A stretch of 64,000 nt of DNA from positions 1 through 64,000 of the forward strand of contig JAADDE010000001.1 of the NCBI GenBank assembly GCA_013154085.1, written 5' to 3'. Source of the DNA: Thermoproteota archaeon (GTDB taxonomy: Archaea; Thermoproteota; Thermoprotei_A; Sulfolobales; Ignicoccaceae). The position numbers and the translations under genes were made by a program. Position 1 is the stretch's first letter. Each line of letters begins with the position of its first letter. The notes under the pieces were generated by a model. That model worked only from the letters and a program-made list of their open reading frames with translations. It searched no databases and was not told the DNA's origin. Positions 1 to 64,000 of this stretch are shown here, piece by piece.

Positions 1-169
1 CTGGGGGAGTTGAACCAGCGCTTGCATAGCTCCGTCCCAGAGGCCCTACCTGCTCCCGGCTTAAGGGTGCTTGCCGAACGCTGTGTTCTGCTATAGCCTA
101 ACTACAGTCCGTGCTCTTTAATGCACAATGAAATATAAGGGAATTCTAACCGAGCGGCGCGGTGAGAGT

Positions 170-1765
170 TTGAGAAAGTACGCAGTGGTGTTCCCGTTGT
201 TACTTTTAGTGAACCTTGCCAGTGCACTGGGTATGACCTTGATAAACACAATATCCCTCGACGGTAGGCCGGACGCTCTCGCCTTCTCCGATAATGGAAA
301 CTTGGCCGTGGCGCACTATGACGACTGCGTGTACTTCTTCTCGCTGGACGGTACGCAGCTGAACAGCTACTGTGGAGACGACGACATGGACGACGTCTCC
401 TATGCGGCTGGCATATTCGCCGTGGCGGGCTACGACCAAGGCGCGATATTCCTCTTCAGCAAGGCCGGAACCTTCATTAGACGCGTTGACGTCGGCGACC
501 CCTACGACACGGCAGTGACTATGTTGCCCAATGGCAACTTCATAGCTTGTGACGGCAAGTGCGGACTCTTTACGGCCGATGGAGACATGATATGGAGCTT
601 CGACTCCGGCACAGTCAGAAACGGACCGGCGGTCTATCAAGGGTACGTCTACATACCCAGCTTAGGCAACGATAAGCTCTACATCGTAAAGGACGGAATG
701 GAGGTTAATTCAATAAGCTACGATGTAGGTGTAAAGGACGTGGGGGTATGTAACAATTACTTGATAGTCGTTACCGCCGACACAATATATGCGTACGAAC
801 TCTCCGACCCGGTGCACCCGCAGCTGCTGTGGTACAGAGGAGGGCTTGCCACAACCGGAGGCGGCGACGGCGACTACAGTCAGAACTTGGCGCTCGCGCC
901 GGACTGCCGCTATGCGGCGGTTGCGGACAGCGGCAACGACCAAGTAAAGATATTCCGGATAAGCGACGGCGAACTCGTCTATACCTACAGCTTCAACGAC
1001 GCGGTTAGAGGAATTGCTTGGTGGAAGGACGTGATCGCAGTCTCCGTTGATGGCTTTGGGGTCTACATCTACCGCCTTGAAGGCTATACGCCCTACCTTG
1101 CGCCGCCCCAGCCGCGCATAACTAGGATGCCGTTGCCCCTCTCCGAGTTCCTCGCTAAGGCGGCGGCGGCGGAGCGTGCCTATATAGAAGTACTTAATGC
1201 AAGAGGAATAGTGCGCGACTTGCTGGGAACGGCAGCTGTCAAGGTCATGCAAGATATGGTGATAGTCGACAAGGTTAGGATAACCACCCAAGAGCTGTAC
1301 AAGAAATATGTCAGCCTCGATAATGCGCTCGGCGACCTCAACAGGACCGTTGCCTCCATCAACCTCCAAGAGCCTGCGGCCGCCAAGGTCTTCGAGGCCT
1401 ACTCCTACGCCTCCTCCGCGGAGCTCAAGCTGGAGGACTTCCTCCAGACCTACCGGACGCTCTCGGAGGAGGTCCAAGGACTCAGCGCCTCCCCGTGCGG
1501 GGCCAACGCCACGAAGGCCCTCTTGGAGCTGCTGGAGGCGTCGAACAGCCTGCCCAAGTTCTTGAAGGTGCAGGCCAAGGTGAAGAGGGTCTTCGGGAGC
1601 GTGGACGGGCTGATGAAGTGCTTGGCGGAGGAGACCAAGGCCTCGCTGAAGGAGAACTTCCGCTACGTGCAGCAGTGGGCGGCCTCGGTTGAGGCTAGGG
1701 CGAGGGGCAGCGTGGAGGAGGCGAAAACCGCCTTGGAGCTTCTGGTATCGCTCATGGTGAGGTGA
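170..1765 (+). CDS. Exported beta-propeller protein with C-terminal helical domain
   Basis: No enzymatic function is recognised. The N-terminus carries a hydrophobic stretch of about 20 residues (signal peptide or anchor). About 300 residues of WD40/quinoprotein-like blades follow, with recurring patterns such as DALAFSDNGNLAVA and LALAPDCRYAAVADSG. The last 200 residues are Ala/Leu/Glu-rich and helical, probably coiled coil. I chose the TTG at 170 because GGTGAG lies 3 nt upstream, the same arrangement as at other starts here; an in-frame ATG at 128 would add 14 residues. The protein probably works outside the cytoplasmic membrane as a binding or scaffold protein. A shorter relative is encoded at 49147-49947. 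Confidence 0.75.
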   Translation: MRKYAVVFPLLLLVNLASALGMTLINTISLDGRPDALAFSDNGNLAVAHYDDCVYFFSLDGTQLNSYCGDDDMDDVSYAAGIFAVAGYDQGAIFLFSKAGTFIRRVDVGDPYDTAVTMLPNGNFIACDGKCGLFTADGDMIWSFDSGTVRNGPAVYQGYVYIPSLGNDKLYIVKDGMEVNSISYDVGVKDVGVCNNYLIVVTADTIYAYELSDPVHPQLLWYRGGLATTGGGDGDYSQNLALAPDCRYAAVADSGNDQVKIFRISDGELVYTYSFNDAVRGIAWWKDVIAVSVDGFGVYIYRLEGYTPYLAPPQPRITRMPLPLSEFLAKAAAAERAYIEVLNARGIVRDLLGTAAVKVMQDMVIVDKVRITTQELYKKYVSLDNALGDLNRTVASINLQEPAAAKVFEAYSYASSAELKLEDFLQTYRTLSEEVQGLSASPCGANATKALLELLEASNSLPKFLKVQAKVKRVFGSVDGLMKCLAEETKASLKENFRYVQQWAASVEARARGSVEEAKTALELLVSLMVR

Positions 1766-2181
1766 GGTTTTTGCCAGAGTTTTCTATTATTTGGGACGCC
1801 AACATGATGTAAACCGTGCTAGGAGCAACGCCAATAACAACAGATCCACACATCTTTCTCTCTACATATTGGCACACTGCCTCTAGCCTTAGAGGCCATA
1901 CTCGCAAATTTACGATAAAACTGCATTGGTACAACAAGCAAAAGCACCTCCTCCCAACATTAATTACTTGCCTTTTCAGCGTCGAATAGAGCGGTTCGAC
2001 CGCCGCTACAGCGGGCGGCGCGGAGGTTAGGTCTATTAAAGCATTACAACAACACGACAATTGCCGCCTCTAGTGCGTCTACCCGTTGCCTTGATGTGCC
2101 CTCCTTTTTAGCTCCCCAGCCTCCCGCCCCTTTCGCCAAGCCCCCTGCGTTTCATGCGGGTCCGTGCGCCGGGGGTTTGTG
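1766..2181. other. Low-coding intergenic stretch
   Basis: This 416-bp gap lies between the propeller gene and tRNA-Ser. It is more AT-rich and irregular in codon pattern than its surroundings. The only recognisable content is the decayed transposase-like fragment listed separately. I see no RNA gene or intact ORF in the remainder. Confidence 0.6.
1790..1995 (-). pseudogene. Decayed transposase-like fragment (IS1-type N-terminus)
   Basis: A minus-strand open frame keeps a pattern typical of the zinc-finger plus helix-turn-helix N-terminus of IS1-type archaeal transposases: a basic NVGRRCFCLLYQC segment, then LRLEAVCQYVE, then a recognition-helix-like GVAPSTVYIML. The expected second CxxC, the conserved residues between the helices and the whole DDE catalytic region are missing. 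There are no flanking inverted repeats that I can see. I read it as a remnant of a past insertion next to a tRNA gene. A chance open frame is the alternative. Confidence 0.4.
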
Positions 2182-2269
2182 TGGCGCCGGGGGCGGGATT
2201 TGAACCCGCGCGGGGTTTCCCCCACCGGCTTAGCAGGCCGGCGCCCTGGCCAGGCTAGGCGACCCCGGC
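2182..2269 (-). tRNA. tRNA-Ser (anticodon GCT)
   Basis: On the minus strand this folds into a complete type II tRNA. The acceptor stem is GCCGGGG paired with CCCCGGC, the anticodon arm is CCGGC-CTGCTAA-GCCGG with anticodon GCT (reads AGC/AGU), there is a long GC-rich variable arm as expected for serine, and the T arm is GCGGG-TTCAAAT-CCCGC. The discriminator is G and the 3' CCA is encoded at 2184-2182. No intron is present. Confidence 0.96.
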
Positions 2270-2291
2270 TCCGGGGACCGGCTCAACTTTT

Positions 2292-2300
2292 CCTTAATAA
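2292..2300 (-). promoter_or_regulatory. TATA box of tRNA-Ser
   Basis: The minus-strand sequence TTATTAAGG is centred about 27 bp upstream of the tRNA 5' end, the normal archaeal TATA spacing. It lies in an otherwise GC-rich stretch. Confidence 0.7.
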
Positions 2301-2348
2301 GCATTCCAGCCTCGGCTCCTAGCCTGCTCCTCACCCGTCAGATCCCGT

Positions 2349-3182
2349 CTACTCCTCACAGGCTTTTCTGTAGAAGAACTCAGCCAGTTTCATCCCTATA
2401 TCCTCCCCGATGGCTTCGGAGAGCCCGAACCACAGCGGAGAGGGGTTTACTTCGATCACTTTAGGGCCCGTCGGCGTTTCGACCAAGTCGACGCCGCCGT
2501 ACTCGAGTCCCAGCGCCTCCACCGCCTTAAGCGAGATTTCCGAGTACTCCTCCGGAGGGGCCGGGTCCACGTCTGCCCCTTGTGCGTAGTTCGATGCGAG
2601 CTTAAGCGGCTCTACCCTGTACATGGCCCCTAGAACCTCCCTCCCGGCCACGAGCACGCGTACGTCCCTGGCCTTTTCGACGTACTCTTGTACGACTACT
2701 TCGAACCCGAACGGAAGCGCGTTCAGCAAGTAGAACACTTCATCGGGAGCGATCCTTACTACTCCAAAGCCTAAACTAGATGATATAGGCTTGATGACCG
2801 AATCCCCCAGCTCCTCGACCCTTTTGAGGAGTTCCCCCCGGGTCCTCGCCAAGAAGGTCTTAGGCACCGGCACCCCGGCCCGCTCCAAGAGCTTTATTGA
2901 GGTGAACTTGTCCCTGGCTTTGATAGTGGCCCATGGATTGTTTATTGTCCGTGCCTCCGACAAGCACGTGGCTAAGCTTGACGCTCGAACGGCGTCGTAG
3001 TGATATGGGAAGCCTCTAAGGATTATAAGGTCAAACCTGTCCAGGAGATCGCACGGGAGCGCGTCGAACTGCTTTGCGTCAACTACGGCCCCCGCTCTGC
3101 TCAAGGCCGCACTCAGAACGACCGTCGATCTGGGTACCTTCCTCTGAGGATAGAGGATTAGTATGCGAGGCTTGCACCTCAA
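2349..3182 (-). CDS. RimK-family ATP-grasp ligase
   Basis: A 277-residue ATP-grasp enzyme that would join an amino acid (typically glutamate) to a carboxylate of a protein or cofactor. The N-terminal Rossmann-like half is followed by NNPWATIKARDKF, the ATP-grasp lysine/glycine strand VIKPISSSLGFGVV, the QEYVE nucleotide-binding strand and the metal-binding EVNPSP near residue 250. These match the RimK/LysX/MptN/CofF group. The sequence does not identify the acceptor, and no lysine/arginine biosynthesis or cofactor genes lie alongside. It stands upstream of tRNA-Ser and downstream of the GTPase gene on the same strand, 77 bp away. Confidence 0.8.
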   Translation of the reverse strand: MRCKPRILILYPQRKVPRSTVVLSAALSRAGAVVDAKQFDALPCDLLDRFDLIILRGFPYHYDAVRASSLATCLSEARTINNPWATIKARDKFTSIKLLERAGVPVPKTFLARTRGELLKRVEELGDSVIKPISSSLGFGVVRIAPDEVFYLLNALPFGFEVVVQEYVEKARDVRVLVAGREVLGAMYRVEPLKLASNYAQGADVDPAPPEEYSEISLKAVEALGLEYGGVDLVETPTGPKVIEVNPSPLWFGLSEAIGEDIGMKLAEFFYRKACEE

Positions 3183-3259
3183 ACTGCCGACCCCTCCGGA
3201 GGGATCCCCTCAGCCCTGGCATCCGCGATCATCGCGGAGCTCTCCAATACCAGCCCTCC

Positions 3260-4057
3260 TCATCTGCGGTACTCCGTGGGCGGAATGTAGAAGGGTATTT
3301 TGCCCTTGTGGTAATCGATTATGATCCTCCTCGCCGCTTCCTCTATGAGGGGCTCTCCGTCGCTCTTGTAGAACCAACCCCTCCGCCGCGCGAGCTCCTG
3401 CAAGAACTCGTAGGGCTCCCCGGGATCGAAGCCGTATGCTTCCTCGAAGGCCCTTTCGTTGTACTTTTTTATGAAGTTGTAAAGCTCGCTTGCGACCCTC
3501 TCGGGATCTTTGAGTTTCTCCGGGGGCGCGCCCCTCAGCGCCTTTTCGAGCCGGTTGCCGTCCGGAGGTATGACCCCGGGCGTGTCTAGGAAATAGATCT
3601 GTCCGGGACCTCTGTATATGCCCGGCCTCTTGGTGTAGCCCGGACTCCCGGGCACCGGGGACGTGCTCGCCCCCGCCCTGCCCCTGAGCGCGTTTACGAC
3701 CGTGCTCTTGCCGGTCTTGGGATATCCCACGACGGCCACGACTATGGGTCTGGTATCGGTAGCTCTGTTTATCTTCTTTCTGAGCACCCTCGTCCCCTTA
3801 TGTTCCTTGGCAGCTAGGTAGACAGCCTCATATCCTTCGCCTCTGAACATCCTCACCCATTCTTCGGCGACTTCTCTCGGCACTAGGTCGGACTTGTTCA
3901 GCGCTATGATTACCGGCTTTCCGAGGGTCTCGGCCAATCGCTCGAGCCTTCTGCTCCTAGTAGAGATAGGCACCCGCGCGTCAACGGCCTCCACTACTAC
4001 ATCAGCTCTTCGGAGGAGCGACGCGAGGGCGCCCCAGCTGGCGGTTATCATTCCCAT
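3260..4057 (-). CDS. Circularly permuted GTPase (YlqF/RbgA/MTG1 family)
   Basis: The GTPase motifs appear in permuted order: G4 NKSD near residue 57, then G1 GYPKTGKST near 116, then G3 DTPG near 158. This order defines the YlqF/Nog1-like ribosome-assembly GTPases, so a role in large-subunit maturation is likely. The length of 265 residues is usual. The start is ATG at 4057, with a possible second ATG at 4051. The N-terminus overlaps the end of the upstream membrane-protein gene by 10 bp, suggesting co-transcription. Confidence 0.88.
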   Translation of the reverse strand: MGMITASWGALASLLRRADVVVEAVDARVPISTRSRRLERLAETLGKPVIIALNKSDLVPREVAEEWVRMFRGEGYEAVYLAAKEHKGTRVLRKKINRATDTRPIVVAVVGYPKTGKSTVVNALRGRAGASTSPVPGSPGYTKRPGIYRGPGQIYFLDTPGVIPPDGNRLEKALRGAPPEKLKDPERVASELYNFIKKYNERAFEEAYGFDPGEPYEFLQELARRRGWFYKSDGEPLIEEAARRIIIDYHKGKIPFYIPPTEYRR

Positions 4058-4749
4058 CCGCTCCTATAGGCGGTCCAGAGCAAGGCTAAATAGCTGGAGA
4101 GTAGCGTTGCTCTTATAAACCACTCAGTGACGTCGGGCCCAAGCGTTCCAGCACTCAGCACATATATCCAGAACATAACTATTACCAGAAGGTCTACCAT
4201 TATCGCTTGTATGAGCCTCTCCGTGAAGACCGGCACCAGCAACAAAAAGTTAGATAGCGCCAACATCAGTGCCAGGATCATTGTTATGTAGTTATAATAA
4301 GAACCGTACTTAAATGCCAGCAGGACGTAGATGAGGTATGGCAAGTAAATTATGAGAAGGACTAATGTTAAGTGGATTCCCTTGAGGTCTACGCTGCCCT
4401 CCACGAAATCCATTAATATGAATATGGCTAAAATCAGTCCCATTAATACCACGGCGTACTCGTAATCCAAGATCGTGCTCTCGTTGTATGTTAATGCATA
4501 GGTAATTAGTGTAAGGGATATGAACAAGATCGTGAGTATTGCCCCGAGCTGGTAGTCGCCACCGAAGGCAACTATTGCCAGCGATATGATAAACGACACG
4601 CCCATAAGAGGCCCGACCACGAAGGGGTACCACGGTTGACGCGTGTTCCAGTTCACCACAGCATACTGCACAAATATCAGCATCGTTAGCAGTAGCAGTA
4701 CGTAGAAGGATGTCTTAATCATACTGTACGATAGGATCGGTGTGAGCAC
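4048..4749 (-). CDS. Polytopic membrane protein, unknown function
   Basis: 233 residues with about seven hydrophobic segments and short polar loops; no family motif is recognised. Almost the whole chain is membrane-embedded, and few charged residues lie within the helices. Codon use is noticeably more AT-rich (ATA, TTA) than in neighbouring genes, as expected from its hydrophobic composition. It overlaps the permuted GTPase gene by 10 bp and precedes it in transcription, so the two are probably one unit. Confidence 0.7.
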   Translation of the reverse strand: MLTPILSYSMIKTSFYVLLLLTMLIFVQYAVVNWNTRQPWYPFVVGPLMGVSFIISLAIVAFGGDYQLGAILTILFISLTLITYALTYNESTILDYEYAVVLMGLILAIFILMDFVEGSVDLKGIHLTLVLLIIYLPYLIYVLLAFKYGSYYNYITMILALMLALSNFLLLVPVFTERLIQAIMVDLLVIVMFWIYVLSAGTLGPDVTEWFIRATLLSSYLALLWTAYRSGWE

Positions 4750-4805
4750 CCTTCCCTCCGCGCTAAGGGACGCATGTGAGCTAAATATCGTGAACGCGCG
4801 CTCCG

Positions 4806-6194
4806 CTACCTCAAACGCGCCACGCTCCTAACCAGCTCCGCAAGGCTGGCCCTCCGCTCGAGGTACCACTCGCCGCCTATGTCCGGCCTCCACACGCTCT
4901 TCCAGCCCACGAACACCACCCCCTCCGCGCACTCGTTTGCGGCCTCAGCCGCTTCCCCTATGCTGTTACCCTCCGAATAGACCTCTACAGCCCTGGAGCC
5001 CCCGCTGATCAGCTTCCCGTCTTTTAAATCAACGGAGCCAAAGTATATTTTCGAAGACCGACACTCGGGAAGCTTCAGCTCCCTTCCCTTCGCCAAGTCT
5101 CGCCTCTCCGGATAACCCATAGGGGCTATGCACTTGACCACGCTCGCAACGCTCCTAGCACCGAGCTTTGTGCTTCCCAAGTTACCCTGAGCGGCGCCGA
5201 AGAAGGCCTCCAGCACGTTGCCCTCTACGACGTTCATTACGTTTACTGCCTCAGGATCGCCAAAGCGCGAGTAGAACTCTATTAGGACCGGTCCCTTAGT
5301 GGTCAGCATCATCTGGGCCGAGAGCGCCCCGACGTATCTCTCTCCAGTCTCTTTGTAGATGGCACTTACGACCTTTTCCAAGATCTCTACTGCGAAGTTG
5401 TACTCCTCCTCCAGTAGGAACGGAAGTAGCTTACCGGGACCTTGGACTGTGCCCATGCCTCCCGTCTCGGGACCGACGTCGTAGATGAAGAGGTGGGGGT
5501 TGTCTTGAACGGCTGGGAGGGGTATGACCCTTTCCCCGTCCGTGAAGGCTTGGACTGTGTACTCGACGCCCTCTACCCTCTCCTCTATCAGTAGCTTCTC
5601 ACGTATGTCGGTGTACTTAGCCATTACTTCTTGAAGTATTCTGCGCGCATGAGCTTCCTTAACCTTCTTCTTTTCTTCTGACAGATAGGCTTGCATGTCA
5701 GCTATTACCTTGACTCCCTTGCCGCCGGCTTGCCTCGCGGGCTTGATGGCCACGTTCCCGGCCCTCTCCAGAAACTTCACGGCCTCTTCCCAGCTCTCGA
5801 AGTACCAGAACTCCAAGTTCCCCGGTATACCGTACTTTTTCATCAGCGTGCGGGCAAATACCTTGCTCTTTTCTATTTCCGACGCCCGGGAAGAAGCGCC
5901 GAACACCAAGAATCCTTCTTTTCTCAGCGCGTCGCCGACGCCGCGGAACTGCGGCTCCTCGGGTCCGATTATCACGAGGTCCGGCCGCACCTTCTTGGCG
6001 GCCTCTACGGCGTCCTGCGGACTCGTGGGCGAGCCCTTGATGTACTGGCCGCCGCTCCGCTCGCTCAGCTCCAGGAGGCCGGGGTTAACGTTGGATGCCA
6101 GCACGCTGAGCGACGCTCCCTCTTTGACGACCCTCTCGCCTATCGCGTGCTCTCTGGCGCCGCCGCCGATCAGCAGAACCCGCTCGCCGGTCAA
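4806..6194 (-). CDS. purD: Phosphoribosylamine-glycine ligase (GAR synthetase)
   Basis: Catalyses the second step of purine synthesis, ATP-dependent joining of phosphoribosylamine and glycine. It begins with the PurD signature GGGAREHAIGERV, followed by PDLVIIGPEEP, the ATP-grasp segment KPARQAGGKGVKV and GAQ-like LSAQMMLTTKGPVLIEFYSR, near which the metal-binding Glu lies. The open frame runs to 6350, but that extension crosses the divergent promoter and has no homology. TTG at 6194, just before the first beta strand, gives the usual 462 residues. No other pur gene lies nearby. The 63 bp to the divergent gene at 6258 must hold both promoters. Confidence 0.92.
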   Translation of the reverse strand: MTGERVLLIGGGAREHAIGERVVKEGASLSVLASNVNPGLLELSERSGGQYIKGSPTSPQDAVEAAKKVRPDLVIIGPEEPQFRGVGDALRKEGFLVFGASSRASEIEKSKVFARTLMKKYGIPGNLEFWYFESWEEAVKFLERAGNVAIKPARQAGGKGVKVIADMQAYLSEEKKKVKEAHARRILQEVMAKYTDIREKLLIEERVEGVEYTVQAFTDGERVIPLPAVQDNPHLFIYDVGPETGGMGTVQGPGKLLPFLLEEEYNFAVEILEKVVSAIYKETGERYVGALSAQMMLTTKGPVLIEFYSRFGDPEAVNVMNVVEGNVLEAFFGAAQGNLGSTKLGARSVASVVKCIAPMGYPERRDLAKGRELKLPECRSSKIYFGSVDLKDGKLISGGSRAVEVYSEGNSIGEAAEAANECAEGVVFVGWKSVWRPDIGGEWYLERRASLAELVRSVARLR

Positions 6195-6257
6195 CCTTAT
6201 AGTCCCCGACGGGCCCAACTTTTTTGGGCCTAAAATAACCTCCTTAGGTGGGATATC

Positions 6258-6788
6258 ATGCTCGTGCCGATAGATGTTAAGGAGAAGAGCCGCATTAGGT
6301 TTGAAAACAACCAATGCATAGTGGAAGGAAGAAGCTTCAGCACAGATCACGTGGTGCTCGTCAAGCCGTCCTCAGTAAAGATAACTATGGACGAGGAGGG
6401 CGTAAGGATGGAGGCTGAGTATGAGGGCATGCCTAAGTTCAGCACTTATGGCAATTACATAGTTATCGGCGTATCTTCGGACCGCTACATACCTTCTTGG
6501 GAGAAGCTGGAAGGAACGGTCCTCCGCGTTGACGAGAAGGGCGGCGAGGCGCGCGGCGAGGTAGGAATACGGGGCTCGCTGAGCAGAGGGTACGCGGTTC
6601 TCGAGGTCGTCGGCAGCGACGCTGTGCCCAACAAGATCTATGCGAAGGAGCTGAAGGTGCACGCGAAAAGCCCAGACTTCGTGAACGTGTTGGGCTCGAG
6701 GTTCCAGACGTTCTACATAAAAACCAAAAAGGACAGCAAAATCGATATCAGCAAGGAAGAAGAGAAGATAACGGTTACTATAGAGTGA
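6258..6788 (+). CDS. Conserved-looking soluble protein, unknown function
   Basis: A 176-residue acidic, beta-rich protein with no signal peptide or membrane segment; no family is recognised. Alternating hydrophobic strands, for example NYIVIGVSS and GYAVLEVVGS, suggest a compact beta structure. It ends in a lysine/glutamate-rich segment and a final strand ITVTIE. It is transcribed divergently from purD and its stop overlaps the ABC ATPase gene on the other strand by 11 bp. Confidence 0.6.
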   Translation: MLVPIDVKEKSRIRFENNQCIVEGRSFSTDHVVLVKPSSVKITMDEEGVRMEAEYEGMPKFSTYGNYIVIGVSSDRYIPSWEKLEGTVLRVDEKGGEARGEVGIRGSLSRGYAVLEVVGSDAVPNKIYAKELKVHAKSPDFVNVLGSRFQTFYIKTKKDSKIDISKEEEKITVTIE

Positions 6789-7509
6789 TCAGCCAGCGCG
6801 GCTCCTCGCCGCCGCGCCCGCCCTCCTCAACTTTTACTATCTTGCCGTCCCTCATGTGGACCACGTAGTTTGCGTAGCGAACGTGTTCGGGGTTGTGCGT
6901 CACCACCACTATCGTTTTTCCCAAGTCTTCGTTGAGTTTCAGTAAGATATTCATCACGCGCTCCGCATTCTTCGTGTCTAGGTTGCCGGTAGGCTCGTCG
7001 GCAAGCAAGATCTTAGGATCGTTTGCCAAAGCCCTCGCCACGGCCACCCTCTGTTGCTCCCCCCCGGAGAGCTCGGTGGGCTTCCTCAGCGCCTTCCCCC
7101 GAAGCCCGACTAGCCCCAAGAGCTCGAGCGCCCTGGCCCTACGGACCCTCGGGGGAAGGCCCTTAGCCACCATCGGCAACTCTACGTTTTCGACGGCTGT
7201 AAGTCTGTTGATTAAGTAGAAGTGCTGGAAGACGAAGCCTATGGTATCCCTCCTGAGCCGCGCGCGCTCATCTTCGCTCATCTCGCTCACCTTTCTATTT
7301 GATACTATAACCTCGCCGCGGGTGGGCGTGTCAAGGGCTCCTAGTAGATGCATCAGCGTGCTCTTGCCCGAGCCTGAGGGACCCAGCACCACTACGAAGC
7401 TGGACTCCGGAATCCTTACGCTGACTCCCCTTAGGGCCGGAAAATCAACATTTCCAACTCGGTATATCTTCCAGACGTTTCTCGCCTCAGCGGCGGCCCT
7501 TAGCGGCAT
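6778..7509 (-). CDS. ABC transporter ATPase, LolD/MacB type
   Basis: A 243-residue ATP-binding subunit with Walker A GPSGSGKST, Q-loop FVFQHFYLI, signature LSGGEQQRVAVARAL, Walker B ILLADEPTGNLD and H-loop VVTHN. The Q-loop region and TGNLD are typical of the LolD/MacB/FtsE class, whose partners are FtsX/MacB-like permeases. None is encoded here. The ATG at 7509 overlaps the end of moeA by 23 bp. The extended frame to 7596 only mirrors moeA. The cognate permease, if any, must be elsewhere. Confidence 0.88.
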   Translation of the reverse strand: MPLRAAAEARNVWKIYRVGNVDFPALRGVSVRIPESSFVVVLGPSGSGKSTLMHLLGALDTPTRGEVIVSNRKVSEMSEDERARLRRDTIGFVFQHFYLINRLTAVENVELPMVAKGLPPRVRRARALELLGLVGLRGKALRKPTELSGGEQQRVAVARALANDPKILLADEPTGNLDTKNAERVMNILLKLNEDLGKTIVVVTHNPEHVRYANYVVHMRDGKIVKVEEGGRGGEEPRWLITL

Positions 7510-9241
7510 CCAGCACCATCCTCCCGAGCTCCTCTTGCCCCTCTCCCCAGCCGACGAACAGCTTAGCCCTCCCGAGGGCCCTCCACTCCAGCCCAAACCT
7601 CTCGGCCGCGGACTTGGTCGTTATTGCCATATCTATCTGCCCCTCCTTCACGCCCGCAGCGAGGGCTTGGGGGGTGGGCATAACGACGTGCACGTACCTC
7701 TTCTGAGCCTCTCCCTTGGTCAAGCCGAGGTCCCTCAGCCACTTGAGGTAGAAGTGATAGAGGAACGAAGCTTTGTGCGGCACGCCCAGCCTATCCCCCT
7801 TTCCTACAACAACTACATCTACCTCGACTTCTTCGCCTTTAGAATCGGGGGATATCCAGACCGCCCTCAAGTTCTTCGAGGATGCGTAAGAGCCGCTGTA
7901 GGAACCGAGGGGCAACATCTTGGGCGGCGTCGCGAACTCGGCGACGGCATCATCTACCCACACGTCTGTGTCCCCGACCACGGCGAAGCCGTAGCTAGGA
8001 TCTTTGAATAAGTACACCTCCACTTCTTCGTCCACTTCCACCGGCGCCCGCCGGGTCTCTGGAATGACTATGTACCCGTCCGCCCTGGAGTAGCTTACCA
8101 TAGCGTGGTCGGCCAGCGCGGAAGGGAACGCGTAGAACCTCTTGGACGCGTCCTCCAGCAGTACGACGGGGACGTGCGTCCGCCTCCCTCTGGCCCCGAC
8201 GAAGCTCGCGGCGGCCCTTGCAACTACCTTGCTCCCTTCGGGGCTCGTGCTCCGCACCATCTTTTTCAAGTACGGTATTACAAGCCTCTCGAGGTTGAAG
8301 TAGGCCGAATCCGGATGACCGGCCAAGCCAAAAACGGGCTTCCCCTTTACTACGCCCAGCATCACCGGCTTACCGGGCTTGAAGGCAAGTCCGTGGACCA
8401 GCACTTCCCCGAGCTCTCCGACTACTCTGTAGACGTAGTCCCCAGGCCCGGCCGAGGTGGAGCCCGTGGTCACGACGACGTCCGCCACCTCGACCCCCCT
8501 AAGGATGGCCTTCCGGAGCTCCTCCGGGTCGTCTGGGACCACCCCGTGGAGGATCGGCACGAAGCCCTCTTCTTCGAGGCGTGCTTTCAAGGAGTACGAG
8601 TTCACGTCGTAAATTTTCCCAACCTTTAAGGGCCTCCCCGGTTCAACGAGTTCGCCGCCGGTTGATATTAGGTACACCTTCGGCCTCCAGACCTTGACCT
8701 TCCTTATCCCAACAGCAGCCAGCGAAGCTATGACCCTAGAGTCTACGCGCGTTCCGGCCTTCCACAAGGGCTGTCCCACGTAGACGTCGGTGGCGGGCCA
8801 GAGCACGTTCTCTCCCGGCACCACAGCTTTATAAACAAGTATTTTCCCATCCAACTCCTTTACGTATTCTATCATAACGACTGCGTCCGCGCCGGGAGGG
8901 ATGGCCGAGCCGGTGTCTACCTCCACCGCCTCCCCCGGACCCACCTCCACTGCAGGCTCCTCTCCAACGCGGACCTCACCCACTACCTTGAGCTCCACGG
9001 GTCTGTCCTCTTGAGCTCCCCACGTTGACCTTGCCTTGACCGCGTATCCGTCGGCGGAGGATCGGGCGTACGGGGGCAAGTTTATGGGAGATGTGATGTC
9101 CTCCGCCAAGTAGTGGCCCAGCGCGTCCTCTATCAGCACCTCCTCCGGCTCCGGGGGAGCGGGCGGGACGCGCTCCTCGAGCCTCTTGAGCGCCACGTCG
9201 GGAGGCAAGAGTTCCTTAAACACCTTCCTAACCTTCTTCAA
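7487..9241 (-). CDS. moeA: Molybdopterin molybdenumtransferase MoeA with extra C-terminal domain
   Basis: Residues about 1-400 are a complete MoeA: PYARSSADGYAV, TGSAIPPGADAVV, ISTGGELV, TTGSTSAGPGDYV and GLAGHPDSAYF. MoeA inserts molybdenum or tungsten into adenylylated molybdopterin, so the host makes Mo/W enzymes. The remaining 180 residues lack MoeA homology and look like the periplasmic-binding-protein-like (PBP-like) domain found at the end of some archaeal MoeA proteins, with strand/helix repeats and a final catalytically silent segment. The normal TGG before the GDYD-type motif is present as TGS, a conservative change. The gene overlaps the downstream ABC ATPase by 23 bp, raising the possibility of a molybdate or tungstate link. 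Confidence 0.9.
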   Translation of the reverse strand: MKKVRKVFKELLPPDVALKRLEERVPPAPPEPEEVLIEDALGHYLAEDITSPINLPPYARSSADGYAVKARSTWGAQEDRPVELKVVGEVRVGEEPAVEVGPGEAVEVDTGSAIPPGADAVVMIEYVKELDGKILVYKAVVPGENVLWPATDVYVGQPLWKAGTRVDSRVIASLAAVGIRKVKVWRPKVYLISTGGELVEPGRPLKVGKIYDVNSYSLKARLEEEGFVPILHGVVPDDPEELRKAILRGVEVADVVVTTGSTSAGPGDYVYRVVGELGEVLVHGLAFKPGKPVMLGVVKGKPVFGLAGHPDSAYFNLERLVIPYLKKMVRSTSPEGSKVVARAAASFVGARGRRTHVPVVLLEDASKRFYAFPSALADHAMVSYSRADGYIVIPETRRAPVEVDEEVEVYLFKDPSYGFAVVGDTDVWVDDAVAEFATPPKMLPLGSYSGSYASSKNLRAVWISPDSKGEEVEVDVVVVGKGDRLGVPHKASFLYHFYLKWLRDLGLTKGEAQKRYVHVVMPTPQALAAGVKEGQIDMAITTKSAAERFGLEWRALGRAKLFVGWGEGQEELGRMVLDAAKGRR

Positions 9242-9279
9242 GGCTTCGCGGCCCTAGGGCATCATTCAAGCGGGGCTAT

Positions 9280-9900
9280 TCAGCGCGCGGCCAAGAGGAC
9301 CACGCGCTCATCGGGAGAGATAGCGTCTGTCACCCCGCTCGGGGCAGTGTACATCACGGCGGCCCCGCTTCTTATTGCTTCCTTGATTAGCTTGAGGATA
9401 TCGGATTTCCCCTTCTCGTCGAGCCCTACAAAGGGCTCGTCCAGCAGCAACAGTCGCGGACCGTGAAGCAGAGCTCTGACCAGCTCCAGCCTCTTCCTCC
9501 ACCCAAAGCTGAGCTCGCCAGCCAGCTGGTGTAGCCTCTCGTCCAAGCCTACTAAGGAGGCAAGCTCCATGGCCTTCTCCGGTTCCGTGCCGTATAATTT
9601 TGAAAAGAACCGCAAGTTTTCCTCGACGGTTAGGTCTGGGTACGTCATATTATTGTGAAGTAGCACGCCGAAGCTCCTCTTAGCCTTGGGCCGCCAAGGC
9701 GGGGTGCCCAGCACCTTTACCTCGCCTCTCGTCGGCCTCTCGATGCCGCTGGCAAGCTTCAAGACTGTAGTCTTCCCGGAGCCGTTGGGCCCCTCCAGCC
9801 GTATCACCTCGCCGCTCATCACTGTCAAGCTGAAGCCCTCGAGCACAGGCTTCATGCCGTAACTCTTGTAAACGTTCTTGAATACTAAGATCTCCCCCAC
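9280..9900 (-). CDS. ABC transporter ATPase, single-domain export-like
   Basis: A 206-residue ABC ATPase with Walker A GPNGSGKTT, Walker B LLLLDEPFVGLD and a weak signature ELSFGWRKRLELVRAL in place of LSGGQ. The H-loop is MYTAPSG, so the usual switch histidine (THD/THN) is missing. Reduced motifs resemble CcmA-like and some membrane-remodelling ABC ATPases. GTG at 9900 is preferred because the open frame beyond it has no homology. No permease adjoins it. It is divergent from a 63-residue single-span membrane protein, which could be a partner. Hydrolysis may be impaired or altered. Confidence 0.8.
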   Translation of the reverse strand: MGEILVFKNVYKSYGMKPVLEGFSLTVMSGEVIRLEGPNGSGKTTVLKLASGIERPTRGEVKVLGTPPWRPKAKRSFGVLLHNNMTYPDLTVEENLRFFSKLYGTEPEKAMELASLVGLDERLHQLAGELSFGWRKRLELVRALLHGPRLLLLDEPFVGLDEKGKSDILKLIKEAIRSGAAVMYTAPSGVTDAISPDERVVLLAAR

Positions 9901-9970
9901 TCTGTGGCCCCAAAGGCTTTGGAGCGACGCAAAATTAAGCTCGAAGCGTAACCTCAGGAGGGACTGAGTA

Positions 9971-10162
9971 GTGAACCAGCTGAGGCGCGGCTTGATAACG
10001 GAGATCATCGCCACTTACTTGACACCGATAAACATGCTCCTATTCTTAACATTCTTCATGACTGTACTGGTTATGGCATGGTTCATCAACGTCTGGTGGA
10101 CCATGGAGCAACAGAGACTTATGGTTTTGCAGGCTGTTCAAGGACAAGTGGTATCGCCCTAG
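9971..10162 (+). CDS. Small single-span membrane protein
   Basis: 63 residues from a GTG start. After a basic N-terminus (NQLRRGLI) comes one long hydrophobic segment rich in Leu/Phe/Met (about residues 20-43) and a short polar tail. It is unlike any family I know. It is divergent from the ABC ATPase at 9280 and its stop overlaps the methyltransferase gene by 4 bp. The hydrophobic pattern and clean boundaries favour a real gene over a chance frame. Confidence 0.5.
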   Translation: MNQLRRGLITEIIATYLTPINMLLFLTFFMTVLVMAWFINVWWTMEQQRLMVLQAVQGQVVSP

Positions 10163-10740
10163 AGGTAGGCCTTCAGTACCACATACCCCTTCTTCTTCTT
10201 GCGGTCAACCTCACTGAAGATGGACCTCATCAGTCCTTCGGCCCACTCTCCTCCTTGGGCGAAGACCATCTGAAGGACCCCGCCCGGAGCGAGCCTCTCG
10301 GCAGCACCTTCAATGATCTTCTGCACCACTTCCCTTCCAGCTGAGAGTGGAGGGTTGCTGACTATCGTGGCAAAGTCTTTAATTCCGAGTCCGTCAACGG
10401 CTTCATAGAGATCACCCAAGAGGACTGTTGCCTTTACCGAGTTCAGCTCCACGTTCTTCTTGGCCGCCTCTACGGCCTTCGGGTTCACATCTGTCATTAT
10501 CACATCAAGAGACGGGTTCATCTTAGCCATAACAATGCCGAGCACGCCATATCCGCAGCCCACGTCTAGCGCCCTTCCCTCTTTTGGGATTTCCATCATT
10601 TCGGCCAATAAGAGAGTTCCCTTATCTACCTTCTTGCTGGAGAACAAACCAAGCGGAACTATGAACGTGAAGGGGTGCCCCCGGATCCAGGCTCCAATGG
10701 TGCTTGGCCTCCCTCCCTTACCGCCTTTGTAGTAGTGCAT
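10159..10740 (-). CDS. RsmC/RlmG-type class I methyltransferase
   Basis: A 193-residue SAM-dependent methyltransferase. The SAM-binding motif I ALDVGCGYGVLGI lies near residue 57, the acidic residue of motif II in MTDVNPKAVE, and the catalytic motif IV is VSNPPLSAG. SNPP is typical of N2-guanine or N6-adenine methylation of rRNA. It lacks the N-terminal duplicate domain of bacterial RsmC, as is usual in archaea. Substrate is inferred from family only. Confidence 0.85.
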   Translation of the reverse strand: MHYYKGGKGGRPSTIGAWIRGHPFTFIVPLGLFSSKKVDKGTLLLAEMMEIPKEGRALDVGCGYGVLGIVMAKMNPSLDVIMTDVNPKAVEAAKKNVELNSVKATVLLGDLYEAVDGLGIKDFATIVSNPPLSAGREVVQKIIEGAAERLAPGGVLQMVFAQGGEWAEGLMRSIFSEVDRKKKKGYVVLKAYL

Positions 10741-10779
10741 ATTCCCCCCATGTATGGGCGCACGGAGGGGTAGAAGGGC

Positions 10780-11037
10780 TTGGACCTACAGTCGCTGGGC
10801 CTGAGCGTAATATTTCTCGGCATATTATTGGTGTTCTTGGGGATGATATTAATGGTATTGGGCTCCGTTGGGAGGGCTGAGTGGGGCGGAGGCTTGGTGG
10901 TGTTCGTCGGCCCCATACCGATTGCCGTAGGGGGAGGAAGGCTGGGCAAGATAGCTTTATTAATTGCAGTCCTCTTAGCAATAGCAATGATGTTGATGAT
11001 AGTTATAAGCTACCGGATGGGATTAGCTAAGTACTAG
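10780..11037 (+). CDS. DUF131-family small membrane protein
   Basis: 85 residues with two hydrophobic helices flanking a conserved central loop of the form GGLVVFVGPIPIAVGG, the hallmark of the archaeal DUF131/TIGR00304 family. Function is unknown. It starts at TTG 10780 after a GGAGGGG purine stretch. Its 3' end overlaps the AdoMet synthetase gene on the opposite strand by 4 bp. Confidence 0.75.
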   Translation: MDLQSLGLSVIFLGILLVFLGMILMVLGSVGRAEWGGGLVVFVGPIPIAVGGGRLGKIALLIAVLLAIAMMLMIVISYRMGLAKY

Positions 11038-12248
11038 AACACTTGGACCTTACCTTCGAGTATGTCTTTAGTTATTTGCGGTATTTTGTCCAACTCGGCT
11101 TCAACAATTTCCCTGACGCGCTTCTCTATTGTGGGGTCCAGCTCTCCTTTTACCCTCACTGCGGCCACCAGCGGGTCCGTTATCGGCCTCCCTATCTGGC
11201 TCAGCAACTCGACGTAAACCTCGCCAGTCTCGGGCACTTCTTCAACAACCTTCTTAGCGATTATATTTGCAGCCACGTTGTAGAGCTTGCCTACGTGATT
11301 TACGGGGTTCTTACCCGCTGCGGCCTCGAGACTCATGGGCCTCATGGGAGTTATCAAACCGTTCACGCGGTTCCCTCTGCCGGTCGCGCCATCGTCCCCG
11401 TGCTCGGCGCTGGTCCCCGTAACCGTTAGGTAGAATATGCCCTCTTCCGGCTTGTCCGCAGTGTTCACGAACACTTCGACTTCGTGGTTCGGCGCGGTCT
11501 CTCTCGCCACCTCCTCTACGACTTCCTTTATTTCTTCCTTCACAGCCCCGTACTCTCCCGGATCCCGTACGTACCTCGACACTATGGCGGCTGCTACCGT
11601 TAGCTTTATTTTGTTCCTCAGCCTGAGCCCCATAACCTTTATGTCCTCACCTAGTGCCTTTATCTTGGATTTGGTTTGAGGGGAGTTGAGCGTTCGCTCC
11701 ACTCGGTACACCGTTTCCTCAAGCGTGCTGAACGGGGCAAACCCCACGCCCACAGAGGTGTCGTTAGCCAAGGGAACCGTTTTGCCGAGCTCAAATACCC
11801 CAACGAGGTCTGCAGAGCCCTTGCCGACCTTATAGTCAACGACGACATGGTGCTCTACGTCAAGATGTGGTATGTTTTTCTTAAGCCAGTCTTTGGCGGC
11901 CCTCAGCAGTATGGTTCCGAGAGGTACTTGCACGACGCCGTCGTCGGTCCGGACCTCCGTGACCGCCCTACCAGATATTATTATGTAAATCGGTTGCAGG
12001 ACGTCGCCTCCTCCGAAGCGCGGGGCGGCTTGTCCGCCCACCAGCAACGTCTTATCCAAGTTGTGGTGGAAGATGTGGCCGAACTCATTTAAGTAGTATA
12101 AGGAGAGTTGCCGGCTGGCTTCCTCGGAGACGGCGTCGGAAATGTAATCGGGGTGGCCGGTTCCCTTCCGCTCAACTATCTCTACATCGAGTTCGTCTTG
12201 GCGGGGTAAGCTGAGCCGGGTCACCGTCACGTTCTTCACTTTCACCAC
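11034..12248 (-). CDS. mat: Archaeal S-adenosylmethionine synthetase
   Basis: Makes S-adenosylmethionine from methionine and ATP. The 404-residue sequence matches the archaeal MAT family, which is very divergent from bacterial Met[18 protein letters not shown] at the N-terminus, [21 protein letters not shown] and the C-terminal [15 protein letters not shown] and GRPITDP segments. Length is typical. The LSm gene ends immediately upstream (stop at 12249), so the two are likely co-transcribed. Confidence 0.96.
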
Positions 12249-12524
12249 CTACTTCATAACCTTGTGGTAGTCCAAACTTACGAAGAGCACGTAACTGCCT
12301 CTGATCATTATTCTGCCGTACTTGGCTACGGGCTCCCCGGTCTCTGGAGAGAGCTCCTCACAGTCGTCAAGTATCAAGTTCATTGTGTTGTCCGTGAACA
12401 CAAGCTTCCCCACATATTCACTGCCGTCCTTCAGCTTCACCAGTACGACGTTGTCCACTGCGGCCCTTAGGTACTTCAGGGGACTCTCTAGGTTCAGCTT
12501 GGGCTTTTCTTGAGCGCGCGGCAC
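12249..12524 (-). CDS. LSm (Sm-like) RNA-binding protein
   Basis: A 91-residue Sm fold protein. The Sm1 region ([19 protein letters not shown] with [10 protein letters not shown]) and the Sm2 motif [13 protein letters not shown] are both intact, including the Asn/Asp of Sm1 and the IRG turn that binds uridine. Archaeal SmAPs form heptameric or hexameric rings acting in RNA processing. A TATA-like CTTTAAGC lies about 39 bp upstream. It abuts the AdoMet synthetase gene. Confidence 0.9.
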
Positions 12525-12587
12525 GCTTTCTTCCCCGCCTTCGATACGCGACTTGGTTAGCTTAAAGAGGTTCCCTAGGCACCAATC

Positions 12588-12595
12588 TTATATAA
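12588..12595 (+). promoter_or_regulatory. TATA box of pdxST
   Basis: TTATATAA stands 38-42 bp upstream of the pdxS start codons in a short divergent promoter region. It predicts a leader of roughly 12-15 nt. Confidence 0.7.
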
Positions 12596-12632
12596 CATTG
12601 GTCCAGCGACCCCTTCTGGGTTCTGAGGCTTG

Positions 12633-13664
12633 ATGCTCTCTCAGAGAGACCGCCTCGTGGAGGTAGGCTTTGACGCGATAGTGACGTTCTTCTATAAGCT
12701 GGCCGAAGCTGCAGACAAGCTCAAGGAGGAAGGTCTTTGGACGTACTTGCCGGATCCCTCAGAGACCCTCCGGGAAGTGGCGACCGGAACCCTCAGAGTG
12801 AAGCTAGGCTTCCCCGTATATCAGAAAGGCGGAGTCATAATGGACGTTACCAACACAGAGCAAGCGGGAATCGCGGAGGACGCGGGCGCTGTGGCTGTCA
12901 TGGTGCTTGACAAGTTGCCGTACGACATCCGGAAGGCCGGAGGCGTCGCTAGAATGGCAGACGTAAACGTAATAAAGGAAGTAATGAACTCCATATCCCT
13001 ACCGGTTATGGCAAAGGTGAGGATAGGACACTTCGTAGAAGCAAAGGTGTTAGAGGCGCTGGGTGTTGATATGATAGACGAGAGCGAAGTTCTGACCCCT
13101 GCAGACGAGAAGCACCACATCAATAAGTGGCAGTTCAAAGTACCGTTCGTCAACGGAGCCAGGAACCTCGGGGAGGCGCTGAGGAGGATAAGCGAGGGAG
13201 CGTCCATGATAAGGACCAAGGGAGAGGCGGGCACCGGCAACGTGGCCGAAGCGGTCAGACACATGAAGACTGTAATGAGGGAGCTGAAGGAATTAACTGC
13301 GATGCCAGAGGAGGACAGAGTGCTCAAAGCAAGAGAAATGGGCGTCAGCTACGAGCTAGTGGAGCTAGCGGTCAGACTTAGAAGGTTGCCCGTGGTGAAC
13401 TTCGCCGCCGGAGGGATTGCCACTCCGGCCGATGCGGCCCTCATGATGTGGCTGGGTGCCGACGGGGTGTTTGTCGGTTCCGGAATATTCAAGAGCGAAG
13501 ATCCCCGCCAGAGGGCAGAAGCAATAGTGCTGGCAACTTCCCTCTGGTCTGAGCCAGAGGCGGTGCTTGAGGCCCAATCCATGATTAGCGAGCGGAAGAG
13601 CATGATGGGTATAGACATAAGGACCTTGAAGCCCGAAGAGCTCCTCCAAGTGAGGGGTGAGTGA
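12633..13664 (+). CDS. pdxS: Pyridoxal 5'-phosphate synthase subunit PdxS
   Basis: The TIM-barrel synthase that builds pyridoxal phosphate from a pentose phosphate, glyceraldehyde 3-phosphate and ammonia from PdxT. Diagnostic segments are all present: [37 protein letters not shown] with its catalytic lysine, [22 protein letters not shown] and [19 protein letters not shown] 12633 follows a TTG at 12630; either is possible. At 343 residues the N-terminus is slightly longer than bacterial forms. Its stop overlaps pdxT. Confidence 0.97.
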
Positions 13665-14260
13665 GCTTGAAGCTCGGCGTCCTGGCGTTGCAAGGAGGGA
13701 TAGTGGAGCACGTGCATATGCTGAGAAGGGCTGCGGAGAGGCTGGGCGTGAGCGCGGAGGTAATTGAGGTCCGGAAGCCAAGCCACGTCGAGGGGCTGAG
13801 GGCGCTGGTTATACCCGGCGGAGAGAGCACTGCGATGTATAGGCTGGGCAAGAGGACCGGAGTGGCAGAGCCCTTGAGAGAAGCCATCTTGGAGGGCTTG
13901 CCCACTTTGGGCACGTGCGCCGGCGCGGCTTTGCTGGCGAAGGAAGTGGAAGACAGGCAGAGCGGACGCAAGTACGAGCCTCTGCTGGCGGTCGCAGACT
14001 TCAAGGTAGTTAGGAACTACTTCGGACGCCAGCGCGAGAGCTTTGAGGCGGAGCTGGAAGTAAAGGGAATAGGCAAGTTCAGGGGGGTGTTCATAAGAGC
14101 GCCCGTAATCGTGCCCCGCTCCGACAGCGTCGCCGTGCTCTCTGAATACAAAGGGGAACCAGTTATGGTCAAGCAGGGCAATGTCATTGCAACTGCCTTC
14201 CATCCCGAACTGACATCGAACACCAAGATACATGAAATGCTTATCGAGATGGCCCGTTAA
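13661..14260 (+). CDS. pdxT: Pyridoxal 5'-phosphate synthase glutaminase PdxT
   Basis: Class I glutaminase that feeds ammonia to PdxS. It has [13 protein letters not shown] at the N-terminus, IPGGEST for the oxyanion region, nucleophile Cys in GTCAGA near residue 86 and the His/Glu pair in FHPELT at the C-terminus. The length of 199 residues is normal. GTG 13661 overlaps the pdxS stop by 4 bp, so the two are translationally coupled. Confidence 0.97.
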
Positions 14261-14321
14261 CGCGAAAATACCTACTTATTAAGATTAGGCGCCCCGTACT
14301 TCCGGAGGGTGACGTCGCCAG

Positions 14322-14867
14322 TTGCCGAGATTCCCCTCAGCGCTGTTGCAAGCGTACAGCGTGCTAGAGGAGACGTCGCCAGCAATAGCTAGGGATTCAT
14401 TGGAGGAGATACTTGCGGAATTCAACAAGCTGACAGTATACACCGAAGTACTGAGAACGTACTTGGACTACCTCAAGATAATGGTTGAGTCGCTCGAGGC
14501 AAACGACAATGCCTCCCGGGACGCGTGGAGGCTCGGACTGATCTTGGATGTTCTGAGAAATGTCAAGGATGTAGTCGAAAAATTGGAGGAGAGCAAGAAA
14601 GAGGTAGAAAAAATAATGAACAAGATAGGCTCGGAGCTGGGCAATGCTTGCAGCGACTGCAAGGCGCTCGAGAATCTGAGGGATGCACTCCAAAGCTGGG
14701 AAGAGTGGAAGCTTTTGAATCTGTGTAAGCTCAAAGCCGAAATAAAAAGCATCAACAAGCTTCTGAGAGAAAAGCTCCTAAGCTACGGCTCTAAGGACAA
14801 GAAGGGGATCCTCCCCTTTCAGCGGGACACCCACCAGAGGAAGGGAAAGGCCAACAGTGCCACGTAG
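14322..14867 (+). CDS. Coiled-coil protein, unknown function
   Basis: About 181 residues, highly helical with Lys/Glu/Leu heptads through the middle and a CSDC pair near residue 110. No signal peptide or known domain is seen. TTG 14322 is preceded by GGGTGA. The last 16 codons run into the signal peptidase gene on the other strand (49 bp overlap) and are less helical. I do not recognise its family. Confidence 0.55.
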   Translation: MPRFPSALLQAYSVLEETSPAIARDSLEEILAEFNKLTVYTEVLRTYLDYLKIMVESLEANDNASRDAWRLGLILDVLRNVKDVVEKLEESKKEVEKIMNKIGSELGNACSDCKALENLRDALQSWEEWKLLNLCKLKAEIKSINKLLREKLLSYGSKDKKGILPFQRDTHQRKGKANSAT

Positions 14868-15313
14868 CCTAAGTAAGGCACCTTAAGCACGTGACCCCAA
14901 GCGGACACTACCACTCCTTCCACGCGCGAGTAGGGTATTCCCGGGAGAGGCCTTCCCGTCCTGCAGTCGACGAATTGACCCAAGAAGAAGTCGCTGTCCG
15001 GATTATTGTCGCCCTTCGTAACGTAGTAATATTCATTATCCATTTTGACTATCTTAATTACTCGATGTATTATCAGCGGACCTTGACAAGACTGGTAAAC
15101 GACGATGTCTCCTACCTTGATATCCTCCGGGCCAGCCCCCCTAACCACGACCAAGTCCCCGCGCTCGAGCGTCGGGAGCATGCTACCCGAGGCGACAGCC
15201 GCTAAAGGTACCCCCGTGTTCAGCACGAATTTGAGTATCGTCAATATTATCACTGCTTCCACGATAGCCTTTATCCATTCCAGAGCTTCCCTCTTGGCCC
15301 TTTCCGACTTCAT
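14819..15313 (-). CDS. Signal peptidase I (archaeal/ER Sec11 type)
   Basis: A membrane-bound serine protease that removes signal peptides. One N-terminal transmembrane helix is followed by the Box B serine in SGSMLPTLERGDLV, then GDIVVYQ, LIIHRVIK with histidine in place of the bacterial catalytic lysine, and the Asp-rich KGDNNPDSD. A second hydrophobic segment closes the protein. ATG 15313 overlaps the upstream stop as ATGA. The long upstream extension of the frame is spurious. 164 residues is normal for archaea. Confidence 0.93.
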   Translation of the reverse strand: MKSERAKREALEWIKAIVEAVIILTILKFVLNTGVPLAAVASGSMLPTLERGDLVVVRGAGPEDIKVGDIVVYQSCQGPLIIHRVIKIVKMDNEYYYVTKGDNNPDSDFFLGQFVDCRTGRPLPGIPYSRVEGVVVSAWGHVLKVPYLGYVALLAFPFLWWVSR

Positions 15314-16098
15314 TGCTGTCCTCCCACCAGCGCCACCAAGGCGAGGGTTATCAAGAGGGCGGCGAGGCTGAGCCTGCTGGGACCAGAGAAGGGGTCCTTC
15401 CATGCCGGCCGCTCTTTCAGCAATATGGATAGCAGTGCGGATGCCAAGGCGTAGCCGCCCAAGACCGCCCCGGAGCCTTCCACGCTGACCGACAGCGACA
15501 GGGCGATCAGCAATGGCACAGCGACGTTGGACATTCCCAAAAGAGCCCATGAGGGAGAGTAGGGGTAGAACGTCAGCTGAAAGAAGGCGCTGAGCATGAA
15601 CGCCAGTGCCCCGCTCCTCAGAGGCGAATACAAGCCCGTTATATCAGCGAGCGATGCGACATTCAAGGCTACTATTTCGGGCTTGACTCTCGGATACATT
15701 ACGATGAAATCTAGCCTTGCTATAAGCAAGGCTAGCGCCACGGACAGGAGAAGGGAGAGCGAGAGCGCCGTCGAGTACTTGCCCACATCGCACGCACCCT
15801 CCTTCACCTCGAAGACGGGCAGGAAGGAGGGAAGCGGAGATGGGACGGCTACAGCAAAGGAGGCGAGCTCGAAGCCGAGCGCCCTCGCGAGAGCGCCAGC
15901 GATGCTCAGCTGGAAGAAGGTTAGAAATAGAACCGTACCGGCGTACGCGCTGAAGGCGGTCCAGAGGTCCAACGTAGTCGCGCCCGATACCGAGTAGGCA
16001 AACGCGTAGGAAAGCGATAGGAATACTGCAACGCTGAGGGCGCTGACTGCCACCCTGCTCCTCGGCGCGCCCTTCTCGAGCAATACCAGAGGGCCCAA
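15310..16098 (-). CDS. Polytopic membrane protein, possibly degenerate M50-like
   Basis: About seven hydrophobic segments. TTG at 16098 with GGAAGGGCC upstream is the best-supported start; the open frame continues to 16233 with a Cys-rich stretch that overlaps rpoK, so the N-terminus is uncertain. The sequence contains PSPLPSFLPVFE and a later paired helix/loop pattern resembling the loop of EGY1/site-2-protease-like proteins, but HExxH and the DG motif are absent. It is translationally coupled (ATGA) with signal peptidase I, which suggests a role in handling exported or membrane proteins. The M50 kinship is a weak inference. Confidence 0.6.
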   Translation of the reverse strand: MGPLVLLEKGAPRSRVAVSALSVAVFLSLSYAFAYSVSGATTLDLWTAFSAYAGTVLFLTFFQLSIAGALARALGFELASFAVAVPSPLPSFLPVFEVKEGACDVGKYSTALSLSLLLSVALALLIARLDFIVMYPRVKPEIVALNVASLADITGLYSPLRSGALAFMLSAFFQLTFYPYSPSWALLGMSNVAVPLLIALSLSVSVEGSGAVLGGYALASALLSILLKERPAWKDPFSGPSRLSLAALLITLALVALVGGQQ

Positions 16099-16174
16099 GG
16101 CCCTTCCGCGACCCTCGCAGCCGCAGACCTCCAGGGGCTCTGCTAACAGCGCGCCCTCTGATTCTGCTATGACA

Positions 16175-16465
16175 CTACATGAGCCTCGGCACGTCGCCGA
16201 ACACTTCTCTTTCTTTTTTGACGAGACACTCAAGGGGTATCAGCGCCTCCCTGCCGCTCTGAGTTCTCCTCTTCACAGTTATTGGCAGTAGCCCTCGCTC
16301 CAGCTCTTCCTTTGCTATGAGGAGGGGGTCTTTGTTCGGTATTTTAGATATGTCTATCAGTGGAGGTGCTCCTATGGACAGCTGTAGCGCTCGGACGCCT
16401 ATTATTACCGCCCTTTCAAACTTCGTTAAGTGTGGAGGGCCCAGCTCTACGTCGCACTCGCTCAA
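16175..16465 (-). CDS. rpoK: RNA polymerase subunit K (Rpo6)
   Basis: The archaeal Rpb6/omega counterpart, needed for polymerase assembly. The core LTKFERAVIIGVRALQLSIGAPPLI and the following PLLIAKEELERGLLPITVKR are textbook. A 96-residue length includes a C-terminal extension after the core. It lies between the membrane protein gene and leuS, all on the minus strand. Confidence 0.93.
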   Translation of the reverse strand: MSECDVELGPPHLTKFERAVIIGVRALQLSIGAPPLIDISKIPNKDPLLIAKEELERGLLPITVKRRTQSGREALIPLECLVKKEREVFGDVPRLM

Positions 16466-16500
16466 GGCAATCCCACCCCGCTTCGTGCGGGCATCTAAAT

Positions 16501-19500
16501 TTATTCGACATATATAGCTGGCTTTAGGGGCAACGGCTTCTTCTTGCCTCCTTCGTACACCTTCACTTCAATTGGAGCCCCCACCTCGCGCTCTATGACG
16601 GCTTTCAGCTCCGTAAGCGCTTCTACCTCGTCGAAGCGCCCGCTTTCGACGGCCTCCCTCAAGGTTTCGCTCAATCCAGTGGCCATTTCGTACAGCGCCT
16701 TCAAGTCCTTAGCAGCCTTCTTTCCATACAGCTTAACAGCGTCCGACATAAACTCCTTCAGCCCTTTGCCCTTCTTAACGTAATCTATTGCCGCCTTCAA
16801 GTAATCTGCTTGCTCTTTGGGCGCGACTTCAATTCTGATCTTCTTCGGGCTTGATATCTTGGCAACTTTGATAATCTCCTTGATATCCTCTATTACCTTT
16901 TCGACGTACTCCTTCGCGGCCTCGGCGATGGGATCCACCAGCTCCTCGTCCTTTGAAGGCCAGGGCTCTGTTACCACGAAGCTCTTGTGGCCCAGTCCGT
17001 GCCAAAGCTCTTCGGCGAAGTAAGGCGTGAACGGCGCCATCATCTTAACCCACCTCTCCACGACGTACTTCAGCACCCATTTGGCCACCTCGTCGAGACC
17101 TCTTCCCAGCGCATCTAGCTCTTGGAGGTACTGCTTCGTGCGGTTGAGCAATATGAAGTATAAGACGTTGGTGGCTTCTCTAGTCCTCAAGCTCTCCATT
17201 AGATAAGTAACGTTTTCCACATCTTTTACGAACGCGCTGAGGTACCACGCGTCCAGCAAGCCGAGCCTTCCGGGCTTTTTGACCTCTACTCCTTTAACGA
17301 GCTCAACGATGTTCTTAATCTCCTTTAGGTTCGCTACTACCCTAGATACCATTTCTGTTCTGAAGTCTGCATCCGTGCCAAGCTCGGCCGAGTGGAGCAA
17401 CACGAGCCTTATGATGTCCGGCGCGTGCTGTTTGACCGCCACACTTATGGGTATGATGTTACCCAAACTCTTGCTCATCTTTTTGCCCTCTAAGTTCACG
17501 AACCCGTTAACCACTATCTGGCGGGGCCATTTGTCCTCCGGAAATATCGCTGCGTGGTTGAATATGAAGAACGTTAAGTGGTTCTTTATCAGGTCCTTGC
17601 CCGAATGCCTTGAGTCCACGGGATACCAATATTCAAAGCTCTCCCTAGCCGCTTTCAATATTTTCTCATCAATGCCGTATTTCTGCGAAATCTCCCTTAG
17701 GTCCCCCTTGCCTAATAATATGTAATCCCAGACCTCGGGCTCCAGTCTCTCCGGCGGGACGCCGGCGGAGCGGAGTATGTGATCAACTGTGTAGAAGGCC
17801 ATGTATATCGTCGAATCGCTCAAGCTCTCTATAATCCACCTCTTGTCCCACGGCAGAGGGGTGCCCAAACCCCTCGTCCGCGCACAAGCCCTCTTCTGGA
17901 GCCACTCTATAGTGTTTTCAAACTCCTTGCGGAAGCTCTCCGGCACTATCCTCATCTTCGCCAGCGCCCTCCGGGCTAGGCTTTTCCACTGAGGATCGCC
18001 GTAGTTCAAGAACCACTGGTCCTTGAGAACCTTCACCACTACTTCGTTGCCGAAGCGCGAGTACACGGGTCCGTTCTTTATCTCATAGAACGAATCTCCA
18101 GCGCCGAACAGCTTGAGCCACTTCGCAGTCTTCTCTCTCGCTTGAGGAACGGCCTCGCCGGCCATGAGAGCCTTGAGGGCGGCCACGAGCCTGGCCTCTC
18201 CCTTCACGCGCTCCAGCGCCTCTTCCATCAGTCTGCCCTTGCGGTATTCTAAGGAGTAGACCTCCTTAGTAGCCTCTTCCAGCATTTCTTTTTCCTTCGT
18301 GGTTCTTATGCCCATTTTCTCTACTACCGTTGGCGCTAAAGGACCATCAGTTCCGGGTACGCGAATGACTTGGACCGGCTTGATGCTCTTCGCTATCCTT
18401 CCGAATTCCGGATCCTCCTCCAGCTCCTTCAAGGCGACGTAGTCGAACGGCGCGTGCGCGGGTACGCTCATTACTACCCCCGTTGCGATGTTGGGGTCTA
18501 CGAAGGACGCAGGTAGCACGGGCACCTCTTCACCGGTGGCCGGATTTATGACCATCTTCCCCAAAATGTCAGATCCCTTCAATTCACCAATCTCCTTTGT
18601 GTTCTCCTTCTGAAACTTAATTTTGTAAGCAGCCTTCTCACTTAAGATCCACTTTTTGCCCTCAACCTCAACTATCTTATAAGTAGCGTCGGGGTTCACC
18701 CACACGTTGGTGACTCCAAAGACCGTCTCGGCCCTAAGCGTGGCGGCCGGTAGGTAGAGGTCCTCGTCCTTTATCTTGAAGAGTATTATGTCGTATTCCT
18801 CTATCTCGGGCTCTACGTCTCCCTTGGTGTCGTGCTGGCTTACTGGGGTGTTGTATACCGGATCCCAAGCCACCGGATGCGTGCCCCTCTCGACGTACCC
18901 TAGCTCGTAGAGCTTGTAGAACTGCCAAGTGATGAACTTTTGGAAGTCCGGGTCTATCGTAGTGAACTTCCTCCTCCAGTCTATCATATAGCCGAGCTCC
19001 TTCATCCCTTCCTCTGTGAGGGAGGCAAAGTAGTTAGCCATCGAGAGAGGTTCGGTCAGCTTTTTTACGTTTTCATAGGGTATTTCGAAGACTTTTGCGA
19101 ATAGCACCACGTACTCCAGGGCGTCGGCGCTGTCGAGCAAGTCTTCCCGTCCAATCTCCCTCAAGTACTCCTCCACAGCCTTGGAAATGGGCACTCCTTT
19201 CTCTTCCTTAATCTTCCAAATTTTCTCAATCACTTCTTCGGGACTTCCGAGGTCTTCCAGTATGGAGATGGCTTGCTTCACTTTCTCGCTCATAGCTATT
19301 ATAGGCGTGCCGGTGTAGTGGAATCCCATAGGAAAGAGTACGTTGAATCCCCTCATCCGCTTGAAGCGGGCGTATGCATCAGTTATGCTGTAAGTGCGCG
19401 AGTGGCCTAGGTGCATGGGGCTGTTGGGGTAGGGGAACGCGGCAGTGACGAAGAACTTCGGCCTCTCGGGATCTACGTCAGCCTCATGGAGGTGTGCCTT

Positions 19501-19560
19501 CTCCCACTCTCGCCGCCACTTCTTGGATATTTCCCGTAGGTAGGCCACGAAGTCCTCCAT
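16501..19560 (-). CDS. leuS: Leucyl-tRNA synthetase (archaeal type)
   Basis: Charges tRNA-Leu. The class Ia HIGH motif appears as PMHLGHSRTY, and the KMSKS loop as KKMSKSLGNI near residue 650. A long CP1 editing domain lies between them, with GVVMSVPAHAPFDY as the editing-site segment. At 1019 residues it is archaeal/eukaryotic length. ATG 19560 sits behind a GGGGGG stretch, preferable to the in-frame GTG four codons earlier. rpoK follows after 35 bp. Confidence 0.97.
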   Translation of the reverse strand: MEDFVAYLREISKKWRREWEKAHLHEADVDPERPKFFVTAAFPYPNSPMHLGHSRTYSITDAYARFKRMRGFNVLFPMGFHYTGTPIIAMSEKVKQAISILEDLGSPEEVIEKIWKIKEEKGVPISKAVEEYLREIGREDLLDSADALEYVVLFAKVFEIPYENVKKLTEPLSMANYFASLTEEGMKELGYMIDWRRKFTTIDPDFQKFITWQFYKLYELGYVERGTHPVAWDPVYNTPVSQHDTKGDVEPEIEEYDIILFKIKDEDLYLPAATLRAETVFGVTNVWVNPDATYKIVEVEGKKWILSEKAAYKIKFQKENTKEIGELKGSDILGKMVINPATGEEVPVLPASFVDPNIATGVVMSVPAHAPFDYVALKELEEDPEFGRIAKSIKPVQVIRVPGTDGPLAPTVVEKMGIRTTKEKEMLEEATKEVYSLEYRKGRLMEEALERVKGEARLVAALKALMAGEAVPQAREKTAKWLKLFGAGDSFYEIKNGPVYSRFGNEVVVKVLKDQWFLNYGDPQWKSLARRALAKMRIVPESFRKEFENTIEWLQKRACARTRGLGTPLPWDKRWIIESLSDSTIYMAFYTVDHILRSAGVPPERLEPEVWDYILLGKGDLREISQKYGIDEKILKAARESFEYWYPVDSRHSGKDLIKNHLTFFIFNHAAIFPEDKWPRQIVVNGFVNLEGKKMSKSLGNIIPISVAVKQHAPDIIRLVLLHSAELGTDADFRTEMVSRVVANLKEIKNIVELVKGVEVKKPGRLGLLDAWYLSAFVKDVENVTYLMESLRTREATNVLYFILLNRTKQYLQELDALGRGLDEVAKWVLKYVVERWVKMMAPFTPYFAEELWHGLGHKSFVVTEPWPSKDEELVDPIAEAAKEYVEKVIEDIKEIIKVAKISSPKKIRIEVAPKEQADYLKAAIDYVKKGKGLKEFMSDAVKLYGKKAAKDLKALYEMATGLSETLREAVESGRFDEVEALTELKAVIEREVGAPIEVKVYEGGKKKPLPLKPAIYVE

Positions 19561-19752
19561 TGGTCCCCCCACTCGGCGTCTTGGGAGGGTTTTTCGATTT
19601 CTTCCAGCACGCGCTCGTGCGGGAACTTGAAGCCCAGTGGGTTTTCTACCAAGGCCGCGTCCCGGGAGCTGTGGTTACACGGGGTAATCACCCTTTCTCA
19701 ATTTTGGTACACAACAAAGATCGTTTACGCAATGAGGAATTACGTTTAGCAA

Positions 19753-20367
19753 TTGAGAGATCGATTCCCCCATTACCTCATTAAAAAGTACGCCCCCGAG
19801 AGAAGCTGGGGAGCTCGCGTGGACGATCGCGAGGTAAAGATACTCCAAGCGGTAGCCTTCTTCTACCAGACGTACTTCCGGAACATTACGTTCAGGGCCC
19901 TTCCCAAGGAGCTCAAGAGGCTCGTGGGCGACACGGCCTACGGAGTCATCGTTAGAATAGTGTCCCAAGCGTCAATAGTGGCAGTGCCGACCATGGCAAA
20001 AATGATGGGCTACAGAATAGAGGGCGAGGACGCTCTGAAGGCGCTGGTCGATCTCAACAACAAGTGCCACGTTGAGCTCTACGAAGAAACAAAGAAGCTG
20101 GGTACTATAGGAGAAATAGGGCTCATCCCGACCGAGTATGACGGCAAAAAGGCCTACTTCTACATTGAGGGAGAGTGCCCGGAGGACATAGTGGAGTTCG
20201 CTCCGTACGTAGGAATAGTGTATGGTATATCAAAGGCCTTGGGCTTGGAGGACATTACAGCAATAAGGGAGGAACGAATGAAGAGGCTCGTCAAATCTAA
20301 GTACGTAGTCTATCCGAAGAAAGAGGGAGACAAGTGCATGGTTGTTGTAGAAAAGCTGGAGGACTGA
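19753..20367 (+). CDS. Unknown soluble protein, possible V4R-like
   Basis: 204 residues from a TTG start, the only start codon near the N-terminus. Helical first half, then alternating strands with GEIGLIPTEYDGKKAYFYIEGECPED and a C-terminal strand KCMVVVEKLED. Helix plus small beta-sheet with one conserved-looking Cys (GECPED) is reminiscent of heme-NO-binding/V4R sensor folds, but no firm family is recognised. The upstream 190 bp contain no other gene. Confidence 0.55.
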   Translation: MRDRFPHYLIKKYAPERSWGARVDDREVKILQAVAFFYQTYFRNITFRALPKELKRLVGDTAYGVIVRIVSQASIVAVPTMAKMMGYRIEGEDALKALVDLNNKCHVELYEETKKLGTIGEIGLIPTEYDGKKAYFYIEGECPEDIVEFAPYVGIVYGISKALGLEDITAIREERMKRLVKSKYVVYPKKEGDKCMVVVEKLED

Positions 20368-20456
20368 AGTTAATACTTTCAGTACGGTCCCCTTAGAGGG
20401 GATCCGACGTAGAAGGCCTGAGCGAAAAGGAGCGGCGAGCTCTGGAGAACATAATC

Positions 20457-21380
20457 TTGGCACTCAAGGCCGGAGACCGCGAAACCGCTAGGGTAATCCT
20501 CGAAGAGGAGATACGTGACGAGAACAAGGATAAGGTAGTGAGGTACCTCAACGACCTAGGCTTCTCCTTCGCGCGGCGCAGAGCTCAGCAACGAGCACGG
20601 CCCCTGAAGGCCCGTCCGCCTACACGTCCGAGCAGGATTATGACAAAGGAGATCTCCCTCAAAGGGAGATCTCTCGGCCAGCCCCTCGAGCTGGTGAGGA
20701 GGCAGAGGGAGCAGGAGTTCGGCAAGGTTAACGTAAAAGAAGCCGTTCTGACGATGCTGGGCGTAGCAGAGAGGGAGATACTCTTCGCTTCCGCTGAGAT
20801 AGATAGGGAAATCACAAGAATTCTAAAGGAAAAGGAGCGGCAAGGAGTGGACGTAAAGGTACTCTTACCCATGCAGGCCTGCAAGTCCCTGAGGCGCTTG
20901 GGCAAGGCTACCGGTCGCTGTATCGCGAAAGAATTGGCCACCGGCATAGCCCTCAGAGCAGCGCCCTTTGCGGTCGCCGCCCTCTTGCCCGCGGAGCCGG
21001 CGGGGATCGGCGCCCTTGCGCTCCTCGGAGTTCCCGTCGGCCTCTCGCTCCCAGCCCTCTACGTAGCGACGGCTGCAGCGCTTGTCTACTGGAACTCTGC
21101 GTTGAAGTATACCTTTATACCGTGGTTCTTGAAGGCTGCCGCGGTCAGTTCTGTGGTTAGCTTGGTGAGCAAGCTGTCCGGAAGGGGAGGCTCAAACATC
21201 GAAGTTCGCGTGGCCGACGCCGTCCCGGCTACTTTGCTCGTCGTTGACGGGAGGCGCGGCCTCTCTTCCGAGTGTCCGCCCTCCGTTTCCTCTCCGTGCC
21301 TCGCCCGCGTTTACCGGGACGGCGCGTACGAGCTCTCCCGCGAGTTTTCCCTCCTTTGGGAGGGGGCGCGGCCCGCTTGA
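20457..21380 (+). CDS. PLD-like protein interrupted by membrane segments, catalytic motif lost
   Basis: Unknown function. After a charged helical N-terminus, REILFASAEIDREITRIL with GVDVKVLLP matches the first strand-helix-strand of phospholipase D-like domains. A block of hydrophobic helices (about residues 160-235) follows, then IEVRVADAVPATLLVVDGRRGL, the place where active PLD domains carry HxKxxxxD. Here His and Lys are missing. I infer a dead PLD-like domain split by a membrane hairpin, similar in spirit to regulatory PLD domains. The frame remains protein-like upstream to 20403 with no ATG/GTG/TTG, so the true start may be non-canonical; TTG 20457 is the first usual codon. Confidence 0.6.
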   Translation: MALKAGDRETARVILEEEIRDENKDKVVRYLNDLGFSFARRRAQQRARPLKARPPTRPSRIMTKEISLKGRSLGQPLELVRRQREQEFGKVNVKEAVLTMLGVAEREILFASAEIDREITRILKEKERQGVDVKVLLPMQACKSLRRLGKATGRCIAKELATGIALRAAPFAVAALLPAEPAGIGALALLGVPVGLSLPALYVATAAALVYWNSALKYTFIPWFLKAAAVSSVVSLVSKLSGRGGSNIEVRVADAVPATLLVVDGRRGLSSECPPSVSSPCLARVYRDGAYELSREFSLLWEGARPA

Positions 21381-21582
21381 TGCACCAGCCCCTTATCTTT
21401 CCGACCACAACCTCGAAGGACAGCACGTACTTCTTTCCCCGAAGCTTCCAGAGGACTTCTCTCCAGCATTTCTCTACTTCAAGCGGATCTCCTTCCAGCT
21501 CAAATGCTCCCGAGTCCGGGAGCGCCTCGGGCAACTGCTCGCAGTTCACTTCCCTTTTGCTCTCTCCTATGAGCAACTTCAA
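21229..21582 (-). CDS. Small protein with basic tail, unknown function
   Basis: 117 residues. TTG 21582 is preceded by a clear GGTGAT, and the gene follows the 21602 gene by 19 bp, so it is probably co-transcribed with it. Residues 1-70 look like a compact alpha/beta domain (for example KKYVLSFEVVVGKIRGWC). The last 47 residues are almost only Lys/Arg/Gly and run antisense to the end of the PLD-like gene for about 150 bp. That tail could be real nucleic-acid-binding sequence or a read-through consequence of the other gene's coding constraint. Confidence 0.5.
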   Translation of the reverse strand: MKLLIGESKREVNCEQLPEALPDSGAFELEGDPLEVEKCWREVLWKLRGKKYVLSFEVVVGKIRGWCIKRAAPPPKGGKTRGRARTRRPGKRGRGTERKRRADTRKRGRASRQRRAK

Positions 21583-21601
21583 AGAATATCACCAAATCAG
21601 C

Positions 21602-21889
21602 TCAGCGGATCTGTAGCTCCCCTCTCTTCACCTTTTCCTCGATCATCCTCATCTTATAGCGCAAGAGCGTCGGAGGGACCCACACGAGCCACGCCGGCAT
21701 CTTCTTAACGAACTCGTACGCCTCCTCCCAGCCGTTTAGGCCCAGTTCTTCCGCTAGCTTCTCCAAGCTGTACTCGGTGCGCAAGTAAACCCTGACCTTC
21801 CTGAGCACCTCCTCCGTGAGCTCAACCTCCTTAGCGTTCTCCCCTTCTCCTATGCGGACCACCAAGACTATTCCTTCTTCCTCAGCCAA
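21602..21889 (-). CDS. Small helical protein, unknown function
   Basis: 95 residues when started at TTG 21889, which has GGGGGAG just upstream; the frame is open to GTG 21955. An initial strand pair (GIVLVVRIGEG, EVELTEEVL) is followed by a helical domain with LEKLAEELGLNGWEEAYEFVKKMP, which resembles a helix-turn-helix. It is divergent from the SF2 helicase gene and precedes the 21229 gene. A nucleic-acid role alongside the helicase is conceivable but not shown. Confidence 0.55.
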   Translation of the reverse strand: MAEEEGIVLVVRIGEGENAKEVELTEEVLRKVRVYLRTEYSLEKLAEELGLNGWEEAYEFVKKMPAWLVWVPPTLLRYKMRMIEEKVKRGELQIR

Positions 21890-21971
21890 CCGTCTCCCCC
21901 GCCGCGGAGCTCTCAGATGCTCATAAAGCTCACCCCGGCCTCTGATTAACCCCACAGACCGCGCCGTCTTG

Positions 21972-23654
21972 ATGAGAGTGGAGCTGAGGAGCTACCAGAA
22001 GAAGGCTTTGGCCAAGGCTCTTCGCATGAGGAAGTGCGTAATAGTGATGCCCACAGGATCGGGGAAAACAATAGTCGCCGGCGCATGGCTGAGCGAGCTC
22101 TTCAAGAATTCAAAGATAAAGAGGGCGCTGGTTCTGGAGCCCACGCGCATACTGGTTGACCAGAACTCCCTCGTCTTTAAAGAGAAGTTCGACTTGGACG
22201 CCAGACCCCTCCACGGGCGGAAGAGGAGGGAGGAGAAGGAGTGGGCGCTGGAGGGCAAGGTAGTAGTCGCCACCCCAGAGGAGGCTGAGGTATGGCTGGA
22301 GCACCTCAAGGACCGCGAGGCTCTTGTGGTAGACGAGTGCCACCACACGGTCGGAAAGGACCCGTACGTCAAGGTGGTCAGCTCCGTGGAGGCTGAATGG
22401 AGGCTCGGACTGACAGCGTTTGTACCTTCAGCTCGGAAAGAAATGATAGAAAAGTACATCGGTCCCATCGTTGAGATCGACTGGAGCGACGAAGAGCTCA
22501 AGAAGTACGTACCGCCTTACATAGGCGAGGTCTACGAGGCCCCGCTGGAGGGACCGTGCGAGCGGCTCTATGAGGAGCTGAAGTCGGAATGGCAGGGCGC
22601 AGATCCCAAGAAGAGGATACTCCTCTCCATGGCCATGAGGTTTCTGGCGCGCGACGGACCCCTCGCGCTCTACGAGTCCTCCCAGAGGTCCACTTCGCTG
22701 GGCAACCTGCTGAAGAAGCACAAGCCCCTCATCGAGGAGTGCGTGAGATACAAGCCGCTACACAAGATGCCAGCTCTGAAGAGAGCGCTCAGCGACCACG
22801 ACTTCGATAAGGCTTTAGTCTTCGTTGATAGGGTAATTGTTGCCAAGAAGATAGCTGAAGAAGTTCGCGCAGAGCTTCTAATAGGAAAGCAGAAGCCGGT
22901 CTCTATAGAGCGGATACGTAAGGCAAAGATAATCGTCGCCACATCAGCTGGAGAAGAGGGCATAGACTTACCCGAAGCAGATCTTCTGGTGATATGGAGC
23001 AACACCTCCTCGGCCCTCCGCTTCATACAGAGAGTTGGCCGGTTGCTCCGCCCCCGAAAAGATAAGAAGCTAAAGTTCTTGGTTTTTATAGTCACTCCAG
23101 ATACCATTGATATGGACTTACTGGTTGAGGGTTTAGAGATAGCTAAGAAGGTCGGTGTCGATCCCAATATAGATCCGGAGATTCTGAAGCGCTTGCTGAC
23201 CAAGACGAGCGTCGGAAGCGTACTGGAACTGCTGAAGGAACGGGCGTTGCCGGAGGACGTCTTAGCAGAGCTAGCTTCGGTTCCGCTAACTAGGGCTCGG
23301 AGGTTGCTGAAGAAGTTCGGGGAGGAAGGTCTGGTCGGCTACGTACACACTCCCTACGGCAAGCTTTGGTACTCGCAAGACTCTCCCGAGGTGCTCGAGG
23401 AGTATAGAGACATCCTGGAGCCGTACAAAAATGTCGAGCTTAAGCTGAGGGAGCTGGGAATCAGAGGAGACTTGGAGACGGTCTTGAGGAAAGCGAGGAA
23501 AGAGTTGCCGCTGGGGCCCTTGACTGTAGAAGTCCGTGCGAGGGAGAGAGATATGGAGATCTTCGAGATAAGGAAATACTCTTTCAAGATAAGTAACGAA
23601 AGGGTCCTTGAAGTGGTGCTGAAGAACGCCGCCTCTAAGGGCTTGCTTTCATAG
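21972..23654 (+). CDS. SF2 DEAD/H helicase, Hef/XPB-like without nuclease
   Basis: A 560-residue superfamily 2 helicase. Motif I is MPTGSGKT near residue 35, motif Ia LEPTRILVDQ, motif II DECHH, motif III-like GLTAF, motif V TSAGEEGIDLPEAD and motif VI QRVGRLLRP. The arrangement resembles the helicase half of Hef/FANCM and related archaeal helicases. A C-terminal segment with helix-hairpin-like repeats (LASVPLTRARRLLKKFGEEG) and a wing-like region replaces any nuclease. It may act in fork repair. ATG 21972 is preferred over TTG 21969. It converges with the uspA-like gene (6-bp overlap). Confidence 0.87.
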   Translation: MRVELRSYQKKALAKALRMRKCVIVMPTGSGKTIVAGAWLSELFKNSKIKRALVLEPTRILVDQNSLVFKEKFDLDARPLHGRKRREEKEWALEGKVVVATPEEAEVWLEHLKDREALVVDECHHTVGKDPYVKVVSSVEAEWRLGLTAFVPSARKEMIEKYIGPIVEIDWSDEELKKYVPPYIGEVYEAPLEGPCERLYEELKSEWQGADPKKRILLSMAMRFLARDGPLALYESSQRSTSLGNLLKKHKPLIEECVRYKPLHKMPALKRALSDHDFDKALVFVDRVIVAKKIAEEVRAELLIGKQKPVSIERIRKAKIIVATSAGEEGIDLPEADLLVIWSNTSSALRFIQRVGRLLRPRKDKKLKFLVFIVTPDTIDMDLLVEGLEIAKKVGVDPNIDPEILKRLLTKTSVGSVLELLKERALPEDVLAELASVPLTRARRLLKKFGEEGLVGYVHTPYGKLWYSQDSPEVLEEYRDILEPYKNVELKLRELGIRGDLETVLRKARKELPLGPLTVEVRARERDMEIFEIRKYSFKISNERVLEVVLKNAASKGLLS

Positions 23655-24092
23655 CCTGCTGGCGGCCGGCGCATCTCCTTTAACCACTAAGACGCTCTTC
23701 TTGCTGGTTAGCACCACTTTTGTGGAGACGCTGCCCAAGAGGTAGCCGCTTACTATGCCCAGTCCGCGCGCGCCCAGCACGATTAGGTCTGCCCCGTACT
23801 CCTCGGCGCTCCTAACTATGGCGTCGACGGGTCTGTCCCTAACGACTACGAACTTCCCTCTGATGCCGCTCTCCTCGAGCCTCTTCTTCACTTCCTCCTC
23901 CAGCTTCTTCGCTCTTTCTTCGAGAGGCTTTATCAGTACGTCTTTGTGGGGTATGTCCGGAACGGAGCTCGTATCTATTGCATGGAGTACTATGAGTTCC
24001 GCCCCGTACTTGCGGGCTAAGTCTAGAGCCACATCGAAGGCGTTCCAGCCGCACAGGCTGGAGTCGTGTGCCATGAGTATGCGCTTAAACAA
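23649..24092 (-). CDS. Universal stress protein (UspA family)
   Basis: 147 residues of the nucleotide-binding UspA fold. RILMAHDSS opens the domain and the ATP-binding motif GARGLGIVSGYLLGSVSTKV is near the C-terminus, so it is of the ATP-binding rather than the non-binding class. TTG 24092 lies 3 nt after GGTGAG; an in-frame GTG at 24104 is the alternative. That SD overlaps the stop of the preceding small gene, implying coupling. Confidence 0.88.
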   Translation of the reverse strand: MFKRILMAHDSSLCGWNAFDVALDLARKYGAELIVLHAIDTSSVPDIPHKDVLIKPLEERAKKLEEEVKKRLEESGIRGKFVVVRDRPVDAIVRSAEEYGADLIVLGARGLGIVSGYLLGSVSTKVVLTSKKSVLVVKGDAPAASRL

Positions 24093-24096
24093 GCGC

Positions 24097-24297
24097 TCAC
24101 CCACCTAGCAACAGCATTCGGACTAATTTCTTGCTCCTCTCGACGGCCTTTGAAAGCGGCACTATTACTTCCTTGGCTATGCCTACGGCTTCCTCGTACT
24201 CCTCTGGCTTTGCTTTTAATACATTCTTCGTGACAAACTCTTTCAGCTTCTCATCCAGCAAGAAGCTCAAGGACTCCTCTTCCCTCGCCTTGGCCAT
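24097..24297 (-). CDS. Small helical protein between PIN and uspA genes
   Basis: 66 residues, almost entirely helical, charged, no Cys. ATG 24297 follows a GGAGGTG stretch and directly follows the PIN gene stop. It ends where the uspA-like gene begins. Size and helical character would fit an antitoxin-like or adaptor protein, but it lacks a recognisable DNA-binding N-terminus such as AbrB or RHH, and it sits after rather than before the PIN gene. Confidence 0.6.
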   Translation of the reverse strand: MAKAREEESLSFLLDEKLKEFVTKNVLKAKPEEYEEAVGIAKEVIVPLSKAVERSKKLVRMLLLGG

Positions 24298-24298
24298 G

Positions 24299-24811
24299 TT
24301 ACAGCACCTCCTCCTTTATTATCTGGGATAGCCTTTTAGGTGTGACGACCTCAATCTCCCTCAGCTTTCTGTTGACGTTGACTCTGTTAACCGCACTAAC
24401 CACGCTCTTGTTGGCCATCCTCCTAGAATCCCAGGAGACCACGTAGTCGGCGTCGGCCAGGGTGGCAGAGGCCAAGATTAGGAGGTTCGCGAAGTACCGC
24501 TCCGACAGCACCTTCTCCTCTAAGTACAAGTTGGCCAGCTCGAGGACTCTTCTGTGGTCGTCCTCTACTACCTTTACCTCATATTTCGGCAAAGTCGCTA
24601 GGGCGTGGCGTAGCCTAAACCAGCCCATGTCTCCCAGATAGAGGAGCTGCTCGAGTTCGAGGAGTATAGGCGTGCCTATTATCAGTTTCCAGTCCGCCTG
24701 CCTAACGAGGTCTAGGAACTCTATCGTCTCGTCGTGGAGCTTATCTTCGAGGGTGGAGGCCGCTAGGAGGACGTTGCCGTCCAAGTATACGGTCTTCTCA
24801 TTCGACGTCAC
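24299..24811 (-). CDS. PIN-domain protein
   Basis: 170 residues with acidic residues spaced as in PIN ribonucleases: YLDGNVLLAA at the N-terminus, ETIEFLDL and LELEQLL in the middle and ADADYVVSWDSR near residue 130. The final D-x-x-SWD is close to the canonical D-x-x-x-T/S-x-D. GTG 24811 is the start. Archaeal PIN proteins are either VapC-like toxins or RNA-processing nucleases; the small gene just downstream is the only candidate partner. Confidence 0.78.
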   Translation of the reverse strand: MTSNEKTVYLDGNVLLAASTLEDKLHDETIEFLDLVRQADWKLIIGTPILLELEQLLYLGDMGWFRLRHALATLPKYEVKVVEDDHRRVLELANLYLEEKVLSERYFANLLILASATLADADYVVSWDSRRMANKSVVSAVNRVNVNRKLREIEVVTPKRLSQIIKEEVL

Positions 24812-24859
24812 GGGACTTCCCAGGGGGGAGGACGAACGGGGATTTTTGAAAAGGGCGGC

Positions 24860-25540
24860 TCACAAGAGCAGGAACTTCGCCAGCTTGAGCATTTCGAAGC
24901 TGTCGAGCCCGTTCACTTCGATGACCATATATTTCTTTATGTAGCCGAGTTCTTTCATTGCTTCAAGAGATCCGTGGACGAAGGTGGGAACCCCTCCTTT
25001 CCCCATAGACACTATGGCGAGCTTTTCTACCTTCCTCCCTTCAGTAGCTGAAATGAGATTTGACATCTCCAGCGACGCGTAGAGCTGCGTGTCCGGGTCG
25101 TAGGCGTAAACGAAGTTCTTCGAAGATTCCATTAGCCTTTCTACCTCCTTTGGATTGTCGAGCATGCCCTCCAGCTCTTCTGGCAACTCTCCACGCAGCG
25201 CCTTTATCGCGCTCCTCAAGTCCCCTAACATTCTTGAGGATATTTCCGAGTTTATGCCCACGAGCCACTTCTCGTGCCTTTTCCTTCCGACGCGGAAGCT
25301 TATTCTAGCGTAGTCGATCTCGTCATTAGCGCCGAGCACTACGTTATTCTCAAAGAGAGCCGGCGTATCGGCCATGCCCAGCTCGGCCAGCCTGGAGAGT
25401 GCCAGATAGAGGGAGTGCAAGAACTTATACTTGGGCTCGTGAGTACCCAGTATGATGATGCTTTTCTTTGGCGGAACGCCTCTCGGTACTTTATAAATTG
25501 TGTAGGTCGAGGTCGAAGAGCTTACGTCCACGACTGCCAT
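24860..25540 (-). CDS. Unknown soluble protein
   Basis: 226 residues; no family recognised. The pattern KKSIIILGTHEP then helical FLHSLYLALSRLAEL suggests an alpha/beta fold with a phosphate- or nucleotide-binding-like first turn. The C-terminal half has KLAIVSMGKGGVPTFV and a final Leu-rich helix. Its start is 156 bp from the divergent binding-protein gene at 25697. Confidence 0.6.
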   Translation of the reverse strand: MAVVDVSSSTSTYTIYKVPRGVPPKKSIIILGTHEPKYKFLHSLYLALSRLAELGMADTPALFENNVVLGANDEIDYARISFRVGRKRHEKWLVGINSEISSRMLGDLRSAIKALRGELPEELEGMLDNPKEVERLMESSKNFVYAYDPDTQLYASLEMSNLISATEGRKVEKLAIVSMGKGGVPTFVHGSLEAMKELGYIKKYMVIEVNGLDSFEMLKLAKFLLL

Positions 25541-25653
25541 GTCTGGACACCGCTAGTCGGTAGTACTGCTTCCAATCCTTAATAAGAGTGTGAGCGCCCC
25601 GGTAAATATGTAACATATGCTGGATATTAGCACACCAGGCGGGTAACATACAC

Positions 25654-25661
25654 ATATATAT
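25654..25661 (+). promoter_or_regulatory. TATA box of first solute-binding protein gene
   Basis: ATATATAT centred about 40 bp before ATG 25697, followed by GGTGAG 3 nt from the start codon. The strong TATA plus a strong ribosome site fits high expression. Confidence 0.7.
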
Positions 25662-25696
25662 CCACCCGCGCACTCCGACCCACGACCGGTGAGACC

Positions 25697-26992
25697 ATGA
25701 GGCGTGTAATTGCTCTGGCATTGCTGTCCTCCATAGTGTTGCTGGCCGTGTCCCCGGCGGAGCTAGAGCTCCTCACGAAGCCGTACCAGCTCGGTCCCAA
25801 CTGTGAGAGCATAAAGAAGGTGGTCGAGTGGAGCGGCGGTCCAGACAACATCAACTTGCCTCAAGAGATACCGATAGGTGCTCCGGCTCCCCTCAGCGGC
25901 GCCCTCGGCTCCTTTGCCGTATCCAACTATAATGCAATAAAGATGGCTGCAGACGACATCAACGGCTGTATGCAACAGCTAGGGCTTCCTTGGAGGTTCA
26001 AGTTCATAATGGAGGACACCAGGACTGACCCCCAGGTAGCAGTGGAAGTCGTGAGAAAGCTGGCCCTCCAGGGCGTCCAAATAATAGCTGGAAGGATCAC
26101 CAGCAGGCCTATGGGATCCTTGATGTATCCCGTCAACTCTGAGCTTCACGTAGTAGTTATGTCCGCTACCAGCACTGCCCCCAACCTGAGGATTGCCAAC
26201 TACAACCAGTACATATCGAAGACCGGCAAGTCCTACATCTTCTGGGCCATCACCAACGACTACTTCCAGGGCGACGCTCTGGCCTCGCTGGCCCACAAGC
26301 TCGGCTACAGGAAGGTCACTGTGATGTACCGCCAAGACGACTACGGCGTCGGCCTCGCCAACGCCTTCAAGTACTACTTCTCCCAGTACGGCGGCGAAAC
26401 GGTGCTGGTGCCTTACGATCCCAACGCCAGGACCTTCGACGCTGAGCTCAGGATAGTCGCAAACAGCAACCCTGATGCAATACTCTTCATATCGTTCGAC
26501 GAGCTGAAGGTGATACTGAGGCAAGCCCTCCAGCTGGGCCTCCAGAGGTACCCGTGGCTCTTCAGCGAGACTTGTAGGGGTGTGCTGCTCAGCGATCCCC
26601 AGCTGGCGAAGATAGTAGCACTCAAGAACGGCATGGGCACCGGACCGGGCGGCAGCGACCAGTTCGCGAAGCTGTATCAAGAGCGGTTCGGCATGCCGCC
26701 GATGCTCTATGCCGACTACATCTACGACACTCTGTGGCTGTCTGCCCTAAGCGTGCTGAAGGCTAAGACGTACAACGCAGATGCCATAAGGCAAGCGCTG
26801 ATCGAGGTGGGCGCCTACTTCCGCGGCTACACTGGCCCCAAGACCTTCAACCCGCTCACCCAAGAAGTGATGAAGTCAGTGTACCACTACTGGACGATCA
26901 AGATCGTGGACGGAAAGCCCGAAGTTGTGAAGGTAGGACTCTGGGACCCCGAGCAAGGGATAAACATGTTCCAAGAGATAACTCCTCGCTGA
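25697..26992 (+). CDS. Branched-chain-amino-acid-type ABC solute-binding protein (copy 1)
   Basis: A 431-residue LivK/Peripla_BP_6-type binding protein. Signal peptide RRVIALALLSSIVLLAV is followed by the mature protein with the family opening IPIGAPAPLSGALGSF and later QDDYGVGLANAFK. Ligand type (amino acid, amide, urea or other) is not decidable. It is 45-50% similar by eye to the next gene. There are no LivHM permeases or LivFG ATPases nearby, so the transporter core is elsewhere or the protein binds ligand without import. The ending QEITPR resembles that of copy 2 (KENITPR). Confidence 0.88.
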   Translation: MRRVIALALLSSIVLLAVSPAELELLTKPYQLGPNCESIKKVVEWSGGPDNINLPQEIPIGAPAPLSGALGSFAVSNYNAIKMAADDINGCMQQLGLPWRFKFIMEDTRTDPQVAVEVVRKLALQGVQIIAGRITSRPMGSLMYPVNSELHVVVMSATSTAPNLRIANYNQYISKTGKSYIFWAITNDYFQGDALASLAHKLGYRKVTVMYRQDDYGVGLANAFKYYFSQYGGETVLVPYDPNARTFDAELRIVANSNPDAILFISFDELKVILRQALQLGLQRYPWLFSETCRGVLLSDPQLAKIVALKNGMGTGPGGSDQFAKLYQERFGMPPMLYADYIYDTLWLSALSVLKAKTYNADAIRQALIEVGAYFRGYTGPKTFNPLTQEVMKSVYHYWTIKIVDGKPEVVKVGLWDPEQGINMFQEITPR

Positions 26993-27051
26993 AACACCTC
27001 AAAGAGTAAGGTTTTTATGAAGTGGGTTTCCCGTCCCTCTGGAGAAGGGGC

Positions 27052-28344
27052 ATGAAGAGCTACGCCGCTCTCTTGCTACTTACCCTCCTCGCCGGAGGCG
27101 TCGCCTTCGCTATGGCTCCTCAAGAGAAGTACGGAGGCCCCAGCTGTGACTACATAAAGATGGCAATAGAGAGGGCCGGCGGTCTCGAGAAGGTTAAGGA
27201 AGGCCTCGGCACTACTACGATAAAGATAGGCGCGCTCATACCCATGAGCGGCGCGCTGGCCAGCTTCGCCGAGGAGCGCTACGCGGCCCAGCTGGCGGTC
27301 CGCGACCTCAACTACTGCTTCGAACAGCTACAACTGCCCTTCAAGATAGAGCTGTACATAGAGGACACCCAGACCATGCCGCAAGTGGCCCTGGAGAAGG
27401 CTAGGAAGCTGGTCAACGTTAACGGCGTCCACATGATAGTGGGCCCGGCCACCAGCGCTGCCGTCGGTACCCTCCAAGACGTGATAAACAACGAGCTAAA
27501 GGTAATACTGATGAGCCACTCCAGCACCTCTCCGCTGGTCAGGTTTAACAACAGGGAATTCATCAAGAACAACGGCTACAGCTACGTGTTCTTCAGCGTC
27601 AGCAGCGACCTCTTCCAAGCCAGGGCGCTGGCCAGCGTCGTCGAGTCCCTAGGCTACAAGAACGTGGTCTTCTTCTATAGGAACGACGACTACGGCAAGG
27701 GATTCGCTATGGCCTTCAAGCAAGCCTTCGAGGAGATGGGCGGTAAGGCCCACTTAATACCCTACGACCCCAACGCTAGGAGCTACCTGGCGGAGCTGAG
27801 GGCCATCCCGACCTACAACCCGGACGCCATTGTGTGGCTGGCGTTCGACGAGATAAAGGTAATACTCAAGCAGGCACTGACCCTCGGCCTCCAGAAGTAC
27901 CCGTGGTTCTTCACTGAGGCGGTCAAGGGCCCGGCTCTGGTAGCCGATCCGGTCGTGGCCAAGGTACTGGCAACCAAGAACGTCCTGGGCACTGCCGTTT
28001 ACACTACCAGCAACTTCATACAGTACTACGAGAGCGTTTACGGAAGGGCCCCCGTGGAGTTCAGCGACACCCTCTACGACGCCGTCTGGCTGGTGACCCT
28101 CGGCGCTCTGAGGGCTGGTTGCTTCAACCCCAACGTCATGAGCCGCGCAATCATTGAGATGAGCTACGTGTACAAGGGCTTCAGCGGCGACAAGAGCATG
28201 AACGCAATATACCAAGAGCCTCTGACCACCAGCTACAGCATCTGGACTGTGAGGATAGTCGACGGCAAGCCGGTCTTCGTGGACGTGGGCTTCTGGAGCC
28301 CCGACAAGGGCCTCGTTATGAAGGAGAACATAACTCCTAGGTAA
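27052..28344 (+). CDS. Branched-chain-amino-acid-type ABC solute-binding protein (copy 2)
   Basis: A paralogue of the preceding gene. Signal peptide MKSYAALLLLTLLAGGVAFA, then GALIPMSGALASFAE and RNDDYGKGFAMAFK. The start ATG 27052 follows GAGAAGGGG; the GTG at 27022 would add non-conserved residues before the signal peptide. A TATA-like TTTTTATG sits between the genes, so it may have its own promoter. It converges with the E1-like gene (2-bp gap). Confidence 0.88.
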   Translation: MKSYAALLLLTLLAGGVAFAMAPQEKYGGPSCDYIKMAIERAGGLEKVKEGLGTTTIKIGALIPMSGALASFAEERYAAQLAVRDLNYCFEQLQLPFKIELYIEDTQTMPQVALEKARKLVNVNGVHMIVGPATSAAVGTLQDVINNELKVILMSHSSTSPLVRFNNREFIKNNGYSYVFFSVSSDLFQARALASVVESLGYKNVVFFYRNDDYGKGFAMAFKQAFEEMGGKAHLIPYDPNARSYLAELRAIPTYNPDAIVWLAFDEIKVILKQALTLGLQKYPWFFTEAVKGPALVADPVVAKVLATKNVLGTAVYTTSNFIQYYESVYGRAPVEFSDTLYDAVWLVTLGALRAGCFNPNVMSRAIIEMSYVYKGFSGDKSMNAIYQEPLTTSYSIWTVRIVDGKPVFVDVGFWSPDKGLVMKENITPR

Positions 28345-28346
28345 CG

Positions 28347-29129
28347 CTAATAGATGTTTTTTATCAAGTACTCGGGCACGTCTTCTATCCTAAGCTTCTT
28401 CACCTCCCCGGAGCAGAGCGGACACCCTTCATTTCTCACGTCACTTGCCAAGAACGCTCTGTACGGCTCCTCGAGGTTCAGCGAGATCTCGCTGGGCCAG
28501 CTCCTCCCGGAAAGGGCGTGGAGCACGGCTTGTGATGCCAGCGCGGCCACCGCCTCGGCCAAGTTGGGGTTCGTGTAGTACCTGACCTTCTCCTCCCATA
28601 CCTTGCCGCATATCGGGCAGTATCCCTCTTTCAGATACTTCACGTAGCCTCTCGTGACGCCCAGACCCGCATCAATGTACTTTTTATCGAACTTAACTGA
28701 AAGGAGCAAGGCCGTCGCTCTCGGAGGGAGGGTGTCGAAGGCCGTAACTACAGCGTCGCTCTTCTCCACGAGCCTCGCAAACTCCTTCAAGCTACTAAGG
28801 GAGACCAGACCAGAAGGGGTGAACACTTCCATGTACACCCCTTCTAAGTGCGTCCACGGGTGGTACTTGTTCAGCCTCTCTGCCAGAGCCTCTACCTTCG
28901 GCCTTCCTACCTCCTCGCTGTGGTAGCACTGGTATCCGACGTTCTCTGGCCCTACGTAGTCGAAGTCCACCAGCACGATCTTTTTAAAATTAAAGCGGGC
29001 GAGGTCCCGGGCTATGCGCGAGCCCAGAGTGCCTATTCCGCCTATGAGGACCGTCTTGTCGGATACGTCTATTCCTACGTCCTTCAAGTAGTTTGACGTC
29101 CTCTCGGGGAACCCTTTAGGGGGCTCCAT
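28347..29129 (-). CDS. E1-like activating enzyme (ThiF/MoeB/HesA family)
   Basis: 260 residues that should adenylate the C-terminus of a ubiquitin-like protein. Nucleotide motif GGIGTLGSRIA at 30-40, VLVDFDYVGPENV at 53-64, lysine at 78 and the Asp-x-x-x-x-R element FDTLPPRA at 131-138. Zinc ribbon Cys pairs are CPIC (171/174) and CPLC (236/239). The only other cysteine is C68, so the usual crossover-loop thioester cysteine is missing, and the N-x-x-R-Q arginine is Tyr. ATG 29129 has GGGGTG upstream and overlaps the JAMM gene by 46 bp. It is last in the Ubl cluster. Confidence 0.9.
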   Translation of the reverse strand: MEPPKGFPERTSNYLKDVGIDVSDKTVLIGGIGTLGSRIARDLARFNFKKIVLVDFDYVGPENVGYQCYHSEEVGRPKVEALAERLNKYHPWTHLEGVYMEVFTPSGLVSLSSLKEFARLVEKSDAVVTAFDTLPPRATALLLSVKFDKKYIDAGLGVTRGYVKYLKEGYCPICGKVWEEKVRYYTNPNLAEAVAALASQAVLHALSGRSWPSEISLNLEEPYRAFLASDVRNEGCPLCSGEVKKLRIEDVPEYLIKNIY

Positions 29130-29863
29130 GTCACACCCCTTACTACAACGCGGTCCTTAGATAATTTGGATACTTTGACTTCGTAAGCCACCGCCTTTGA
29201 AGGAGTTATCTTTAAATACGGAAATTCTGTAATGTCGAAGTTAATTCTATAGGAAGCTATGAAAATCAAATCTTCTAAGACAATATCAGCCACGTTGCCG
29301 TAGCGGTAGGGCACGCACGTCTTGTCCGGCTCGCTGCAGAACCCTGTCAGAGAGTACTCGTCCGCATCCCTGTCATACTCCGTTTTGGCAAAACCCTTTT
29401 TCTTGGCTATATTGTCGATATCCTTTATTTTCAATTTTTTCGCGTTATACATTATGGATATATCCGGAACCGGCTCATATATGCCTATGTCGAGGCAGAA
29501 AGAGCGTCCCACCACCACCGGCGAGATTATGCCGAAGACGCGCGGTTTTCCCGGTATGGTGGCATACAGCTGGGCCCTCAGCGCAATTTTCATCGTATCC
29601 ACATCGATGCTTGATGGCTCCGGAGGTATGCCGCAGTGGTAGTGCGCCACAATGAGATCGTCCGGCTGGAGGTCGTACGTCCTCACGTAGGTTGGGCCCT
29701 TATCGAGGGCCCTCATGTATCTGGCCCTTTCTACTTTTATTACTATGTCGTCCATAGTTCCGCTGAGCGCAACTACGTCTTCTGAGGCGTCCTTGCTCAG
29801 CATGTAGCATTTGTTCCTCACACCTATATCGAGTAACAGAGTGAATATCTCTGGGTTTATCAT
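29084..29863 (-). CDS. JAMM/MPN+ metalloprotease-like protein (Ubl deconjugase)
   Basis: 259 residues from ATG 29863. Residues 71-87 read IVAHYHCGIPPEPSSID and give the JAMM zinc signature HxH-x7-SxxD (H74, H76, S84, D87). The upstream EDVVALSG supplies the expected Glu (E28). This is the signature of Rpn11/CSN5-like isopeptidases and of bacterial Ubl deconjugases (BilC, Cap3). The C-terminal 160 residues have no known homologue that I recognise and contain a few Cys. It lies between a Ubl/E2-like gene and an E1-like gene, with 4 nt after the former's stop, so removal of the Ubl or maturation of its C-terminus is the natural role. Confidence 0.82.
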   Translation of the reverse strand: MINPEIFTLLLDIGVRNKCYMLSKDASEDVVALSGTMDDIVIKVERARYMRALDKGPTYVRTYDLQPDDLIVAHYHCGIPPEPSSIDVDTMKIALRAQLYATIPGKPRVFGIISPVVVGRSFCLDIGIYEPVPDISIMYNAKKLKIKDIDNIAKKKGFAKTEYDRDADEYSLTGFCSEPDKTCVPYRYGNVADIVLEDLIFIASYRINFDITEFPYLKITPSKAVAYEVKVSKLSKDRVVVRGVTWSPLKGSPRGRQTT

Positions 29864-29867
29864 GGCC

Positions 29868-30596
29868 CTATGCACTGCCACCGTCGCAGAGTCCAACGTC
29901 CGTGCATAGCGCAACGTCGAGCACCTCGAGTGGGTTCTTTTCCGTTGACCTTATGTAGTCCCAAGACTCAATGTGCATTATGCAGGCGTTTAGCTCAACC
30001 ATACGCCCGGCCTCCTCTAGGGCCGGGCTCAACTCGGGGAATTCTTTTGCTTTAAGTAAGAAAAAATCGCCTTTCAAGTTGTGAAAACAGCACTTGTGGT
30101 ACACTTTGGGCGATATAAATATCAGCGGCTCTGTCTTGGGGTAGCCCAAGCTCGGGAACACGAAGACCTTGTAGGTTCTTTTGGGACTGCAGTAGCCCCT
30201 CTTCGCACACGCCTTCTCCGTCCAGATGCCCAGCCCCGGGTCGTTCGCCAGCGGCCGGTACTTCTTCTGGAGCTCTGGGGAAGAGAAGTAGTGCTCTCGG
30301 AACGCTTCTATCGCGCTCTCCAGCGAGCCGTAGGGCTCCTCTATCGTCGCGTACCACGTATTGCCGTGGACTGCCACCAGGCTTCCGACGCTCTCGGACG
30401 AGTGCGTTATCTCGTACTCGACGCCGTCCGGCTTCTTTACGAATATTCTGATCCTTCTGGGGCTTATGCCCAGCTTCTCGGCCAGCTTTCCGCGGATGTC
30501 GTCCGGGGTCTCTCCGTAGTTCGCGAATATGTGGTATTCCGAAAGCTCCGGCTTCAGCATTACGACCAAGTGAATCTTTTCGGGCTCGCTCGACAA
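29868..30596 (-). CDS. Ubiquitin-like domain fused to possible UBC (E2)-like domain
   Basis: 242 residues from TTG 30596. Residues 7-84 fit a beta-grasp (ubiquitin-like) domain: strand KIHLVVML, strand YHIFANYGET, helix PDDIRGKLAEKLG, strand RRIRIFVKK and a closing strand. Residues about 92-215 resemble an E2 core: N-terminal helix, beta meander, then GYPKTEPLIFI (Tyr152-Pro153 and Pro157, like YPFxPP), H167 where HPN would lie, and G176. The expected catalytic Cys slot carries Phe, but C169/C170 and C205 are close. The chain ends in GLCDGGSA, so GG is two residues from the end. Both domain assignments are my inference from pattern. Known E2 motifs support it; the catalytic Cys is unresolved. 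Confidence 0.55.
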   Translation of the reverse strand: MSSEPEKIHLVVMLKPELSEYHIFANYGETPDDIRGKLAEKLGISPRRIRIFVKKPDGVEYEITHSSESVGSLVAVHGNTWYATIEEPYGSLESAIEAFREHYFSSPELQKKYRPLANDPGLGIWTEKACAKRGYCSPKRTYKVFVFPSLGYPKTEPLIFISPKVYHKCCFHNLKGDFFLLKAKEFPELSPALEEAGRMVELNACIMHIESWDYIRSTEKNPLEVLDVALCTDVGLCDGGSA

Positions 30597-30599
30597 GGC

Positions 30600-31043
30600 C
30601 TACCTTCTCCTCCTCATCTCCACTTCTGCTTCTATGGGTTCTATAACGGACTTCAAGCTCACCGCCAGATCCACGACGGGCTTTACTTCGTCCTCAGGGA
30701 GGCCGTATTTCTCGAGGAACTCCTCGCCGTCGGGCGTCAAACGGAGCTTGTTCTTGGCCGGGTTCCGCTCTAGGAGGCCCACGTAGAGCAAGTCCATTAT
30801 ATCTTGGTGGAGATCCTTGCTACCGACGACCTTGCCTATCTTCACGAACTGGTAGCCTAGGTCTACTCCCTTCTCCTTCATTTCGTACAGGAGGCGCGTG
30901 AGTCCCTTTTCAGAAATCTCGCCGAACTGCTTCACTATGTGCAGTATCATCTTCATGCTTCTACTTTTCTTGACGTCGTCAACCGTGATGACGTGTCTTG
31001 TTACGATCTTCAGCTCTTTCGTTTTCCCCCCGGACGCCGACAT
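30600..31043 (-). CDS. Winged-helix-like protein
   Basis: 147 residues from ATG 31043, which has GGGGGGAG upstream; a second in-frame ATG is at 31061. Helical segments followed by LYVGLLERNPAKNKLRLTPDGEEFL, which looks like a winged-helix recognition helix and wing. A basic C-terminal RRRR precedes the stop and supplies the purine tract before the Ubl-E2 gene's TTG. It overlaps the upstream membrane protein gene by 65 bp. A regulator of the cluster or a substrate adaptor is possible. Confidence 0.6.
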   Translation of the reverse strand: MSASGGKTKELKIVTRHVITVDDVKKSRSMKMILHIVKQFGEISEKGLTRLLYEMKEKGVDLGYQFVKIGKVVGSKDLHQDIMDLLYVGLLERNPAKNKLRLTPDGEEFLEKYGLPEDEVKPVVDLAVSLKSVIEPIEAEVEMRRRR

Positions 31044-31785
31044 GTTCTCCCCCCTCGTCATCCTCCTCGGAGGATATTTTTGTAGTGGTCAACCTCTCCC
31101 AGAGCTCTGCCAGTGCCTCCTCGAGGGTCCTTCCGCTCAGCAGAAGCTGATAGAGCTCGAAGCGAAACAGCTCCTCGCCTTCCCTCGTTCCGTAGAACTC
31201 CAAGAACAGCCTCCTAACCTCTTCATAATCCACTCTTCTCGGCAACCTCTTCACCTCCAAGCTTACTCTGATAGGAGCTTCTGCCCCCGCAATAACAGAC
31301 GCCACGAGGTATGCTCCGCCCATCAAAGGATTTGCGAAGAATGTGCCTATGCCCCCTACGAAGAGCACCATCAGCGCCAGCGTGGGAGAAAGAGAGTACA
31401 GCAACAAGCTGGCCCAAGGAATGTAATTCATCAATGTTATTGGAGTTACAAGCAGACTGAATGCGGAGAGCGAAACGAGGGTAGCCACGAGCTTTCCGTT
31501 CCAGCGCACCTCTTGTTCAATGAGCTTTTCGACGGCTTCGCCTATCTTTTCTAAGTACGCCTTTTTCATGGCACTATCCTCCGTTTCTTCCAGCCTATCC
31601 AAGAGCTTCTCGACCTCGCTCCAGACCTCTCCCGAACGGAGCGTGCACGCTACGGGCTTGAGAGTGCTTGATATTTTTACTAGCAACTCCATGAGAATTG
31701 TATTATCTGGCGCGACCTCCCTCTTTGCCGCTTCCTTGAGAAGTTTCCGGAACTTGTCGTAAAAGCTCCTCTTAGGCTGGCACAT
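30979..31785 (-). CDS. Membrane protein with coiled coil and cytosolic domain
   Basis: About 268 residues. A helical N-terminal 110 residues, three hydrophobic segments at roughly 108-185, then a 75-residue soluble helical part and an acidic/polar tail (EEDDEGGEHV). ATG 31785 follows GGTGCTGTG. The family is not recognised. It is the first gene of the tightly overlapping run that includes the Ubl-E2, JAMM and E1 genes. A membrane anchor or target of the modification system is a fair guess only. Confidence 0.65.
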   Translation of the reverse strand: MCQPKRSFYDKFRKLLKEAAKREVAPDNTILMELLVKISSTLKPVACTLRSGEVWSEVEKLLDRLEETEDSAMKKAYLEKIGEAVEKLIEQEVRWNGKLVATLVSLSAFSLLVTPITLMNYIPWASLLLYSLSPTLALMVLFVGGIGTFFANPLMGGAYLVASVIAGAEAPIRVSLEVKRLPRRVDYEEVRRLFLEFYGTREGEELFRFELYQLLLSGRTLEEALAELWERLTTTKISSEEDDEGGEHVGVRGENERAEDRNKTRHHG

Positions 31786-31815
31786 CACAGCACCGGTACC
31801 TAAGGGCCCCGCGCT

Positions 31816-33081
31816 CTAAGAGTCTAAGAATTTAGAGAGGAGCTCCCGATCGGTCATCAGGCGGGCAGCCTTTACTTTCCTCATGAGGCCCTTTTCATAT
31901 CCTCTGTAGAACGGACAGATGTAGCAGCCGAGCCTGTAGAAGCCCGACGGGTAGAGGGGGTTGGGGTACACTCCCTTGTGGAGCAAGTAGAGCTGAACCA
32001 TCATAGCGCTCCACAACTTTAATGGTGCCTTGAGGGTGCCGACGCCCTCCCAAGAACGCTCCTCCCAGCGGGAGGAGCGCGCGCTGGATTCCGCGTCCCT
32101 GTCCCCAACCACCACGAAGTCGGGCCTTGCCTCCCTTATTGCCTCCTCAAGCGCCTTGAGTTTGAGGCCCGTGCACCACCTCTCCTCTCTGCGCGGGAGC
32201 CCCCTAGACGCTATCTCTTCCTTAACCGGGGCCCTCTTGTACACCAGCTCAACTCCTAGGCGGCTTGCTAGGTCTTCCACGTACAGCTTGTTCAAGTGCA
32301 TGTCAACGCCGGTGTCTACGTAAACTGCAACTACTTCGTCGCAAGCCTCCTTTGCGATCAGCAGCGCAGCAGTGCTGTCCTTGCCGCCGCTCCAAGGGAC
32401 GACCGCCCTCTCGCAGGGCTTCAAGAACTTCACTGCGATTCTTTCCCATTCTTTTAAGAACGGCTCGCTCTTAACGAGGGAATCCTTAAGCCGGAATCCT
32501 ACCACATCGCCCAGAACGGTAGGCGTGGGCTCCGAAAGGTCTCCCAGCTCCATCATGGCCACTACCCTTCCTCCCGAATATATCTCGTGAAATCCCTTTG
32601 CCCTCTTGAACACCAGAAAGGCGTCGCTGGAGGCCTTCCCCAGCCCAAGCGTCTCCCACCAAAGTCCCCACGCCAAGAAGGGCTCTTCGGAGGGCCCCAC
32701 CTTGGCCGGAAAGACCTTCTTCAAGTACGGAACGTTCCCCTCCCAGGCCACCCAGCCGCGCGGCTGGGCCTTTGCCATCTCCAGCTCCCACCTCAAGTGG
32801 GAGAGGCGCGCGTTCCGGACCCGCGCCCTCGGAACTACGTGGACCACGACGTTGGGCGGGGTCGTCGAGCTCAGCTCGCCGGCGATCTCAGAATCCTCCC
32901 TGCCCAGCATGACAATGTTCATAGCGTTTGGATCGTAGACTTCTTTTATTTTGTCAAGTATATCAGCCTTGCGGGCTCCCTTCAGCGTGAGAACCTCCGC
33001 CCTCCACCAGGGGAGGGCTTGGGAGAGCATCGCCTTTACGGCGTCGGCGTCTTTCTTGCTACGCACGATTATTTTCAGCAT
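31816..33081 (-). CDS. PP-loop ATPase, PAPS-reductase-like
   Basis: 421 residues. The N-terminal 200 residues carry no recognised enzyme motif and may include a PUA-like segment. The C-terminal half has the PP-loop VPWSGGKDSTAALL, the Asp-rich VYVDTGVDMHL, ERWCTGLKLKALE and GCYICPFYRGYE, where the cysteines could bind Fe-S or zinc. The fold is shared by PAPS reductases, tRNA thiolases and DndC. ATG 33081 fits a TATA-like TTAATTAAA at about 33 bp upstream. It is 30 bp upstream of the membrane-protein gene of the Ubl cluster, on the same strand. Confidence 0.82.
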   Translation of the reverse strand: MLKIIVRSKKDADAVKAMLSQALPWWRAEVLTLKGARKADILDKIKEVYDPNAMNIVMLGREDSEIAGELSSTTPPNVVVHVVPRARVRNARLSHLRWELEMAKAQPRGWVAWEGNVPYLKKVFPAKVGPSEEPFLAWGLWWETLGLGKASSDAFLVFKRAKGFHEIYSGGRVVAMMELGDLSEPTPTVLGDVVGFRLKDSLVKSEPFLKEWERIAVKFLKPCERAVVPWSGGKDSTAALLIAKEACDEVVAVYVDTGVDMHLNKLYVEDLASRLGVELVYKRAPVKEEIASRGLPRREERWCTGLKLKALEEAIREARPDFVVVGDRDAESSARSSRWEERSWEGVGTLKAPLKLWSAMMVQLYLLHKGVYPNPLYPSGFYRLGCYICPFYRGYEKGLMRKVKAARLMTDRELLSKFLDS

Positions 33082-33182
33082 AAAGGTCTTCCGGCAGTGA
33101 CTGAGCACAACGGGTTTAATTAGCTAGGGGCCGGGGCAGAACGATATTTAGCTCTACCTTAGAGCAGAGGGCGGGCACTGCC

Positions 33183-34430
33183 ATGATCTACAACCCCTTC
33201 GGAGACACGGTCTGGGAGTTCCGCTCCCCGCGGAGCAAGTTCGGTCCGGGAAGCCTGAACGAGCTCAAGGTCGACTTGGAGAGGCTGAGGGTGAAGAAGC
33301 CGTTCCTCATAACCACTAAGGGATGGGTAAGGAGGGGCATAGTGGAGAGGCTGAAGGAGATACTGGGCTTTGATGTCCCGTACTGGGACGGCGTAGAGCC
33401 CGAGCCGTCAGCCGAGAGCGTGGAGGAGGCGGCGAAGGCCTTAAGGGAGAGCGGCGCGGACTCCGTAATAGCCATCGGCGGCGGCTCGGCGCTCGATACG
33501 GCGAAGATAGCTAACTTGCTTGCTACATACGGCGGAACGGTGAGGGACTACGTCGCGCCCCCCTACGGCAAGGGGAAGCCGGTGCCCGGACCGGTCAAGC
33601 CCATGATTGCCGTGCCCACTACTGCCGGCACCGGAAGCGAGGTGACCAGCGTCGCCGTTGTGACGCTTAAAGACGTCGGAGTTAAGGTCGGCATAAGCTC
33701 GGACTACTTGAGGCCGGACCTAGCGCTCTTGGATCCGGAGCTCACAATGACCGTCCCGCCGAAGGTTACCGCGGACACCGGCATGGACGCGCTAACGCAT
33801 GCGGTCGAAGCCTACATAGCTAAGCCCTACTGGGCCAGGGAGCGCCCGGAGGATCCGTCGAAGAGGCCGGTATACGTTGGCTCCTACACCGTGACCGAGG
33901 TGCTGGCAGAGAGGGCGATAGAGCTCATAGGAAAATACCTCCGGAGGGCAGTGTATCAAGGCACAACGGACCTCGAGGCGAGGGCCGGCATGCTCGTGGC
34001 CAGCTACCTAGCGGGTCTCGCGTTCGGCAACTCCGGCGTCGGGCTGGCCCACGCCGCTTCCTACCCGCTCGGCGGGAGGTACAAGGTCACTCACGGAGAG
34101 GCGGTGGGCATCCTCTTGCCGGCGGTGCTGGAGTTCAACGCGCCGGCGGACTACCGGAAGGCGCAGAGGGTGGGCGAGCTCCTCACCGGCACCAAGTGCC
34201 CGGAGAGGGATCCCGCTAAGTGCGCCGAGTGGGCGGCCAACGCCATAAGGGAGCTCCAGAGGGACATAAAGTTCACACCGGGGCTGGAAGCCGTCGGCGT
34301 GAAGGAGGAGGACTTGAGGATAATGGCTCAAGAGACGCTGAACCAGAAGAGGTTGCTGGCCACCAACCCGAGGCCGGTGAGCGCCGACGACGTGTATTGG
34401 GTGTATAAGAGGAGCATGAGGAACTACTGA
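33183..34430 (+). CDS. Iron-containing (group III) alcohol dehydrogenase
   Basis: 415 residues with NAD(P)-binding IAIGGGSALDTAKI and VPTTAGTGSEVTSVAV, and metal-ligand segments DTGMDALTHAVEAY, AHAASYPLGG and THGEAV. The usual H-x-x-x-H metal-binding histidines are present. Group III enzymes reduce aldehydes such as succinic semialdehyde. In crenarchaea using the dicarboxylate/4-hydroxybutyrate cycle such an enzyme is known to reduce succinic semialdehyde, so this is a candidate; the sequence alone does not prove it. Divergent from the PP-loop gene. Confidence 0.9.
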   Translation: MIYNPFGDTVWEFRSPRSKFGPGSLNELKVDLERLRVKKPFLITTKGWVRRGIVERLKEILGFDVPYWDGVEPEPSAESVEEAAKALRESGADSVIAIGGGSALDTAKIANLLATYGGTVRDYVAPPYGKGKPVPGPVKPMIAVPTTAGTGSEVTSVAVVTLKDVGVKVGISSDYLRPDLALLDPELTMTVPPKVTADTGMDALTHAVEAYIAKPYWARERPEDPSKRPVYVGSYTVTEVLAERAIELIGKYLRRAVYQGTTDLEARAGMLVASYLAGLAFGNSGVGLAHAASYPLGGRYKVTHGEAVGILLPAVLEFNAPADYRKAQRVGELLTGTKCPERDPAKCAEWAANAIRELQRDIKFTPGLEAVGVKEEDLRIMAQETLNQKRLLATNPRPVSADDVYWVYKRSMRNY

Positions 34431-34519
34431 GGGTCCGCCAGCCACCTTTTCGTCACGATCCTATCGGCTGTGCGCAACCTCTTCATCCCCGCCCGGCTGG
34501 AGGCGGTGGGTTAAACGGG

Positions 34520-35074
34520 GTGAGGCTGAGGGACCTAATAGACGGCCTCTCCTCGCTGGTGAGGACCGGGTGGATGCAACGCGGCGTGCCCCCCTCCTTG
34601 GGCGAAACCGTGGCTGAGCACTCCTTCGCGGCGGCCCTCATAGCGCTGGAGCTCGGATTGAGGCTGAGGGAGAAAGGGGTAGTGGTGAATCCCGAGAGGG
34701 CAGCGGCTATAGCGGTGGCTCACGACGCGCCGGAGGCTGTCGTGGGCGACCTCCCGAAGTGGACTGCCGGGAAGCTGGGCAGAAGGAAGGAGGAGCTGGA
34801 GCTGATGGCGATTGACGATATAAGAGAGATAAGGTTGCTCGACTACTCAAAGAGCTACATCGAAATGAGCGGGAGGGAGGCGGTACTCGCTAAAGTGGCC
34901 GAGGTGCTGGCTACGTTATGGAAGGCTGAGAAGTACCAAGATATGGGAATTTCGCGTGTGGCAGAGATTAGGCGTAGCATGGAGGACAGCTTAATGAAGC
35001 TCCTCAGCGAGCTGAGGCGCCGGGACCCCCCGCTGGCGGAGGCGCTAGAGGAGGCGCTGGGTGAGCTGGCTTGA
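34520..35074 (+). CDS. HD-domain phosphohydrolase (YfbR/HDDC2-like)
   Basis: 184 residues. Metal ligands fit H-x-x-(AEHSFAAALIAL), HD in VAHDAPEAVVGD and the distal D in LAKVAEVLATL. HDDC2/YfbR members remove 5'-phosphate from deoxynucleotides. GTG 34520 sits inside a GGGGTGAGG purine run, so the leader is very short. The stop overlaps the small zinc-ribbon gene (TTGA). Confidence 0.85.
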   Translation: MRLRDLIDGLSSLVRTGWMQRGVPPSLGETVAEHSFAAALIALELGLRLREKGVVVNPERAAAIAVAHDAPEAVVGDLPKWTAGKLGRRKEELELMAIDDIREIRLLDYSKSYIEMSGREAVLAKVAEVLATLWKAEKYQDMGISRVAEIRRSMEDSLMKLLSELRRRDPPLAEALEEALGELA

Positions 35075-35220
35075 AGGTGTGCGAGCGCTGCGGCTTGAGG
35101 TATTTGAGCGACGAGTACAACTACTGTTTGGTCTGCGGCTCGCCCTTGGCCGATGAGCGGAGCCCCGCTCAGAGCGGTGAAGAGTTCAGCCTTGGGCGAG
35201 GCGCTTCTCGACGGCCTTGA
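35071..35220 (+). CDS. Small zinc-ribbon protein
   Basis: A 49-codon gene starting at TTG, overlapping the HD gene stop as TTGA. It encodes a single zinc ribbon: CERC at residues 4-7 and CLVC at 19-22, followed by a polar tail that overlaps the 3' end of the M28 peptidase gene on the other strand by 35 bp. The size is normal for archaeal single zinc-ribbon proteins. The function is unknown; transcription with the HD protein is likely. Confidence 0.6.
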   Translation: MKVCERCGLRYLSDEYNYCLVCGSPLADERSPAQSGEEFSLGRGASRRP

Positions 35221-36109
35221 TGTCTTTGAGCAACGCGGATCCCAGCACCTTGTCGGGCGTGTCGTTGGTACCGTGATAGTAGCTCTTCATCAGTTCAACG
35301 GGCGTGCCGTATACGGCCAGCCTTTCCCTTCCGAAGGGCGAGTAGGCTTCGAGGTACTCCTCGTCGGCTATCCAGCCCGCGTGCCCCGTGCCCAAACAGT
35401 CAAGCACCACGACCTCTTCAACCCCGGCCAGCACCTCGGAGTAAGCTTTGGTCACGCTCTTGAAGGAGGGCAACCAGTACTCCTTCTCAATCATGTTTAT
35501 TTCTGAGAACCCGATGAAGATGAAGAGGAGCTCGTCTAGGTTGACGTAGGTGAGGAGGCGGAGCGCGGCCACGACGCCGCTCGAGTTGTCCACGGCTCCG
35601 GCCCAGAGGCTGTCGTAGTGCGCTACGACGGCGCGCTTGGGCTTGTCTAAGTTTCCGACCAGATAGGCCTCGCCGAATGTCTCGATAGTCCTTACCTTAA
35701 GTCTCCACTTAACCCTCTCCGACTCCTTCAAGCGCGCCGCGTCAGCTTCGCTGACGGCCAGTGCGGCCCCAGACGAGAAGCTCGGCGTCATTATCTCGGT
35801 CCCGCTACCGCTCACGTACGCGAGCGTCCCCTCGGGCGGGGCATCGAGGCCTATCTCAACCACCTTGGGAGGGCCCTCGTAGGAGCCGGAGCTCAAGCCC
35901 GCGGGGAGCGAGCGGATCTCCTCGCCGTCGGCCTCGAGGTACCAGCTCCAAGAGGGCGCGGCGACCGGGTAGACGAAGCGGGCGTACTCTAGGTTCATCG
36001 ACTCCAGCTCGTCGCGGAGCTTCTCAGCAAGGAGCTTCGTCTTCTCAACGTACTCATAATCAAAAATCGTAAATGAGCTGAGCTTGCTCAAGATCTCTCT
36101 CAGAGCCAT
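35186..36109 (-). CDS. M28-like metallopeptidase
   Basis: 307 residues from ATG 36109; the TTG at 36124 is an alternative. Zinc ligands are recognisable: AHYDSLWAGAVDNSSG (His, Asp), FSEINM (catalytic/bridging Glu), VVLDCLGTG and SYYHGTNDTPDK (His). That order matches M28 aminopeptidases. The first 150 residues contain an inserted or preceding beta domain. No signal peptide, so it acts in the cytoplasm. It overlaps the TatD gene by 10 bp. Confidence 0.85.
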   Translation of the reverse strand: MALREILSKLSSFTIFDYEYVEKTKLLAEKLRDELESMNLEYARFVYPVAAPSWSWYLEADGEEIRSLPAGLSSGSYEGPPKVVEIGLDAPPEGTLAYVSGSGTEIMTPSFSSGAALAVSEADAARLKESERVKWRLKVRTIETFGEAYLVGNLDKPKRAVVAHYDSLWAGAVDNSSGVVAALRLLTYVNLDELLFIFIGFSEINMIEKEYWLPSFKSVTKAYSEVLAGVEEVVVLDCLGTGHAGWIADEEYLEAYSPFGRERLAVYGTPVELMKSYYHGTNDTPDKVLGSALLKDIKAVEKRLAQG

Positions 36110-36786
36110 TTCGATCCCAGCCAAGCGTGCAGGTTGCTCCTAACAACACTAACTACGCTCTCCACGCTCACCCCCTTGACCTCTGCGACCTTGACTGTGA
36201 GCTCTGGAATCAACGACGGCGAGAGCCTCAGTCCCCTATAGTTGTAAGGTCCGTCGCTCTCGGTGATGAGCCTGCTCAGAGGGGTTCTTTCCAGAACCCT
36301 GAGGTGCTTCCTCTGGATCTTTATGGCCGCGTTAATGCCGATGAAGTATCCCTGTCCGACGATTTCTTCTATTAGATCTAGAGGACCGTTGTACCAGTGG
36401 AAGTACGCTCTCCTAATGTCATGCCTCAAAAGGAGATCGAAGACGTCCCTCCAAGCGTCGAGGGCGTGCAGGTTCAGGGGCAGGTCGTACTCCCTTGCTA
36501 TGTCTAGAAAGTACTCAAAGAAGGTCCTCTGCTTTTCCCTGCTCCCCACAAACCGGTAGTCGAGGCCCACTTCCCCCAAGCAGTCGGCGCTCTCTGCCAT
36601 GTTCCCTATCCTCTTCAGCTCCCCTTCGGAGCTCTGAGGGACGCTCCAAGGATGGATGCCGATACACTTGATCGCGTCCAACTCCAACGTCCTCTCGGAG
36701 CTATCCAAGTCATCGGATACGGCCACCACGGTTATGCCTTCCGTCAGCATGGAGGGGTCCTCGTGCAAGTGGACGTGCGCGTCCAC
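36100..36786 (-). CDS. TatD-family metal-dependent hydrolase
   Basis: 228-residue TIM-barrel amidohydrolase. DAHVHLHED supplies the first HxH, GEVGLDYRF the Glu, NLHALDAW and YFHWYNG later His residues and ITESDGPYNY the Asp. TatD members are DNases or related hydrolases. The M28 gene follows with a 10-bp overlap. Confidence 0.88.
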   Translation of the reverse strand: MDAHVHLHEDPSMLTEGITVVAVSDDLDSSERTLELDAIKCIGIHPWSVPQSSEGELKRIGNMAESADCLGEVGLDYRFVGSREKQRTFFEYFLDIAREYDLPLNLHALDAWRDVFDLLLRHDIRRAYFHWYNGPLDLIEEIVGQGYFIGINAAIKIQRKHLRVLERTPLSRLITESDGPYNYRGLRLSPSLIPELTVKVAEVKGVSVESVVSVVRSNLHAWLGSKWL

Positions 36787-36837
36787 GTAGTCCCTCCTAA
36801 TAGCCCCTCCCCCTCGTCGGGGGCTAGGGAAGAATTA

Positions 36838-39276
36838 ATGCTGAAGCAGTTCTTGGAGAGGCTCGAAGACGATTTGGAGAACGCCGTAGAGGGGAGGCAC
36901 AGAAGGCTCGTGGTGCTGTCCGGCGACGACCCGGAGAAGCTCGGGCGCGCGGCGAGGGAGGTGCTACTGCTCTACGACAGAATTAGGACCCGCAGAGATC
37001 TCGGAAAAGGCAAAGTGCTCTACATGTTTCACGATGAATTTGAGGATTCAAAGAAGATAAAGGATATAGTTAAGAAATCCGTAAAAGAGAGTGCGCAGTC
37101 AATAAAATTGGATATAAACGTATACGAGACCTCGAACAAGCTCTTGGGCACGACGTACCAAGGACTCGTGCTCGATCTTACCCACGATCTGAAGCCGAAC
37201 GACGTGGGCAGGCTGGTGGAGGTGGTTGAGGGGGGAGGCCCGGTAATCCTTCTGGTTCCCAAGTGGGAGCGCTGGGATACGGTAATTACTCTGTTCAAGA
37301 AGTTGCTTACAGTCCCTCAGTACCCGGAGCCCAGGCACGTGTTCATCACTTGGTTCAAGAGGAAGACCCTTCAGCATCCTGCGCACATATTCCACGCCGA
37401 TGAGGAGAAGATAATAAAGCAAGAGCCTTTCAAAAGCCCCAAGTGGGTACCCAAGGAGCCGGAGTATCCGGAGAAGACTAGATTTCCGAAGAAGCTCTAC
37501 GAGCTCGCGCTTACCCAAGATCAGGTTAACGTGATAAATGCAATGGAGTGGTTGCTGGGGAGGAAGAAGAAGCACAGGGTGCTCATAGTAACTGCTGACA
37601 GGGGGAGGGGCAAGAGCGGAGCTGTCGGCATAGGCCTGGCGGGGTTTCTGAAAGTGTTTGCAAAGTCTAAGAATGCCTTTGTAAGGGTAATAGTGACCAG
37701 CGCCGATCCCGTGGGCGTTCAGACGCTCTTCAAGTTGCTCATCAAAGCCGCCCAGATTCTCGGCGAGAAGACCAAGAAGATAGAGAGGGGCGGCAACGTC
37801 TTCGAAGTCCGCGGCGAGGGGTGGAGCGTAGAGTACTGGCCTCCGGTGGACGCAGCAGAGAAGCCGGCAGACTTGGTGGTGGTGGACGAGGCAGCTGGGA
37901 TCCCGGTTCCCGTCCTCTATAAGATATGGAAAAAGCACAAGAGGAGCTTGTTCGCCACCACAATACACGGCTATGAGGGGGCGGGCAGAGGCTTTAACGT
38001 CCGCTTCCTGCCAGCTCTGAAGAAGGACAGGGACACCGAGCTGAAGCACGTAACCATGAGCGAGCCCATCAGATACGCTCCCGGCGATCCTGTGGAGAGG
38101 TGGCTCTACGACGTGCTCCTCCTCGATGCGGAGCCCGCAAAGCTCACTAAGGAAGATATAAAGGCGATCAAGGAAAAGAAGCTAAAATACTTAAGACTCG
38201 ACCCAGAGTGGCTGTTCTCCGAAGAAGGAGAGGAAACCCTGCGGCAACTCTTCGGAATCTACGTGCTGGCCCACTACCGCAACGAGCCCGACGACCTAGC
38301 GATGATAGCAGACGCTCCCCACCATACGCCCAGAGCCGTTATGACGGAGACCGGCAAAGTCGTGGGCGCCGTTCACTTGGCCGAGGAGGGCCCCATACCG
38401 GAAGATATGGTAGACGACTTGCTCACCGGAGGAAAGATACCGGGCAACATAATTCCCGACCGCTTCCTGAAGCACTTGAGGGTCAGAGAATTTGCATTTA
38501 CGAAGGGCTGGAGGATAGTGCGGATAGCCACTCACCCCGACGTCCAGGGCATGGGAGTGGGGACCTTCGCTCTTCAAGAGGTCAGCAAGGAGGCGCGAGA
38601 GAGGGGCTACGACTGGGTTGCCTCGGGCTTCGGAGTTACGGAACAGCTGTTGCGCTTCTGGCTGCGCTCGGGCTTCTTGCCGGTGCACATGAGCCCCGAC
38701 CGCAATCCCTCAAGCGGAGAGTTCACCATCCTCGTCGCGAAGCCGCTCAGCCAGAGCTTGAGGACCTTGATATGGGAGGCGAACAGGCTGTTCCGGAGGA
38801 GGCTGCTCTTCGCTCTGCACTTGAACTACAAGGGGCTTGAGTGGGACGTGGCGAAGGCGATACTAGAGGAGGACCCCCTCCCCATCCAGCCGGACCTCAA
38901 GGTTCCTCACCTGCACCCCGTCGACCTCGACCGCCTCTGGATCTACGCTTACGGACCCATGACGTTCGAGGCGGCCAGCGACCTAGTGTACCGCCTCGCG
39001 CTGGCCTACTGGTCCCAGCCCAGAGCGTGGAGGCCGGAGCTGGACGAAGAGAGCAGAATAGTAATAATTACAAAGGTGCTCCAGGGAAAGAGCTGGGACG
39101 AAGTTTCGGAGGAGACCGGGATAGGCTTCAAGAAGCAAGTGGCAATACTGAAGTCCTTCGCCCGCAAGAGCTTGAAGCACTACTGGGGCATAGAAGATGA
39201 GGGTGGAAGGGGGGTAAGGAAGGAAGCCGTAGACATCTTCTTGAGCGAGCGCGGGAGGAGGTTGCTGGACTTCTGA
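36838..39276 (+). CDS. tmcA: tRNA(Met) cytidine acetyltransferase TmcA
   Basis: 812 residues that make N4-acetylcytidine in tRNA and, in hyperthermophiles, in rRNA. The helicase-like core has Walker A ADRGRGKSGAVG, Walker B VVVDEAAGIPV and the helicase motif ATTIHGYEGAGRGF. The GNAT acetyltransferase follows with ATHPDVQGMGVGTFAL, then a C-terminal helical tRNA-binding part. ATG 36838 agrees with family length; the frame extending to 36652 mirrors tatD. ac4C is often linked to heat. Confidence 0.96.
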   Translation: MLKQFLERLEDDLENAVEGRHRRLVVLSGDDPEKLGRAAREVLLLYDRIRTRRDLGKGKVLYMFHDEFEDSKKIKDIVKKSVKESAQSIKLDINVYETSNKLLGTTYQGLVLDLTHDLKPNDVGRLVEVVEGGGPVILLVPKWERWDTVITLFKKLLTVPQYPEPRHVFITWFKRKTLQHPAHIFHADEEKIIKQEPFKSPKWVPKEPEYPEKTRFPKKLYELALTQDQVNVINAMEWLLGRKKKHRVLIVTADRGRGKSGAVGIGLAGFLKVFAKSKNAFVRVIVTSADPVGVQTLFKLLIKAAQILGEKTKKIERGGNVFEVRGEGWSVEYWPPVDAAEKPADLVVVDEAAGIPVPVLYKIWKKHKRSLFATTIHGYEGAGRGFNVRFLPALKKDRDTELKHVTMSEPIRYAPGDPVERWLYDVLLLDAEPAKLTKEDIKAIKEKKLKYLRLDPEWLFSEEGEETLRQLFGIYVLAHYRNEPDDLAMIADAPHHTPRAVMTETGKVVGAVHLAEEGPIPEDMVDDLLTGGKIPGNIIPDRFLKHLRVREFAFTKGWRIVRIATHPDVQGMGVGTFALQEVSKEARERGYDWVASGFGVTEQLLRFWLRSGFLPVHMSPDRNPSSGEFTILVAKPLSQSLRTLIWEANRLFRRRLLFALHLNYKGLEWDVAKAILEEDPLPIQPDLKVPHLHPVDLDRLWIYAYGPMTFEAASDLVYRLALAYWSQPRAWRPELDEESRIVIITKVLQGKSWDEVSEETGIGFKKQVAILKSFARKSLKHYWGIEDEGGRGVRKEAVDIFLSERGRRLLDF

Positions 39277-39277
39277 G

Positions 39278-39868
39278 GTGGTGGCGGTGATATCGGAGGC
39301 CGTCGTGAACGCGTTTATAGCATTGCTCATAATAATAGATCCCTTTACCAACGCGCCGATATTCTATCAGATGACGGCTTCCTTCGACCCGAGGCAGAGG
39401 AAGAGAATAATAGTAAGGAGCGTCATAGTGTCAACGTTCATACTCTTGCTCTTCGCACTATTTGGAGACACGATAGTAAAGCCGTTCGGCATGACGGTTG
39501 ATGACATAAGAATAGCGACCGGTCTAATTCTGCTCATATATGCCATACAAGCTCTCTTCGGAAAGAGCGAGGCGGAGATGATAGATCCGGAGAGCATAGC
39601 TATAGTGCCTATGGCGATTCCCATGCTGGCCGGGCCGGGCGCGATAAGCTTGGTCCTCTACTACCGCTCAGTCATGCCGCCCCATGAGGTCGGCTTAGTG
39701 GTCGTCGCGGTTATGCTCGTGAGCCTGCCGATACTCTTGGCCGGCCGCTACTTGGATAAGTTGCTGGGCAAGAACGGCACGCTCGCGTTGACGAGGATAC
39801 TGGCGATACTCATGGCGGGGCTCGGAATTGCCATGATAAGGGAGGGGGTTGCCCACATCACCTCTTGA
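39278..39868 (+). CDS. MarC-family membrane protein
   Basis: 196 residues, six hydrophobic helices with the family patterns LLIIIDPFTNAPIFY and PMAIPMLAGPGAIS. MarC proteins have no agreed function. The first few codons offer several GTGs; I keep 39278. It converges on the TrmJ-like gene (11-bp overlap). Confidence 0.88.
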   Translation: MVAVISEAVVNAFIALLIIIDPFTNAPIFYQMTASFDPRQRKRIIVRSVIVSTFILLLFALFGDTIVKPFGMTVDDIRIATGLILLIYAIQALFGKSEAEMIDPESIAIVPMAIPMLAGPGAISLVLYYRSVMPPHEVGLVVVAVMLVSLPILLAGRYLDKLLGKNGTLALTRILAILMAGLGIAMIREGVAHITS

Positions 39869-40562
39869 GGCATTTGCCGAGCACGTACAATAAGCTCCGA
39901 ACTTCCTGCTTCGTGCCCTTCGAAACCAGCCTCCTCAAAGAAATCAAGAGCCTATCCCTTTTCACCTCGTCCCTAACGAACCTCTTTGCGAGCTCCTCCA
40001 GCACTTCCATAACCAGCCCGACCTCTTCCCCACTCGGCCTCTCCGGGAGCTTGCCCCTTTCGAGGCGGTACTGCTTCCACACCTCCCACAGCACTATGGC
40101 CACGGCGTGGGACAAGTTGAGCACAGGGTACCGCTTGGAGGCCGGGACGTGTAGCAGAGCGTCGCACAGCGCCAGCTCCTCCCGCGTCAGCCCCACGCTT
40201 TCCCTTCCGAATACAAGCGTCAGCACCTCCGGCTCCCCGAAGACTTCTTTGAGCTCCCACGGGACGACGAAGCTCCTCACCGGATCGGCGTCAGACACCT
40301 TAGCGCTCGTGCAGATGCTGAGGCCCATTAGGGCGCTCTTGTAGTCCTCCAGCACCTTCACCTTGCTCACGTAGTCCTTCCCTTGTGCAGCGAAGCGCAG
40401 AACCTCTTCGTCGCGAATATCAAACTTGGGCTTTACGGCCAATATTTCATCCACTTCGAAGTTCTTAGCCAACCTTAAGATAAATCCGAAGTTGATCTTC
40501 CCCTCGGGCTCTACTAAAACCAGCCTTACCTTCAAGGTAGGAGCCCTGACGAGTTCGTGCAC
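39858..40562 (-). CDS. TrmJ-type SPOUT tRNA methyltransferase
   Basis: 234 residues. The knotted SPOUT fold is shown by VLVEPEGKINFGFILRLAKNF, LVFGRESVGLTREEL and PASKRYPVLNLSHAVAIVLWE. The family makes 2'-O-methyl at position 32 in tRNA. The C-terminal helical part follows as usual. GTG 40562 is 4 bp after the DUF505 gene, so the pair is likely co-transcribed. Confidence 0.88.
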   Translation of the reverse strand: MHELVRAPTLKVRLVLVEPEGKINFGFILRLAKNFEVDEILAVKPKFDIRDEEVLRFAAQGKDYVSKVKVLEDYKSALMGLSICTSAKVSDADPVRSFVVPWELKEVFGEPEVLTLVFGRESVGLTREELALCDALLHVPASKRYPVLNLSHAVAIVLWEVWKQYRLERGKLPERPSGEEVGLVMEVLEELAKRFVRDEVKRDRLLISLRRLVSKGTKQEVRSLLYVLGKCLKR

Positions 40563-40566
40563 AAAA

Positions 40567-42360
40567 CTATTGAACGCTCTCCTCTACGTGAGCTTGTATC
40601 TTCTCCACGGCCTCCAGCAGAAGCTCTCCTTCGCCGGTCAAGTCCTTGGTCCCCAGAAGCTTGGCCTCTCTGGCCACTACCAGCGCGTCCTTGACTATTC
40701 CAAGCGTCAGCCTGGTGCGGTTCACTATCTCCGCGATGTCCTCGTAGCTCCCGAGCTCCTTGACTACTTGCAGCACCCTTAGGAAGTGCGGGTGAACCGG
40801 AGTTGCCACGCCCGGCGGAGTTGCGACCAGTGCGTGCTTCAGCATGTTTCCTATTTCGGTGAGTTCTACGTACCCGTTTCCGTAGATCTCCACTGCGCCC
40901 CACATCTCCAGCCAGTATACAGCTGCCCTCGTCTCCTCCTCGTCGTAGCCGAGCTCCGCCACCCTCTGGACGAGGTCCTCTATAGGCTCAGCCTTACCCG
41001 TGGGGAGCGTCTTGTGGAGGACCACGAGCTCCAGCTTGGTCAGCAGTGGAAGCCTCTTCACCCTCCTCGCAATCCTCATGACCTCTCTGGCCTTAGTTCC
41101 AGCTCCCTGCTGGCCCATCAGCCCCCAGCGTATGGCCTCCTCTATCCACAAGCGGTAAGGCGGAATCCCTCTGTCGGCATATACCAAGGTCTTGACGCCG
41201 TGAGCGGGAATCTCGGTTATTTCTCCCAAGACCTTCAGCAACCTCTCTCCGTACTCCGTGAGCTTGTATATCAGTTTCTCCTTCTCCTCGTAGGATTCAA
41301 TGAGCCTAATTGCCTCCAGACGGTAGAGCGCGAGACCTATGGTGTAGTCGCTGAACTCCAGCTCCTTGTAGGTTTCTTCGTCCATACCCAGCTCGTCTCT
41401 GTGCCTCTCTATCCAGTACTTGATCAGCTTCTTCGTGGGCTTGAGCTCTGGGTTGGTTTCCGCTTTCTTCCAGAGATGATCTATCGTCTTCAGAACCCAC
41501 TGATCCACCCTCGTGAGCCCTATGGGGAACGTGGCCCACCACTCGCCCCTCTCGAGCTCCTTTATCGCTAGGTAGAGCCACCTCGCGGCTCTGGTGGGCT
41601 TGCCGTCTCGGTAGTAGCCCAAGTTCATCAGCAAGTACTTCTCTTCGTCGGTGAGCTCCTTTCCTTCTATCAGCTTCTTCACCGCCTCTACAATTTTCAT
41701 GTTCACTAGCACGTATTCCATCGCTACCGGCCTCAGCTCCCTTATTGCCTCCCTCAAGAACCTGCCGAACCTCGTCAAGGCGTAGTACTTGCGGTCCGGG
41801 GAGCTGAAGACGAGAGCGCCCATAGCCTCCAGCAAATCAACGTAGGTTTCGGGGAAGCGCTTTAGGGGAACTATGAACGCCGGCCCCGGAGGCGTCTTGG
41901 CCAGCACCCAGCCCAAGTCTCTAGTAACCCTGACCTTGACCGGCCTCACCTTGGGCTCGAACTGCTGGACCAGCTTCTTGGCTGGCTCGTTCAAGTAGCC
42001 TTCCTCGTCCACTAAGCCCCTCTCCCTCAGCGGCGTGTACCAGTCCTTCGGAGCCTTGGCGCCTGTCCTCCACAGCGCCCACACGGCCGCGTGGATGGCG
42101 CTGTCGAACCAGCGCTCCACGTCGGGCTTGCCGACCTCTTCCCACACTTCCAGCACTTTCTTTCCGGCTTCGGTTAGCCTGAACACCCTAGGTCTCTCCC
42201 TGCTAACCGGCTCTATGAGGCCTTGGAGCTCGAGCGCGAGGAGTATTGCTAGGGCCTCCTCCGCCTCCTCGTACCCTCCGGGCGCCAGCTCTGCTAAGTC
42301 CACTTCTCCCTTTTCCTTGAACTTTTCCAGCATTTCCATGTATTCCTTCTTCAGTAGCAC
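40567..42360 (-). CDS. DUF505-like archaeal protein with repeated winged helices
   Basis: 597 residues, built of several winged-helix-like modules (for example GLIEPVSRERPRVFRLTEAG and later GYVELTEIGNML) around a more variable centre. It resembles the crenarchaeal DUF505 family. Function is unknown; the repeated winged helices suggest DNA or RNA binding. It is immediately upstream of the TrmJ-like gene. Confidence 0.75.
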   Translation of the reverse strand: MLLKKEYMEMLEKFKEKGEVDLAELAPGGYEEAEEALAILLALELQGLIEPVSRERPRVFRLTEAGKKVLEVWEEVGKPDVERWFDSAIHAAVWALWRTGAKAPKDWYTPLRERGLVDEEGYLNEPAKKLVQQFEPKVRPVKVRVTRDLGWVLAKTPPGPAFIVPLKRFPETYVDLLEAMGALVFSSPDRKYYALTRFGRFLREAIRELRPVAMEYVLVNMKIVEAVKKLIEGKELTDEEKYLLMNLGYYRDGKPTRAARWLYLAIKELERGEWWATFPIGLTRVDQWVLKTIDHLWKKAETNPELKPTKKLIKYWIERHRDELGMDEETYKELEFSDYTIGLALYRLEAIRLIESYEEKEKLIYKLTEYGERLLKVLGEITEIPAHGVKTLVYADRGIPPYRLWIEEAIRWGLMGQQGAGTKAREVMRIARRVKRLPLLTKLELVVLHKTLPTGKAEPIEDLVQRVAELGYDEEETRAAVYWLEMWGAVEIYGNGYVELTEIGNMLKHALVATPPGVATPVHPHFLRVLQVVKELGSYEDIAEIVNRTRLTLGIVKDALVVAREAKLLGTKDLTGEGELLLEAVEKIQAHVEESVQ

Positions 42361-42420
42361 CCTTCCCGCCGGAGGCGTGGGACTACCGTTGGATATAAAA
42401 ATGAAGTTAAGTGAATTGTA

Positions 42421-42801
42421 TCACTTGAGCCCGCTCTTGATTAATTCCAGCGCCTTTTCCACGAACTTCGAAATGGTGACCCTCGGCAACAAATATTCAT
42501 GTCCTATGGGATGCTCTCCGCTCGCTACCTCCATGAGGAACTTCTTTATCGAGTCTGTGTCGTTAAGCGTATCTAAATCGTATTTCTTCCTTTGCTCGTT
42601 CCACCACAATACCAGTTCGTAGAGTTTTCTGTACGCGCGGTCCCGATCCCCTTCCATCAGAGCCATTGTTATCTCGCCCAGCGCCCTATCAACGCGCGTC
42701 AGCTCCTCCTTCCACAAGTCGTAGACGGTCTCCAAAGCGCCGCTACCGTGAAGGCTTCCGAAGACGTCTACTGATAAGTAAAATGCTAGTATTTTAGCCA
42801 T
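42421..42801 (-). CDS. Unknown small helical protein
   Basis: 126 residues from ATG 42801 (the frame to 42873 overlaps the divergent rhomboid gene). The N-terminus KILAFYLSVDVFGSL is followed by three helices, including VDRALGEITMALMEGDRDRA. No family is recognised. Its 29-bp divergent spacing from rhomboid means their promoters interleave. Confidence 0.6.
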   Translation of the reverse strand: MAKILAFYLSVDVFGSLHGSGALETVYDLWKEELTRVDRALGEITMALMEGDRDRAYRKLYELVLWWNEQRKKYDLDTLNDTDSIKKFLMEVASGEHPIGHEYLLPRVTISKFVEKALELIKSGLK

Positions 42802-42830
42802 CGAATGGCTGCGGCAAAGGGAAAGGAGCA

Positions 42831-43571
42831 GTGATCCCTCTGTACGACATAAACGCAGTGAGAGGGTCATCAATCATCACGTATGCAATAATCGCCATTA
42901 ACGTAGCCGTCTTTGTAATATTTGAATTGCCTTTGATTCTTACAGGGAATGTGCTTTGGCTGAACGAGTTCATCAAGCAGTACGGACTCGTGCCGTACTT
43001 CGTCGTAAACGGCTTGAGGCTGTATACCTTAGCAACCCATATGTGGATCCACGCGAGCATCGAGCACATAGCCGGAAACATGCTTTTCCTGCATATCTTC
43101 GGGGATAACGTGGAGTATGTGCTGGGCAAGAAGAAATTCTTGCTCTTCTACTTGCTCTCCGGGCTCGGGGCGGTGGTGTTCCACTTAGCTTCGATAGCGC
43201 TCGCCCCGGGCAGCACGCTCAATCCGTACCTTATGCAGAACCCTTGGATGACGCCGGCGGTCGGCGCCTCCGGAGCCATAAGCGGCGTGCTGGCCGCGTA
43301 CATGCTGTTCTTCCCCCACGCACAAGTCATGACGCTGGTGTTCTTGCCCTACCCCCTCTTGATACCGGTCCCCGCAGTGGCCTTCATAGGCTTCTGGTTC
43401 CTCTACCAGCTGCTCATGGGTACTTGGAGCCTCAGCGGGGTCCCCACGGGGGTGGCGTGGTGGGCCCACGTGGGCGGCTTCTTGACCGGCGCCGCTCTGG
43501 CTTACTTGCTGGCCGATAGGGATAGGATAAAGTCCCTCCGACTCCGGGCGAGGTACGTGATAGCAATATAG
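42831..43571 (+). CDS. Rhomboid-family intramembrane serine protease
   Basis: 246 residues, six or more membrane helices. The catalytic Ser is in GASGAISGVLAAYM, the catalytic His in WWAHVGGFLTG, and HASIEHIAGNMLFLHIFG is the second conserved helix. It should cleave membrane protein substrates. GTG 42831. The next gene starts directly after the stop. Confidence 0.92.
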   Translation: MIPLYDINAVRGSSIITYAIIAINVAVFVIFELPLILTGNVLWLNEFIKQYGLVPYFVVNGLRLYTLATHMWIHASIEHIAGNMLFLHIFGDNVEYVLGKKKFLLFYLLSGLGAVVFHLASIALAPGSTLNPYLMQNPWMTPAVGASGAISGVLAAYMLFFPHAQVMTLVFLPYPLLIPVPAVAFIGFWFLYQLLMGTWSLSGVPTGVAWWAHVGGFLTGAALAYLLADRDRIKSLRLRARYVIAI

Positions 43572-43805
43572 GTGGTGGCCGTGAGGATCGACTTGACTTC
43601 CGGAAGCGCATGCGAAGATCCGGTTACGACCATAGCTATGAAGGTCCAGCGGGCTGAGGCAGGAGAGACAATCGAAATAGTTATGCCGTTAGAGTACGCC
43701 GAGGCCCTCGACGTCTACAAGGGGGTGCTGGAGGAGCTGGGCGCGGGAGTTGTAGACGTACAAAAGGCCGGGAACAAGCTGGTGATCCTAGCCAGAAAGC
43801 TCTAG
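43572..43805 (+). CDS. TusA/SirA-like small sulfur-transfer protein
   Basis: 77 residues with the TusA fold pattern: strand IDLTSGSACEDPV, helix, strand EIVMPLEYAEAL, helix, strand VVDVQKAGNKLVILARKL. The active Cys of CPxP is kept but as CEDPV. TusA proteins carry persulfide. The start may be GTG 43572 or GTG 43581 after GGTGGTGGCC. It immediately follows rhomboid and converges with the amidotransferase gene (18-bp overlap). Confidence 0.75.
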   Translation: MVAVRIDLTSGSACEDPVTTIAMKVQRAEAGETIEIVMPLEYAEALDVYKGVLEELGAGVVDVQKAGNKLVILARKL

Positions 43806-44408
43806 CACTGCCCAGCGCGCCTCGCCCGTAAGGGAGAGGGGCTCCCACCCTCTGCCCAGAGGCTCGCTGGAGAAGAGGTCTTCCTTTCTCCAGAGCGTAT
43901 AATATTCGTCGCCGTTATGGTAGTTCACGATTACAAGTTTTCTCAAAGACGGAACTATAGCGACGAAGTTTGCAGAGGGCTTCGGCCTAACCGTTCTGAC
44001 GAACGCTCTTACGGCCTCTCCGAGTCCCAAGGAAGACACGAGGTAGCCGAAGTAACAAGCCATTTTTTCGCTGGAGGTCCTCTTGTGTAGCCTCAGGCCG
44101 GGGAGCTGGGGCACCTCCGCGTTTCCGTTGTGCGCCAAGGCTACTCCGTTGCAGAGGTGCGGGTGGACGTGGTCCAGCGCCCTCGGCAGCTTCTTCGCTC
44201 TGCGCGCGTGGAGTATGAAGGGGAGCCTCGGCAAGGGCTCCCAAGAGTCCCAAATGGGGTCCAGCTTCTTCTTTACCCTTAGGGAGCCCCCCGCAAAAAC
44301 CGCGTAGCCCCAGCCGTCGCCGTGGCTGAAGCCTTTGGAATCGTTCCTAGCAATCTTGATAAACTCCATTAAGTACCTAGGCCTCGCCCCTGCCATCATA
44401 CGGCACAC
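43788..44408 (-). CDS. Class II glutamine amidotransferase-like (YafJ type)
   Basis: 206 residues with the N-terminal nucleophile Cys (MCRMMAGARP, C2 after removal of Met), a glutaminase segment GDGWGYAVF, HARRAKKLPRALDHVHPH and LAHNGNAEV. It is a lone amidotransferase domain and the acceptor enzyme is unknown. Its start overlaps the Lrp gene by 32 bp. Confidence 0.85.
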   Translation of the reverse strand: MCRMMAGARPRYLMEFIKIARNDSKGFSHGDGWGYAVFAGGSLRVKKKLDPIWDSWEPLPRLPFILHARRAKKLPRALDHVHPHLCNGVALAHNGNAEVPQLPGLRLHKRTSSEKMACYFGYLVSSLGLGEAVRAFVRTVRPKPSANFVAIVPSLRKLVIVNYHNGDEYYTLWRKEDLFSSEPLGRGWEPLSLTGEARWAVLELSG

Positions 44409-44919
44409 GTCCGTTCCCCAGCTTGACGCCGTTGATCTTGTACGGCTTCGCCAGCAAGTACGTGTGTATCTTCTTAATGTAGCTTATCTTACCTATGTGC
44501 TCCCTTACGATCTTCTCTAGGTCTTCCAGATCAGCGGCCCATACGACGGCGTATATGCTGGCGTCGCCCAGCAGCGTTCCTAGGTCAACCACGTTAGGTA
44601 GCTCCGCCAGCTCCCTAGCCACCTCGTCTATCCGGGACGGCTCCGTCTCTATGAGCATGTGCGCCACTACGTTGAAGCCGAGCCTCTTGGGATTTAATAT
44701 GGTGGTATAGAAGAGGATCGTGCCGTCCTCCTCGAGCCTTTTTATTCTCCTTCGCGTCGCGACGTCGCTTATGTTCAGCTTGTTTGCTATATCGGTTGTT
44801 GTAGTCTTGGAGTTGAGGACAAGAGTTTTGAGGATTAACTTATCCCTCTCATTGAGGGAGGTAGACTGATCTATTATAGTGGTGTCTTCACGCACACGGG
44901 CCCTTCTCGCGGCCAACAA
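44377..44919 (-). CDS. Lrp/AsnC-family transcription regulator
   Basis: About 180 residues from TTG 44919, or 172 from GTG 44895; a TATA-like CCTTAATGG at 44927-44935 fits the shorter form if leaderless. Helix-turn-helix LNERDKLILKTLVLNSKTTT with ISDVATRRRIKRLEEDG, then the RAM ligand domain VVAHMLIETEP. Ligand unknown. It overlaps the amidotransferase gene. Confidence 0.9.
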   Translation of the reverse strand: MLAARRARVREDTTIIDQSTSLNERDKLILKTLVLNSKTTTTDIANKLNISDVATRRRIKRLEEDGTILFYTTILNPKRLGFNVVAHMLIETEPSRIDEVARELAELPNVVDLGTLLGDASIYAVVWAADLEDLEKIVREHIGKISYIKKIHTYLLAKPYKINGVKLGNGRVPYDGRGEA

Positions 44920-45163
44920 AGACCCCCATTAAGGGTGTTAACATTAGCGGCTAAAGAAGACTACGCCTCAGCGGAAGACCGCACAGAACGGCCCGATTCC
45001 TTGGAGCGGCGCTGAACGCCCGCGGGGAGCTGGCGTTAGATTACTTAATGAAGTCCTCATGATTATCGTGCCTCTGAAGAATTAGCAATGTTTTTATGTT
45101 GCCCACCATTAGGACCACTACACTTATCTGGCTCACACATAATCAAGCTCGGAGGTCATCGAC

Positions 45164-45865
45164 ATGGATGAGAGGGACGCCGAGGGGATAGATTACGTGG
45201 AGCCGGAGAGCGAGGCAAAGGTCTTCAGTAGCATTGCCGAGCTCAACTTAGTGGAGGCGCTAGTTAACATAAGCTCCAACTTAGTAGAAGAGCTGAGGTA
45301 CGCTTTGGAGGCGGCGGAGAAAATGAAGGGCGGCGTGCCCGGCGAGATCGACGAGAGCTTGAGAAGGGTGAGGGAAATTAAGGAAAATATCGAGAAGAGT
45401 AAGGACAAAGCCATGGAGTACCTAGTCAGGCTCCCCTCGGGTCTGATAATGAAAGATACCTTCAAGCCCGTCGTGTTGGGCCTCACGAACGCGGCTCAGT
45501 ACATAGACGGCAGCTACTACCGGCTGGGCGTGCTAGCGAAGAAAAAGAAGGCATACGAGAGCTTGCTGAACACGACAAAGGAGCTTACGGACATCTTGAG
45601 GGACCAAGTGGAGAAGCTGGCAAAGGCAATAAGGGTGGTGGAGGGCAATCCCAAGCTGGCTCTGAAGTACATCGACGAGAGCATGATACTGGAGGACAAG
45701 ATAGATCACGTCTACCGCTCCTCGCTGATGGAGGTCTTGGAGGGCGCTAGGGACTGCGCCTCGGCGGTGCTGGCTTGGGAGATCGTAGGCAATCTGGAAG
45801 ACGCATCCGACATAATAAAGGATGTGGCTGAGAACTTCAAGTACTTCTTGCTCCACAAGGTGTGA
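45164..45865 (+). CDS. PhoU-like / DUF47 protein
   Basis: 233 residues, an all-helical protein with two helical bundles, as in PhoU and the DUF47 family that usually attends phosphate transporters. ATG 45164 with GGAGGT 7 nt upstream. Likely phosphate-related, which would link it to pstCAB at 53-55.6 kb, though it is not adjacent to it. It is followed by endA after 3 bp. Confidence 0.78.
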   Translation: MDERDAEGIDYVEPESEAKVFSSIAELNLVEALVNISSNLVEELRYALEAAEKMKGGVPGEIDESLRRVREIKENIEKSKDKAMEYLVRLPSGLIMKDTFKPVVLGLTNAAQYIDGSYYRLGVLAKKKKAYESLLNTTKELTDILRDQVEKLAKAIRVVEGNPKLALKYIDESMILEDKIDHVYRSSLMEVLEGARDCASAVLAWEIVGNLEDASDIIKDVAENFKYFLLHKV

Positions 45866-45868
45866 CTC

Positions 45869-46414
45869 GTGTATAGGGCGTACCTCGTCGGTGACCGGGT
45901 GGTCGTGCTCGACGACGAAAGCGCGAGGGAGATCTACTCCTTAGGGTTCTTCGGGCATCCTCTGAATACCGACAAGCCCAAGGGTCCCGAGGACGTCAGG
46001 GCGCCCCTTGCCCTCTCTCCACTGGAGACCCTGTATCTAATGGAGAAGAAGGTGCTGGAGGTCTACGACGTTTCAGGAAAGAAGAGGTTCGGGACCGAGG
46101 AGCTGAAGGAAGTGTGGAAGAAAGAGATACCAAATCTCGAGGAAAAGTATATCGTTTACAAGGAGTTCCGCGACAAAGGGTTTATCGTGAGGTCTGGGCT
46201 GAAGTACGGGGCAGACTTCACGATCTACGAGTTTGGGCCCGGGATAGACCACGCGCCCTATATGGTGGACGTAAAGGACAAACGGGAATTGATAGACCCA
46301 GCAGAGCTCATCAAGGGCGGCAGGGTCGCCCACGGGGTAAGGAAGAGGTACATCCTAGCCTTAGTTGAGGAGGAGAGCGCCGACTACGTTATGCTTAAAT
46401 GGCACTTGCCATAG
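45869..46414 (+). CDS. endA: tRNA-splicing endonuclease
   Basis: 181 residues. The catalytic triad is in place: Tyr in KYGADFTIYE, His in IDHAPYMV and Lys in GVRKRYILA. It excises introns from tRNA and rRNA. Crenarchaeal enzymes are usually heterotetramers with a catalytic and a structural subunit; the intact triad makes this the catalytic one. Starts at GTG 45869. Confidence 0.92.
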   Translation: MYRAYLVGDRVVVLDDESAREIYSLGFFGHPLNTDKPKGPEDVRAPLALSPLETLYLMEKKVLEVYDVSGKKRFGTEELKEVWKKEIPNLEEKYIVYKEFRDKGFIVRSGLKYGADFTIYEFGPGIDHAPYMVDVKDKRELIDPAELIKGGRVAHGVRKRYILALVEEESADYVMLKWHLP

Positions 46415-46455
46415 CCTACCTCGACGAAGACAGAAGCCCCGGAGAGGTGTGAGAC

Positions 46456-46836
46456 TTGGCCGATAGGTGGAGAAGGGGAGGCAAGGGAGGAGGGCGTAGA
46501 GACGCTAGACCTAAGCCCCTAGGAGACAAGTGCAACCCCGCGTGTCCCCTCTTCCGCTGCTCTCAGAACGCGTTGATGTTCACCAAGAAGTACCAGAGAG
46601 GAAAGATGATCACCGTGGTTATGTGCAGGCTTGTCGGCGACAAGTGCATAGGCTACAAGTGCCAGTACGCCTACTGCGAGCGCAAGTACTTGCTCCCCGA
46701 CGGGCGCTGTGCGTGGGTGCTCCGCCGCAAGGAGGAGGAGAGCGGCGAGGACGAGTTCCTAAAAGAGGTAAAGGAGGAGGAGAGGGAGCTTGGAAGGCTC
46801 AAGAACAAGCTACGCGACCTCGACGACCTCTACTGA
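46456..46836 (+). CDS. Cys-rich, basic small protein
   Basis: 126 residues with a basic Gly-rich N-terminus, eight cysteines (26, 30, 35, 57, 64, 69, 74, 85) in pairs and a charged helical C-terminus. The spacing would suit one or two zinc or Fe-S sites. No family is recognised. It precedes the metal-type ABC ATPase by 4 bp. Confidence 0.6.
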   Translation: MADRWRRGGKGGGRRDARPKPLGDKCNPACPLFRCSQNALMFTKKYQRGKMITVVMCRLVGDKCIGYKCQYAYCERKYLLPDGRCAWVLRRKEEESGEDEFLKEVKEEERELGRLKNKLRDLDDLY

Positions 46837-46840
46837 CGTC

Positions 46841-47608
46841 GTGGAGCTCTACGACGTGTGGGTCAAGTACGGGGACGTCTATGCCTTGGAGGGCGTGACG
46901 CTCAGCGTTCCAGAGAGGGATTTCTTGACTGTTATGGGCCCCAACGGCGCCGGGAAGAGCACGCTTCTTAAAACGATCCTCGGCGTGGCCCCATTAGTAA
47001 AGGGGAAGGTTCTGGTATTCGGCAAAGATCCATACCGAGAACGGAAGGAGGTGGTGAAGCGGATAGGCTACGTTCCGCAGAGGGAGAGGGTGAACGAAAG
47101 CGTACCCCTCAGGGCGGTAGACGTAGTGATGATGGGGCTCATGGGAGATAAGCTCCTTCCCTTCAAGAGGAACGGGGCTGAGGAGAAGGCCCTCAAGGTG
47201 CTGGAGGAGGTGGGGCTGCTGGAAGTGGCCTACCGGCCCTACAGAGAGCTCTCTGGGGGACAGAAGCAGAGGGTGCTGATAGCTAGGGCTCTGGTTTCCG
47301 ACCCCGATTTGCTGTTGCTGGACGAGCCCTTTTCGGCTTTAGATGCCCACAGCACCAAGGTAGTGGCAGACTTGTTGAAGAAATATAACGATAAGGGGAA
47401 AACTATAATTCTTGTTACACACGACATAACACCGGTCATAAGGTACACAAAGAGGGTGGCTCTGCTCAACAGGAGGTTGATAGCTGTCGGCGAGCCGTTG
47501 AAAATATTTACGAAAGAGAACCTAGTAAAGACCTACGGCGTTGAAGTCCCCGTAGTGGTGCAGGGAGAGTTCTGCATTCCTCTGGTAGGTGACCAGCATG
47601 GACGTTAG
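46841..47608 (+). CDS. Metal-type ABC transporter ATPase (ZnuC/MntB-like)
   Basis: Powers import of a divalent metal by the ABC-3 family. Walker A GPNGAGKSTLL, Q-loop GYVPQRER, signature LSGGQKQRVLIARAL and Walker B LLLLDEPFSALD with H-loop VTHD are all intact. GTG 46841 is used, since the longer frame from 46790 only mirrors the preceding gene. Its 3' end overlaps the permease start by 11 bp. No binding protein gene is adjacent. Confidence 0.88.
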   Translation: MELYDVWVKYGDVYALEGVTLSVPERDFLTVMGPNGAGKSTLLKTILGVAPLVKGKVLVFGKDPYRERKEVVKRIGYVPQRERVNESVPLRAVDVVMMGLMGDKLLPFKRNGAEEKALKVLEEVGLLEVAYRPYRELSGGQKQRVLIARALVSDPDLLLLDEPFSALDAHSTKVVADLLKKYNDKGKTIILVTHDITPVIRYTKRVALLNRRLIAVGEPLKIFTKENLVKTYGVEVPVVVQGEFCIPLVGDQHGR

Positions 47609-48377
47609 CTACTGGTCGCTGAGCGTGGCCCTTTATGCGGTGTCTTTGTACTTAGGCACCTTTTTGAGATACACCGGCTCGACGTTCTTAATACCTTCTT
47701 CAGCAGACTTCGCCCTCGCTTTGGTACTACTTTCCCTCCTGCTCTTTAAAAATATTAACGTATATTTGATAATAATAGGAGCTTTAATTACCTCGATAAT
47801 GCTTCGAAGGAGCGGACCCAAGCAAGTGCTCTACCTAAAGATAGGTGCCTACACGGTCGCATTGACGTCGCTACCTCTGCTGGACTACGACGTCTATGAG
47901 TACGCCCGCTCAGTGCTTACGGGATTCTTGTTCGTAACGCCGGATATGGTCGCTCTGACATCCATAAGCTTGGCTCTGACTCTATTGCTGTTTGTAAATA
48001 AAAAGGTGCTAGAGTTCTCTATATTCGACCCGGAGTACGCGGAGCTCGTGGGACTTAGGCCGTGGCTCTGGCTGGGGCTGCTCTCTTTCTCAGCAATAAC
48101 GACTGGATTTGCCATGGCTTTGAGCTACGGCTTCTTGCTGGCACACGTAGTCGCCCTGTCTGCTTCCGGCACCACGCGCTTCAAGGGAGTGATTTTATTT
48201 GCCGCGTTCTCAGCCGTTCTGTCCGTGCTGATCGCAACGCCGTTAGCCTGCGCCCTCTCGGCGACGGCGGTAAGGGGGCTTGAGGTGCTACTTCTGCGGC
48301 GAGCGGGCCTCCTCGAGGTGCTCCGTGTGTGGAAGGCCCGTCTGCCGCTCCCACGGCGACCCGTGCCCGGCTTGTAA
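47598..48377 (+). CDS. Metal-type ABC transporter permease (ABC-3 family)
   Basis: 259 residues with eight or so hydrophobic helices; PEYAELVGLRPWLW and ITTGFAMALSYGFLLAHVVAL resemble the ABC-3 core. ATG 47598 follows GGTGACC. The last 33 codons lie over the start of the zinc-finger gene in another frame (98-bp overlap), and they are unlike the hydrophobic rest (basic, Arg/Leu). The true end may therefore include a non-conserved tail. Confidence 0.8.
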   Translation: MDVSYWSLSVALYAVSLYLGTFLRYTGSTFLIPSSADFALALVLLSLLLFKNINVYLIIIGALITSIMLRRSGPKQVLYLKIGAYTVALTSLPLLDYDVYEYARSVLTGFLFVTPDMVALTSISLALTLLLFVNKKVLEFSIFDPEYAELVGLRPWLWLGLLSFSAITTGFAMALSYGFLLAHVVALSASGTTRFKGVILFAAFSAVLSVLIATPLACALSATAVRGLEVLLLRRAGLLEVLRVWKARLPLPRRPVPGL

Positions 48378-48642
48378 GATGGGCACGTGTGAGGTGTGCG
48401 GCTCCAAGCTCTCGGTCACCAGATGCTACGTCTGCGGAAGGTTGGTTTGCAGGGACTGTAGCGAGGAGGTCCAGCCCGGCATCAGAGTTTGTGCGATCTG
48501 CATTAAGTCCGGCTGGAAGGAAAAACTGATGGAGGCAAGGCTCGCGGCGGCCTCCGAGTACTCGAGGTGGTACCGTGAGGCGCTCCGTCTTGGTGGTCGG
48601 TTGCGGGGGGCTGGGAAGCTGGACGAGCTTGATAATGGCTAA
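48280..48642 (+). CDS. Double treble-clef zinc-binding protein (RING/B-box-like)
   Basis: 120 residues from TTG 48280 (GGGGG upstream). Sixteen paired ligands: C3/C6, C14/C17, C22/H25, C29/C32, then C37/C40, C49/C52, C57/C60, C71/C74. Each set of four pairs suggests a cross-brace binuclear site, as in RING, B-box or FYVE-like fingers. The C-terminal 45 residues are helical. Binuclear treble clefs of this kind occur with prokaryotic Ubl systems; whether this one is an E3 is an inference. Overlaps permease and E1-like genes on both sides. Confidence 0.75.
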   Translation: MRCYFCGERASSRCSVCGRPVCRSHGDPCPACKMGTCEVCGSKLSVTRCYVCGRLVCRDCSEEVQPGIRVCAICIKSGWKEKLMEARLAAASEYSRWYREALRLGGRLRGAGKLDELDNG

Positions 48643-49150
48643 GTCCGGCTGGAAGGACTTCATATTGGTCGATCCCGACTACGTCGAACCGAAGAACATT
48701 TCCAACCAGATATACTTTCCGGAGGACGTCGGGAAGCCGAAAGTAGAAGCCTTGAAGAGGAAGCTCCAAGATCTGGGAGCGAAGGTAGAGACATACCAGT
48801 CCCGGATCGAGGAAGTCTTGGACCGCCTCCCAGAGGTTCCATTAGCCTTGGCTCTGACCGACAACATACCGAGCAGGCTGGTCGTGGAGGAGAAGTACAA
48901 GACTCTCCACGCCATGGTTAGGCCCGGGTTTGGGATAGTAACCATGACCACAGAGAACTTCAAGCTCTCCCAAGTAATGAGAGAAGGAAGGCACGAGGGG
49001 CCCCAAGAGCCCCCTATGGTAGTCATGGTTGCCAGCGTCGCGGCTAGGGAGGCTCTAAGCTACTTGAAGGAAGGAAAGTCCAAAGTCGAAGGCAAGCTTC
49101 TTATGATATCTCCTTACCGCTTCGAGGTGCTGGAGGTCGGGACGGCGTGA
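48575..49150 (+). CDS. Minimal E1-like (ThiF/HesA) protein
   Basis: 191 residues: nucleotide motif GCGGLGSWTS at 9-18, VLVDPDYVEPKNIS, GKPKVEALK and the D-x-x-x-x-R equivalent TDNIPSR. The zinc ribbon and catalytic Cys are absent (the only Cys is C10) and the N-x-x-R-Q arginine is Asn. Shorter than usual E1-like proteins by the C-terminal domain. GTG 48575 overlaps the zinc-finger gene by 68 bp, so translation is likely coupled. Confidence 0.82.
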   Translation: MRRSVLVVGCGGLGSWTSLIMAKSGWKDFILVDPDYVEPKNISNQIYFPEDVGKPKVEALKRKLQDLGAKVETYQSRIEEVLDRLPEVPLALALTDNIPSRLVVEEKYKTLHAMVRPGFGIVTMTTENFKLSQVMREGRHEGPQEPPMVVMVASVAAREALSYLKEGKSKVEGKLLMISPYRFEVLEVGTA

Positions 49151-49947
49151 TAGAGCTAATACTTCTCTGGACCTTCAACACCGGCTGGATGGTGAGCTCC
49201 CTCGCAACCGACGGATACCTCGGAGCGGCCTCCTACGCGAACTGCTTCTACTTGCTCAGCTGGAACGACGGCAACATCGAGTTCAAGCACTGCCCCGGCC
49301 GCCCCGTGCTTCGGGCCTTTGAGAGCGGAGGTGCTTATGCATTTGTAACGGAAGATTCTGTGTACGTGACCGACGGCACTAGGGTTGAGGAAGTCAAATG
49401 CAACTGCACAGCCGCGATCCCGTATGAAGGAGGTCTAGTGGCCTGTCGCTCTGACGGCGTGCTCGTCGGGCCCGGCTGGGAGAGGCAGTTCCGGTGCACG
49501 TGGCTGGGCCGCGACGGGGAGCTCATAGTTGCGGTCGGGCCCGAAGGAGTGCTTTACCTCGATCCCGGCGGCAACGTCGTGAAGGTCTTAGAGGAAGGAG
49601 GCCTCTCCGCGGCTCTCTGCGACGGACGAGTGGCGCTCCTAAGGGAGGGCGAGGTGGTCGTGATAGGCCAAGGAATTCTGTGGCGCTTAAACATGACCTA
49701 CCCCGGCCAAGCGGACTTTTCGCCGGACTGCCAGATGCTGGCCGTGACGGATGCCTACAGAGGGGTCCTCATAATCTTCAACTCGACGAGCGGCGACATC
49801 CTCTACGAGAGGGAGTTCAAGTTCTACGGCGACTGCCCAGTCACGCTCTTCGCTGTTGCTTGGAAGGACAGCTACTTAGCTGTGGGCAGAGGTGACGGGT
49901 GGGTTGACGCGTTCGAGGTGAGGTTCGTTGGGGAAGCTGGCAGATGA
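49147..49947 (+). CDS. Beta-propeller-like protein
   Basis: 266 residues with repeated strand groups (GWMVSSLATDGYLGAA, VTDGTRVEEVK, LAVTDAYRGVLIIF) like a WD40/quinoprotein propeller, about four to five blades' worth. There is a short hydrophobic N-terminus (ELILLWTFNTGW) but no clear signal peptide. It overlaps the E1-like gene stop by 4 bp and the next gene by 20. It resembles the N-terminal part of the 170-1765 protein. Confidence 0.65.
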   Translation: MIELILLWTFNTGWMVSSLATDGYLGAASYANCFYLLSWNDGNIEFKHCPGRPVLRAFESGGAYAFVTEDSVYVTDGTRVEEVKCNCTAAIPYEGGLVACRSDGVLVGPGWERQFRCTWLGRDGELIVAVGPEGVLYLDPGGNVVKVLEEGGLSAALCDGRVALLREGEVVVIGQGILWRLNMTYPGQADFSPDCQMLAVTDAYRGVLIIFNSTSGDILYEREFKFYGDCPVTLFAVAWKDSYLAVGRGDGWVDAFEVRFVGEAGR

Positions 49948-50212
49948 GGTTAGGGAGCTGTTGCCCGGGGCCCTCTGCGAAGAGGGCGACTGTTTGATAT
50001 GCTACTACAAGGCTGACGGGGATATATTCATAATAGCCATTTCTAAGGGTAAAAAATACTATGCCAAGGTGGTGCCTTTCTCAAAGGCGCCGCCCGGCGC
50101 GACGTGCGAGGCGATTTACGCCCTGCCACACGGCCTCTACGCGTTCGGAAGCGACCTGCGCGAGCTCGCGGAGAACTTGAAGAGGAAGCTGGCTGCCCTG
50201 CACCCCAACTAA
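49928..50212 (+). CDS. Small protein, unknown function
   Basis: 94 residues from TTG 49928. Strands CLICYYKADGDIFIIAIS and YYAKVVPF, then GLYAFGSDLRELAENLKRK. It might be a small alpha/beta domain with C-terminal helix. No family is recognised. It follows the propeller gene with a 20-bp overlap. Confidence 0.55.
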   Translation: MGKLADEVRELLPGALCEEGDCLICYYKADGDIFIIAISKGKKYYAKVVPFSKAPPGATCEAIYALPHGLYAFGSDLRELAENLKRKLAALHPN

Positions 50213-50252
50213 TTTTGTAGACCCCCTTCTCTATGCTTAGGGGAGAGCAGTC

Positions 50253-51134
50253 TTGGCGTTGTTCGATTGGGGAACGTATAACGGCCTCACGAAGCTGGAG
50301 AGCGCCTCCCTGACGGGCATGAGGCTGACCGAGATACCCCCTGCAGAGTTCTCCCGTAGGTACTACACGGAAGACCACTTCCGCCAGTACCGGGAGCTGG
50401 CTTCCAAGTACTTCTACATAGTTACCGCCCACGCTCCCTACTACAGCTTGGTCAACCACGACGCATACACGCACGAGAGGGTCAAGAGGGCGATGGTTCA
50501 GTCCGCTAAGAAGGCCAGAATAGCCGGCGCCAAGATCTTCAACATGCACCTAGGAGCTAAGGTAAGGGGCGTCCCCTACGACTACGAGCCCGTGGTCGAC
50601 GTGGTCAAGGCCATACTCGCGGAGGTTCCCGACATATACGTATCCTTGGAGACTACCTATACGGAGAGGTTTCTAGGAAGCTTGGACGAGATCAGAGAAA
50701 TAATAGAAATGATCGGCGACGAGAGGGTAATACCCTCCGCACAGCTGGAGAACGACTTCATGAGGGAGACAAAGGCCTTCCTGCACGGCAACTTGGCCGA
50801 GGCAGACAAGCTGGCAGATGTGGACTTCTGGCTTAGGATACTCCACAAGCTGAAGAAGATGACAAATACGTTCGTAAGCTTGAGATTCAGCCAGATAATA
50901 GCGTTCCGGCTCAGAGGCTTCATAATGAAGAAGAGGACCCCGCTGGGCATGGGCTATCCGAGCCTGGAGCCGCTCGCCGAGGCGCTCGCGCTCTTCCTCA
51001 CGAGGGACCTCTACTACGCCGGGGCAGACATGGAGGCCCACTTGATATACACCGGTCCGTGGCAGAACAAGTACCGAGACACTGTCAAGCTGTACTGCGA
51101 GGTTATGACCCGCGCAACACAGTACATCAAGTGA
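50253..51134 (+). CDS. Endonuclease IV-like TIM-barrel protein
   Basis: 293 residues of the AP endonuclease family 2 / xylose-isomerase-like barrel. Metal-ligand-like segments are TAHAPYYS, FNMHLGAK and VSLETTYT. Residues expected near the C-terminus of Nfo (HxNDS/ H-x-KD) are less clear, so it may be a divergent member that repairs abasic sites or a sugar isomerase-like protein. TTG 50253. The HDAC-like gene follows after 6 bp. Confidence 0.72.
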   Translation: MALFDWGTYNGLTKLESASLTGMRLTEIPPAEFSRRYYTEDHFRQYRELASKYFYIVTAHAPYYSLVNHDAYTHERVKRAMVQSAKKARIAGAKIFNMHLGAKVRGVPYDYEPVVDVVKAILAEVPDIYVSLETTYTERFLGSLDEIREIIEMIGDERVIPSAQLENDFMRETKAFLHGNLAEADKLADVDFWLRILHKLKKMTNTFVSLRFSQIIAFRLRGFIMKKRTPLGMGYPSLEPLAEALALFLTRDLYYAGADMEAHLIYTGPWQNKYRDTVKLYCEVMTRATQYIK

Positions 51135-51140
51135 CGGGCC

Positions 51141-52121
51141 ATGAAGGTGGTTTGGGACGACAGTTTTACTTCCTTCTTCTTCGGCCCTCCAAGCGTGGTG
51201 AAGCCTTGGCTTGAAAGGATGAGGGAGTTTTACGAAGCGGTCAAGGGGGAGCACGAGCTCGTGCCTCCGGAGCGCGCGAGCGTGGAGTTGCTGAAGGTAG
51301 TTCACTGTGATTCTCTGGTCAGCAAGATTTTGGAGCTCAACGAGGAGGGAGGAGTCATCGACTACGGGGACACATACATCTACCCGGGCTCGCTCGAAAC
51401 GCTCTTGGCGGTCTTCGGCGGGACGCTCAAGGCCTCGGAGCTGGCCTCCGAGGAGGGCTTCGCCTACACCCCCTACGGAGGCCTCCACCACGCGTCGCGG
51501 TGCAGAGCGGCCGGCTTCTGCCCGGCCAACGACGTTGCCACGCTCGTCGAGCTCTTGACTCGAAAAGGAATGAGGGTTGCTTACTTGGACTTCGACGTAC
51601 ACCACGGCGACGGCACGCAGGAGATATTCTACGCTAGGGACGACGTACTTACCTTGAGCATCCACATGTACTATCCGGGGTTCTACCCCGGCACGGGCTG
51701 GTACGACGAGCTGGGCGCCGGTCCCGGAAAGGGGTTCTCGCTCAACGTCCCGTTGCCTCCCCGAACCGGCGACGAGGCCTACGGGGCAGTCTTGGAGCTC
51801 ATAGTCAAAAGGGCCGTAGAGAACTTCTCCCCCGACTTCGTCGTGGCCCAGATGGGAGTCGACGGTCATAGGAGCGACCCCCTCGGCGGACTCCTGAACT
51901 TGACTACGAACACGTACTATCGCATTGGGAAAATGCTGAGGAGCTTCGATCCGCCCGTGGCCGGGACTGGGGGAGGGGGCTACGGGAGGGCCTCTGTTAG
52001 GGCCATGCTGAGCGAGCTGGGGAACGCTCCGGACGAGGAGCCCACCCCGTCGCCTCCGGAGGCGTGGAGCCGCATCGAAGAGGTCCTAAAGTACTTCGAA
52101 GAGAACATCCCGTGGTTTTGA
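51141..52121 (+). CDS. Histone deacetylase-family amidohydrolase
   Basis: 326 residues. HHASRCRAAGFC, YLDFDVHHGDGTQEIFY (zinc-binding Asp and His), MGVDGHRSDPLGGL (Asp) and GTGGGGYGR identify the HDAC/AcuC/AphA fold. Substrates could be acetylated protein lysines or polyamines. In crenarchaea the chromatin protein Alba is acetylated, so this is one candidate. Confidence 0.87.
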   Translation: MKVVWDDSFTSFFFGPPSVVKPWLERMREFYEAVKGEHELVPPERASVELLKVVHCDSLVSKILELNEEGGVIDYGDTYIYPGSLETLLAVFGGTLKASELASEEGFAYTPYGGLHHASRCRAAGFCPANDVATLVELLTRKGMRVAYLDFDVHHGDGTQEIFYARDDVLTLSIHMYYPGFYPGTGWYDELGAGPGKGFSLNVPLPPRTGDEAYGAVLELIVKRAVENFSPDFVVAQMGVDGHRSDPLGGLLNLTTNTYYRIGKMLRSFDPPVAGTGGGGYGRASVRAMLSELGNAPDEEPTPSPPEAWSRIEEVLKYFEENIPWF

Positions 52122-52158
52122 TTAAATTCCTCGGCGCCGGGCCTAGGGGGCTGTTCCA

Positions 52159-52491
52159 GTGGAGCACGTGAGCTTTGAGACCTTCAGCAAGCTGGACTTG
52201 AGGGTAGGAAAAATCGTGGAAGCGGAGGACGTTCCCGACTCGAGGAAGCTGATAAAGCTGGTGGTGGATCTAGGGCCCCTCGGAAAGAGGCAGATATTGA
52301 GCGGAATAAAGAAGTGGTACAGGCCGGAAGAGCTCGTAGGAAAGACGGTAGTCGTCGTAGCTAACCTGAAGCCCAAGAAAATGGCTGGACTGCTGTCAGA
52401 GGGGATGGTCCTGATGGCTGAGGAGGAGGGGCAGAAGCCCACCTTTATCGTACCCGAAGAGGAGGTAAAGCCCGGCACCAAGGTGTTCTAA
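52159..52491 (+). CDS. MetRS beta-subunit-like tRNA-binding protein
   Basis: 110 residues of the EMAP-II/Arc1/CsaA-type tRNA-binding OB fold: FSKLDLRVGKIVEAEDVP, LVVVVANLKPKKMAG and LMAEEEG. Archaeal genomes often encode the methionyl-tRNA synthetase C-terminal domain as a separate gene like this. GTG 52159. The site-2 protease gene begins directly after. Confidence 0.88.
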   Translation: MEHVSFETFSKLDLRVGKIVEAEDVPDSRKLIKLVVDLGPLGKRQILSGIKKWYRPEELVGKTVVVVANLKPKKMAGLLSEGMVLMAEEEGQKPTFIVPEEEVKPGTKVF

Positions 52492-53067
52492 TTGAGAGAA
52501 ATACAGATAAAATATGGAATAATGTACGGAGCGCCGGCGTTGCTGATATCGTGGATCGTGCTGACAATCGCTTTCGGCATTAGATACCTCGTGGTAGGTG
52601 CGTGGCACGTCCTGCTCTGGGTCGCGGCCGCCGTGGCGACGGGCTTCATCTTCCACGAGCTGGCCCACAGGGAGGTGGCCAGAAGGTTCGGCTGTAGAGC
52701 AGAGTACGTGCTGTGGCCGACGGGACTCGCAATGGCGCTGTTCCTAGCACTAATAAGCATGGGCTCGTTCGTCTTCGCTGCTCCCGGGGCAGTGATGTTT
52801 GCTTGCATCTACGCGAGCCGGAGAACCGAAGGCATGATAGCGGCGGCTGGACCCCTCGCGAACATAGTCGTAGCGCTGGTCTCCCAACTGCTCCACGCGC
52901 TTACGGGCATCTGGGGCCTAGCGGTGGTCGCGAACGTGAACTGGTTCTTGGCGTTCTTCAACCTACTGCCCTTCGATCCTCTCGACGGCGCTAAGGTGAT
53001 GAGGTACAACATGTTGGTCTGGCTTGCGCTGTTTACCGCTTCAGCCCTCTTCACGTTCGTTTATTGA
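52492..53067 (+). CDS. Site-2-protease-like (M50) membrane metalloprotease
   Basis: 191 residues with FIFHELAHREVARRFG, the HExxH zinc motif, near residue 54 and NLLPFDPLDGAKV, the distal Asp motif. Small polytopic M50 proteases cut transmembrane segments. TTG 52492 directly follows the tRNA-binding gene stop. It overlaps pstC by 4 bp. Confidence 0.9.
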   Translation: MREIQIKYGIMYGAPALLISWIVLTIAFGIRYLVVGAWHVLLWVAAAVATGFIFHELAHREVARRFGCRAEYVLWPTGLAMALFLALISMGSFVFAAPGAVMFACIYASRRTEGMIAAAGPLANIVVALVSQLLHALTGIWGLAVVANVNWFLAFFNLLPFDPLDGAKVMRYNMLVWLALFTASALFTFVY

Positions 53068-54035
53068 AGATAAGGTTTTTTCCTCCCCCTCGCGCACTGG
53101 CCCGAAGGTTTATGATAAAGGAAAGGCCGCTAAAGGCGCTGATAGTGCTGGGTCTGGCGGGCCTCCTCTCCGCACTCGCGCTCCTCCTCGTGCCCCTACT
53201 CTACAACAGCGCCGACTTCCTGCTGTCCCGCGGGGCGGAGTTGCTGAGCTCAATGGACTGGTCCCCCTACCGAGGGCGCTTCGGCGGCTTGCAGTTTGTG
53301 CTGGGCACTCTGTGGGTCACCTTCTGGGCGACCCTATTCGCAACGCCGCTGGCGGTGTCGCTGGCCGTGTTCGCAGCCGAGCTGGCGCCGGTCAAGCTCA
53401 AGGGGTTCTTCGGCGGCCTCGTGGACTTGATAGCGGCCGTGCCCAGCGTGGTCTACGGCTACTGGGGATTGATGATCTTCGGGCCGTTGCTGGCCCAGAA
53501 CTTGTACCCCCACCTTCAATCCTTGGCGGCGCTCCCGGTCATAGGCACGCTCTTCGCCACCAGCGCCGTCAGCCCCCAGTGCTTCCTAACAGCCATACTC
53601 GTGCTCTCGTTGATGGTGACGCCCTACGCTTCGGCGATAATAAGAAACTCCTACGAGATGATACCTAGGGACCTTGTGGAGGCGGTCTACGCCCTAGGGG
53701 GTACCCGCTGGGACGTGATAAAGATGAACTTAGGATATATAAAATCTTCAATAATTGCCGGGGTTGTAATAGCGGCCGGAAGAGCCATGGGAGAAACCAT
53801 GGCTGTTACGATGCTTATAGGGAACTCGGTGGCGCCCTTCGAGCCCTGCTTGCTCTGCCGCGGCGCCACCATAACTTCCCTCGTTGCCAATGAGTTCGAA
53901 GAAGCCATGATGAATCCGTTGCACGTTAAGGCACTTACCGCTCTAATAGTGATACTCATAGTGATGGGCTCGGTTCTGTTGGCCTTAGGAAGAAAGGTGG
54001 GGAGGAGCTTGGCGGGGGTCGAGACCGTTGCGTAG
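53064..54035 (+). CDS. pstC: Phosphate ABC transporter permease PstC
   Basis: 323 residues. First permease of the phosphate importer, with the family region MIPRDLVEAVYALGGTRWDV and VIAAGRAMGETMAVTML. Five or six hydrophobic segments. It overlaps the M50 gene by 4 bp and pstA by 8. Phosphate binding protein PstS is not adjacent. Confidence 0.9.
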   Translation: MKIRFFPPPRALARRFMIKERPLKALIVLGLAGLLSALALLLVPLLYNSADFLLSRGAELLSSMDWSPYRGRFGGLQFVLGTLWVTFWATLFATPLAVSLAVFAAELAPVKLKGFFGGLVDLIAAVPSVVYGYWGLMIFGPLLAQNLYPHLQSLAALPVIGTLFATSAVSPQCFLTAILVLSLMVTPYASAIIRNSYEMIPRDLVEAVYALGGTRWDVIKMNLGYIKSSIIAGVVIAAGRAMGETMAVTMLIGNSVAPFEPCLLCRGATITSLVANEFEEAMMNPLHVKALTALIVILIVMGSVLLALGRKVGRSLAGVETVA

Positions 54036-54867
54036 GGGCGTCCTATGGATAGGCATAATTTACGCAATCAGCCTCAGCGCCCTCGCGGCCCTCCTGTGGG
54101 TGCTGGGCTCCATACTCGTCAACGGCTTGCCCGTGGTCTTGAAGTACGGAGCCGAGCTGTTCCTCAACGACATACCGCCCCCGCTGTTCTTCTTCGGAGA
54201 GCCCCAAGTGGGCCTCGCCCCAGCAATAGTAGGCACGCTGATGGTTACCGGAATAGCGTTTCTCATCGCTTTTCCGTTAGGCTTTGTGAGCGGCGTGGTC
54301 ATTGCAGAGTTCGGGCACACCCGCTGGGGCCGCTTCTTGGAGGACTTGGCCTCCACGCTGGTGGAGGTGCCCACCATAACGGCCGGAGTCGCAGTCTACT
54401 GGACCCTAGTAGTTCCAATGAAGGGCTTCTCCGCCCTCGCCGGGGGGCTGGCGCTCTCGCTGGTCATGATCCCGTACGTGGCGCTGTACACTGCCGAGAG
54501 CTACCGAAAGGTCCCCAAAGTAATAAAAGAAGGGGGTCTCGCTCTTGGACTGAAATACACCACGGTCCTGTTCAAGGTCATAAGGGGGCTCGTGCTTCCG
54601 GGCGTAGTGTCCGGGGCCTTAATGGCAGTGGCCAAAGGAGCCGGCGAGGCGGCGCCGTTGCTGTTCACGGCCGGCTGGAGCGACAGACTCTCCTTGGACC
54701 CCTTCTCGCCCACCGCTACCCTGAGCGTGCTGATATACAAATTCGGGTTCAGCTCCCAAGACCTCTGGCTGGAGCTCAGCTGGGCGGCCTCCTTCATTTT
54801 GGTATTCATGATTATATTGCCTCTGATAGTAATAAGCAGGTTGTTGGTGAAGAGGCATGTCGTCTGA
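54028..54867 (+). CDS. pstA: Phosphate ABC transporter permease PstA
   Basis: 279 residues. Second permease, homologous to PstC, with ESYRKVPKVIKEGGLALGLKY and VAKGAGEAAPLLFTAG, the EAA-type loop. TTG 54028 overlaps pstC. pstB begins 11 bp before its end. Confidence 0.9.
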   Translation: MRRGVLWIGIIYAISLSALAALLWVLGSILVNGLPVVLKYGAELFLNDIPPPLFFFGEPQVGLAPAIVGTLMVTGIAFLIAFPLGFVSGVVIAEFGHTRWGRFLEDLASTLVEVPTITAGVAVYWTLVVPMKGFSALAGGLALSLVMIPYVALYTAESYRKVPKVIKEGGLALGLKYTTVLFKVIRGLVLPGVVSGALMAVAKGAGEAAPLLFTAGWSDRLSLDPFSPTATLSVLIYKFGFSSQDLWLELSWAASFILVFMIILPLIVISRLLVKRHVV

Positions 54868-55615
54868 AGCCATGGTTAAGATACGTGATCTGAACGTCAG
54901 GATAAAAGGAAAGGACGTGCTTAAGGGTATAAACTTGGATATTCCTAAGAACTCCATATTCGCAATAATGGGTCCCTCCGGGTCGGGGAAGAGCACGCTC
55001 TTGAGGGCTATAAACAAGCTCTGGGACTTGTATCCTGACGTCGAGGTCAAGGGAAAGATATTCGTAGACGGGGTGGACGTTGACTCCATGGAGCCGCACC
55101 AGCTGAGGAGGCTTGTGGGCATGGTGTTTCAGCGCCCCAACCCCTTCCCCCACCTCTCCGTTTTCGACAACGTGGCCCTCGGCTTGAAGATACATAAAAT
55201 GGCCAAGGACAAGAAAGAGCTGAGGAAGAACGTTGAGTGGGCGCTGAAGAAGGCCTACCTCTGGGAAGAGGTCAAGGACGACTTGAAGAGGAAGGCCCAC
55301 ACCCTTTCGGGAGGGCAACAACAGAGGCTCTGCATAGCGCGGGCCATAGCCTTGAAGCCAAAGGTGCTCTTGATGGATGAGCCAACTTCGGCCTTGGATG
55401 TAGTATCAACAAAAAAGATAGAGGAGAACATAGTAAGCTTGAAGAACGACTTTACGATAATAATAGTGACCCACAATCCCCAGCAGGCGGCCAGAATAAG
55501 CGACTACGTGGCCTTCATCTACCAAGGAGAGGTTGTCGAGGTCGGACCCACGGCCGAGATATTCACGCGCCCCAAGCACCCCCTCACCGAGAAGTACGTG
55601 GTGGGGAAGGTTTGA
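54857..55615 (+). CDS. pstB: Phosphate ABC transporter ATPase PstB
   Basis: 252 residues. Walker A GPSGSGKSTLLRAI, Q-loop MVFQRPNPFP typical of PstB, signature LSGGQQQRLCIARAI, Walker B LLMDEPTSALD and H-loop VTHNPQQA. The PNPFP stretch distinguishes PstB from other ABC ATPases. ATG 54857 with GGTGAAGAGG upstream. Its stop overlaps the DUF763 start (TTGA). Confidence 0.95.
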   Translation: MSSEAMVKIRDLNVRIKGKDVLKGINLDIPKNSIFAIMGPSGSGKSTLLRAINKLWDLYPDVEVKGKIFVDGVDVDSMEPHQLRRLVGMVFQRPNPFPHLSVFDNVALGLKIHKMAKDKKELRKNVEWALKKAYLWEEVKDDLKRKAHTLSGGQQQRLCIARAIALKPKVLLMDEPTSALDVVSTKKIEENIVSLKNDFTIIIVTHNPQQAARISDYVAFIYQGEVVEVGPTAEIFTRPKHPLTEKYVVGKV

Positions 55616-56709
55616 GCTGGAGCGAGCTTCCCCTCCACGGAGGAAGGGTACCCCAGCACTTGCTGAAGAGGATGAAGTCTATAGCCGAGGCAGTAGTGGA
55701 GCTCATGATACTAGAGTTCGGTCCCGAGAAGTTCGTCGAGAGGATGGCAAATCCCTTCTGGTTCCAAGGCCTAAACAACGTCATAGGCATGGACTGGGAC
55801 TCCTCCGGCTCCACGACGGTGGTTCTGGGAATACTGAAGGAGCTGAGCTGGAAGAAGGACCTCGGCTTCCTAGTGCTCGGAGGCAAGGGGAGGAGGATGC
55901 TGAGGATAAAGGAGGAGTCCGAGCGCGCGGCGGAAATTTTGTCAATAGACCCGGAGTTCGTGGCTACGGCCTCTAAGAGGTCGGCCAGAATGGACAGCGC
56001 GTTCCTGCAGGACGGCTATGAGATTTACATACACTCCTTGCTGGTCGCCGAAGGAGCTCTGACGGTCGTTCAGCAGGGAATGAACGAGGAGCTGAAGTTG
56101 GCCAGAAGATACCAGCTGACCTCGAAGAACGAGCCTTGGAGGGACCCCCACGAAGCGGTGCTGGGCAAGAAGGGGAGTGCTCTGGACTTAAGCTCCCCCA
56201 AGTCGGCGAAGGCCGCAGAAGTGATCGCGGAGCTGGCCAACGAAAGGCCCAAGAAGATAGTGTCGATGCTTAGAGCCCTGAAGGCAAAAAAGACCTTAAC
56301 TGGCGCGGCGCTCCCCCTCTACCGCCCGGTGCGTCCGACGCCCCAGCTGGAGGCCTCATTGAGGAAGCTCCACGAGTTCGGGCCGAGGAGCAAGGAGGAG
56401 CTGTTGCTTGCTCCGGGGGCCGGACCGAAGGTCCTCCGGGCTCTGGCCCTCATAAGCCACTTAGTGTACCAGCAGGAGCCGTCCTTTGAGGATCCCGCCA
56501 ACTTGCCGCTCAACCCCTTCGCGTACGCGTACGCCGTGGGCGGAAAGGACGGAGTGCCCTATCCCTACGACTTGAAGACCGCAGACGAAGTAATTGAGGT
56601 ATTAAGAAATATCATAGAGGAGGCCAAAATGGGCTCTAAGGAAAGGCTCCACGCCCTCAAGGGGTTGAGGTCGTTGGTCGAGCGTCTTCGGGCGAGGGAG
56701 CTCGAGTAG
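55612..56709 (+). CDS. DUF763-family protein
   Basis: 365 residues that match the archaeal/bacterial DUF763 family, with [16 protein letters not shown] and [18 protein letters not shown] as characteristic opening stretches. Function unknown. Attached to the end of the pst run by a 4-bp overlap, so transcribed with it. Its last 53 bp lie opposite the thiC 3' end. Confidence 0.85.
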
Positions 56710-57994
56710 CCCTCCTCCACTTGTCCAGCAGGAGGAACACGCAGAGGCTGCCGCACATGTTGCAGCTCTTCAGGGGAGTCGGGCCGTACTGGTTCCTTAT
56801 CTCCCTCGCCTTTTCTGGGTCTATCGCTAAGCTGAGCATGCACTCCCAATCCAGCCTCCCGCGGCACCTCCCCATCTCTATGTCTACCTTCATGGCTCTG
56901 TCCGGATACTTCACGATGTCGGCCGCGTGTGCGGCTATCCGAAATGCGATTATGCCTTCCCTAACCTGCTCGGGGTTGGGCAGGTTTAGGTGCTCAGCCG
57001 GCGTCACGTAGCACAGGAAGTCCGCTCCGTGGGCGGCTGCTAGGGCTCCGCCGATGGCGCCGGCTATGTGGTCGTAGCCGGCCGCTATGTCGGTTACGAG
57101 CGGTCCGAGTATGTAGTACGGGGCGCCGTCGGTGAGCCTCTTCGCCAGCTTCACGTCCGCTACGACCCGGTCCAGCGGGACGTGGCCCGGCCCCTCGAGC
57201 ATAACTTGCACTCCGTGCTCGCGGGCCCTCTTCACGAGCCTCGCGTTTACCATGAGCTCGCTTAGGTGGTACTCGTCGTGGGCGTCCTCGAGCGCGCCCG
57301 GCCTGAGGCTGTCCCCCAAGCTTATGACGGCGTCGTACTCCTTGAACATCTCGAGCACGTAGTCGAAGTGCTCGTAGAGGGGGTTCTCCTTGTCGTGCTC
57401 CAGCATCCAAGCTGCTAGGATGGAGCCTCCTCTGCTCACTATAGGCTCGGCGCGCTCGCTCCTCACGGCCCTGCTGGCCAGCTCCTTCGTCAGCGCGGCG
57501 TGAAGCGTCATGAAGTCAACTCCGTCTTTCAGATGCTTCTCAATAGTATTAAGGATATCATCTTCGGTCATGTATAATCCTGCGCCCCTCTTCATAGTGA
57601 CGTCCATGAAGGCTTGGTATATGGGAACGGTTCCTAGAGGTAGGGGTTCAGCGGCCTTCATTATTTCCCTTCTTATCACGTCTAAGTTGCCTCCAGTAGA
57701 GAGGTCCATGACTGTGTCGGCTCCATACTTCTTCGCTATGCGTGCCTTTTCAATCTCCATATTGAGATCTATCAGGGTGTTGCTGGTGCCTATGTTGGCA
57801 TTCACCTTGGTCCTCATTCCTTCTCCGACAGCCACGACCTTTACCTTGTCGGCGCGTAGCACGTTGCGGAGCAACACAATCCTCCCCTTGGCCAGTCCCC
57901 TCCGGACGAACTCCGGCTCGACGCCCTCGACCTCCGCTATCTTCTTCATCTCGTCAGTGATCTTCCCGCTACGGGCGTCCTCGTATATAGTCAT
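56657..57994 (-). CDS. thiC: Phosphomethylpyrimidine synthase ThiC
   Basis: 445 residues. Radical SAM enzyme that turns AIR into HMP phosphate for thiamin. Contains the family stretches [29 protein letters not shown]-type [35 protein letters not shown] and a C-terminal [4Fe-4S] segment SCNMCGSLC (CX2CX3C). A C-terminal tail after this overlaps the DUF763 gene. ATG/GTG near 57994. It has no thi neighbours. A thiamin riboswitch is not seen upstream. Confidence 0.95.
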
Positions 57995-58077
57995 GGTGTG
58001 GGACCTTTAGTCCACCCTAACGCTTAGGTATTAAGTGTTTCAGCTAGACCAGCCCGTCTGGTACAAAAAGGGGGCCT

Positions 58078-58287
58078 TCAGTCGAGGAACCTAACTATCT
58101 CGCCCAGTATTTTTGCCTTCCCGCCGGTCGGCTCTACTAACCTGGTCCCGCACATGAGGCAACTCGCCGGATAAGTCGCGTGAGTAAACACTATCTGCTC
58201 GTTCTGACACGACGGGCACCTAACCTTTACGAAGCGAGAGCGCGGCTCCGGCGTCAATATCTTGTAGAGCTTCCTCTTCCGCGGCAC
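58078..58287 (-). CDS. rps27e: Ribosomal protein S27e
   Basis: 69 residues. The zinc ribbon is CPSC and CLMC (residues about 24-27 and 43-46) with VRCPSCQNEQIVFTHA, the family core, and KAKILGEIVRFL at the end. GTG 58287 follows a TATA box 38 bp upstream. Confidence 0.95.
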   Translation of the reverse strand: MPRKRKLYKILTPEPRSRFVKVRCPSCQNEQIVFTHATYPASCLMCGTRLVEPTGGKAKILGEIVRFLD

Positions 58288-58320
58288 TCTTGCAACCCCC
58301 GCCGGGGGCTTCAGACGCGG

Positions 58321-58329
58321 TATATAATT
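58321..58329 (-). promoter_or_regulatory. TATA box of rps27e
   Basis: Minus-strand AATTATATA is centred about 38 bp from the S27e start. It lies in the divergent region before the ESCRT-III-like gene. Confidence 0.65.
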
Positions 58330-58424
58330 TCCGCGAGGCCCGGCGCCCGTAACAACCTGATCTTACCGCGCACCCGCGTCGGTAAGCTCTGGGGGCCCTA
58401 TCGATAAGACCGGGGAAGCGAGGG

Positions 58425-58961
58425 ATGGGTCTAAGAGCGAAGATAGTTGACGCTCTGAGGAAGATAAGGAAGACCAGGAGGAGGATGGAGATATACCTAG
58501 CGAAGGCGAAGCATAAGGAGAAGGAATTAATGGAGAAGCTGATAGAGGCGCAGAAGAACGGCGACGAGCTGCGCGCGAAGGTGTACGCGAGCGAGATAGC
58601 GAAGATAAGGAAGTTCGTGGCCAACATAATGACTCTAGACGTCAAGTTGGAGCAGGCCGAGCTGGAGCTCCAGAGGGTGCTGATACTGGGCGACACGGGC
58701 CACGCTCTGAGGCCGGTGGTAAAGGACATAAAGGCCCTCATGGGCTCGGTGAGGGCCCTGCTTCCCGAGATAGAGAACGAGATGGAGGAGCTGATAGAGA
58801 CAATAGACGACATAGCCGAGGACGGCATAGCGAGCGTCGCCTACGCCGACGTGTACCTCGACCACGAGGCCGAGAGGATACTCAAGGAGGCCCAAGTGAT
58901 GGCCCAGAAGAGGCTTGAAGAGAGCTTCGCCCTGGCGACCGAGGAAGGCTCTAAAGCTTAA
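58425..58961 (+). CDS. ESCRT-III-like protein (CdvB paralogue)
   Basis: 178 residues, all helical, with a strongly basic helix 1 (KIRKTRRRMEIYLAKAKHKEK) and an acidic C-terminal half, the charge distribution of ESCRT-III/CdvB. The sequence fits the crenarchaeal Snf7-like CdvB family. Length (short C-terminus, no winged helix) makes it a CdvB1/B2/B3-type paralogue rather than CdvB itself. Role in division or vesicle formation. CdvA and CdvC are not in the window. Confidence 0.85.
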   Translation: MGLRAKIVDALRKIRKTRRRMEIYLAKAKHKEKELMEKLIEAQKNGDELRAKVYASEIAKIRKFVANIMTLDVKLEQAELELQRVLILGDTGHALRPVVKDIKALMGSVRALLPEIENEMEELIETIDDIAEDGIASVAYADVYLDHEAERILKEAQVMAQKRLEESFALATEEGSKA

Positions 58962-58981
58962 TTTTCTTTACCAATTCACGG

Positions 58982-60019
58982 GTGAGTTCCTCGAAGACCA
59001 GCTACCTCCGCAAGAAGCGTTTCTTCCCGAACTGCACGCTACTCCTAAGCCCTTCGAACGTTAGGTGGATGACGGGATTCGACGTAGAATTTCCCGGCTC
59101 CGCGGTAGTCCTCCTCGGAGACGTCGACTACCTCATAGTTGCCGAGCTGGAGTACGAAAGGGCCAAGGAGAAGGTCCCTTGGATGGAGGTCGTGAAGGGC
59201 CCCCGGAGGGCCCTCTGGAGGAAGGCGGAGGAGCTGTGCGGAGGCCCGTACTTCGCCGACCTCTCGTATCTGGACTTCAGAACTGCCATGATGCTGATAG
59301 AAAAACTCGGTGCCGGGGACGTATCGAAGAAAGTTAGAGAGCTGAGAATGAGCAAGGATGAGGAAGAGGTGGCCAGAATATCTAAGGCCTTAGAGATATC
59401 CGAGAAGGCCTTCTTGGAGTCTTGGAAGGAGGTGGACGAGGGCTTGGACGAGCTGTCGGCGGCCGGCGTGCTGGAGGCCCACATGAGGGAGTTCGGCGCG
59501 GAGAACTTCGCGTTTCCCACGATAGTGGCTTTTGGAGAGAGCTCATCACATCCGCACGCCGTTCCGGGCCGGAGGAAGTTCTCGTACTCCAAGCCGGCCC
59601 TCTTCGACTTCGGGGCCGTTTACGGCGGCTTCAGGAGCGACATCACCCGGACCTACGTGCCGGACAAACAGCCTTACCTCGACTGGTTCAACGCCGTCAT
59701 AGAGGCCATCAACGCCGCCCTAAAGGCCCTAAAGCCCGGGATCCGGGCGAGCGAGGTGGACAAGGCCGCCCGGAGCGTAATTGCGGAGTACGGCTTCGCA
59801 GAGAACTTCCAGCACGGCTTGGGGCACGGAGTGGGCGCGGACGTGCACGAGCCTCCCTACCTCTCCCCCACATCCACAGACGTGGTGCCCAAGGGTTCCG
59901 TGGTCACAATCGAACCGGGCTTGTACTTTAGGGGTTTGGGAGGCGTAAGGATAGAGCAACTTGTGCTCAGTGATAATAAACCCTATGTTCTCAATAAGAC
60001 AACGGTGGTGTGGTGGTAA
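58982..60019 (+). CDS. Xaa-Pro dipeptidase/aminopeptidase (M24)
   Basis: 345 residues. Pita-bread metallopeptidase with ligands in FDFGAVYGGFRSDITRTY (two Asp), GLGHGVGADVHEPP (His), VVTIEPGLYFRG (Glu) and GGVRIEQLVL (Glu). Removes N-terminal or dipeptide Xaa-Pro. GTG 58982. Its end overlaps the HxlR-like gene by 10 bp. Confidence 0.92.
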   Translation: MSSSKTSYLRKKRFFPNCTLLLSPSNVRWMTGFDVEFPGSAVVLLGDVDYLIVAELEYERAKEKVPWMEVVKGPRRALWRKAEELCGGPYFADLSYLDFRTAMMLIEKLGAGDVSKKVRELRMSKDEEEVARISKALEISEKAFLESWKEVDEGLDELSAAGVLEAHMREFGAENFAFPTIVAFGESSSHPHAVPGRRKFSYSKPALFDFGAVYGGFRSDITRTYVPDKQPYLDWFNAVIEAINAALKALKPGIRASEVDKAARSVIAEYGFAENFQHGLGHGVGADVHEPPYLSPTSTDVVPKGSVVTIEPGLYFRGLGGVRIEQLVLSDNKPYVLNKTTVVWW

Positions 60020-60435
60020 AATCGACTCGCGCGCCGCCCAGAGAAGTAATGAATATTGTAAGAGAGTGCATGGACAAGCTGGAGCGGATCGACAGAGAGA
60101 TGGATAAGACAGAAGTGGACTTGGTAGAGGTCAAGAAGCGCATAGAGGAGATAAGGCCGTACGTTTCGATACTCACGTCTAAGTGGGTGCCCGAGATACT
60201 TTACGCCCTAGCGCTGAGAGGGCACATGAGCTTTAATGAGCTGAAGCAGACGCTGGGGATATCCTCGAGGGTTCTCTCGGATAAGCTTCAAGAGTTGCAA
60301 GAGATAGGACTACTCTTGAAGGAGAGCACGAGCGAGCGGCCGAAGAGGGTGAGCTATACCTTAACGGAGAAAGGCAAGAAAGTGGTGTACGCGCTGACCC
60401 CATTTCTCTTAGCGATTTATTTCAACAAGGAGTAG
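60010..60435 (+). CDS. HxlR-type winged-helix regulator
   Basis: 141 residues. Coiled-coil-like N-terminal 50 residues, then the HxlR domain: SKWVPEILYALALRGHMSFNEL, GISSRVLSDKLQELQEIGLL and VSYTLTEKGKKV. Archaeal HxlR proteins bind DNA as dimers. It overlaps the M24 gene and converges on the glycosyltransferase (19-bp overlap). Confidence 0.85.
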   Translation: MVVKSTRAPPREVMNIVRECMDKLERIDREMDKTEVDLVEVKKRIEEIRPYVSILTSKWVPEILYALALRGHMSFNELKQTLGISSRVLSDKLQELQEIGLLLKESTSERPKRVSYTLTEKGKKVVYALTPFLLAIYFNKE

Positions 60436-61481
60436 ATTCTCTCCCTCAACGTTGCTATATTTCTCCACGAGGTCAGCGAGGCGTATGACTTGAGGCGCCC
60501 CCACGCGTCCTCCATTCTGGGCCTCGCCATCAGATCGGCCAGAGCGATGTGATCTCCCGGCCAGAACGTAAGCTCCCTGGCCCTCTCCCAGCACTCCACA
60601 AGCCTCTGTACCCTCGAGCAGATGGGGTACCCTCCCGTGGCAATGGCGGTGTGGAGCGCCCCAGAGATCCCAAAGTCGTTGGGGAGATCCTCGTAGGGGA
60701 AGAGCACATAGTCGGCCGATCTTATAAGAGTTCCCAGAAGCTCTTCGCTTAAGAATCCCGGCAGGTACACGGCTCCGGCCGACTTGGCCTCGTCTATAAG
60801 TTCTTTATCGTCCTCGGAGAGCGGCTTGCCCGCTAGGAGCAGTGTGCCCTTGTTCAGCCTCTCGAAGGCCTTTACTGCCACCTCCAAGCCCTTGTCCCTC
60901 CTCAGCAGGCCGTAGAGCAGGTACACCGGACGCTCGTAGCCCAAGTCCTTCCTCTCTCCCGGAAGGGGCGCGCTGCCGTGGGGCACAACATAGGTCTTCT
61001 TTAAGAAGCCCAGCATGCGATAGAGAGCATTTTCCATAATAAAGTGATGTACAATTACAGCGTCGCTGATCTTCAATAACTCCTTGTGGGCCAGCTTCCA
61101 CCAAGGATCCTCGGAGTATCTCACGGTGTGAAGGGTGCTCACCACGGGGCCTTGTGCCTTGGCGTTTCTCAGCAACCAGAGACCCCGCGAGTCGAGCGGA
61201 ATCACGGGCCACAAGCCGTATTCGTATTGGAACTCAATGACATCGAAGGGCCCTTCGGATTCCAAGGCCTCAAGGATTTTTCGGTGAAAGTCCTCGTTGC
61301 CCCTTCTCCAGACCCTCAGCACTCGAGGGTTCCCGTCCTCTAGGCGCGGCGCCTCGGCATATTCCGTCGCAATCACTGTGACTTCGTGACCTCTCTTGGC
61401 TAAGGCTTCGGCGAGGTCCTTGGCATACACCCCTATGCCGCACGGCATTGGAGGGTAGGAGCTCACTATGGCTATCCTCAA
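60417..61481 (-). CDS. Glycosyltransferase family 4-like protein
   Basis: 354 residues of GT-B fold. AIVSSYPPMPCGIGVYAKDLAEAL and the GT4 middle AVKAFERLNKGTLLLAGKP, ADYVLFPYEDLPNDFGISGALHTAIA with the EX7E-like region. The sugar and acceptor are unknown; GT4 enzymes act on glycans or lipids. The DUF89 gene ends 2 bp upstream. Confidence 0.87.
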   Translation of the reverse strand: MRIAIVSSYPPMPCGIGVYAKDLAEALAKRGHEVTVIATEYAEAPRLEDGNPRVLRVWRRGNEDFHRKILEALESEGPFDVIEFQYEYGLWPVIPLDSRGLWLLRNAKAQGPVVSTLHTVRYSEDPWWKLAHKELLKISDAVIVHHFIMENALYRMLGFLKKTYVVPHGSAPLPGERKDLGYERPVYLLYGLLRRDKGLEVAVKAFERLNKGTLLLAGKPLSEDDKELIDEAKSAGAVYLPGFLSEELLGTLIRSADYVLFPYEDLPNDFGISGALHTAIATGGYPICSRVQRLVECWERARELTFWPGDHIALADLMARPRMEDAWGRLKSYASLTSWRNIATLRERIYSLLK

Positions 61482-61482
61482 C

Positions 61483-62301
61483 CTATCTCCGGAATGCCTT
61501 GAGGAGCACCTCTCCTAAAACGACGACGCCGTCCCCTATTTCTGCCCCGACGGCCTCGGCTAGAGGCTTGCACTTGGCGGCGTAGGCCAGCACAGTGGGC
61601 TCTTGAGGCCTATAGTCTATATAGGCATCTGCGTTGAGCAAGCCCTTGGCAAACACCAAGTCTGCCTCTTCCCGGATCTTTTTGGCTCCCTTGCACGGGT
61701 CGAAGATGGTGCAGCTCCCCGGGATGGCGTCCAGGCCGCCGTCCCAGCCCAGCAGTTGGGCCACTTCTGCCAGCTCAGCGTAGGTCGCGTCAATCTCGTA
61801 GCTCTCCTCTCTAGCTACCATTACCACGTCCCATCCCATGTATTTGAAGAACCTGGCCACCATTATGTCGTATGGAAGCTCCGGCAAGTTGTCAACGGCG
61901 TAAACCAACCTCCCTCCGGGGTTGAGGAGCGCCTCAGCTCCCTCGACCACCAAGTTGCCGTACTTGACGCTTCCCAGCCGGTACTCCCCGCCCACGGCAG
62001 TGTCGTAGAGGTTGCCGAGGGTTGCAAGCCTCAGAGCCTCCTCGAAGGTCTCCGGAACCTTCAGCTCCCCCCCGAGGACCTCTTCCAGCATCTTCCTTTT
62101 TTCCAACGAATAAATATCGCCCAGCACGGACTTTACAGCCTTCCAAGAGAAAATGAAGGCCTTATTCTTCGGAAGCTGCATGGAACCTACGGTGGAGCTC
62201 AAGATAAACTGGAGCTCCTTGTCCGTGGCACCTCCTTTAAAGGAGTCGTACGTCCTCGCGTCGAGGAGGCAACGTACGCACTCTTCCCTCCACTTCATCA
62301 A
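61483..62301 (-). CDS. DUF89-family metal-dependent protein
   Basis: 272 residues. N-terminal ECVRCLLDARTYDSF, metal-binding VYAVDNLPELPYD (Asp-Asn) and VFAKGLLNADAY match the DUF89/ARMT1-like family. Members act as metal-dependent phosphatases on small damaged metabolites. Followed by the glycosyltransferase gene on the same strand, possibly one unit. Confidence 0.85.
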   Translation of the reverse strand: MMKWREECVRCLLDARTYDSFKGGATDKELQFILSSTVGSMQLPKNKAFIFSWKAVKSVLGDIYSLEKRKMLEEVLGGELKVPETFEEALRLATLGNLYDTAVGGEYRLGSVKYGNLVVEGAEALLNPGGRLVYAVDNLPELPYDIMVARFFKYMGWDVVMVAREESYEIDATYAELAEVAQLLGWDGGLDAIPGSCTIFDPCKGAKKIREEADLVFAKGLLNADAYIDYRPQEPTVLAYAAKCKPLAEAVGAEIGDGVVVLGEVLLKAFRR

Positions 62302-62350
62302 TTCCTAACTCCGGAGGAACGCGCGAGTGGGAGGTTAAAGGAAAAACGTC

Positions 62351-64000
62351 TTAGAACTCGCCTCCGAACTTGCCTTCCTCCTCCTCTTCGCCCTCCTCTC
62401 CCTTCTTGCCCTTCTTGCCCTCCTTGGGGGGCGCCGCGGCGATCACGTCGTCTATCTTCAGCAGGGCGTTGGCCGCCTCGGTGGCGCTCTTCAGCACCTG
62501 CTCTCTGACCCTCACGGGTTCGACGACGCCGAGCTTAGTCATGTCCTCTTCGATCTTGCCTTCGACCACGTTCACGCCGGCCCATATCTTGCCCTCGCGG
62601 TGAAGCTTCCTCAGCTCCATGAGGGTCTCCAGAGTGTCCATACCGGCGGTGTCGGCCAGCACTACCGGTATCTCCTCAAGCGCCTCGGCGTAGGCCTCTA
62701 TGGCGAGCTGCTCCTTGCCGCGCACGGTCGCGGCGTACTTCCTCAGCCTCTCGGCCAGCTCGACCTCGACAGCTCCTCCGCCGCCCACTATCATGGGCTT
62801 CATGAATATGTTCCTCAGAACGTGCAGGGCGTCGGTGATGTTCCTCTCAGCCTCGTCGAGCGCCATGTCGCTGGCTCCCCTGAGCAGTATGGTCACAGCC
62901 CTCGGGTTCTTTGCTCCCTCGATGAACACCATCTTGTCCTTGCCGACCCTCCTCTCCTCGACCACTTCGGCCTCGCCCAGCACGTCGGGAGTTACGTCCT
63001 TGATGCTGGTCACTATCTTGGCTCCGGTGGCCTTGGCGACCTTCTCTATGTCGCTCCTCTTCACCCTCCTAACGGCCATTATGCCCTTCTTCGCCAAGAA
63101 GTGCGCGGCCACGTCGTCGATGCCCTTCTGAGTTATCACCACGTTTGCTCCGGCCTCGGCGATCTTGTCGACCATTTCCTTGAGTATCTTGGTCTGCTCC
63201 TCGAGGAATGCCTCTATCTGCCTTGGGTCGGTAATGTTTATCTTGGCAGTTATGTCGGGCTTCTCAACCTCCAGCGGAGCGTCCAGCACCAGTATCTTGG
63301 CCTTCTCAACCCTCTTGGGCATGCCGGGGTGGACCACTTCCTTGTCGAGGACTATGCCCCTCACCAGCTGGCTGTCGAGGAGGCTGCCACCCTTCTTCTT
63401 CTCGATCTTTACGTCGTCGAGGCTCATCTTCAGGGTGCCGTCGGGCTGCTCCTCGGCGACGGCGTAGGCCGCCTCAATTATCATGTCGAGGAGCTTGTTC
63501 TTTATGTCCTCAGCCTCTTGGCCGACGAACTTGCTGCTGAGCGTTGTGCTGACCAGCTTCCTCATATATTCTTTGTCCTTGGGGTTTATCTTGATAGCTA
63601 TGTTGTGGAGCTCTTCCAAGGCCTTCTCCATCGCCTTCTTGTAGCCCTCGATAATTATGCTCGGATGGATGTTCTGGTCGAGGAGGGGCTCGGCCTTCTC
63701 CAGCAGACTGCCGGCGAGGACCACGACGCTGGTAGTGCCGTCGCCCACCTCGGCGTCCTGGGCCTTGGCGGTCTCCACTATGAGCTTGGCGGCCGGGTGC
63801 TGGACGTCCATCTCTTTGAGTATGGTTACACCGTCGTTAGTGACGGTAATGTCTCCGAAAGTGTCAACGATCATTTTGTCCATTCCGCGGGGTCCCAAGC
63901 TGGTCTTCAACACCTCCGCAATTATCCTCGCAGCCAAGATGTTGCTCCTCAGAGCCTCCCTTCCGTAGGTCCTGGTAGCGCCTTCCTTCAGGATGAGAAC
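62351..64000 (-). CDS. Thermosome subunit, truncated by the window edge
   Basis: At least 549 residues; 5' end lies past the window. Group II chaperonin with [44 protein letters not shown] and the central GVNVV segment. The conserved start [17 protein letters not shown] is visible at the right edge. Acidic C-terminus ([13 protein letters not shown]) is short of the usual GGM repeats. Highly expressed in hyperthermophiles. Subunit (alpha/beta/gamma) not assigned. Confidence 0.95.

Follow-up and report, generated by a model that had tools for sequence, protein, structure and literature searches.

Gene content of the locus

The window analysed here is the whole stretch of 64,000 nucleotides, which forms part of the 1.18-Mb draft genome of a small, heat-loving archaeon. 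An earlier note on this DNA had placed a single chain that seemed to carry both a modifier and an E2 at positions 29868-30596; these coordinates are correct, and the gene itself is read from the minus strand, the plus strand containing stops within the stretch. The features on which the analysis turns are listed below.

29868-30596, minus: ubiquitin-like (Ubl)-E2-like fusion protein, 242 aa (TTG start at 30596, stop at 29868; from translation)
30327-30596, minus: ubiquitin-like beta-grasp domain, residues 1-90 (Foldseek PDB matches to TBCE Ubl, UFM1, ubiquitin and SUMO)
30324-30365, minus: C-terminal strand of the Ubl and junction, GNTWYATIEEPYG/S, residues 78-91, with a candidate JAMM cut between Gly90 and Ser91 (alignment)
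29871-30323, minus: E2 (UBC)-like domain, residues 92-242 (AlphaFold2, Foldseek, hhalign)
30096-30143, minus: E2 signature YPKTEPLIFISPKVYH, residues 152-167 (motif scoring of window ORFs)
30087-30092, minus: Cys169-Cys170, candidate E2 catalytic cysteine, with HKCC for HPN...C (HKCCF invariant in five genomes; hhalign)
29871-29882, minus: C-terminal GGSA, not conserved
29868-29914, minus: overlap of the Ubl-E2 and JAMM genes, 47 nt, of which 27 nt (29883-29909) are identical in five genomes
29084-29914, minus: predicted JAMM metalloprotease, 276 aa (Glu45, His91, His93, Ser101, Asp104)
28347-29129, minus: E1-like ThiF-family adenylyltransferase, 260 aa, with two CPxC zinc motifs (Pfam ThiF, 2.6e-24)
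30600-31061, minus: winged-helix-like protein directly upstream (profile matches in 113/117 genomes of the order)

The Ubl-E2 ORF is a real gene, as judged by orthologs at 57-73% identity in 4 other genomes, which means that all five genomes of the genus carry it, and by codon analysis, in which dN (0.04-0.37) fell far under dS (saturated or at least 0.87), the mark of purifying selection at the protein level. A profile search with Ubl-E2 over 398 genomes of the phylum returned matches in its own genus only, as did a profile search with the JAMM protein over 229 genomes of the class, and a scan of the genome collection with the E1 was likewise confined to this genus; the three-gene unit was not seen elsewhere. 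Ubl-E2, JAMM and E1 follow one another in the same order in 5/5 genomes. The full order on the minus strand is membrane protein, winged-helix protein, Ubl-E2, JAMM and E1; in one genome (G001) other genes precede the winged-helix gene.

The winged-helix-like protein (30600-31061) is single-copy and has no Pfam or NCBIfam match. It was considered as a system-specific component and set aside, being a core protein of the order (113/117 genomes); it is probably not specific to the system. A viral or mobile origin was likewise rejected, viral contigs giving no match and the operon being present in 5/5 members of the genus. Membership of a defence system was also dismissed, PADLOC having matched nothing but the ThiF protein, and that to generic E1 entries.

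Several other genes of the window were recorded. A PAPS-reductase-like protein (31816-33108, minus; NCBIfam PRK08576, 466 bits) lies upstream of the operon in three genomes. Tandem paralogs resembling substrate-binding proteins of the branched-chain amino-acid type (25697-26992 and 27022-28344, plus) are convergent with the E1 gene, and the second of them adjoins E1 in all genomes read. A second ThiF-family protein of 191 aa (48575-49150, plus), without an Arg finger (NISNQ), adjoins a cysteine-rich zinc-binding-like protein and an ABC transporter, and similar ThiF copies occur in congeners.

By its residues, the 276-aa neighbour of Ubl-E2 is a predicted JAMM protease with a complete catalytic set. 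Its HYHCGIPPEPSSID fits HxHPx5PSxxD and is preceded by E45-D-V-V-A-L-S-G; Glu45, His91, His93, Ser101 and Asp104 are invariant in the five genomes and conform to E...HxHx(7-10)SxxD. An hhalign comparison with Prok-JAB proteins of the same order (P 0.0014) brought HxH...D and the Glu into register. The protein had no match in Pfam, and Prok-JAB matches were absent from the five genomes of the genus.

The best PDB matches of the E1 were ATG7, followed by NEDD8-E1, SUMO-E1 and Cap2. It has the ThiF fold with its ATP-binding motif, and GGxGTLGS, DxD, K78 and D132 are conserved. The Arg finger is replaced by Tyr66 (NVGYQC for NLNRQ), and the crossover loop has no Cys, in contrast to the E1s of three other genomes discussed below (G278, G367 and G252), which have one.

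Domains, cysteines and C-terminus of the fusion protein

Full-length Ubl-E2, modelled by AlphaFold2 with the five orthologs, reached a pLDDT of 83. The reading of its first 80 residues as a beta-grasp domain, made in the earlier note, was confirmed by Foldseek against the PDB (E-values 3e-5 to 5e-4), in which the top matches were nearly all Ubl/RA/RBD-type beta-grasp proteins. The sequence signal of the domain is weak (polyubiquitin, E-value 0.046; Pfam ubiquitin, E-value 0.16, two members). A second copy of the Ubl domain was not found in the five genomes.

Residues 85-242 modelled alone gave a pTM of 0.82 and the order alpha, beta-meander, alpha. Among the 50 best PDB matches of the E2-like domain in Foldseek nearly all were E2 or UEV proteins, but with E-values of 0.2-1 and TM-scores of at most 0.44; the viral structure library BFVD returned noise and was uninformative. 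The E2 core proposed for the remainder of the chain has support from the predicted fold, which resembles E2/UEV and for which no other fold emerged, but it is not significant by sequence alone; searches against Pfam, NCBIfam and PADLOC gave no E2 match.

Motif scoring of the 56,399 16-mers from all window ORFs ranked YPKTEPLIFISPKVYH first for the E2 signature (35.2; runner-up 26.0). The pattern YP-x3-P-x9-H, whose spacing in Ubl-E2 is identical to that in UBE2N and UBE2D2, was confined within ~91,000 residues to the Ubl-E2 gene and its orthologs. The YP..P and His elements were thus rightly recognised from the letters: Y152, P153, P157 and H167 are invariant in the 5 genomes. Unguided hhalign against archaeal E2s (P 0.015) arrived at the same register as the signature, running through YPKTEPLIFISPKVYHK, a 9-residue gap and CCFHNLK, with NPLEV then opposite the E2 motif NPNPDDPL. 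None of 60 column-shuffled controls reached this score, and with unrelated alignments taken from this operon P was at least 0.13; against five human E2s only, hhalign gave no signal (P 0.36). Homology of the domain to UBC is likely in view of the Foldseek matches, the signature score and the register obtained with archaeal E2s, and on the predicted model it would be a very divergent E2 relative at best.

The HPN motif is missing and is replaced by HKC in all 5 genomes. The loop that leads from HPN to the Cys is absent, leaving H167-K168-C169, an H-x-C spacing equal to that of the HPC motif of ATG3 (ATG3 sequence checked against PDB chains). HKCCF is among the longest invariant runs of Ubl-E2. 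It takes a 9-residue deletion for hhalign to line up C169/C170 with the catalytic Cys of archaeal E2s, and since these two residues occupy the catalytic slot in the E2 register, the suggestion that the slot holds Phe was not borne out. The CC pair at 169/170 and C205 are present as described and invariant, as are all seven cysteines of the protein in the 5 genomes.

The C-terminal GG to which the earlier note drew attention is there in this genome (CDGGSA) but missing from the other four (CDGTGA, CDTGSA, CDSRSA and CDGNAP), the last four residues drifting freely. With the five genomes ending differently, the GG is by all appearances a product of chance, and the five-genome alignment rules it out as the mature end of a modifier. 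Trimming of this end by the JAMM enzyme to expose GG falls with it, GG being kept in none of the relatives. The ten invariant residues before the tail, ALCTDVGLCD, sit where the JAMM gene overlaps in another frame. JAMM start codons (TTG, GTG, TTG, TTG and ATG) occupy the same position in 5/5 genomes, and for this reason the overlap is best taken as dual coding. Its identical 27 nt occur once per genome (four genomes scanned), amid saturated synonymous divergence. A DNA or RNA element in this stretch was considered and rejected, as the two overlapping frames account for the identity well enough: by hand count, ~1 site could change silently in both.

The Ubl-E2 junction and related systems

At the boundary between the Ubl and the E2-like domain, the five-genome family carries the block GNxWYAxIEEPYG/S. 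Of the 14 residues of this tail 12 are invariant, against 31/77 in the remainder of the domain (Fisher p = 0.0018, which is indicative, the comparison having been picked after the data were seen). Codons of the junction vary synonymously and freely, and one genome has a 7-aa insertion right after it. Such invariance would be expected of a modifier tail read by E1 and JAMM; an ordinary linker should drift.

The junction was aligned with PRPVGG/S of archaeal Ubl-E2 fusions, LRLRGG of ubiquitin and PRDRVG/SC of UFM1 (sequence verified). With either predicted beta5 (residues 80-85) or the turn Gly as the anchor of the alignment, Gly90 takes the position of ubiquitin Gly76 and UFM1 Gly83; MAFFT without an anchor put the register off by one residue. 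The junction holds a single invariant internal Gly, Gly90, rather than GG, and cleavage is needed to make it C-terminal. A third option, absent from the earlier note, agrees better with the evidence than its two alternatives: a Ubl that serves as the modifier would have its mature C-terminus at this internal Gly90, the place at which related archaeal fusions carry GG.

These fusions were identified by a PF00179 search over 398 genomes of the phylum, which found several long E2 genes that were then read for fusions; PF00179 had no match in the members of the genus covered (G000, G001 and G002). One genome (G278; L128 3552-4373) encodes Ubl-...PRPVGG/SM...HPNI...C, that is Ubl-GG-E2 in one ORF; a JAMM gene follows it after 5 nt, and a ThiF E1 is found ~0.6 kb upstream (locus L128 3552-4869). 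A second (G283; L130) has a fusion joined by ...PRPVGG/SM, a third (G143; L129) has the same kind of Ubl joined to the E2 by ...PRPVGG/AM, and a fourth (G367; L127 3069-3944) has ...TYLIGG/IDVAR-E2 adjoining E1. In two more (G082 and G252; L131 and L132) Ubl and E2 are separate adjacent genes, the Ubl ending in ...GG or ...GGKPN. Like the protein described here, the Thermoproteota fusions combine an N-terminal Ubl and an E2 in one ORF, with JAMM immediately following in G278 and a ThiF E1 close by in G278 and G367; unlike it, they keep the junction GG, HPN and the canonical Cys loop, and their sequence link to it is faint (hhalign P 0.045).

Two further arrangements were noted. One genome of the same order (G019; L134 2230-4448) has a more distantly related set, comprising a Ubl-E1 fusion of 315 aa, a divergent E2 of 195 aa (AHPNVDKTGSLC) and a JAMM of 226 aa. 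Another genome (G020; L093 4585-6561) clusters JAMM, a MoaD-MoaE fusion and MoeB, which suggests JAMM processing of MoaD-MoaE.

Bacterial operons of Ubl, E2-like, JAB and E1 genes were described in 2006, including beta-grasp domains fused to an inactive E2-like domain (PMC1779556), and BilABCD is a later-described bacterial operon of this kind (PMC11354881). The bacterial 6d/6e operons and BilABCD resemble the present locus in bringing Ubl, E2-like, JAB and E1-like components together, and 6e has beta-grasp repeats fused to the E2-like domain. In 6e, however, the E2 lacks the Cys, JAB is usually fused to E1 and there are multiple Ubl domains, whereas the archaeal protein has a single Ubl and a conserved CC pair, with JAMM and E1 as separate proteins. 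In Caldiarchaeum a ubiquitin cascade works, and its JAMM, CsRpn11, removes a C-terminal extension from pro-ubiquitin (PMC5654768, PMC6043591). The Caldiarchaeum subterraneum operon (CsUb, E1, E2, srfp and Rpn11) is similar in uniting an archaeal Ubl, E2, E1 and JAMM, with the JAMM maturing the modifier precursor, and differs in its separate Ub and E2 genes, canonical E2 and RING E3.

Other likenesses are partial. The ATG7 match of the E1 and the H-x-Cys spacing recall ATG7-ATG3/ATG10, but the E2 domain has no detectable ATG3 homology, the E1 has no ATG7 N-terminal domain, and the genes form a prokaryotic operon with JAMM. A single-Gly tail followed by Ser is shared with pro-UFM1 (RVG/SC) of the UBA5-UFC1-UFM1 pathway. 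CBASS Cap2/Cap3 likewise pairs a ThiF E1 and a noncanonical E2 with a JAB protease; there E1 and E2 are fused, the substrate is the CD-NTase and the context is bacterial defence.

E2-like proteins were reported to be absent from archaea, and Jab from many crenarchaea, in a 2010 survey whose genomes included I. hospitalis (PMC2948915). Operons of Ubl, E2, JAMM and E1 are known in bacteria and in Caldiarchaeum/Asgard archaea; in the literature outside subscription papers we found neither an Ignicoccus operon nor any Ubl-E2 fusion from archaea described. Those passages of the I. hospitalis proteome paper that our search brought up make no mention of ubiquitin or ThiF proteins.

Candidate readings of the operon

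The best reading, to which we give a probability of roughly 0.45, is that Ubl and E2 are made as a polyprotein, which JAMM possibly cuts after Gly90, and that the three genes form a compact archaeal Ubl conjugation module. JAMM would cut GNxWYAxIEEPYG/S after Gly90 and free a Ubl with a single C-terminal Gly, which the E1 would adenylate; the Ubl would next be loaded on Cys169/Cys170 in the E2-like half, which would hand it on to a target, and JAMM may also take it off again. UFM1 and ATG8/ATG12 have a single C-terminal Gly.

Arguing for this reading are the Ubl fold, the E2-like fold and signature, the complete Glu/His/His/Asp set of the JAMM, the nearness of the ThiF E1 to ATG7 in the PDB and the constant order of the three genes in five genomes. 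The junction also speaks for it, being conserved beyond the rest of the Ubl with synonymous codon changes and an insertion directly after it, and having a tail length that sets Gly90 at ubiquitin Gly76. Further support comes from the Ubl-GG-E2 fusions elsewhere in the phylum, the lack of a second Ubl copy in the five genomes and the precedent of the JAMM CsRpn11 (PMC5654768, PMC6043591). Against it stand the one junction Gly in place of GG, the missing HPN, the shift of Gly90 by one in unanchored MAFFT, the E2-like domain's non-significant sequence scores (hhalign P 0.015 archaeal, 0.36 human) and Foldseek E-values, the lack of an E3 and the presence elsewhere in the genome of a MoaD-like Ubl that does end in GG. 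Thioester transfer is uncertain, as the E1 is without a crossover-loop Cys and has Tyr as its Arg finger.

That MoaD-like protein, a standalone Ubl of 85 aa ending in FPPAAGG, and a MoaD-MoaE fusion, both encoded apart from the operon, bear on the rival that fares best, which we consider possible though unlikely. Here the chain stays whole and acts as an E2-like enzyme, its N-terminal Ubl docking the E1 in place of the missing UFD, while a separate Ubl of the MoaD/SAMP type, with an AAGG end, serves as modifier. The E1, at 260 aa, does lack a UFD, the longer E1s of G367 and G252 having extra domains, and the single Gly at the junction also counts in favour. This account, however, leaves the invariant tail through Gly90-Ser91 without a reason, turns the phylum's Ubl-GG-E2 fusions into a coincidence and relies on a MoaD-like gene that is unlinked to the operon. 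Placement of the modifier elsewhere, one of the two alternatives in the earlier note, is possible.

The loss of HPN and the deleted active-site loop could instead mean that the E2-like domain has no catalytic activity at all, like that of the type 6e polyUbl-E2 proteins, and that the protein is a Ubl-bearing scaffold or substrate whose seven Cys bind zinc or form disulfides. We judge this improbable. Type 6e provides the precedent, its E2-like domain being Cys-less and joined to beta-grasp repeats, alongside JAB and E1 (PMC1779556), and seven invariant Cys, including C130-x5-C136 and C231-x5-C237, are unexpected in a plain E2. Yet the 6e fusions have lost the Cys that is kept here, few invariant runs are as long as HKCCF, and the register places Cys in the catalytic slot.

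A sulfur-carrier pathway, in which a MoeB-like E1 adenylates the Ubl on the way to a thiocarboxylate, JAMM does the processing and the C-terminal domain is something else, would suit the MoeB-like CxxC pairs of the E1 and its crossover loop without Cys. A relative in the order that clusters JAMM, MoaD/MoaE and MoeB and the PAPS-reductase-like gene upstream in three genomes fit as well. We rate it as distinctly improbable: the UBC-like fold and signature go unexplained, the PAPS-reductase-like and membrane genes are not beside the operon in G001, and the genome has a separate, unlinked MoaD-MoaE fusion. The other alternative of the earlier note, that JAMM trims SA to expose GG on the E2 chain and E1 then activates this terminus, is barely credible despite the GGSA of this genome and the precedent of Cap2, which activates a non-Ubl C-terminus (PMC12355090), given that 4/5 genomes have no GG and that the conservation of ALCTDVGLCD is confounded by the overlapping JAMM frame.

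Within the favoured polyprotein reading, a doubtful but specific variant is a self-splitting cascade, in which JAMM would cut the single-Gly junction and the Ubl adenylate would go straight from an ATG7-like E1 without a thioester Cys to Cys169/170 of an HxC-type E2. If true, this would be an archaeal system that works like the noncanonical UFM1/ATG pathways, and its host would be an archaeon that has an endomembrane system.

With separate genes, fusions with GG and fusions with a single Gly, the phylum offers a gene-fusion series in which the origin of the fusion is traceable. Modifier and E2 in one chain would couple their stoichiometry and recruitment. If the genus is Ignicoccus, as is almost certain, it includes a cultured species with published proteomics, which makes the proposal directly testable. 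An archaeal Ubl and a probable E2 in one chain, beside E1 and JAMM, suggest a compact and unusual relative of the ubiquitin system.
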